Below are positions 1 to 35,559 of a stretch of 35,559 nucleotides of DNA, piece after piece. Source of the stretch: Chitinophagaceae bacterium (lineage in GTDB: Bacteria > Bacteroidota > Bacteroidia > Chitinophagales > Chitinophagaceae); contig JAHEMN010000020.1 in NCBI GenBank assembly GCA_024643645.1, forward strand, positions 1 to 35,559. Direction: 5' to 3'. The number at the start of each line of letters is the position of its first letter. Position 1 is the stretch's first letter. A program made the position numbers and the translations under genes. The notes under the pieces were generated by a model, which was not told the DNA's origin, searched no databases, and saw only the letters and a program-made list of their open reading frames with translations.

Positions 1-309
1 CAAGGGCAATTCGAACACAATTTCATTAAACTGAGATATATACCCTCAACTTCAAACTATTTACCCTATAAAGAAACGGTGGATGCGAATTCTTTTTTAG
101 TAGGAGGTGGTTATTGTCAGGGTAGGCGACCGGGATCTAATACTTTTTATTATGTTGCTGTTTTATTTGATGTAATTAAAAATGAGAATTCTCCATACGT
201 TGAGGTTGCAATTGATCAGTCTACAGGCAGAAGAAGTATAAGAGCAGTACCCTTGATAAGAGCCGGACTAAATATTGGCTTGTTTGAAGGCAGAAACAGT
301 AGAAGGTAG
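1..309 (+). CDS. C-terminal fragment of a hypothetical protein, possibly outer-membrane associated (5' end outside window)
   Basis: Frame 1 is open from base 1 (QGQFEHNFIKLRYIPSTSNYLPYKETVDANSFLVGGGY...) to TAG at 307-309, so the listed start at 79 is probably not the true start. Alternating beta-rich C-terminus (VPLIRAGLNIGLF). Confidence 0.6.
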   Translation, partial: QGQFEHNFIKLRYIPSTSNYLPYKETVDANSFLVGGGYCQGRRPGSNTFYYVAVLFDVIKNENSPYVEVAIDQSTGRRSIRAVPLIRAGLNIGLFEGRNSRR

Positions 310-849
310 TTAGCTGATATATTTTACTAATTCATTGGGATCATCAATTATGGTGATCCTTTTTATTGCTTCTTCATAAAGAAAATTTTCTTTTTCCATC
401 ATTTTTATATGTTCGATCAGGTGATCATAAAATCCACCTGAGTTGAGAATAAATATTTCTTTATCATGAATTGTTAACTGATTCCAGGTAACGATCTCAA
501 ATAATTCATCCAAAGTGCCAAAACCACCGGGAATGATCAGCGCTGCATCACATAAGCTATAAATGATCCTTTTCCGCTCATGCATATCATCACTGATGGT
601 AAGTTCTGTAATACCTCTGTGTTGTACTTCCCATTCCAATAGTATTTTGGGAATTACTCCTTTTACTTCACCACCAAATTTCATCACACTGTCAGCAATA
701 ATTCCCATTAAACCGGCGCTGCCACCACCATAGATCAGTTTCACTTTGTGTAAAGCAAGTAGTTCGCCTAGCTTTTCAGCATGTTCTGCAAACAATAAAT
801 TGTTCCCGGTTTTGGACCCACAAAAGACAGCAAGTGATTGTATATTCAT
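310..849 (-). CDS. LOG-family / TIGR00730 Rossmann-fold protein (cytokinin riboside 5'-monophosphate phosphoribohydrolase-like)
   Basis: PGGFGTLDELFE motif, VYGGGSAGLMG-like glycine-rich motif (LIYGGGSAGLMGIIAD), ~180 aa. Confidence 0.9.
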   Translation of the reverse strand: MNIQSLAVFCGSKTGNNLLFAEHAEKLGELLALHKVKLIYGGGSAGLMGIIADSVMKFGGEVKGVIPKILLEWEVQHRGITELTISDDMHERKRIIYSLCDAALIIPGGFGTLDELFEIVTWNQLTIHDKEIFILNSGGFYDHLIEHIKMMEKENFLYEEAIKRITIIDDPNELVKYIS

Positions 850-966
850 AGTTCGTGTAAATTACTGCAAAGGGATAATAAAATTCTTTATCTTCAAAAA
901 TTCTTATCAGCAATTATTGTAACTGTAATATTTAATTAGAATTTAATAACAGAAAAAAAAGAAGAT

Positions 967-2496
967 ATGTCGCCACAAGTATTATTCATGTTTGTTCTTG
1001 GCTATTTTGCTTTATTGTTAGGTGTTGCATGGTTTACATCCCGGAATTCAAATAATGATTCTTTTTTTATCGGGAATCGGAATAGTAACTGGATGTTGGT
1101 GGCTTTCGGAATGATAGGCACTTCTCTATCAGGTGTTACGTTTGTTAGTGTTCCGGGTACTGTTGGCGATTTTACCGGCGATGTATTTAAAGGTTTTGGA
1201 TATTTTCAGGTTGTTATTGGGTATTTCCTGGGTTATATAGTCATTGCATTTGTTTTACTCCCTTTGTACTATAAGTTAAAGCTGACATCTATTTATAATT
1301 ATCTGGAACACAGGTTCGGTTTTTTCTCTTACAAAACAGGATCACTTTTCTTCATCCTATCCAGAACGATAGGTGCTACGGCCCGGCTATACCTGGTAAT
1401 AAATGTGTTACAGATATTTATTCTTGACAGGATGGGAGTGTCGTTTACAGTTACAACTTCTATTATTCTTTTGATGATACTATTATACACTTTTGAAGGA
1501 GGTGTAAAAACTATCGTATATACAGATACCCTGCAAACTTCTTTTATGCTGTTGGGGCTAATAGTTTGTGTAGTTTATATTCTCACCCACCTCAACTTGA
1601 ATGTAAGTACTGCGTTGGATACATTAAGTATAAAAGGTTATACGGATATTTTTAATATGGATCCGGGTAGCAGAGGATTCTTTGTCAAACAAATAATTGG
1701 GGGTGCTTTTATTGCAATTGCCATGACAGGGCTTGATCAGGAAATGATGCAGAAAAATATCAGTGTAAAAAATCTGAAAGATTCGCAAAAGAATATGATG
1801 ACATTCAGTAGTGTAATTGTAATAGTGAATTTCTTATTTCTTTTATTAGGCGGATTATTGTATTTATATATCCTCCAGAATGGTGGTGCATATGATGGAA
1901 AGCAATTGTTATTGAACGGTACAAATGTGATCGGTGATGATCTTTTCCCTACTGTTGCATTGCAATTTCTTCCACAAGCAATCAGTATCATTTTTATTAT
2001 CGGATTGATCTCAGCACTTTTCCCAAGTGCTGATGGTGCTTTAACAGCTCTTACATCATCTTTTTGTATCGATCAGCTTGGATTGAAAAGAAGGAATGAT
2101 TGGGATGAAAAGAAGAAAAAAAGGATCAGACTTATCGTACACTTTTCTTTTACGATCATATTTTTCATCTGTATTTTAGTTTTTAAATTGATCAATAATA
2201 AGTCGATCATCTATGTAATACTTGATCTTGCAGGTTATACCTATGGTCCTTTGTTGGGATTATTTGCATTTGGTATTCTTTCAAAAAGATACATCAAAGA
2301 TGGAATCATTGTAACAGTAATTTGTTTGCTTGCACCGGTATTAACTTATATTCTGAGTAAGAACTCAGCATATTTATTGGGTGGATACCAGGTAGGGATC
2401 GAGTTATTAATAATAAACGGACTACTTACATTCCTTGGGTTATGGCTTATTTCTAAAAAAGAATTGCCATCAAATACAGTTTTAAGAGCAGTATAA
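967..2496 (+). CDS. Sodium:solute symporter (SSS family)
   Basis: 509 aa, many hydrophobic TM helices; SSS-like N-terminus (DSFFIGNRNSNWMLVAFGMIGTSLSGVTFVSVPG). Confidence 0.9.
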   Translation: MSPQVLFMFVLGYFALLLGVAWFTSRNSNNDSFFIGNRNSNWMLVAFGMIGTSLSGVTFVSVPGTVGDFTGDVFKGFGYFQVVIGYFLGYIVIAFVLLPLYYKLKLTSIYNYLEHRFGFFSYKTGSLFFILSRTIGATARLYLVINVLQIFILDRMGVSFTVTTSIILLMILLYTFEGGVKTIVYTDTLQTSFMLLGLIVCVVYILTHLNLNVSTALDTLSIKGYTDIFNMDPGSRGFFVKQIIGGAFIAIAMTGLDQEMMQKNISVKNLKDSQKNMMTFSSVIVIVNFLFLLLGGLLYLYILQNGGAYDGKQLLLNGTNVIGDDLFPTVALQFLPQAISIIFIIGLISALFPSADGALTALTSSFCIDQLGLKRRNDWDEKKKKRIRLIVHFSFTIIFFICILVFKLINNKSIIYVILDLAGYTYGPLLGLFAFGILSKRYIKDGIIVTVICLLAPVLTYILSKNSAYLLGGYQVGIELLIINGLLTFLGLWLISKKELPSNTVLRAV

Positions 2497-2502
2497 GAAG
2501 TT

Positions 2503-2510
2503 TATCTTTG
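2503..2510 (+). promoter_or_regulatory. Candidate Bacteroidetes -7 element TATCTTTG upstream of the O-methyltransferase gene
   Basis: Exact match to the TAnnTTTG consensus 17 nt before the start codon; no convincing -33 TTG at the expected spacing. Confidence 0.35.
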
Positions 2511-2527
2511 CTTAAAATATTTCTGTT

Positions 2528-3169
2528 TTGGACCTGATTCATCCATTGGTGCATGCATATGCCGAAAAATTTTCATCTGGAGAGGATGCTTTAATAAAAG
2601 AGGTGAATGATTTTACCATGCAGAATCATTCTGAATCTGTAATGCTTAGTGGGCATTTGCAAGGAAAGGTGCTTGAAATGATAAGTTGTATGATCAGGCC
2701 AAGAAGGATATTGGAGATCGGAACTTTTACCGGCTACAGCGCATTATGTTTAGCAAAAGGGCTAACAGCTGAAGGTGAGTTACATACAATAGAGCTTCGT
2801 GAAAAAGATGCAATACAGGCAAGGTCTTTTTTCGATCGTTCAATATATGCTGATCAGATAATATCATATACAGGGGATGCCTTAAAAATCATTCCTGAAA
2901 TGAATGAAATATGGGATCTGGTTTTTATAGATGCAGATAAACCGGCGTATATAGAATATTTTAACCTCGTTTTACCCCGTATGCGGCAAAACGGGTTTAT
3001 TTTAGCAGATAATATTTTCTTTCATGGACAGGTTTTGGAAGAAAATGTAAAAGGCAAAAGTGCATTGGGAATAAAATCCTTTAATGAATTTATTAAAGGA
3101 AGGGATGATGTTGAAAAAGTAGTATTAACTATCCGTGACGGATTATACCTTATAAGAAAATTGAATTGA
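2528..3169 (+). CDS. Class I SAM-dependent O-methyltransferase
   Basis: ILEIGTFTGYSALCLA motif I, DLVFIDADKPAYIEYF motif, ADNIFFHG; typical O-methyltransferase family 3. Confidence 0.9.
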   Translation: MDLIHPLVHAYAEKFSSGEDALIKEVNDFTMQNHSESVMLSGHLQGKVLEMISCMIRPRRILEIGTFTGYSALCLAKGLTAEGELHTIELREKDAIQARSFFDRSIYADQIISYTGDALKIIPEMNEIWDLVFIDADKPAYIEYFNLVLPRMRQNGFILADNIFFHGQVLEENVKGKSALGIKSFNEFIKGRDDVEKVVLTIRDGLYLIRKLN

Positions 3170-4221
3170 ATACTTCTATGAATAGCGTAAAAGTGATTAT
3201 TGTTTTATTGTTTGCATTCGCTGCACACAATGTTCTTGCACAAAAGCAGGATAGAATAGTAGAATATATAAAACAGTATAAGGATATAGCAATAACAGAA
3301 ATGCAAAGGACCGGTGTTCCGGCTTCAATTACATTAGCTCAGGGTATTCATGAATCTGGCGCAGGGGCAAGTGACCTTGCACTTGCATCGAATAATCATT
3401 TTGGTATTAAGTGCAAATCAAATTGGACCGGTGAATCTGTCAGGCATGACGATGATGCGAAAGGTGAGTGTTTTAGAAAATATCCTTCTTCTGAAGATTC
3501 ATATAAGGATCATTCTGATTTTTTAAAAAAAGGGCAGCGTTATACTTTTTTATTTTCATTGGAGGCAACTGATTATAAAGGTTGGGCTTATGGTTTAAAA
3601 AAAGCCGGCTATGCTACTAACCCAAAATATCCCCAGGTATTGATCAAACTGGTAGAAGATTATGAATTGCAGGATTATACATTGATAGCAATGGGAAATA
3701 AACAAGTATCAGAAATAATAGATGTTGCTGATGTAAATTCATTAGATCAACAATCAGAAAATAAACAAATTGATGAACAGGTAGTTGCTGAACAGGTAAT
3801 AACAAAACCTGTTTATCCGGAAGGAGAATTTAAGATCAATGAAACAAAGGTTGTGCATGTAAAACAAGGCACTTCATACTTGTCAATTGCTAATAAATAT
3901 AATATCGATCTGGCAAGGCTCTTTGATTTTAATGACATGACTCCATTGATAGAAACTGAAAAAGATCAACTGGTTTATATTCAGCGAAAAAGAAAAACCG
4001 GAACGGATGATTTTCATATTGTGCAACCCGGACAAACACTGCATGATATTGCTCAGTTACAGGCTATCCGGTTGGAAAGTTTACAGGAATTAAATTGGTT
4101 AAAGAAAAATGAAGTGCCTGCAATAGGAGAGAAGTTGAGTTTAAAGTCGAAATCTACCGTAATGCCAAAACTGGCATTAAAAGAAAACAATTCAATACTT
4201 TCTGCCAGTACAATAAAATAA
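3166..4221 (+). CDS. Secreted glucosaminidase-domain protein with LysM repeats (start more likely ATG at 3178)
   Basis: Signal peptide (VIIVLLFAFAAHNVLAQ), glucosaminidase signature (GVPASITLAQGIHESGAGASDLALASNNHFGIKCK), two LysM-like segments (VVHVKQGTSYLSIANKYNID..., FHIVQPGQTLHDIAQLQAI...). Confidence 0.9.
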   Translation: MNTSMNSVKVIIVLLFAFAAHNVLAQKQDRIVEYIKQYKDIAITEMQRTGVPASITLAQGIHESGAGASDLALASNNHFGIKCKSNWTGESVRHDDDAKGECFRKYPSSEDSYKDHSDFLKKGQRYTFLFSLEATDYKGWAYGLKKAGYATNPKYPQVLIKLVEDYELQDYTLIAMGNKQVSEIIDVADVNSLDQQSENKQIDEQVVAEQVITKPVYPEGEFKINETKVVHVKQGTSYLSIANKYNIDLARLFDFNDMTPLIETEKDQLVYIQRKRKTGTDDFHIVQPGQTLHDIAQLQAIRLESLQELNWLKKNEVPAIGEKLSLKSKSTVMPKLALKENNSILSASTIK

Positions 4222-4242
4222 TTAACAACAGATAAATCTGCT

Positions 4243-4776
4243 ATGGCTTTAATTAATGTACACGATAAATCTTTTGATATTTATCTTTCTGAAGAAAAAA
4301 TTCAGCGTAGAATAAAAGAAATAGCAAATGATATCAATAAAGATTACAAAGGAAAAAGACCATTGTTTATTGCGATACTGAATGGAGCATTTATGTTTGC
4401 TTCAGATCTTTTTAAAAGCCTGGATATTGAAGCTGAATTATGTTTTATCAAATTGGCATCCTATAAAGGAATGAAGTCGACCGGTAATGTAATTACTTCT
4501 ATTGGGTTGGAAGTTGATCTTTATGATAAGGAAGTTATTATAGTAGAAGATATTGTTGATACGGGTAAAACATTGCATAATTTTTTACCCAAATTGATTC
4601 ATCAGCAACCCAAATCTTTAAAAATAGCCACACTGCTATATAAATCAGACGCCATAGCATTCCCATTACACCTTGATTATGTAGGGTTTGACATTCCAGA
4701 TAAGTTTGTTGTTGGATATGGGCTTGATTATGATGGATTAGGACGTAATCTTAAGGAAATTTACCAGGTAGTTTAA
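4243..4776 (+). CDS. hpt: Hypoxanthine phosphoribosyltransferase
   Basis: PRPP-binding motif VIIVEDIVDTGKTL and FIAILNGAFMFASDL; 177 aa. Confidence 0.92.
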   Translation: MALINVHDKSFDIYLSEEKIQRRIKEIANDINKDYKGKRPLFIAILNGAFMFASDLFKSLDIEAELCFIKLASYKGMKSTGNVITSIGLEVDLYDKEVIIVEDIVDTGKTLHNFLPKLIHQQPKSLKIATLLYKSDAIAFPLHLDYVGFDIPDKFVVGYGLDYDGLGRNLKEIYQVV

Positions 4777-4800
4777 TTTTAAGGAGCTCTGGTAGTTTTT

Positions 4801-6600
4801 TTGTATTTTTTCAGTCAAAATATCTGTTTGAAAACCGCTTGTCATACAGTATTATTCGTGTTACTTCAATTTTCCCTATGCGCCCAGCAATATTATGTTC
4901 GGGGTGAAGTAAAAGATGAAGCAGGTAATGTATTGCAAAATGTTACCATTCTCCAGCATAAAACAGGTTATATCTTTCGTAGCGGATTTTCCGGAACTTT
5001 TGGAATAGTGGCTAATCAACAGATAGATACGTTTAGCTTTTCTATGCAAGGCTATTTAACAGAAAAGGTTTTGGTAGATGCTGATAAATATGTGCGGGTA
5101 AAGATGAAATTATTGCCTGCCAGTGTTATAAATTCCCGCAGGGATAAATTATCCTCTTACACAAAAAACCTGGTAAACGAAGATCTGAGGTCCTGGTATA
5201 ATGGTGATGAGACGTATGCAAGTTTGCTTGAAAATCATTTTATTGAAACGAAACGATTTTCAAATACGGGCATGTCGCTTAATGTTGACAGGGCATCTTA
5301 CAGTAATATAAGAAGGTTTATTACACTTAATTCATTAGTGCCGCCGGATGCAGTTCGTATTGAGGAAATGCTCAATTACTTTAACCTTAGCTATCATCCA
5401 CCGGATGATTCAGATCTGTTTAAAATAAAGACCACACTCAGTTCCTGCCCATGGAATCCTGAAAACCAGTTGTTTTATATAAACTTTTCTTCGAAAAAAT
5501 TAGATCTTGATTCATTGCCTCCAAGTAACCTTGTTTTTTTGATTGATGTCTCTGGATCAATGGATATGCCCAATCGGTTACCATTATTGAAATCTGCCTT
5601 CAGACTGCTGGTCAATAATTTGAGAGATAAGGACTCAGTCGCTATTGTTGCTTACGGAGGTGTTACCGGAGTAATGCTCAATACAATAAGTGGAGGTGAA
5701 AAAGAAAAGATACTTAAAGCTATTGATGAATTAGTGGCGGGAGGAAATACACCGGGGGAATCAGGGGTAAAACTGGCTTATAGTGTGGCAAGAAATCATT
5801 TCATCAAAAATGGTAATAACAGGGTGATACTTGCTACTGATGGCGATTTTAATGTGGGAATGAAAACAGAAGAAGAATTGGATGACCTGATCTCTTTACA
5901 ACGGGAATCGGGTGTTTATCTAACCTGCCTTGGCGTTGGTATGGGAAATTATAAAGATTCAAAAATTCAGACGCTGGCGAAAAAGGGTAATGGTAATTTT
6001 GCTTATCTCGACAATTTCAAGGAAGCAGAGAAAGTTTTATTAAAAGAATTTACGCAAACATTATATGCGGTTGCAGATGATGTTTATATGAATGTTGATT
6101 TTAATCTGGAATATGTAAAAGAATACCGGCTGATCGGGTTTGATAATAAAGTCGGTGCATTAAGAGATTCTTTATCAATAATCGAAGGTGGTGAAATTGG
6201 TTCTGGTCATTCCATGTTGGCTTTATTTGAAATTGTTCCAACTGAAATTAATAAAGGTGCTATCAAGGATAGTTTTACTATTGGAAAACTTGCTGAGATA
6301 AATTTGCAATATAAGTTACCGGGAAATGCTAAAATATTAGATAAGAAATATTCCTGTAATTTTCAATATATGCCATTTGGAAATCTTGATAAGTCTTATC
6401 ATTTTTCAGCAGCTGTAGCAATGTTTGGTTCTTTACTCCGTACATCACCATTTGTAAAAGATATCGGATGGAATGAAGTTCTAACTTTAGCTCAATCATC
6501 ATGCGGAGCTGATGATCTGTTGCAAAAAGAGTTTATAACATTAGTGCAGCAAGCAAAAACATTATATAACAAGGTCAAAAAGAAAAGAGGAGGTTGGTAA
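4801..6600 (+). CDS. YfbK-like von Willebrand factor A domain protein with N-terminal carboxypeptidase-regulatory-like domain
   Basis: MIDAS motif (FLIDVSGSMD), YfbK N-terminal region (SYSNIRRFITLNSLVPPDAVRIEEMLNYFNLSY), N-terminal VRGEVKDEAGNVLQNVTI... beta domain. TTG start is uncertain. Confidence 0.85.
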   Translation: MYFFSQNICLKTACHTVLFVLLQFSLCAQQYYVRGEVKDEAGNVLQNVTILQHKTGYIFRSGFSGTFGIVANQQIDTFSFSMQGYLTEKVLVDADKYVRVKMKLLPASVINSRRDKLSSYTKNLVNEDLRSWYNGDETYASLLENHFIETKRFSNTGMSLNVDRASYSNIRRFITLNSLVPPDAVRIEEMLNYFNLSYHPPDDSDLFKIKTTLSSCPWNPENQLFYINFSSKKLDLDSLPPSNLVFLIDVSGSMDMPNRLPLLKSAFRLLVNNLRDKDSVAIVAYGGVTGVMLNTISGGEKEKILKAIDELVAGGNTPGESGVKLAYSVARNHFIKNGNNRVILATDGDFNVGMKTEEELDDLISLQRESGVYLTCLGVGMGNYKDSKIQTLAKKGNGNFAYLDNFKEAEKVLLKEFTQTLYAVADDVYMNVDFNLEYVKEYRLIGFDNKVGALRDSLSIIEGGEIGSGHSMLALFEIVPTEINKGAIKDSFTIGKLAEINLQYKLPGNAKILDKKYSCNFQYMPFGNLDKSYHFSAAVAMFGSLLRTSPFVKDIGWNEVLTLAQSSCGADDLLQKEFITLVQQAKTLYNKVKKKRGGW

Positions 6601-6614
6601 CTCTTCTTAATGGT

Positions 6615-7781
6615 TTACGAAAACATCTCCTTGATCTTATCAAAGAAATTCTTTTCACTCTTATCAGGATGCGGCTTGAAATTAGGTGACTGACTTAATT
6701 TTTCAAGCACTGCTTTTTCATCACTACTAATATTTTGTGGTGTCCAGATACTAACTTGTATCAATTGATCACCTTTATTATAAGCATTTACTGCAGGGAA
6801 TCCTTTTCCTTTTAAACGGAAAATTTTTCCGCCTTGTGTGCCAGCCGGAATTTTAATTTTTGCTCTTCCATCAATTGTAGGTACTTCCACTTGTGTTCCA
6901 AATACTGCATCAGTAAAAGAAAGATGTAATTCATAGGCAACATTCAAACCTTCACGGTGCAATTCCTTATGTGGTTCTTCTTCTATAAGAATGATCAGGT
7001 CACCCGGCATACCTCCTCTTTCACCTGCATTTCCTTTTCCGCTTACATTCATCTGCATACCTTCCTGTACTCCGGCAGGTATATCAATGCTCACAGTTTC
7101 TTCTCCATAAACTCTGCCTTCCCCTTTACAACTGGTACATTTTGCAGTAATGGATGTTCCTTCTCCATTACAGGTAGGGCAAGTGGTAACAGTTTGCATT
7201 TGTCCCAGGAAAGTATTTTGAACTCTTCTTACTTGACCGCTTCCACCACATGTACCACAGGTCTGCACACTTCCTTTATCTTTTGCACCACTGCCACTGC
7301 AGGTAGTACAGGCTACATGTTTCTTTACTTTTATATTTTTAGTTACACCTTTTGCAATTTCTTCATAAGTCAATTTTAGCTTTACCCGAAGATTACTTCC
7401 TCTCACACCTCTACTTCTTTGTTGGCCACGGCCGCCACCTCTTTGCCCACCTCCAAAAAAGCTTCCAAAAAGATCGTCACCAAAAATATCTCCAAACTGG
7501 CTGAAGATATCATCCATATTCATTCCGCCACCGCCAAATCCACCACGACCATTACCACTAACACCGGCATGGCCATAGCGGTCATATTGTGCTTTTTTAT
7601 CTGCATCACTCAAAACTTCATAAGCTTCTGCTGCTTCTTTAAACTTTTCTTCGGCTGTTTTATCTCCGGGATTTCTGTCAGGATGATGTTGCATAGCTAC
7701 CTTGCGGTATGCTTTTTTTATTTCCTCAACTGACGCAGATTTTCCAACACCCAATACTTCGTAGTAATCTCTTTTAGACAT
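6615..7781 (-). CDS. dnaJ: Molecular chaperone DnaJ
   Basis: J domain with HPD ([11 protein letters not shown]), G/F-rich region, four CxxCxGxG zinc repeats, C-terminal domain. Confidence 0.98.
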
Positions 7782-7789
7782 AATTCTTA

Positions 7790-8359
7790 TTATTTTCCAA
7801 CCACAACTTTTGCGTGACGGATGATCTTATCATTCATATAATAGCCCTTCATTATCTCATCCACAACCTTTCCTTTCAGATCTTCTGTTGGAGCTGGAAT
7901 TTCAGTAACGGCTTCATGCAGATCAGGATTAAATTCTTCATTGATTGTAACCATTGGTTTTACACCTCTTGCCTGTAGCTTATTTCGAAGTTTATTAAAA
8001 ACCAACAATACTCCTTCTTTTATGTTTTCAGCATCATCGCTGGCTTCAATTTGCTTTTGAGCCCGGTCACAATCGTCGAGTACATCCAACATTTCTGTTA
8101 TCACATCTTTTCCTGCCGTTTGTATTAGCTCAATTCTTTCTTTTGCTGTCCGACGTTTATAATTATCAAACTCAGCCACTTTTCTAATAAATTTATCTTT
8201 CTCTTCTGCCAGTTCACCTTTCAGTTTTTCCAATTCAGATTCTTCTGCAACAGGTTCATTAAGATGTGTGGTACCTCTTTGATTTTCATCAGTATTAATA
8301 TCAAACCCATTAGTATTATCCATATTCATTTCCTGATCTTTCATGTCTTTTTCTGCCAT
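7790..8359 (-). CDS. grpE: Nucleotide exchange factor GrpE
   Basis: [14 protein letters not shown]...GVKPM...FNPDLHEAV signature; 8 nt upstream of dnaJ, likely operon. Confidence 0.96.
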
Positions 8360-8377
8360 TTTTTATAAAATTGAGTG

Positions 8378-8407
8378 CAAAGGTAAGCTTGTCAAGAATA
8401 TTGCCAA
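8378..8407 (-). promoter_or_regulatory. Candidate grpE-dnaJ promoter (TTG-N19-TACCTTTG)
   Basis: On the minus strand TTG (8407-8405), 19-nt spacer, TACCTTTG (8385-8378), matching the Bacteroidetes -33/-7 pattern, about 20 nt upstream of the grpE start codon. Confidence 0.5.
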
Positions 8408-8558
8408 TAGTGGATATGGGACAAATTGACCTTAAAATGCCATTTATCCGGTCTTTTTGGTGACAACATTTACCAAATAAGAGGAAATCAGCCTTTTAGC
8501 TTCCTTTATTTTCGAAGCTCATTGCTTAAAATCTCATCCTGTATCTTGCAGTACAATT

Positions 8559-9734
8559 ATGAATAAAGTATACTTAAAAAGAAAAATTACTCCCAGGGTT
8601 GTTAATGGACATCCATGGATCTTTAATAATGAAGTTGAAAAAGTAGAAGGGGTGGATGTGTTGGGCGGAGAAATAGTAGAAGTGTTGACGCATGATAAGA
8701 AATTTGTTGGCAAAGGATATATAAACCCAAAGTCGCAGATACTGGTTCGATTACTTACCAGAAATAAATCTGATGAGATCAATGAACAATATTTTTATTC
8801 AGCAATAAAGAAATGTTGGGAGTACAGGCAACAGATCGGCTATAAAGAAAATTGCAGATTGGTTTTTGGCGAAGCAGATTCGTTGCCGCAGTTGATCATT
8901 GATAAGTTCAATGATTATTTTGTTATTCAGACGCTTGCACTAGGGATGGATAAATGGAAACCAGCAATTGCAGATGCATTGAATAAAATATTTTCACCAA
9001 AAGGTATTTACGAAAGAAATGATGTTCCTGTTAGGGAGCTGGAGGGTTTACCTCAACAGAAAGGATTTTTATCTGCTCCATTTGATACCAATATCATTAT
9101 CAATGAAAATGGATTTCAGTTTCATGTTGATATTGAAAATGGACAGAAGACAGGTTATTTCTTAGATCAGCAGGATAATAGAAAAGCCATTCAGCATATT
9201 GTAAAAGGTGCCGATGTATTAGGTGCCTTTACCTATACAGGAACATTTGAAATTCATGCAGCAAAATATGGAGCCAAATCTGTTTTAGGACTTGATATTT
9301 CAGCCAATGCTGTAGAGCAGGCAAATAAAAATGCTGTATTGAATAATGTACAGGATATCTGTCGTTTTGAAACAGCGAATGCTTTTGATGTATTAAAGCA
9401 ATGGAGTAAAGAAGGAAAGCAATATGATGTTGTAATGTTGGATCCTCCTGCATTTACAAAAAGCAGAGAAACTATTCAGAAAGCAATTACAGGATATAAG
9501 GAAATCAATCTCCGGGGAATGAAGCTGGTGAAACCGGGTGGTTTTTTAGTTACATCATCATGCACCAATCTTGTAAATGAAGAGCTTTTTTTGCAGATCA
9601 TTGATATGGCAGCTAAAGATGCAAGAAGAAAACTACGACAAGTTATATTTCAAAAACAATCGGGTGATCATCCAATAATCAGAGGGTTGGATAATACGCA
9701 TTATCTTAAATTCCTGATTGTACAGGTGCAATAA
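8559..9734 (+). CDS. Class I SAM-dependent rRNA (cytosine-C5) methyltransferase, RlmI-like with PUA domain
   Basis: PUA-like N-terminus (GHPWIFNNEVEKVEG), NGQKTGYFLDQQDNR, VMLDPPAFTKSRE motif. Confidence 0.92.
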   Translation: MNKVYLKRKITPRVVNGHPWIFNNEVEKVEGVDVLGGEIVEVLTHDKKFVGKGYINPKSQILVRLLTRNKSDEINEQYFYSAIKKCWEYRQQIGYKENCRLVFGEADSLPQLIIDKFNDYFVIQTLALGMDKWKPAIADALNKIFSPKGIYERNDVPVRELEGLPQQKGFLSAPFDTNIIINENGFQFHVDIENGQKTGYFLDQQDNRKAIQHIVKGADVLGAFTYTGTFEIHAAKYGAKSVLGLDISANAVEQANKNAVLNNVQDICRFETANAFDVLKQWSKEGKQYDVVMLDPPAFTKSRETIQKAITGYKEINLRGMKLVKPGGFLVTSSCTNLVNEELFLQIIDMAAKDARRKLRQVIFQKQSGDHPIIRGLDNTHYLKFLIVQVQ

Positions 9735-9752
9735 AAAAATTGAAAAAAGAAA

Positions 9753-10100
9753 TTATCGGGAAACCTGAAACTTGCCTGATTCAATGATCTTACCACTTGA
9801 AATTTCCACCAGGTGATAGATGTAAAGGCCACGATTAAAATCGTTTAATTGAACTGTAAGTTTTTGTGGGAGATTTAAACTTTCATACATTTTCTTTCCT
9901 AGGAAACTGTATATCTGAATGATATGTGTTTTTTCATATCCTTTCGGAACATCAAATGTTACATATGCAGTTGCTGGATTAGGATATAATTTTACAATCC
10001 TATCAGCAATCTCAGATGTTGGGTTATTTCTAAGAGATTGTGCCTGTGATTGTATGGTAATCAACAGCATAAAGGATAATATGGTTAAGATCCGTCTCAA
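9753..10100 (-). CDS. Small secreted protein consisting mostly of a T9SS type A sorting domain
   Basis: Signal peptide (MRRILTILSFMLLITIQSQAQ) then VKLYPNPATAYVTFDVP...IQIYSFLGKKMYESLNL...LNDFNRGLYIYHLVEISSGKIIESGKFQV; 115 aa in total. Confidence 0.85.
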   Translation of the reverse strand: MRRILTILSFMLLITIQSQAQSLRNNPTSEIADRIVKLYPNPATAYVTFDVPKGYEKTHIIQIYSFLGKKMYESLNLPQKLTVQLNDFNRGLYIYHLVEISSGKIIESGKFQVSR

Positions 10101-10212
10101 CGTAACAAATTTACTTTTATTATTCGAAAAATAGGCCGAAATTTTAATATACGCAACGTAAAACTACGATGTATATATAAGTGGCTGAAATTCAACACAA
10201 TAAATTCAAAAA

Positions 10213-10239
10213 ATAATAAGATTTTAACGTAATCTTATT
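10213..10239 (-). terminator. AT-rich hairpin terminator overlapping the stop codon of the peroxiredoxin gene
   Basis: 9-bp perfect stem (AATAAGATT / AATCTTATT, 10215-10223 with 10231-10239) followed on the minus strand by ATTTTTTG. Confidence 0.5.
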
Positions 10240-10705
10240 TGAGCTTTTCAAGTACTGAATTGATATTTTTAAAATTGGGTTGTTCGCTGGCATTTTCCAA
10301 TACTTCAGCATACTGTAAGATCCCGTTTTTGTCTATTACAAATGCAGACCTTTTGGAAACTCCTTTCATGCCGTAACCAAACTGTTCATAGATTGTCTCA
10401 TACAATCTTGAAACATCTTTATTAAAATCACTTAATAAAGTAAAATTAAATTGTTGGTCTTCTTTATACTTTGCTAAAGTGTGTAATGCATCTACCGAAA
10501 TTCCAAAAACTCTGGCATTGCAATCATTGTATAAACTAATATTATCTCGTACAGAACAAAGTTCTTCGGTGCATGTACTTGTAAATGCAAGTGGAAAAAA
10601 TAATAAAAGAATGTTCTCACCTTTTAGATCTGACAGGGTGATTTCTTTTTTTGTTGAATCAAATAAAGTAAAATCTGGTGCTGGCTTTCCGGTTTCGAGT
10701 GGCAT
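10235..10705 (-). CDS. Peroxiredoxin (AhpC/TSA redoxin family)
   Basis: GKPAPDFTLFDSTKKEITLSDLKGENILLLFFPLAFTSTCTEELCSVRD; thioredoxin-fold peroxiredoxin signature. Confidence 0.92.
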   Translation of the reverse strand: MPLETGKPAPDFTLFDSTKKEITLSDLKGENILLLFFPLAFTSTCTEELCSVRDNISLYNDCNARVFGISVDALHTLAKYKEDQQFNFTLLSDFNKDVSRLYETIYEQFGYGMKGVSKRSAFVIDKNGILQYAEVLENASEQPNFKNINSVLEKLK

Positions 10706-10927
10706 TTTAGTTTTTTTTAAAAGTAAATCAGGTTTAAAAAATTGACAACAAATTTATTTCGAAATAGTTTGATTGGATGGTCCTGCTCATAGTCTTAATA
10801 AATAAAATTTAATAGGGATTTGCCTTCATTTCAGAAATTATATACAAAACAAGAATGCCTTGAGATGTAATTAATGGCCAGGGTCAATAAGGGTGGCTAT
10901 GGAAAATATATGCCGGGAAGGGTTTTA

Positions 10928-11944
10928 TTAAAATCTGGGGCAAAGCAGGTATTCACCTTTGCTTTTTCTGAATCCTAAATAGGAAAGAGATATTTCGAAA
11001 CCACCTCTTCCATAACTGGAAGGTTTCAGTTTTGAAATATTCGCATCATAGCTTATTGCAAATGAGAAAGGGGAGTAGTCAAGTTTTAATACCGGGATAA
11101 TTGCATCATTCCATCTTAAAAAACCACCGGCATGAATGGTATATGCAGGATTGTCTACATCGTTACCTAGCTTTAAGCCATACATAAGTCCTGCCACCGT
11201 TTCATTAAATCCTCCTTGTATGGAATGATCAGCCAGCATAGTCATATAAGCATATTCTGATACACTAAGCTTTAAACCACCTGAGAAAACCATTTTCGGT
11301 TGTAATTCAACATTTGTAGTATTGGTAAAAAAGGATTGATTGGGTTTATTGAAATGATGGTAGGCAGCCCCGATGAAAAAGTTATTTTCCGGATTGTAAG
11401 CAAGGTTTGAATTATAACTCATGCCAACACTACCATCCAGGTAACTGAATTGTGTGTTTGAAAAATTTTCACCAATACCACCATTATCATATTGTGTATT
11501 AGTAGTTACTTTAGTCGGATCAAATCTTCTTTGTATCCATCCACCCATAAAGCCAAGTGACAAATAGCTGTTCTTTTCGGTACTAAGAGATTTGTGGTAA
11601 TTCAATGCTGGTAAAACATGTGTGGATGTCCATCCGATAGTACCTGCTTTATCATACATGATCTGCAATCCTGTAGTAATAAAGTCATCTCCTTTACCAA
11701 TTGGCATTTTTAATTCTGCATTAACTGATCCTGTTTTATAAGCATTGGTTACACTGTTCCATTGATCACGGTAAACAGCTTGTACTCTTACATCACCCGT
11801 AAAAATTCCGGCCAGAGAAGGATTTCTTAATAAAGGTGTTTCAAAAAATTGAGAAAAATGAATATCCTGACTCTTAGCAGTTAAGCAAAAAATGCAAGCC
11901 AGTAATAAACTAAAAAAATATTGTATGGTTATTTTTCTTTTCAT
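10928..11944 (-). CDS. PorP/SprF family type IX secretion system membrane protein
   Basis: Signal peptide then QDIHFSQFFETPLLRNPSLAGIFTGDVRVQAVYRDQWNSV; classic PorP/SprF N-terminus; adjacent to gliding-motility type protein. Confidence 0.95.
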   Translation of the reverse strand: MKRKITIQYFFSLLLACIFCLTAKSQDIHFSQFFETPLLRNPSLAGIFTGDVRVQAVYRDQWNSVTNAYKTGSVNAELKMPIGKGDDFITTGLQIMYDKAGTIGWTSTHVLPALNYHKSLSTEKNSYLSLGFMGGWIQRRFDPTKVTTNTQYDNGGIGENFSNTQFSYLDGSVGMSYNSNLAYNPENNFFIGAAYHHFNKPNQSFFTNTTNVELQPKMVFSGGLKLSVSEYAYMTMLADHSIQGGFNETVAGLMYGLKLGNDVDNPAYTIHAGGFLRWNDAIIPVLKLDYSPFSFAISYDANISKLKPSSYGRGGFEISLSYLGFRKSKGEYLLCPRF

Positions 11945-11947
11945 AGT

Positions 11948-14900
11948 TTATAAGATCAGAGCAATGTTGCCGTTTAGTTTTATTAAATCTCCATTGTCAC
12001 AAAATACTTCAGCCTGGTATACATACACATCGGCTTTTGCTTTGTAACCTTTGTATGTTCCGTCCCATCCTGAAGAAAGATCATTAACCGGGAAATCTCT
12101 TTTTTCAAAAACAACTTCACCCCAACGATTAAAGATGCGGAGTGTTTTAATTCTCTCAAGGCCTTTGCCACGGGGAAAGAAAACATCATTACTACCATCA
12201 CCATTTGGTGAAAATGTGTTGGGTATAAAAAGATTAGAATTTGAACAAATAACAATTACTTCAATTGAACCAATATTCGAACATCCATTATCATCGGTAA
12301 AATAAACCTGATAGAAAGAGTTGAATTTTGGCCCAACAGTCGGTGTTGGACAGTTGGTACAGCTTAGTCCTGTTGGGTTGGACCATAGCCAGGTGATTGT
12401 ATTCGGCGAATAAGTTGCAGGCATAGTAACAGGGAATCCATTTTGCACAGTCAACAGGGCAGGCATTGTTACAACAGGTAATGGATTTATATAAATATTT
12501 TGAATCGTTGTGTCTTTACACCCGGTACTATTTGTTGCAATTGCAGTAATGCTGAATGTACCTGCAGTAGTATAAGTTTGAGCCGGTGGATTTTGAATTG
12601 CAGAGGTATTCCCATTCGGAAAATTCCAGTTCCAGGTTACTACAGAAGTATCCGGTTGAATAAAAATACCGGCATTTAATAAGGATAAATTTCTGCAAAT
12701 CACCGTATCGCCGGTGATATCAATCAAAGGTCTTTGAACAACTTTTACCAGGTTGGTTTTTATAAGCGTATCAGTACATCCTGATTGTGTTTGCACAGCA
12801 AGTTGTACAGTATATATGCCTGGTGATGTATATTGATGATTTGGATTTTGCATTGTTGATGTATTTCCATCACCAAAATCCCAATTATAAGTTGTAATTG
12901 GTTCATTGAATGTAGAGGAGTCTGTAAAGTTCACATTACCTCTGTCACAAAATAATAAATTGTCAAATCCAAATTCTGCTTCTGCTCCTGTTAAATAAAT
13001 TGTATCATTTCCTTGTAATAATATCAGGCATCCGGTAGGGTCTTCTATAATTACTTTAGGCAAGAAGTTACCAAAAGTTATGTATGTATGCGAGGTGGAA
13101 GGAGTACTAGTTGTGATTGAATTTCCATCACCAAAGTCCCAGAAATAGGAATTTGCAGGACCGGCATTTACAGCATTGAAATTAGCAATGAATGGGCTAC
13201 ACCCAATTGTAGGTGTATAATTTAATCTTGAACCGGTCGTATCAAAAACAGTAATATTCCTTACAATAGAATCAAGGCATCCACCAGGACTAGTAATTAA
13301 TAATTTAACTGGATATACTCCTGGAAGGTTGAAAAAATGAACCGGATTGTTAAGGCTGGAAGTTCCTTCACCAGGTCCGAAGTTCCAAAATACTGAGTTA
13401 TTATATGTTGACGTATTAGTGAACTGAACAGCAAATGGAGCACAAGAACTAGCAGTATCACTTACATCAAAATCAGCTATTGGTAGATCTACACGGATAT
13501 ACATATTTTTCGTAACAGAATCAGCACACCCGAATCCATCTTGTATTCTCAGTTTCACATTATAAAAACCTGTAGCAGCATATGTATGAGTAGGTGATAG
13601 AGCAACTGAAGTATTGCCATCGCCAAAATCCCATTGACTGGTAAAACCTGCTGGTGATGATGTATTAGTGAATTTTACATTTGCATTTGGGCATGTTAAT
13701 GTGTCTGCTGAAACAAAATCAGGCATCGGATCCGTTGAAGTTACAAGGCCATTTAAAATTATACTGTCCATACAGCCAATAGCATCAGTAATAACAAGTT
13801 TTACAGAAAAAGTACCAGTTGTATTATAAGTATGTTGGAAGGGAGGAGCACTAAAATTCTGAATAGTACCATCGCCAAAGTCCCATTGCCAGTTTGTGAT
13901 TACATTGATGCCATCAGTCGTTGAAAGATCATTGAATGTGGTTGTTAACCCTGAACATCCTGCAACATTTGATGCAGTGAAATTTGCAATGGCTCCATTT
14001 ATGCGTATATAATTTGTTTTTGTTACAACATCTGTACAACCATTGATGTCAGTGGTAGTAAGTGTAACTGTAAAAGTTCCTGAAGTTGAGTAAGTATAAG
14101 CAACTGTTGGATTAGGAGTGTTTATTGTTCCTCCATCACCAAAGTCCCAGGAATAACTCGCAATGTTACCGGCATTGATATTTGTTACATTAAATGTGAT
14201 ATAAGCAGGTTTACATGCTACTGCCTGATCAGCAATGAAATCAGGATCTTCGTCCACTGTTCTTATTGTTCGGAAAGTAGTATCGGCGCAACCTCCATTG
14301 GTAACAATTAAACGAACTGTATAATTAGCAAAAGCTGGAAATATGTGAACTGGATTTTGAACATTTGAAACTGGAGAACCGTCACCAAAATTCCATTCCC
14401 AGGTAAGTGGGTCTATGGATTGATCAGTAAAACTAAATTGAAGCCTGTTACTACAATCTGGTACAGGTAAGAACCTTGCAATAGGCGGTAATACTCTTAC
14501 ATAATTATTTTTAATTAAAGTATCCGGGCAACCATTATTTGTTGCTATTAGCTGGATTGAAAATTGACCTGTATCAGAATAGCTATGACTCGGATTTTGT
14601 AAAGTTGAAGAGCCGCCATCACCAAAATTCCAGAGCCATTGATCAGCTATACTCGTAAGATCAGTAAAATAAACTGGTTGGGTTCCACAAACAGGATTTG
14701 GAGCAGCGTTAAAATCAACAACTGGTTTTGATCCTACAGTTACAGCAGTTGGAATTGTTAACGTATCTGTACAACCAGTACTGGTTGTAATAATTAGTCG
14801 TACTGTATAAGTTCCCTGAGCAATATAAGTATAAACAGGATTTGCCAAAGTTGATGTACCGCCATCACCAAAATCCCAATTGTAAGAAGTTATAGCATCG

Positions 14901-16303
14901 ACTGCAGTGATTGCAGGTACCGGTGAAATAGTATAAGGAATACAACCTCTTACAGGAAATAAGGGTATAGAAATAGTAGCTCTTCGTATTACAACAAAAT
15001 TTGGTTTTACAATTGTATTGGAACATCCAAATGCATTGGTTGTAATTAATGTAACCGTAAAGCTTCCATAACTGGTATAGGTGTGAGAAGGGTTTTGATT
15101 GGTTGAAGTAGATCCATCACCAAAATCCCACATCCAACTTACAGGACTTCCGGTAGAAATGTCCTGAAAATTTACGGTTAATGTTGGTTCACATTTAGAA
15201 GTAACAGGTGCTGTAAAATCAGAGACAGGTCTTGGATTTACTGTAATGGTTTGCGAGAATGAATCTACACAACTGGAATAGGTATTATAAAGCCAAACAG
15301 TATAAGTTCCCGGCAATGCATAGCTATGCGTTGTATTAATAGAATTGGCAGTTCCGCCATCACCAAATATCCAGGCAGAACTTACAGGGTTTGGTGTAGA
15401 AGTATTAGTAAATGTTGCTGTTTCATTAATACATACTGCAGCAGGTGCATTATAATTGGTAGTAAATCCTCCAATTATTATCGGATTGCTTCTGAAAGTG
15501 TCAACACAACCTGCTGAACTACTTGTTATCAACGTAACTATATAACTACCGTTGGATGTGTAAGTATGAACAGGATTTGTTGCTGATGAAAAGTTACCAT
15601 CACCAAAATCCCATATATAACTAAGCGTTGCGGGACCGGTGGAAGTATTGGTAAAAGTGATATTTGCCGGTGCACTGCAAACTGTTGCTTGTGTATGTGT
15701 AAACCCTGCTGTTACACCCGGTGTTGAAATGATATAATTTGGCCGGCTGATAGTTCTTGTGCATCCTTTATCATTAGTTACTCTAAGTGTAATTGAAAAA
15801 TTACCCACAGTTGTGAAAGTCACCATTGGATTCTGTAATGTGGACGTAGTCCCATTTCCAAAATCCCAGAACCAGGATACATTGGTATTTCCAACTCCAG
15901 CCAAGGATAAATCAGTGAATTGAACTCTTAAAGGAAAGCAACCACTGATCGGGGATGCACTAAAATTTACTGTTGGAGGTTCATAAACACTAATATATTG
16001 GGATCTTGTTAGTGTATTGCTTCCATTAGCATTTGAAACGGTAAGAGTAACTGTATAATTACCGGGTGTGAAATAGGATGCAACCGGATTTTGAAGTATT
16101 GAAGTATTTCCATTTCCAAAATTCCAACTCCATGATGTTGGATTACCGCTCGATAGATCTTGAAAATTTACAATAAGTGGAGAACACCCCGCCAAGGGGC
16201 TACCCGTAAAGTTTGCAACAGGTGACTGGGCTATAACTGTCCCTGTATAAAAAAAACAGTTGATAGCCAATATTAGTAGGATATTGACGCTTTTCGCTTT
16301 CAA
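11948..16303 (-). CDS. Giant PKD-repeat surface protein with gliding-motility-associated (T9SS type B) C-terminal domain
   Basis: About 15 PKD-like repeats with WDFGDG/WNFGDG motifs, C-terminal FIPNTFSPNGDGSNDVFFPRG...LRIFNRWGEVVFEK...GWDGTYKG...DVYVYQAEV. Confidence 0.95.
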   Translation of the reverse strand: MKAKSVNILLILAINCFFYTGTVIAQSPVANFTGSPLAGCSPLIVNFQDLSSGNPTSWSWNFGNGNTSILQNPVASYFTPGNYTVTLTVSNANGSNTLTRSQYISVYEPPTVNFSASPISGCFPLRVQFTDLSLAGVGNTNVSWFWDFGNGTTSTLQNPMVTFTTVGNFSITLRVTNDKGCTRTISRPNYIISTPGVTAGFTHTQATVCSAPANITFTNTSTGPATLSYIWDFGDGNFSSATNPVHTYTSNGSYIVTLITSSSAGCVDTFRSNPIIIGGFTTNYNAPAAVCINETATFTNTSTPNPVSSAWIFGDGGTANSINTTHSYALPGTYTVWLYNTYSSCVDSFSQTITVNPRPVSDFTAPVTSKCEPTLTVNFQDISTGSPVSWMWDFGDGSTSTNQNPSHTYTSYGSFTVTLITTNAFGCSNTIVKPNFVVIRRATISIPLFPVRGCIPYTISPVPAITAVDAITSYNWDFGDGGTSTLANPVYTYIAQGTYTVRLIITTSTGCTDTLTIPTAVTVGSKPVVDFNAAPNPVCGTQPVYFTDLTSIADQWLWNFGDGGSSTLQNPSHSYSDTGQFSIQLIATNNGCPDTLIKNNYVRVLPPIARFLPVPDCSNRLQFSFTDQSIDPLTWEWNFGDGSPVSNVQNPVHIFPAFANYTVRLIVTNGGCADTTFRTIRTVDEDPDFIADQAVACKPAYITFNVTNINAGNIASYSWDFGDGGTINTPNPTVAYTYSTSGTFTVTLTTTDINGCTDVVTKTNYIRINGAIANFTASNVAGCSGLTTTFNDLSTTDGINVITNWQWDFGDGTIQNFSAPPFQHTYNTTGTFSVKLVITDAIGCMDSIILNGLVTSTDPMPDFVSADTLTCPNANVKFTNTSSPAGFTSQWDFGDGNTSVALSPTHTYAATGFYNVKLRIQDGFGCADSVTKNMYIRVDLPIADFDVSDTASSCAPFAVQFTNTSTYNNSVFWNFGPGEGTSSLNNPVHFFNLPGVYPVKLLITSPGGCLDSIVRNITVFDTTGSRLNYTPTIGCSPFIANFNAVNAGPANSYFWDFGDGNSITTSTPSTSHTYITFGNFLPKVIIEDPTGCLILLQGNDTIYLTGAEAEFGFDNLLFCDRGNVNFTDSSTFNEPITTYNWDFGDGNTSTMQNPNHQYTSPGIYTVQLAVQTQSGCTDTLIKTNLVKVVQRPLIDITGDTVICRNLSLLNAGIFIQPDTSVVTWNWNFPNGNTSAIQNPPAQTYTTAGTFSITAIATNSTGCKDTTIQNIYINPLPVVTMPALLTVQNGFPVTMPATYSPNTITWLWSNPTGLSCTNCPTPTVGPKFNSFYQVYFTDDNGCSNIGSIEVIVICSNSNLFIPNTFSPNGDGSNDVFFPRGKGLERIKTLRIFNRWGEVVFEKRDFPVNDLSSGWDGTYKGYKAKADVYVYQAEVFCDNGDLIKLNGNIALIL
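12862..16126 (-). repeat. Coding repeat array: PKD-domain units, roughly 240-300 nt period
   Basis: The + strand shows recurring ccatcaccaaaatccca-like blocks (e.g. near 12868, 13128, 13618, 13870, 14133, 14617, 14862, 15115, 15597), complementary to WDFGDG codons. Confidence 0.85.
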
Positions 16304-16509
16304 CAGTTAGGATTTTGATTTTTCATGTTAAGAACGTTTCGTTTTAACAAAAATTATTCCGAAGTGTAATTATTTTATTAATTACCTGATTTAATTCAAA
16401 AACAGGCTGTTTTTTATAATAATTCTTATTAAAAGACACTGAACTACAGTATTCGTTTAATTGGTAAATTTTAATAGTTGGTGCTAAAAATCAGAGAAAT
16501 GGATAAAAC

Positions 16510-16920
16510 TTATAATTTATCAAGGCGTAAAAACTTTGTATCTGATCCTACAGTTTGAGTTGCTTCTACATAGGTCCAGCTATTTTTTGTAATATTCCAT
16601 GTACCATTGATTAATTGAATTGGATAAGTGGCAGCAATAAAATTTGCATAAGTAGTCATTGCATTTGCATTTCCATCCCATGCACCGGTTATTTCAACTA
16701 CTCCATTTTTAATGGCATCTACAGTTTTATTGCTATAATATTGGAATTTATATGCATTAAAATCAGCAGTAATGGTTGTTCCGTTATTTACAAAAGTGGT
16801 TATTTTCCATTGACCATCTGTCATGGCTTTCAATACCAGGTCTTCCTGAATACTTTCGATTGTTTTTTTGCAACCAGTGAGTAATGTGCCGAAAAAAAGT
16901 AAGATCAGTAGTTTTTTCAT
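16510..16920 (-). CDS. Small lipoprotein, lipocalin-like hypothetical
   Basis: Lipobox (LLILLFFGTLLTGCKK) and beta-rich body (GQWKITTFVNNGTTITADFNAYKFQYYSN...). Confidence 0.7.
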   Translation of the reverse strand: MKKLLILLFFGTLLTGCKKTIESIQEDLVLKAMTDGQWKITTFVNNGTTITADFNAYKFQYYSNKTVDAIKNGVVEITGAWDGNANAMTTYANFIAATYPIQLINGTWNITKNSWTYVEATQTVGSDTKFLRLDKL

Positions 16921-17073
16921 TTATTGAATAATATAGCACACAAAATAAACAAAAAAAGAGGCTTTTCAAATAGTTATTGTATTTACTTCAAATTATTAAG
17001 GAGTTTTCTGATTCAATAATCTTGTTTTTAATTTTGTTTATAGTGCTTAATTTCACAATTCAAATCTTTTTCT

Positions 17074-19488
17074 GTGTCTCAAATCAAAAGCTGTCTGATA
17101 GTTTTTACATTGTTATCAGCTTCTATTATTAGCTTTTCTCAACAACCAGAAGAATTATTAAATAGTTGGGCAAATAAATCACCAATTGAAAAAACGTATT
17201 TACATTTTGACAGAGAAACTTATGTGGCCGGTGAAATCGCCTGGTTCAAAGCATATTTATTTTCAGAGTATATGCCGGATACAATAAGTACAGTATTATA
17301 TGTAGAATTAATAAATGAATCAGGTGATCTTATTTTAAGAAAGATATTGCCAGTATTATTGGGTAATACAAACGGTCAATTGGAATTGGCAGATTCTCTC
17401 AGATCAGGTAATTATACAGTGCATGCTTATTCTCCTACAATGCTTAATAATGGCCTGGAATTCATTTGTAGGAAAAAAATATTCATTTATGGAAAAGATA
17501 CTAAACCAGTCGATCACTATGATCAAAAAGTGAATAAAATCAAATTTGATTTTTTCCCTGAGGGCGGCAATCTGATAATTGGGTTTACCAATACGATTGC
17601 ATTTAAAGCAACAGATCTTTACGGGTTGCCGTTGGAGGTTTCAGGAATAATTACTGACGAAAAAGGCAATAAGGTATCTTCTTTCAATACATATCATGAT
17701 GGGTTGGGAATATTTGAAATGATTCCGGAAGAAAATAAAAAATATTCTGCCCTCATTGATGCTGGTGATGTTGAAAAATTTGAATTGCCTGCTGCAGAAA
17801 AACATGGTATAGTGTTATCAGTAATTCCGCACCCCCAAGGCAGTTTATATGAGATAAATCAAAAGATTACTGATCCGACTTTTAAAGCTGCCTATATGAT
17901 CGGGCAGATGCAACATCATGTAGTTTTTCGCCAGACTCTTGATAAAAATAAAGATGAGCAACGTGGGGTTATCAACACCAGCAACTTGAATTCTGGAATT
18001 CTGCAAATAACTGTATTTAATCAGGATGGTATACCGCTTGCAGAAAGATTATGTTTCGTTAATAATAATGAGTATTTGCAAAATATAGAAATAAGAACAG
18101 ATACGATCAACTTTAATGAAAAAGGGAAGAATCATTTCAAGATATTCATGAAAGACACAGTTCAGGGAAGTTTATCTGTTTCCGTTTCAGATGCAGAATT
18201 CGGTATTATAAGAGCAGAAAAGGAATCGATTGTTTCAAATTTACTTTTGTCCTCAGATTTAAAAGGATACATACATAATCCTTCCTGGTATTTTAATGGC
18301 AACAGCGACTCTGTGAGTACAGCTCTTGATATTCTGATGATGACAAATGGTTGGAGAAGATTTAAGTGGAATGAACTAAGTGCAAAACTACATAAGCCAT
18401 TACAATTCTCCGACCCGGTTTTTATCACAGTCTCTGGAAGAGTGAATTCCCGGGGAACAAAAAAGCCATTTGCTGATAAACAGATTATGGCAATCATCAC
18501 GGCAGAGGGTCTTGGAAAAAGTATGCAGCTTATCAATACTGATAAGCAAGGCTATTTTGTTTTAGATTCATTATTATTTTTTGGAAAAGGGCGGATACTT
18601 TTTATTGATACAAGGGGTAAGAAAAGCCAATATATAGATGTAATAATGACAGGAGATTCAATTAATAAACGATATGAAATAACTATTGAAGAAAACAGAA
18701 GTGGTGTAAAAAAAGAGCTTGTTGCTGATGAAAAAATAAAGTCGATTTATAAGGCCATTCAGAATGTGGATGGATTGATGTTGGAAGAAGTAAAATTGAA
18801 TGCTGTTAGAAAAACTCCTACACAACTTTTGGAAGAGAAATATACAACAGGAATGTTTGGTGGATTTTCAGAAAAAGTAATTGATCTTGTAAATACTGAA
18901 GACTATTTAGTTGTTGACAATGTTTTTGATTACTTAAATAGAAGTGTACCAGGGCTGGAGTTTGCAACAGATGGTGGTAATTTTACAATTTATTACAGGC
19001 AAGGCCCTTCTGCGAGTTCAATGGGGCCAATTCCGATGGTGGTTTATCTTAATGAAATTGAAACTGATCCAAGCATAATTGCAACATTACCCATTCAGGA
19101 AATTGCATTAGTAAAAGTTTACAATTATTTTGTTGGTGCATCAGGAAATGCCCCAGGTGGTGCGTTATCTATTTATACAAGAAAGAGTGGTGATTTTGTG
19201 ACCTCCACAAGAGGCGATTATTTTAATTACAAAGGGTTTTCTGTAGTAAAAGAATTTTATGTACCTGATTATAAAACGGATCCATCTTTATTTTTCAAAT
19301 CAGATAATAGAATTACACTAGTGTGGCGTCCTAATATTTTTGTCAATAATATAAATCCAGTAATACCAATTAGTTTTTATAATAATGATCGGGCCAAAAA
19401 ATTTAGGGTAGTTATTGAGGGGATGACAAATTCTGGAAAATTGATACACCTTGATAAAATAATTACAAACCAGGTAAAAGAATATTAA
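17074..19488 (+). CDS. Secreted macroglobulin(MG2)-like protein with C-terminal TonB-plug-like domain, no beta-barrel
   Basis: Signal peptide; EKTYLHFDRETYVAGEIAWFKAYLF at the N-terminus; C-terminal plug-like segment (NVFDYLNRSVPGLEF...PMVVYLNEIE...IQEIALVKVYNYFVGASGNAPGGALSIYTRKSG). Confidence 0.75.
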   Translation: MSQIKSCLIVFTLLSASIISFSQQPEELLNSWANKSPIEKTYLHFDRETYVAGEIAWFKAYLFSEYMPDTISTVLYVELINESGDLILRKILPVLLGNTNGQLELADSLRSGNYTVHAYSPTMLNNGLEFICRKKIFIYGKDTKPVDHYDQKVNKIKFDFFPEGGNLIIGFTNTIAFKATDLYGLPLEVSGIITDEKGNKVSSFNTYHDGLGIFEMIPEENKKYSALIDAGDVEKFELPAAEKHGIVLSVIPHPQGSLYEINQKITDPTFKAAYMIGQMQHHVVFRQTLDKNKDEQRGVINTSNLNSGILQITVFNQDGIPLAERLCFVNNNEYLQNIEIRTDTINFNEKGKNHFKIFMKDTVQGSLSVSVSDAEFGIIRAEKESIVSNLLLSSDLKGYIHNPSWYFNGNSDSVSTALDILMMTNGWRRFKWNELSAKLHKPLQFSDPVFITVSGRVNSRGTKKPFADKQIMAIITAEGLGKSMQLINTDKQGYFVLDSLLFFGKGRILFIDTRGKKSQYIDVIMTGDSINKRYEITIEENRSGVKKELVADEKIKSIYKAIQNVDGLMLEEVKLNAVRKTPTQLLEEKYTTGMFGGFSEKVIDLVNTEDYLVVDNVFDYLNRSVPGLEFATDGGNFTIYYRQGPSASSMGPIPMVVYLNEIETDPSIIATLPIQEIALVKVYNYFVGASGNAPGGALSIYTRKSGDFVTSTRGDYFNYKGFSVVKEFYVPDYKTDPSLFFKSDNRITLVWRPNIFVNNINPVIPISFYNNDRAKKFRVVIEGMTNSGKLIHLDKIITNQVKEY

Positions 19489-19490
19489 AT

Positions 19491-19527
19491 AAAAAAGCCC
19501 CTTGTTCTTACGGGAACAGAGGGGCTT
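19491..19527 (-). terminator. Intrinsic terminator for the DinB-family gene
   Basis: Stem AAGCCCCTTGTTC / GAACA-g-AGGGGCTT (one bulge); minus-strand reading is followed by a TTTTTT tract. Confidence 0.8.
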
Positions 19528-19544
19528 GGTTTCAACGTTGAAAA

Positions 19545-20213
19545 CTATTTAACTGGAAATCCGGCATCTGCTTTTACTTCATTTATTTGTTGAACATGGC
19601 GATTGTTATGCCCTGCAATAAATAAATATAGCTGGTAACAATCTATCCAGCCAAAGGGTAATTGAGCAACATGATTTCGGAGATCTTCGGTTGTACTTTT
19701 CATGTATTTAATATGATTCATCCGGTTTGTCTTAAAATCTGCTAAAGCATCATTTAAAGAATTAAAGCCGGTATTATTTGGTTCTAGTGGTTTCGAAGTT
19801 TTTACTTTAGTCGATCTGTCTTCGACCATATTTATTACTTGTTCATCATTGAATTTTATTTCTGATCTTTTGTCAGGATTAGCTTTTGCATTCATTGTTG
19901 CTTCAAAAAGTGACCACAAAAGTTTTTCGGAAGCGGCAATGTGAAATATACAGTCATTTACAGACCACTTGTCGGGGGCAGCTTTATAATTTAATTGAGC
20001 ATCTGACAAGCCACTTATAGCTTTAACAGCATCTTTATAAGTATCTTTCATAATACTTATTGCACTTTTCCTTTCTGCTTTAGAAATGGTATTGTCATTT
20101 ATTGTTCCTGCAAGCCCAGTAATAAAAAGTAAGGTTAATAGGTATATCCCTGGTCTTCTTCTGATCATAACAAGCCTTTTCTTTATTAATAAATTGGATA
20201 AAGTAATATCCAA
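19545..20213 (-). CDS. DinB-family protein with N-terminal signal sequence (start possibly ATG at 20168)
   Basis: DinB-like four-helix features (LNYKAAPDKWSVNDCIFHIAASEKLLW..., HNNRHVQQINEVK); alternative start gives MIRRRPGIYLLTLLFITGLAG. Confidence 0.8.
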   Translation of the reverse strand: MDITLSNLLIKKRLVMIRRRPGIYLLTLLFITGLAGTINDNTISKAERKSAISIMKDTYKDAVKAISGLSDAQLNYKAAPDKWSVNDCIFHIAASEKLLWSLFEATMNAKANPDKRSEIKFNDEQVINMVEDRSTKVKTSKPLEPNNTGFNSLNDALADFKTNRMNHIKYMKSTTEDLRNHVAQLPFGWIDCYQLYLFIAGHNNRHVQQINEVKADAGFPVK

Positions 20214-20284
20214 AGGGTGGGGAAGGATTGAAAAGTTACAAAATATTTAGAAGCGGGCAAGAAAGAGTTTAGCACATTATAATA

Positions 20285-21262
20285 CTATTCGTGACTGAGT
20301 GGTCTTTTTCTTACCATACCACCGCGGGTATCCTTTATACTTTGCATGACAATAAAGGAGTTAGGGTCTATTTTTTCAATTTCTCCTGTCAATCTGGTAA
20401 TTTCAAGACGGGTAACAACTGTAAAAATAATATCTGTGGCGTTAGGATTTTCTCCGCCTTTTCCATAACCTCTTTTACCTGAATAAATTGTCAAGCCTCT
20501 TCTCATCTTTTCTTTTATCATTTGTGCAATTTCTTTACTATATGGAGATATGATTGTAACACCAGTAAACTCTTCAATACCTTCTAAAATGAAATCTATT
20601 GTTTTAGATGCAGCCAGGTAAGTTAATATGGAGTAAAGAGCAACTTCAATTGAAAGTAAATATGCCGCAATTGAAAAAATAATAATATTGAATACTAAAA
20701 TAAAGTCTCCTACTGAAACACTTCTTTTTCTACTTAGAGCTATAGCAAGTATTTCTGTGCCATCGATAACACTGCCTCCACGGATAGTTAAACCAATACC
20801 AGCACCAAGGAAGAAACCACCAAAAACGGCAACTAATAATTTATCATTTGTAACAACAGGAAATTGAACTGAAGCGACAACAAGTGCCAATACTGCTATT
20901 GCAATAATACTTTTAATAGCAAAAATTTTACTTATCTGGCGAAATCCTAATAGTACAAAAGGAAGATTTATAATAACAAGTAAAATTGAAACCGGTAATT
21001 CTGTCTCTCTGCTTATAAGAAGTGAAATACCCGTAACACCTCCATCTATTAATCCATTAGGAATAAGAAATCCCCTTAAACCAAAGCCGGCAGAAAAAAT
21101 TCCGAGGGTCATAAAAAGAATATTTCTGATTGTATTCCAAAAAACCCTTTTTACCACCAGAGTGCCTTTAGCCATCTCATAACGGCTCAAGGGTTCTTCT
21201 CGTTTTTTACCGAGTACTTTTCGTATTTCACGAATTATGATATGGTGAAACTTAAGTTTCAA
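20285..21262 (-). CDS. YitT family membrane protein (DUF2179 C-terminus)
   Basis: GFGLRGFLIPNGLIDGGVTGISLLIS, TM helices, C-terminal VVTRLEITRLTGEIEKIDPNSFIVMQ. Confidence 0.92.
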   Translation of the reverse strand: MKLKFHHIIIREIRKVLGKKREEPLSRYEMAKGTLVVKRVFWNTIRNILFMTLGIFSAGFGLRGFLIPNGLIDGGVTGISLLISRETELPVSILLVIINLPFVLLGFRQISKIFAIKSIIAIAVLALVVASVQFPVVTNDKLLVAVFGGFFLGAGIGLTIRGGSVIDGTEILAIALSRKRSVSVGDFILVFNIIIFSIAAYLLSIEVALYSILTYLAASKTIDFILEGIEEFTGVTIISPYSKEIAQMIKEKMRRGLTIYSGKRGYGKGGENPNATDIIFTVVTRLEITRLTGEIEKIDPNSFIVMQSIKDTRGGMVRKRPLSHE

Positions 21263-21337
21263 GATCTTTCTTTCAAAGATATGTCAACAAGAACTGATTA
21301 AGATTTTTAAACGCAATCAAATCTGTAACTTTCCGAC

Positions 21338-22435
21338 ATGAAAATCAATGAAATAATATCTTATCTGGAGCAAATAGCACATCCATCTTTACAGGAAGAG
21401 TATGATAATGCCGGACTTATAACTGGAAATAAAGATTGGGAATGCAGTGGTATCATTTGTTCATTAGATGCAACAGAAGAAGTGGTATTGGAAGCAATTG
21501 AAAAAAAATCAAACCTGATCATTGCTCACCATCCAATTGTATTCAAAGGACTCAAAAAAATTAATGGAAAAAACTATGTAGAAAAGACAATCATAACTGC
21601 GCTTAAAAATGATATTGCTATTTATGCAATACATACCAACCTGGATAATGTAAAGCATGGTGTTAATGGAAGGATCGCTGAAATGTTGGGTTTGAAAAAT
21701 GTGCATTTGCTGGCAGAAAAACAAAATACATTGAAAAAGCTTTTTACTTTTTCACCTGTCGATAAAGCAGAAGAAGTCCGAAATGCCATTTTTATGGCAG
21801 GTGGTGGGCATATCAGTAATTACAGCGAATGCAGTTTTAATACGGAAGGTGTTGGTACATTCAAAGGGGATATGGATGCTACACCATATGTAGGAAAGCC
21901 GGGGGTTCAACACCAGGAAAATGAAATAAAAATTGAGGTCATCTTACCCGCTTATCTTGAACATAAAATCATTAATGCACTTATTGCTGCACATCCATAC
22001 GAGGAAGTGGCTTATGATCTGGTTCAGCTTACGAATGATAATCAGGCTATTGGTTCCGGAATAATTGGCGAATTACCGGATCCCGTCAGCGAAAAACAGT
22101 TTCTTGCAAATCTGAAAACAGTTTTTGGGATTCCGGTAATAAGGCATTCGGAGCTTTTGGATAGGATGATCAAAAAAGTGGCCATTTGCGGAGGGGCGGG
22201 AAGTTTCTTGATTTCCAAAGCCTTAGCTAAGGGAGCTGATACATATTTAACAGCTGATTTGAAATACCACGAATTCTTTGATGCCGATAAAAAGATAATG
22301 CTTGCAGATATTGGACATTATGAAAGCGAACAGTTCACAATCAACCTGCTACAGGAGTTTTTAGAGCAAAAATTCCCTACCTTTGCCGTCCTTAAAACAG
22401 AAGTGAAAACAAACCCGGTCAGCTATTTTGTTTAG
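21338..22435 (+). CDS. Nif3-like dinuclear metal center hexameric protein with inserted CutA/PII-like domain
   Basis: IIAHHPIVFKGLKKI, YAIHTNLDNVKHGVN, C-terminal ADLKYHEFFDA...DIGHYESEQF; insert with VILPAYLEHKIINALIAAHPYEEVAYDL. Confidence 0.95.
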   Translation: MKINEIISYLEQIAHPSLQEEYDNAGLITGNKDWECSGIICSLDATEEVVLEAIEKKSNLIIAHHPIVFKGLKKINGKNYVEKTIITALKNDIAIYAIHTNLDNVKHGVNGRIAEMLGLKNVHLLAEKQNTLKKLFTFSPVDKAEEVRNAIFMAGGGHISNYSECSFNTEGVGTFKGDMDATPYVGKPGVQHQENEIKIEVILPAYLEHKIINALIAAHPYEEVAYDLVQLTNDNQAIGSGIIGELPDPVSEKQFLANLKTVFGIPVIRHSELLDRMIKKVAICGGAGSFLISKALAKGADTYLTADLKYHEFFDADKKIMLADIGHYESEQFTINLLQEFLEQKFPTFAVLKTEVKTNPVSYFV

Positions 22436-22503
22436 TATGACTGAAGTTAAATAACCAGGTAAGAATTCACTTTTAAAACAAACTTCAAATCTGAAATATT
22501 AAT

Positions 22504-23259
22504 ATGGCACATGTAAAAGAATTTTCCGTTGAAGAAAAACTCACTTCTTTAGTTACACTACAAAAGATAGAGAGCAAATTGGATGAGTTGCATATCCTTA
22601 AAGGGGAACTTCCGATGGAAGTTGCTGACCTTGAAGATGAAATTGAAGGATTTCATGCCCGTCAGGTTAGAATTGAAGAAGAGATAAACGGGGTTACAGA
22701 ATTTATTGAGCAGAGAAAAGAAGCCATAAAGGAATCTGAGGCTTTGATAAAGAAATATGAAAAGCAAAGTAATGATGTAAAAAATAACCGTGAGTTTGAA
22801 GCTATCAACAAGGAAATAGAAATGCAGCAATTGGAAGTGAAGCTTGCGGAAAAGCACATTAAAGATGCTACTGAAGAAATTGCTGAGAAAGCAGTTCTTT
22901 TAGAAAAAGCAAAAAAGAATATTCAGGCAAAGGAAAGTGTGCTGTCGACCAAGAAAAGTGAATTAGAAAAAATTATTGTTTCTAATGAAAAAGAAGAAAA
23001 ACACTTTAATAAACTTGCTATAGAGGCAAGAGATAATGTTGATGAACGTTTGAAAGCAAGCTATGAGAAAATTCGTAAAAGTTACCGTAATGGTTTAGCA
23101 GTAGTAGCAGTAGAAAGAGATGCTTGTGGTGGATGTTTTAATGCCATCCCACCTCAAAAGCAAAGTGAAATCAAACAGCATAAGAAAATAATGATCTGCG
23201 AAAACTGCGGTCGTATTTTAGTGGATGAAGAACTTCATAATGCTGTAGAAGTAAAGTAA
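22504..23259 (+). CDS. Coiled-coil protein with C4-type zinc ribbon (DUF164-like)
   Basis: Long coiled coil, then ACGGCFNAIPPQ...ICENCGRILVDEE zinc ribbon. Confidence 0.9.
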   Translation: MAHVKEFSVEEKLTSLVTLQKIESKLDELHILKGELPMEVADLEDEIEGFHARQVRIEEEINGVTEFIEQRKEAIKESEALIKKYEKQSNDVKNNREFEAINKEIEMQQLEVKLAEKHIKDATEEIAEKAVLLEKAKKNIQAKESVLSTKKSELEKIIVSNEKEEKHFNKLAIEARDNVDERLKASYEKIRKSYRNGLAVVAVERDACGGCFNAIPPQKQSEIKQHKKIMICENCGRILVDEELHNAVEVK

Positions 23260-23279
23260 AAAAAATAAAAATTTACATA

Positions 23280-23307
23280 ATAGCTGCCAATCGGCAGCTA
23301 TTTTTTT
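23280..23307 (+). terminator. Intrinsic terminator downstream of the zinc-ribbon gene
   Basis: ATAGCTGCC-AATC-GGCAGCTA followed by TTTTTTT. Confidence 0.9.
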
Positions 23308-23434
23308 GTGTAATAAATAATATTAGCATTCAACCGAAACTCTTTAAAATATCTTACAAACTAAATACTCTTGTGAAAAAAGATATTTTCAAATACAATC
23401 AGGTGTGCTAAAAAAAATATAATTTGCCGGTAGG

Positions 23435-25090
23435 ATGTTGTCAAGACTTTCGATACAGAATTATGCAATAATAGATGAGCTGGAAATTGAATTTTCATCT
23501 AACCTGAATGCTATTACAGGAGAAACCGGAGCCGGTAAATCGATTATAATAGGAGCATTGGGATTGATTTTGGGACAAAGGGCAGATTCATCGGCTCTGG
23601 TCAATAAATCAAAGAAATGTGTAATTGAAGGTATTTTTCTTACAAAAGGAAAATCAGATGTTATTGCATTTTTCAAAGAGAATGAACTTGATTATGATGA
23701 TGAGATTGTGATTCGAAGAGAGATTGGAACAAATGGTAAATCAAGGGCTTTTATAAATGACACACCGGTAAATCTTTCTCAGTTACAACTACTAAGTTCT
23801 ATGCTGGTCGATTTGCATTTGCAATTCGATACACAAGACGTAGGTGAAAGTATTTTTCAGCGGGAAGTAATAGATGCATTGGCTTTAAATAATACTTTAC
23901 TTGAAGAGTACCAGGCTGTTTATAAACAATGGCAATCAATTAAGAGGGAAAGTGAAGAATTAAAGCTTCAAAAACTACAGTTTGAAAAAGAAGCTGACTA
24001 TAACCGGTTTCAATTTACAGAACTGGACGAAGCTGGTTTTAAAGAAAACGAACTTGAGGATATTGATGCTGAACTTAAACTTTTAAGTAATGCTGAAGGT
24101 GTAAAGGATGTATTGGCAAAAGTAAGTAATGAGTTGAGTGAAAGCGAAAACCCGTTGGCACAACAGCTAAAGTCTTTATTAAATCTGTTAAAAGGATATT
24201 CTTCTTTTCATACAGAATTACCCGGATTATTACAACGACTCGAGTCAGCACAAATAGAGTTACAGGATATTGCATATGATATTGAAAAGATCAGTAGCCA
24301 GATAAATTATGATCCTGAAAAAATTGAGTTGTTAAGTGAACGGCTTTCCATGGGTTATAAACTTCAAAAAAAACATGGTGTAAATTCTACAGCCGAATTA
24401 ATAAAACTGCATGACGAATTAAATGAAAAGCTACAGGCTGTATTAAATATTGATCAGTCTATTCTGGAAAAAGAAAAAGAGTCAAACCGATTATATGACT
24501 CAGCATTAGATATTGCAAAAAAGATCTCTGCTAAGAGAAATAAACAGGTGAAACCATTGGAAGATAGTGTAAACAAGTTATTGGCACAGGTTGGGATGCC
24601 AAATGCAAAATTAAAAGTAGAAGTAAAACCTGCTGATTTGAATGTATCAGGTGCTGATGTTATACAATTTTTATTTGATGCAAATAAAAGTGGTCAGTTT
24701 CAACCTGTAAATAAAGTGGCAAGTGGTGGAGAGTTAAGCAGGCTGATGTTAAGCATCAAATCTCTTGTTGCTGCATCAATAGATCTTCCATCATTGATTT
24801 TTGATGAAATTGATACTGGTATTTCCGGAGAAGCAGCCCGCCAGGTAGGAATAATTATGAAAGGACTTGCAGCAACACGACAAGTGATTTGTATTACACA
24901 TCAACCACAAATAGCAGGTAAAGCAGATGCTCATTATTTTGTGTACAAAGAAATTATTAATGATACAGTGAAAACAAATATTCGTCAACTCTCTCCTGAT
25001 GAAAGAATAACAACAATCGCAAAAATGCTCAGTGGCGAAAAACCAACAGTAGCTGCTCTTGAGAATGCAAGAGAAATGATCATGAATTAA
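23435..25090 (+). CDS. recN: DNA repair protein RecN
   Basis: Walker A GETGAGKSIIIGAL, SGGELSRLMLSIKSL, LIFDEIDTGISGEAARQVG, ITHQPQIAGKADAHYFV. Confidence 0.97.
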   Translation: MLSRLSIQNYAIIDELEIEFSSNLNAITGETGAGKSIIIGALGLILGQRADSSALVNKSKKCVIEGIFLTKGKSDVIAFFKENELDYDDEIVIRREIGTNGKSRAFINDTPVNLSQLQLLSSMLVDLHLQFDTQDVGESIFQREVIDALALNNTLLEEYQAVYKQWQSIKRESEELKLQKLQFEKEADYNRFQFTELDEAGFKENELEDIDAELKLLSNAEGVKDVLAKVSNELSESENPLAQQLKSLLNLLKGYSSFHTELPGLLQRLESAQIELQDIAYDIEKISSQINYDPEKIELLSERLSMGYKLQKKHGVNSTAELIKLHDELNEKLQAVLNIDQSILEKEKESNRLYDSALDIAKKISAKRNKQVKPLEDSVNKLLAQVGMPNAKLKVEVKPADLNVSGADVIQFLFDANKSGQFQPVNKVASGGELSRLMLSIKSLVAASIDLPSLIFDEIDTGISGEAARQVGIIMKGLAATRQVICITHQPQIAGKADAHYFVYKEIINDTVKTNIRQLSPDERITTIAKMLSGEKPTVAALENAREMIMN

Positions 25091-25222
25091 TAAACATTTC
25101 GGGTTTTACTTAGTAATGTTACTTAACTTATAAAGAAATAATGCCTTTTTTTATGTCTGCATTTATTACTGCATGATTCTTGCATTATAGTTATACAGTT
25201 AGTAAACCAAAAATCCGATTTT

Positions 25223-25582
25223 ATGAAAACGAAAAAATTACTGATCCTTTCACTGCTGTTGCTGGTAGTTACTTCTCTGTTCTCACAAACAAATAAGCCT
25301 GTAAAAGGAAATAATTCAAATGGTGAAACAATCATCAATGCAAGGCTTGATATATTTAAAGGGAATGTTCATAGCAAATTAAAGATCACTGAACTCAATA
25401 TTGGTGAGTTTGACCAGATATTTGTATCAAATACAAGAGGTGCTATATTATTGAAGAAAACTGTGAAAACAGGGATAGCTAATATGGATGTAAGTCAATT
25501 GGATGAAGGGCTTTATTTATTGGAGCTTCGATCTACTTCAACATTAAATGAAAAAGTAATTAAAATTTTAATAAAGCGATAA
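25223..25582 (+). CDS. Small secreted protein resembling a stand-alone T9SS sorting-like domain
   Basis: Signal peptide (MKTKKLLILSLLLLVVTSLFSQ), then FVSNTRGAILLKKTVKTGIANMDVSQLDEGLYLLELRS...EKVIKILIKR, matching the second half of type A sorting domains. Confidence 0.7.
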   Translation: MKTKKLLILSLLLLVVTSLFSQTNKPVKGNNSNGETIINARLDIFKGNVHSKLKITELNIGEFDQIFVSNTRGAILLKKTVKTGIANMDVSQLDEGLYLLELRSTSTLNEKVIKILIKR

Positions 25583-25611
25583 ATACAATTAAATATTTTT
25601 TAAATAAAAAT

Positions 25612-25643
25612 AAAAAGACCCCACATATGCAGGGTCTTTTTTT
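25612..25643. terminator. Bidirectional intrinsic terminator between convergent genes
   Basis: AAAAAGACCC / GGGTCTTTTT stem with A-tract upstream and T-tract downstream. Confidence 0.9.
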
Positions 25644-25666
25644 ATAAAAACATGGCCTTAATTATC

Positions 25667-26170
25667 TTATGCGCAAAGTTCAACTTTAAATGCCAGGCTA
25701 AAATAGGAGTAAAAATGTCCTTTTTCATTGCCAATATCATTTTGCCATTCATTACCAAAAGTAAATGGTTGTTGGGAGTGACTAGCTGCTTCTCCAATGC
25801 CAATTAAAGCATTTTCTGTTTGAAGTCTGAAGCCATATGTCAAATCTTTTTTCAACTCTACTGGCGAAAGGTGGAAACTGATCCAGCGGGCATCATCTCC
25901 TTTTTCAAAGAATAAAGATGAATTGCATATGGCTGGCCCCCAGGTTTGACTGGTAGGGTCAAATTCATGAAGACTCAGTGCAACATCACCCGGTTGCTGT
26001 ACAGTAGAAGAATAAACCTGAATATTATTTACTAATCCATCAGAAGGGCATTTGAATGTTTGTCCGGCTATATGATCATTAGGGTCTGTCTTTAAGTGTC
26101 CAACCCAAAGTGTAGTATTATTTTTTGTTTGACTCAAAATTGGATGGCTGTTTCGATTTGTAGTTTGCAT
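25667..26170 (-). CDS. Hypothetical protein, beta-rich, jelly-roll/carbohydrate-binding-like
   Basis: 167 aa; AGQTFKCPSDGLVNNIQVYSSTVQQPGDVALSLHEFDPTSQTWGP pattern typical of beta-sandwich domains; no signal peptide visible. Confidence 0.65.
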   Translation of the reverse strand: MQTTNRNSHPILSQTKNNTTLWVGHLKTDPNDHIAGQTFKCPSDGLVNNIQVYSSTVQQPGDVALSLHEFDPTSQTWGPAICNSSLFFEKGDDARWISFHLSPVELKKDLTYGFRLQTENALIGIGEAASHSQQPFTFGNEWQNDIGNEKGHFYSYFSLAFKVELCA

Positions 26171-26385
26171 AGTTGTCTTTTTAAGAAAAATGAATAAAGG
26201 TTTGATGGAAGATCTTGTTCAATTTGAATTGTATATGCTTATAACTGAAGCCAAAACAGACTTATTGCGGAGCAGCTGTTAAATATTAGCCATTATCGTA
26301 TTTTTTTATACACCCTTATGTGATTCTTCTGGGATTTTTACCATTTTTTTTTGCTAAATTGAATACGACTTTGGCGACTTCGAAA

Positions 26386-26394
26386 TGTGGATAA
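26386..26394 (-). promoter_or_regulatory. Perfect DnaA-box sequence (TTATCCACA on minus strand)
   Basis: + strand TGTGGATAA at 26386-26394, about 207 nt upstream of dnaB; near-match TTATACACC at 26306-26314. Confidence 0.5.
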
Positions 26395-26600
26395 CTGATT
26401 TTTTTAAGTGCAGAATTGGTGCGAAAAGAAAAAGTTTTTTAAAAACAAATTTGTCTGGAAACAGACCTTTATTTTCGCTTAACTGACTGAGGAAATATTC
26501 CACTAACAAAGAGATAACTATTTCTTAAAATAAGACGGAAGGCTAACCCAAAGTCATTGGTAAAAAATCAATGGTATAACTATTTTATCGCCGTACAGAA

Positions 26601-28172
26601 ATGGATCTTACAAATATTAACAAAGACAGGAAGCAAAGGAGAAAGTCAACTCTCGATTTAGGAACAATGGTGTATGGCAAAGTGCCGCCTCAGGCAAAAG
26701 ACCTGGAGGAAGCAGTACTTGGTGCTATCATGCTTGAAAAAACAGCATTTGACACAGTTGTAGAGATACTAAAACCAGAATGTTTTTATGTAGAAGCACA
26801 TCAGCGTATTTACAGTGCCATGCAAAGCCTGTCAAATAAAAGTCAGCCGATTGACATTTTAACGGTTGCTGAAGAATTACGTTTCAAAGAGGAACTGGAA
26901 ATAATAGGTGGAGCCTACTATGTTACTAAATTGACCAATGCTGTTGTTTCTGCAGCCAATATTGAAGCACATTCAAGAATTATCCTGCAAAAATTCATTC
27001 AACGGGAGTTGATCCGCATCAGTGGAGAAATTATCGGTGATGCATATGAAGATTCTACAGATGTATTTGATCTGTTAGATGACGCAGAAACAAAATTATT
27101 TGAAATCACTAATAATCACCTGCGGAAAAATTTTGATACCATTGATTCTGTTCTTGTAAAAACGATTCAACGGATTGAAGACCTCAGGCATAAAAATGAG
27201 GATGTAACCGGTATACCAAGTGGTTTCCCTTCATTGGATAGAGTTACATATGGCTGGCAACAAACAGATCTGATCATATTAGCTGCAAGGCCTGCTGTTG
27301 GTAAAACAGCCTTCGCTCTAAATCTTGCCCGCAATGCTGTAATGAGTGCATCGAAAAAAACTCCCGTTGCATTATTTTCTTTAGAAATGAGTGCCGGTCA
27401 GTTAGTACAACGTATTCTGTCAGCTCAAAGTGAGATTTGGCTCGAAAAAATTGCCAGGGGTAAGCTAGAAGAGCATGAAATGAAGCAATTGTATGCCCGA
27501 GGTATTCAGGAACTGGCACAGGCTCCTTTATTTATAGATGATACTCCAGCTTTGAACATTTTTGAATTAAGGGCTAAATGCCGTCGTTTAAAAAATAAGC
27601 ATGATATCGGGTTGATCATTATTGACTACTTACAGTTGATGAGTGGTACCGGCGAAAATCGATCAAGCAACCGTGAGCAGGAGATCAGTAACATATCCCG
27701 TAACCTGAAAGCATTGGCAAAAGAATTAAGTGTGCCGATCATTGCATTATCGCAGTTAAGCCGTGCGGTAGAAACGAGAAGTGCCGGAAAAGATGGAAAT
27801 AAAATGCCGCAATTGAGTGACCTCCGTGAGTCAGGAGCTATTGAGCAGGATGCGGATATGGTTATGTTTCTGTATCGTCCGGAATATTATGATATTACCA
27901 CAGATGCAATGGGGGAAAGTAATAAAGGAGAAACCCATGTTCGAATAGCCAAACACCGTAATGGTTCATTGGAAACAATTAAATTAAAGGCATTATTGCA
28001 TATACAGAAGTTTGTAGAAGATGATGGTGGTACATTCGGTGGTACCGGTTTAGGTAGCAATTGGAAGCCTGTAAGCGATATTGATGGAGAAGGCGGAGCG
28101 AAGGTGTTTATACAAACAGGAAGTAAGATGAATGATTCTTCAGATTATGATGATGACGATAATCCATTCTGA
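26601..28172 (+). CDS. dnaB: Replicative DNA helicase DnaB
   Basis: LILAARPAVGKTAFALNLARN Walker A, LIIIDYLQLMSG, SQLSRAVETR, SDLRESGAIEQDADMVMFLYRPEYY. Confidence 0.98.
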   Translation: MDLTNINKDRKQRRKSTLDLGTMVYGKVPPQAKDLEEAVLGAIMLEKTAFDTVVEILKPECFYVEAHQRIYSAMQSLSNKSQPIDILTVAEELRFKEELEIIGGAYYVTKLTNAVVSAANIEAHSRIILQKFIQRELIRISGEIIGDAYEDSTDVFDLLDDAETKLFEITNNHLRKNFDTIDSVLVKTIQRIEDLRHKNEDVTGIPSGFPSLDRVTYGWQQTDLIILAARPAVGKTAFALNLARNAVMSASKKTPVALFSLEMSAGQLVQRILSAQSEIWLEKIARGKLEEHEMKQLYARGIQELAQAPLFIDDTPALNIFELRAKCRRLKNKHDIGLIIIDYLQLMSGTGENRSSNREQEISNISRNLKALAKELSVPIIALSQLSRAVETRSAGKDGNKMPQLSDLRESGAIEQDADMVMFLYRPEYYDITTDAMGESNKGETHVRIAKHRNGSLETIKLKALLHIQKFVEDDGGTFGGTGLGSNWKPVSDIDGEGGAKVFIQTGSKMNDSSDYDDDDNPF

Positions 28173-28173
28173 T

Positions 28174-28198
28174 CTGCCTGTTTGCAAAGGCAGTTTTT
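28174..28198 (+). terminator. Intrinsic terminator immediately after dnaB
   Basis: CTGCCT-loop-AGGCAG followed by TTTTT, starting 2 nt after the stop codon. Confidence 0.8.
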
Positions 28199-28224
28199 AG
28201 ATTACCGATTTAAGATTTTAGATT

Positions 28225-28250
28225 TGTCCTGTATTAAACAGGACATTTTT
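28225..28250 (+). terminator. Second hairpin terminator/attenuator just upstream of rsmE
   Basis: TGTCCTGT-ATTAA-ACAGGACA followed by TTTTT, ending 13 nt before the rsmE ATG. Confidence 0.75.
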
Positions 28251-28263
28251 ATTTAAAGAATTT

Positions 28264-28971
28264 ATGGCACTACCTTTTTTTTATATCAGTGATTATGATG
28301 GTATTCAAAAAGAGTTTGTTTTGAATGAAGAAACATCAAAGCATATTGTGCAGGTTTTGCGAATGAAGAGTGGTGAATGGTTGAATCTTTCTGATGGATC
28401 AGGCAATTTATTTACTTGTGAAATAACAGAAGCTCATAAGAAACATTGTGGTGTCAGAATAATGGAAACAAGGACTCTTAAAGGAAAACCTAGAAATATT
28501 TCAATAGCAATATCGATCATTAAGAATTCAAACCGGTTTGAATGGTTTTTAGAAAAAGCAACTGAGATCGGAGTGTCAGAAATCATTCCATTGATTTGTG
28601 AAAGAACAGAAAAAGAAAAATTCAGGTATGATCGTATGCAGGGAATTTGTATCAGTGCTATGCTGCAAAGCCAACAGGTTTGGTTGCCGGTATTACACGA
28701 ACCTAAAGATTTTGAAAGTTTTATTAAAGAATCAGAAGTTGAAAATAAATTTATTGCTCATTGCACTCATGCCGATAAAAAGGAATTGTCAGGTTTTAAA
28801 TTTTCTGATGCTGTAAATTTTCAAATATGTATTGGACCGGAAGGTGATTTCACTCTTCCCGAAATTGAGTTGGCCTTACAAAATAATTTTATTCCTGTTA
28901 GTTTGGGCGAAACAAGATTGAGGACAGAAACGGCAGGAGTGGTAGCTGCTGCTTTACTTTGCCAGATCTGA
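28264..28971 (+). CDS. rsmE: 16S rRNA (uracil(1498)-N(3))-methyltransferase
   Basis: HIVQVLRMKSGEWL, FEWFLEKATEIGVSEIIPLICERTE, IGPEGDFTLPEIELA, SLGETRLRTETAGVVAAALL. Confidence 0.96.
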   Translation: MALPFFYISDYDGIQKEFVLNEETSKHIVQVLRMKSGEWLNLSDGSGNLFTCEITEAHKKHCGVRIMETRTLKGKPRNISIAISIIKNSNRFEWFLEKATEIGVSEIIPLICERTEKEKFRYDRMQGICISAMLQSQQVWLPVLHEPKDFESFIKESEVENKFIAHCTHADKKELSGFKFSDAVNFQICIGPEGDFTLPEIELALQNNFIPVSLGETRLRTETAGVVAAALLCQI

Positions 28972-29760
28972 GTTTTCGATTTCTTCTACTTTTAATACAG
29001 GTTCATTTAGTTCCACTACTCTTTTCACCTTCATTCTTTTTCGCATCGTCATATTTAAAACTTCCACAATAAAAGAGAAAGCCATTCCGAAATAAATATA
29101 ATTTTTAAGATGCAGCTGGTGAGCTGCCTCACTGTCCCATCCTTCAATAATTAAACTAAGTCCGATCATAACAAGAAAAGACAATGCCAGCATTTTAAGT
29201 GTTGGATGTTTATGAATGAATGCTGCAATACCTGTGCTGAATAAAAACATTATTGTCATTGCTATTACAACTGCAGCGATCATGATCTCAACATATTTAG
29301 CTGTACCACCGGCAGTGATTATACTGTCAAAAGAGAATACGGCGTCTATCAACATTATCTGACCAATAGCATATCCCATTGAAATGCCAATATTTTTTTT
29401 ACTCGAAACATTAGGGTCTTCACCTTCCAGTTTATCATGAATTTCTTTTACCGATTTATACATTAGAAATAAACCGCCTAAGATCATCACAATACTTGCC
29501 AGATCGAATCCTTTACCGCCAATCTCAAAAACTGATTTGCCTTTTTGGCGTAATAACCAACCTAAGCCAAGCAGCATAAGGCTTCTTGATATAATACCTG
29601 TTACCATCCATATGCGTCTGGCAAATTTTTGATCTTTCTCTTTTTTTAATCTGTTTAAAATAATACTTACGAATATTACATTGTCAATACCCAATACTAC
29701 TTCAAGTATTACAAGAATAACAAAGCTAATAAGGCTTTCACTGGTAAATAAATGTTCCAT
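28954..29760 (-). CDS. TerC family membrane protein
   Basis: EVVLGIDNVIFVSIILNRL, DAVFSFDSIITAGG; TerC signatures and TM helices. Confidence 0.94.
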   Translation of the reverse strand: MEHLFTSESLISFVILVILEVVLGIDNVIFVSIILNRLKKEKDQKFARRIWMVTGIISRSLMLLGLGWLLRQKGKSVFEIGGKGFDLASIVMILGGLFLMYKSVKEIHDKLEGEDPNVSSKKNIGISMGYAIGQIMLIDAVFSFDSIITAGGTAKYVEIMIAAVVIAMTIMFLFSTGIAAFIHKHPTLKMLALSFLVMIGLSLIIEGWDSEAAHQLHLKNYIYFGMAFSFIVEVLNMTMRKRMKVKRVVELNEPVLKVEEIENSDLAK

Positions 29761-29767
29761 TATATTG

Positions 29768-30802
29768 TTATAAATTTTTGCAAATCCGTTTTACAATTGC
29801 TGGGCCTTCATATACAAACCCTGTCCATACCTGAACAAGCGAAGCACCAGCATTCAACTTTTCTTTTGCATCATTGGTTGTAAAAATTCCACCACTGGCA
29901 ATTACTGGTATTTGCCCATTTGTTCTTTCTGAAATATATTTTACAATTTCTGTACTTCTCTTTTGCAAAGGTAATCCGCTTAAACCCCCGGCACCAATAA
30001 TCTCCAGTTTCGATTTAGTAGTTGTCAATTGTTCTCTACTGATGGTTGTATTTGCTGCTACTAATCCATCTAATTTTATTTCAATTGCAAGATCGATCAC
30101 ATCATCTATTTGTTCTTTCGTAAGATCGGGTGCAATTTTTAATAGAATAGGTTTTGGCTGATCTAACGGTTTATTTATTTCTTGCAGATGAGTTAATATT
30201 TTTTTTAATGCATCTTTTTCCTGTAATTCTCTTAATCCCGGAGTATTGGGTGAACTTACGTTGACGACAAAATAATCTACGTAAGGATGTAATTTTTTAA
30301 AACAAATTTCATAATCTTTCCAGGCTTCCTCATTGGGAGTTACTTTATTCTTGCCAATATTTCCACCTATTATAAGTTTTGAATTACTTTTTTTCTCTTT
30401 CCACTCTTTTAATCTAATAGTTACTACCTCTACTCCCTCATTATTAAAACCCATTCTGTTAATGAGTGCTTTATCTTTTGGTAAGCGGAATAATCTTGGT
30501 TTTTCATTTCCTGCCTGCGGCAATGGGGTTACAGTGCCAATTTCAACAAAGCCGAAACCTAAGCATTCCAGTTCTCTCAGATACCTTGCATTCTTATCAA
30601 ATCCGGCACCAAGCCCAACCGGGTTCTTAAAATTCAATCCTAAGAAAATTGTTACCGGAAAGGAAGAAGGAGGGGAAAAGCACCATTTCAGAAACCTTCT
30701 TTTAAAACCGATACTACAAGCTAATTTCAACAAGTTCATTGATGAATAATGCACCCATTCCGGAGAAAAAAGAAAAAGAATACTGCGCAGTAGTTTATAC
30801 AT
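29768..30802 (-). CDS. pyrD: Quinone-dependent dihydroorotate dehydrogenase (class 2)
   Basis: NPVGLGAGFDKNARYLREL, VNVSSPNTPGLRELQ, LLKIAPDLT, GAGGLSGLPL, IPVIASGGIFT. Confidence 0.96.
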   Translation of the reverse strand: MYKLLRSILFLFSPEWVHYSSMNLLKLACSIGFKRRFLKWCFSPPSSFPVTIFLGLNFKNPVGLGAGFDKNARYLRELECLGFGFVEIGTVTPLPQAGNEKPRLFRLPKDKALINRMGFNNEGVEVVTIRLKEWKEKKSNSKLIIGGNIGKNKVTPNEEAWKDYEICFKKLHPYVDYFVVNVSSPNTPGLRELQEKDALKKILTHLQEINKPLDQPKPILLKIAPDLTKEQIDDVIDLAIEIKLDGLVAANTTISREQLTTTKSKLEIIGAGGLSGLPLQKRSTEIVKYISERTNGQIPVIASGGIFTTNDAKEKLNAGASLVQVWTGFVYEGPAIVKRICKNL

Positions 30803-30839
30803 AATTGGTAGCGAAGATAATTGAACTTTACCGGCTGTT

Positions 30840-30871
30840 TTTGGTTGATAATGATAGACTCTTTACTTTTG
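30840..30871 (+). promoter_or_regulatory. Candidate promoter of the thiolase gene (TTTG-N20-TACTTTTG)
   Basis: TTTG at 30840-30843, 20-nt spacer, TACTTTTG at 30864-30871; fits the Bacteroidetes -33/-7 pattern. Confidence 0.5.
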
Positions 30872-30900
30872 GTATAGAAAGTTGCATAAACAACTTATTT

Positions 30901-30963
30901 GGTTCGTAGTAAATGGTTCATAGTTTATTTCTAATAAGATACTTGCTATTTACCATGAACTAT
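30901..30963. repeat. Three degenerate copies of a GTTCRTRGTWWAT-type unit (two tandem, one inverted)
   Basis: GGTTCGTAGTAAAT (30901-30914), GGTTCATAGTTTAT (30915-30928), inverted ATTTACCATGAACTAT (30948-30963). Confidence 0.6.
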
Positions 30964-30989
30964 TAAACTTCAACAAATAACTTAATATC

Positions 30990-32168
30990 ATGCAGGAAGC
31001 ATACATCGTAGCCGGATACAGAACCGCAGTAGGAAAATCAAAAAGAGGTGGATTTCGTTTTTATCGTCCGGATGATCTGGCGATTGAAGTGATTAAAGGA
31101 TTAATGGCATCAGTTCCTCAACTGGAGTCAAAAAGAGTTGATGATGTATTGGTTGGAAATGCAGTACCCGAAGCAGAACAAGGATTGCAATTTGGTCGTA
31201 TCATTTCTGCAAGAGCTTTAGGTATCGATGTGCCGGGTGTAACGGTTAATCGTTATTGTGCTTCAGGATTAGAAACAATTGCAATGGCAACAGCCAAGAT
31301 AAGAACTGGTATGGCGGAGTGCATTATAGCAGGTGGTACAGAAAGTATGAGTTTGGTTCCAACAGCTGGTTGGAAAACAGTACCTTCTTATTCCATCGCA
31401 AAAGATGATCCTGATTATTATTTAAGTATGGGATTAACTGCCGAGGCTGTTGCAAAAGATTTCAAGATCAGCCGGGAAGATCAGGATGAATTTTCATACA
31501 ACTCACATCAAAAAGCAATAGCAGCCATTGAAAAAGGATATTTTAAATCAGGAATACTTCCTATCAATGTTGAAGAGATCTATCTTGATGCAAAAGGAAA
31601 GAAGCAGAAAAGGAATTATATAATGGATACCGATGAAGGCCCTAGAGCTGATACTTCACTGGCTGCATTAGCAAAATTAAAACCCGCATTTGCTGCCGGA
31701 GGTGTAGTTACTGCCGGTAATTCTTCTCAAACATCAGATGGTGCAGCTTTTGTGATAGTAATGGGTGAGAAGATGATGAATGAATTAGGTTTAAAACCTA
31801 TTGGCAGGTTAGTGAATAGTGCTGTGGCCGGTGTGGATCCTAGAATTATGGGTATCGGTCCTGTTGCTGCAATTCCTAAAGTATTGAAACAATCGGGGAT
31901 GAAACTTGCTGATATTGATCTGATAGAGTTGAATGAGGCATTTGCTTCTCAGGCTCTGGCAGTTATCAGAGAAGTTGACCTTGACCCGGCCAAAGTAAAT
32001 ATTAATGGTGGTGCCATAGCATTAGGTCATCCACTCGGATGTACAGGTTGTAAACTTACCATCCAGAACCTGGGCGATATGAAAAGGCTCAATAAAAAAT
32101 ATGGTATGGTGACAGCATGTGTTGGGGGGGGCCAGGGCATTGCTGGTATTATTGAAAACCTTCAATAA
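30990..32168 (+). CDS. Acetyl-CoA C-acyltransferase (thiolase)
   Basis: [15 protein letters not shown] active-site Cys region, [44 protein letters not shown]. Confidence 0.96.
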
Positions 32169-32377
32169 ATCTTTCTTTTCTATTCTTCATTTTCCTTAAA
32201 AGGGAAAAGAATCTTAATTAACTTACATTGTCAATTTTGAAGTAGGATATGCAATAATCCGTTTTCTGACTTGTATTTCTACTATTAATATTGAATTTCC
32301 TTATTATTTATTATAGCTCATTAAACTATTCAGCAATATTTACATCACAGATATTCAGCTGAAACAAAACCATAATT

Positions 32378-34051
32378 ATGGACAGAAGAGATTTTTTAAC
32401 TGCAAAACGCCGTAAGGCTAAAGCAGTTCAGGATACTGCTCCTATTCAAACTTTTCGTACAAACTCTGGTATCAATACTTATACAGGTCTATGGACAGAG
32501 AATGAAATCGTTCATTTATTGAAAAGGACCATGTTTGGTGCAACGAAAGCCGACATTTCCTATTTCAAAACAAGGACGCTGAATCAGGCTGTAAATGAGT
32601 TATTAAATCCTACTGCTCCTGATCCGGCATTACCGGTAAAAGAATATACAACTTCAACTCAACCGGGTACACCTGATGGTAATATTGCTCAGGGAAGTAC
32701 ATGGGTTAATGATATCAATAATGATGGAACAGTTCAGTCACAACGGAGAGCTTCATACAAAAAATGGTTTACCGGAAATTTGATCAATCAGGATAGAAGC
32801 ATCCGTGAAAAACTGATCATGTTTTTGATCGATCATTTTGGAAATGAAGCATCTGATGTAGGTAATGCTAATTGGATCTATCAGCAACATATGTTGATAC
32901 GCCAAAATGCTCTGGGCAATTATAAAAACCTTATTACTAATATAACGAAGGATATTGCCATGCTTCGCTATTTAAATGGTTATCTTAACCAGGCATCGGC
33001 ACCCGATGAGAATTATGCAAGGGAATTAATGGAGCTGTTTACATTAGGAAAAGGAAAAGATTCAAAGTATACAGAAAATGATGTTAAAGAAGCTGCTAAG
33101 GTTTTAACCGGTTGGCAAATAAATGGAACTACATACACAAGTTTTTTTAATGCTAACAGACATAGTACTGCCAATAAAACATTCTCCGCTTTTTTTAATA
33201 ATACGGTAATAACAGGACGTACGGGTGCTACTGCCGGAGATATTGAATTGGCGGATCTTGTGAATATGATCTTTGCCCAGCAGGAGGTTGCAAAATATAT
33301 AGTTAGAAAGGTCTATCGCTGGTTTGTGTACTATACCATAGATGATGCAACTGAGACAAACGTAATTACGCCTTTGGCTGAAATCTTCCGAACAAATAAT
33401 TATGAGATCAAACCGATGCTATCAGCTTTATTCAAAAGTGAGCATTTCTTTGATATGCTGAATAGAGGTTGTATGATCAAAAATCCTGCTGATCATGTAA
33501 TTGGTTCATTGCGGGAAATGAATGCGGCATTTCCTGTTTCTACTGATTGGAATACCAGTTATGGATTATGGAATACATTTTATTCATGGATGGTAACAAC
33601 CGGCCAGGATCTGCATGATCCACCCAATGTATCGGGTATGCCGGCATATTATCAGGAGCCTTCTTTTCATGAGTTATGGATCAATTCTGATTCATTGCCA
33701 AAAAGAAATCAGTTTACTGATATAATGATCAATACTGGTTATGTAAGAAATGGTTTCAGGGTAAGATTTGATTGTGTAGCATTTGCACAATCACTTACAA
33801 ATCCCGGTAATCCAAACGATCTGATTGATGAAGCTCTGTCTGTTTTTTTCAGAAATGATTTATTGATACAGACAAAAGCTCAGATAAAAACGCAGATTCT
33901 ATTGACAGGACAACAATGGGATTATTACTGGACAAATGCATGGGCTGCTTATATATCTAATCCGACCACAGCAAATTATAATACGGTGAATACAAGATTG
34001 AAAACATTAATACAATATTTTTTCAATTTGTCTGAATACCAGTTAGCATAA
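32378..34051 (+). CDS. DUF1800 domain-containing protein
   Basis: HLLKRTMFGATKADI, HFGNEASDVGNANWIYQQHMLIRQNALGNYKNLI, ENYARELMELFTLGKG...YTENDVKEAAKVLTGW; typical DUF1800. Confidence 0.93.
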   Translation: MDRRDFLTAKRRKAKAVQDTAPIQTFRTNSGINTYTGLWTENEIVHLLKRTMFGATKADISYFKTRTLNQAVNELLNPTAPDPALPVKEYTTSTQPGTPDGNIAQGSTWVNDINNDGTVQSQRRASYKKWFTGNLINQDRSIREKLIMFLIDHFGNEASDVGNANWIYQQHMLIRQNALGNYKNLITNITKDIAMLRYLNGYLNQASAPDENYARELMELFTLGKGKDSKYTENDVKEAAKVLTGWQINGTTYTSFFNANRHSTANKTFSAFFNNTVITGRTGATAGDIELADLVNMIFAQQEVAKYIVRKVYRWFVYYTIDDATETNVITPLAEIFRTNNYEIKPMLSALFKSEHFFDMLNRGCMIKNPADHVIGSLREMNAAFPVSTDWNTSYGLWNTFYSWMVTTGQDLHDPPNVSGMPAYYQEPSFHELWINSDSLPKRNQFTDIMINTGYVRNGFRVRFDCVAFAQSLTNPGNPNDLIDEALSVFFRNDLLIQTKAQIKTQILLTGQQWDYYWTNAWAAYISNPTTANYNTVNTRLKTLIQYFFNLSEYQLA

Positions 34052-34077
34052 TATTCAATTTCATTTTAATTGATAAT

Positions 34078-35559
34078 ATGAAAAGAAGAGATTTTTTACT
34101 TAATACAATTCCGGCGGCAGCCATTTTGCCTGATGTCATCAATGGCTATTCTGTAAAAGCATTCAATGTTAATTCACCATTGGTGCAGGCATTGATGCGT
34201 GGCAATACACTTACCGATCATGTGCTTGTTATTATTCAGTTGTCCGGTGGAAATGATGGATTGAATATGGTGATACCGGTTGATGCCGGTTATGCTAATT
34301 ATCTGAATGCCCGAAGCAATGTAGCAATTCCACAAAACAGGGTTTTGCCAATAGCCGGTGTTTCAGGTACAGGTATACATACTGCTATGACTGGTTTGCA
34401 ATCTTTATTCAATGAAGGAAAAGCGAAAGTTATACAGGCAGTTGGATATCCGCAACCAAACTTCTCTCACTTCAGAGCTACAGATATATGGATGAGTGGT
34501 TCCAATAGTAACCAGGAAGTGTATAGCGGTTGGGCCGGAAGATATTTGAATTATGAATACCCGAATTTCCCGGCAGGTTATCCGACCACTGAAATGCCTG
34601 ATCCACTAGCCATTCAAATTGGTTCAAGTACTACTCTCACCTCACAAGGCCCGACAGCAAATATGGGTATGAGTATTACTAATCCAACATCGTTTTATAA
34701 TTTAATTAATGGTACTACTGACCCTGCACCGGCAACACCTGCAGGTAAAGAGTTGACATATATCCGGACAGTAAATCAACAAACTCAGCAATACTCTTCT
34801 GTAATTAAAGATGCTGCCAATGCAGTAACACAACAAGGAACTTATCCTTCAAACAATTCGTTAGGCGATCAATTAAAAATCGTTGCCCGTTTGGTTAAAG
34901 GAGGCCTAAGAACAAGAGTGTACATGGTTAGCTTTGGCGGGTTTGATACACACTCAGTACAAGTAAATTCAGGTGATACGACAACAGGTGCACATGCTAC
35001 TTTATTACAAAGGGTTTCTGATGCAATAAAGGCCTTTCAGGATGATCTGAAATTTTTGGGTGTAGAAGATAGAGTAGTAGGGATGACGTATAGTGAATTT
35101 GGAAGACGTATCAAATCAAATTCAAGTACAGGTACCGATCATGGAGCTGCAGCACCTATGTTCTTATTTGGTACAAATATAGAATCAGGTATGCTTGGTG
35201 TAAATCCTACTATTCCGGCAAATGCAACGGTGAATGATAATATTCCTATGCAATATGATTTCAGAAGTATCTATGCAACGTTACTTGAAAAATGGTTTTG
35301 TCTCGATAAGACTGTGGTGGATTCATTATTCCCTCCGAATATCAATTCACAATTACAAAGCTTGCCATTGATAAAAGCAGGTACATGTAATTCAACATCA
35401 CCACCACCAGCTACTGATGCAACGGCAATGGTTACCAATTATCCGAATCCATTTACTTCTGCTACTACTATTAAATTTAAAACCCAGGGAGGTCATACTT
35501 TAATTCAGATCATAGATACGTTGGGTAGAGTGATTAAAGTACCTGTTGATCAGGAATAT
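34078..35559 (+). CDS. DUF1501 domain-containing protein with T9SS type A C-terminal domain (3' end outside window)
   Basis: Own translation from ATG 34078, open to window end: MKRRDFLLNTIPAAAILPDVINGY...VLVIIQLSGGNDGLNMVIP...YSEFGRRIKSNSSTGTDHGAAAPMFLFG...VTNYPNPFTSATTIKFKTQGGHTLIQIIDTLGRVIK. Absent from the ORF track because it is truncated. Confidence 0.93.
   Translation, partial: MKRRDFLLNTIPAAAILPDVINGYSVKAFNVNSPLVQALMRGNTLTDHVLVIIQLSGGNDGLNMVIPVDAGYANYLNARSNVAIPQNRVLPIAGVSGTGIHTAMTGLQSLFNEGKAKVIQAVGYPQPNFSHFRATDIWMSGSNSNQEVYSGWAGRYLNYEYPNFPAGYPTTEMPDPLAIQIGSSTTLTSQGPTANMGMSITNPTSFYNLINGTTDPAPATPAGKELTYIRTVNQQTQQYSSVIKDAANAVTQQGTYPSNNSLGDQLKIVARLVKGGLRTRVYMVSFGGFDTHSVQVNSGDTTTGAHATLLQRVSDAIKAFQDDLKFLGVEDRVVGMTYSEFGRRIKSNSSTGTDHGAAAPMFLFGTNIESGMLGVNPTIPANATVNDNIPMQYDFRSIYATLLEKWFCLDKTVVDSLFPPNINSQLQSLPLIKAGTCNSTSPPPATDATAMVTNYPNPFTSATTIKFKTQGGHTLIQIIDTLGRVIKVPVDQEY

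Follow-up and report, generated by a model that had tools for sequence, protein, structure and literature searches.

Possible piggyback export of a DUF1800 protein on its Tat-type DUF1501 partner in a Chitinophagaceae bacterium

Does a protein that begins with a twin-arginine motif and has no hydrophobic region behind it leave the cytoplasm, and if so, by what route? The question is raised by two genes at the end of a 35,559-nt stretch of DNA (the window; contig JAHEMN010000020.1, here C80) from a Chitinophagaceae bacterium. The first, at 32378..34051 on the + strand, encodes a DUF1800 protein of 557 aa (PF08811; E 2.7e-90, 304 bits versus a gathering score of 26.1), the proposed signal-less hitchhiker subunit. 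The second, at 34078..35559 (+), encodes a DUF1501 protein (PF07394; E 1.2e-18, 67.9 bits versus a gathering score of 27), the proposed carrier with a Tat signal, of which 494 aa can be read before contig C80 ends inside the open reading frame. The open reading frames agree with the original prediction that the genes lie 26 nt apart on the same strand (spacer 34052..34077, +), the median gap across 165 homologous pairs being 22 nt, and the RRDFL that it placed at the start of both proteins is seen in both N-termini, MDRRDFLTAKRRKAKAVQD for DUF1800 and MKRRDFLLNTIPAAAIL for DUF1501. A thiolase gene sits upstream of the pair, with no chitin synthase there, and a second DUF1800-DUF1501 pair of a different subfamily is found on contig C96 of the same genome.

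The pairing itself is already known and widespread. DUF1501-DUF1800 operons, built of the identical two Pfam families, have been described at bacterial chitin synthase loci, where the Tat motif on DUF1501 was also noted (PMC5122149); unlike the reading offered below, the accessible part of that report proposes neither a complex nor hitchhiking. Recurrence in Bacteroidetes and Planctomycetes had been stated for this pairing, and a broader survey bears this out: a DUF1501 gene lies directly downstream of 228 of the 239 DUF1800 genes having enough flanking sequence, at loci from five phyla (Bacteroidota, Planctomycetota, Verrucomicrobiota, Hydrogenedentota and Pseudomonadota), an adjacency far beyond chance. 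Among 150 genomes of the host family, DUF1800 is present in 126, every one of which also has DUF1501, and the 16 genomes that lack DUF1501 all lack DUF1800 too. The family contains three DUF1800 subfamilies: A, of about 620–700 aa with its own Sec-type signal; B, of about 490 aa with no signal; and C, of about 540–580 aa, to which the window protein belongs. In 177 of 177 cases the nearest DUF1501 relative was paired with the same DUF1800 subfamily, indicating no partner swapping. Some loci depart from the simple arrangement: tandem DUF1800 copies precede a single DUF1501 at L075, L071 and L095; at L209 a DUF1800 domain lies at the end of a far larger protein, with an open frame of 1168 aa, that is followed by an RR-bearing DUF1501; and at L063 a subfamily C DUF1800 without its own signal has no DUF1501 within 4.3 kb downstream.

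In some relatives both genes are in the same frame, so that read-through of the stop codon yields a natural single chain for AlphaFold2. Two such chains were modeled, with alignments of 149 rows (27 paired) and 139 rows (25 paired). The read-through of L078, a subfamily C pair whose proteins are about 74% and 72% identical to those of the window, gave a pLDDT of 87.1 and a pTM of 0.75, and that of L033, a subfamily B pair, gave a pLDDT of 89.6 and a pTM of 0.89 with a disordered linker at residues 485–525. A further complete pair close to that of the window, L055, shows about 73% identity to it, much like L078. Since two confidently modeled domains whose relative placement is not fixed would be expected, by our own estimate, to give a pTM of about 0.5–0.55, contact is predicted in both runs; the lower value for L078 is explained by its free sorting domain and tails. 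In place of the two-chain prediction suggested earlier for the window pair, these single-chain read-throughs of two homologous pairs predict a cognate DUF1800-DUF1501 heterodimer in two subfamilies.

Several lines of evidence bear on the carrier. Although no relatives of DUF1501 turned up among PDB sequences, Foldseek searches with the models of the two homologous pairs placed it with sulfatases, LtaS and YejM (probability 0.9–1.0), with modest E-values (5e-5 to 1e-2) from queries that comprised two proteins and were homologues of the window protein. An alkaline phosphatase superfamily fold is thus predicted. The stretch at 34255..35142 (+) holds residues that are near-invariant by conservation (D60, S130, H131, D290, H292, E340, D354 and H355); as putative metal or catalytic residues these are compatible with a two-metal hydrolase, the active-site assignment following from the predicted fold. 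At the N-terminus, conservation and signal score mark a candidate Tat-type signal, MKRRDFLLNTIPAAAILPDVINGYSVKAF (34078..34164, +), with RRxF and a moderate h-region. Across the DUF1501 family R3 is conserved at 100%, R4 at 90% and F6 at 98%, and RR is present in 255 of 257 members. We scored signals as a hydrophobic segment after the start codon with positive charge, for which the null has a median of 0 and a 99% point of 1.11; DUF1501 scores are unimodal and the window protein reaches 1.30. The TAT_signal model TIGR01409 matches just 1 of 30 DUF1501s, and weakly. With an RRxF n-region, an h-region and Tat genes in the host all found, as for a Tat substrate, we infer that DUF1501 is exported by Tat.

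The hydrophobic stretch that the original prediction saw in DUF1501 therefore stands, as the score of 1.30 shows, while its T9SS sorting domain is seen only in part: the start of a type A C-terminal sorting domain lies at 35419..35559 (+), judged from profile scores and relatives, and, being cut by the contig end, it scores under the curated cut-offs (PF18962, 20.4 of 27 bits; TIGR04183, 17.8 of 23). A T9SS domain was found in 19 of 30 sampled DUF1501 relatives (best E about 2e-12), and in a homologue model the C-terminal domain of a subfamily C DUF1501 matches the mirolase T9SS domain 8qb1. The host genome encodes TatC, TatA and the T9SS component SprA. TatC occurs in 131 of 133 good genomes of the family and is so nearly universal that its co-occurrence with the pair is uninformative as a test; no TatC match was found in one genome listed as 100% complete that has the pair (G142, locus L065), which may reflect an assembly gap. 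The T9SS cargo treated in the literature is said to leave by Sec (PMC9251779), and we know of no precedent for a Tat-then-T9SS route.

The DUF1800 partner presents a different picture at its N-terminus. Its signal score of -0.78, against the null median of 0, is lower in hydrophobicity than that of random internal protein segments, in keeping with the earlier reading that it has no hydrophobic segment, and a stop codon six codons before its ATG means that none has been missed through a wrongly chosen start. Like a hitchhiker subunit, the window DUF1800 has no export signal of its own. Among 241 DUF1800s the scores are bimodal, with 59 having a signal, 177 having none and 5 unclear, and at least 11 changes of signal state are needed on the tree. 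Sec signals are found in Planctomycetota, Betaproteobacteria and subfamily A, and other DUF1800s have lipoprotein signals or Tat-lipoprotein-like ones such as TRRDVLRWGALGAAFATLPGC. Two Planctomycetota loci, L195 and L197, encode DUF1800s with their own Tat-lipoprotein-like N-termini, L195 having no directly adjoining DUF1501. Unpaired DUF1800s were also considered as an own-signal group, and this was not used, the 10 cases being divided about half and half.

The original prediction had named homologues that routinely carry their own signal as evidence against piggybacking, and about a quarter (59 of 241) do carry one. Because the DUF1800 signal has come or gone at least 11 times while the Tat signal of the partner stays, DUF1800 is probably active outside the cytoplasm; the own-signal homologues point to such an extracytoplasmic function and do not refute piggybacking in the lineage of the window. 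They also point to hitchhiking as a lineage-specific state, not a family rule. For DUF1800s that lack a signal, a ride on the partner would most simply account for export. For the window clade no close outgroup offers a full signal beyond question, so that signal loss and primary absence both fit.

What remains at the DUF1800 N-terminus is the motif. The codons for MDRRDFL (32378..32398, +) encode what the clade alignment and signal score identify as a twin-arginine n-region motif that no hydrophobic region follows, and in place of the h-region the clade alignment and a homologue model show a hydrophilic, variable extension (32399..32512, +); residues 1–27 of L078 have pLDDT values under 50, and the extension is mostly predicted to be disordered in that homologue. 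The window clade comprises 75 DUF1800s (support 99), and RR, RK or KR occurs near the start in 43 of them. Of these 43, 34 have F at RR+3, 39 have L or F at RR+4, and 34 have D or N before RR. Entropy is 0.3–0.5 bits at the arginines, which were the criterion for choosing these members, 1.4–1.5 at F and L/F, which were not, and 2.8–4.0 across the next 15 hydrophilic positions. As F and L/F are conserved while the following 15 positions vary, the RRxF(L/F) motif is most likely held by selection even though no h-region follows. The alignment of homologous N-termini proposed earlier thus recovers the h-region-less motif in 43 of the 75 clade members and finds the other 32 without it, most of the latter having a shortened N-terminal extension; within the host family, the motif was gained or lost at least 6 times across 44 members of class C. 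A tie between the DUF1800 motif and the DUF1501 T9SS domain was considered and rejected: the raw counts were plausible, and with 3 pairs there were no independent contrasts.

The remainder of DUF1800 is predicted from homologue models to be mostly helical, and the window protein keeps the near-invariant residues of the family (E144, H153, R175, E211, N212, R215, E216, E219, D235 and R443). No relatives were found in a PDB sequence search. Comparison of profiles matched DUF1800 to PSD1/DUF1553 with E 3.2e-5 and a score of 50.7, where 12 reversed or shuffled controls reached at most 20.4 and DUF1501 gave 16.8. DUF1800 and PSD1/DUF1553 thus appear remotely related, and this kinship perhaps extends to DUF1549, to which there are two weaker collinear matches, neither significant alone, and which is likewise a DUF1501 partner. 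In genomes of the same family another DUF1501 subfamily (L272–L287; about 480–510 aa, RR N-termini) has a large protein of about 770–1090 aa upstream in 16 of 16 sampled loci. The two of these that were scanned are PSCyt1-PSCyt2(DUF1549)-PSD1(DUF1553) proteins, and the 15 that were aligned are 37–60% identical to the first. As in the window pair, DUF1501 lies directly downstream of its partner; unlike DUF1800, these partners contain a cytochrome c-type domain, and most of them show a hydrophobic signal of their own at the N-terminus. From the profile link and this gene order together, DUF1501 appears to work with one partner superfamily. The h-region-less RRxF(L/F) motif and the apparent homology of DUF1800 with PSD1/DUF1553 are what is new here.

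On balance, the probable reading is that the two gene products form a cognate heterodimer that leaves the cytoplasm on the signals of one subunit. DUF1501, as a putative alkaline-phosphatase-superfamily hydrolase, would bear the Tat signal and, in the window subfamily, the T9SS sorting domain; DUF1800, predicted to be all-helical with a conserved polar center and lacking a usable signal, would fold onto DUF1501 in the cytoplasm and be carried through Tat as a hitchhiker; and complexes whose carrier bears a T9SS domain would go on through SprA to the cell surface. The piggyback export first suggested for this pair, together with surface delivery and enzymatic activity, is a reading of sequences and models. 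The predicted complex, the Tat-type partner, the signal-less DUF1800s of the clade and the Tat and T9SS genes of the host speak for the piggyback idea, and the own-signal quarter of homologues confines it to certain lineages.

Such an arrangement resembles the known Tat hitchhiker complexes, which include NiFe hydrogenases and formate dehydrogenases (PMC10924467), E. coli PaoABC (PMC4273604) and the Burkholderia FAD-GDH with its hitchhiker protein (PMC6719666), in that one gene unit provides an RR-signalled subunit and a signal-less one, predicted to assemble before export. It differs in that the window pair has no redox-cofactor family, its predicted carrier being an alkaline-phosphatase-superfamily protein that adds a T9SS domain, and in that hitchhiking by DUF1800 would alternate with own signals within the family.

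The conserved motif allows different interpretations: it may be a docking relic as in NarG/NarJ, or it may still be read by TatC. NarG remains on the cytoplasmic side, and its N-terminus with NarJ is a reported case of a remnant twin-arginine region used for docking; DUF1800 likewise starts with a twin-arginine-like stretch and is not exported by a signal of its own. If the likeness were complete, the clade DUF1800s would have become cytoplasmic, with MDRRDFL a leftover Tat n-region that serves some other role, for example docking of a chaperone or partner before export, and the conservation of RRxF(L/F) without an h-region fits this well. We consider it unlikely, however, as DUF1501 looks exported and a tight complex is predicted, and as, unlike NarG, many DUF1800 homologues bear export signals and would be exported by them.

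It is highly unlikely that the two proteins occupy separate compartments, being neighbors merely through a common pathway or regulon. Operon neighbors often do not bind, and no natural DUF1800-DUF1501 fusion was found among the loci examined; against this stand the complex predicted in two subfamilies, the strict co-segregation of the pair, and the own-signal DUF1800s, which place both proteins outside. Scarcely plausible is export of DUF1800 independently of its partner by a minimal Tat signal made of RRxFL and the polar stretch, for while the motif fits the SRRxFLK consensus (PMC13323110) and a short hydrophobic remnant, MKRRDMLFALPSAISSLSAPG, is present in clade member L247, the window N-terminus is less hydrophobic than random internal segments, 32 of 75 clade members have no motif at all, and, although n-region binding by TatC is specific, TatB clamps the h-region in the TatBC structure (PMC13323110).

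Hitchhiking on DUF1501 can also be taken a step further, in a form that we regard as distinctly unlikely. In it, a single subunit would supply the signals with which the folded two-protein complex crosses both membranes in turn, first by Tat and then by the T9SS, and the hitchhiker would keep its h-region-less RR motif because this is still recognized, for instance at a second TatC site of the multivalent TatBC complex or as an assembly check.

DUF1800 and DUF1501 proteins are common yet uncharacterized in Bacteroidota, Planctomycetota and Pseudomonadota, and the predicted complex and its export route would give a first handle on them. A Tat hitchhiker that also used the T9SS would, to our knowledge, be the first of that kind. 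As one and the same subunit occurs with Sec, lipoprotein, Tat-like or no signals, the family may serve as a natural experiment on the origin of hitchhiking, and the kinship with PSD1/DUF1553 suggests that a single superfamily of helical proteins supplies the partners of DUF1501 enzymes.
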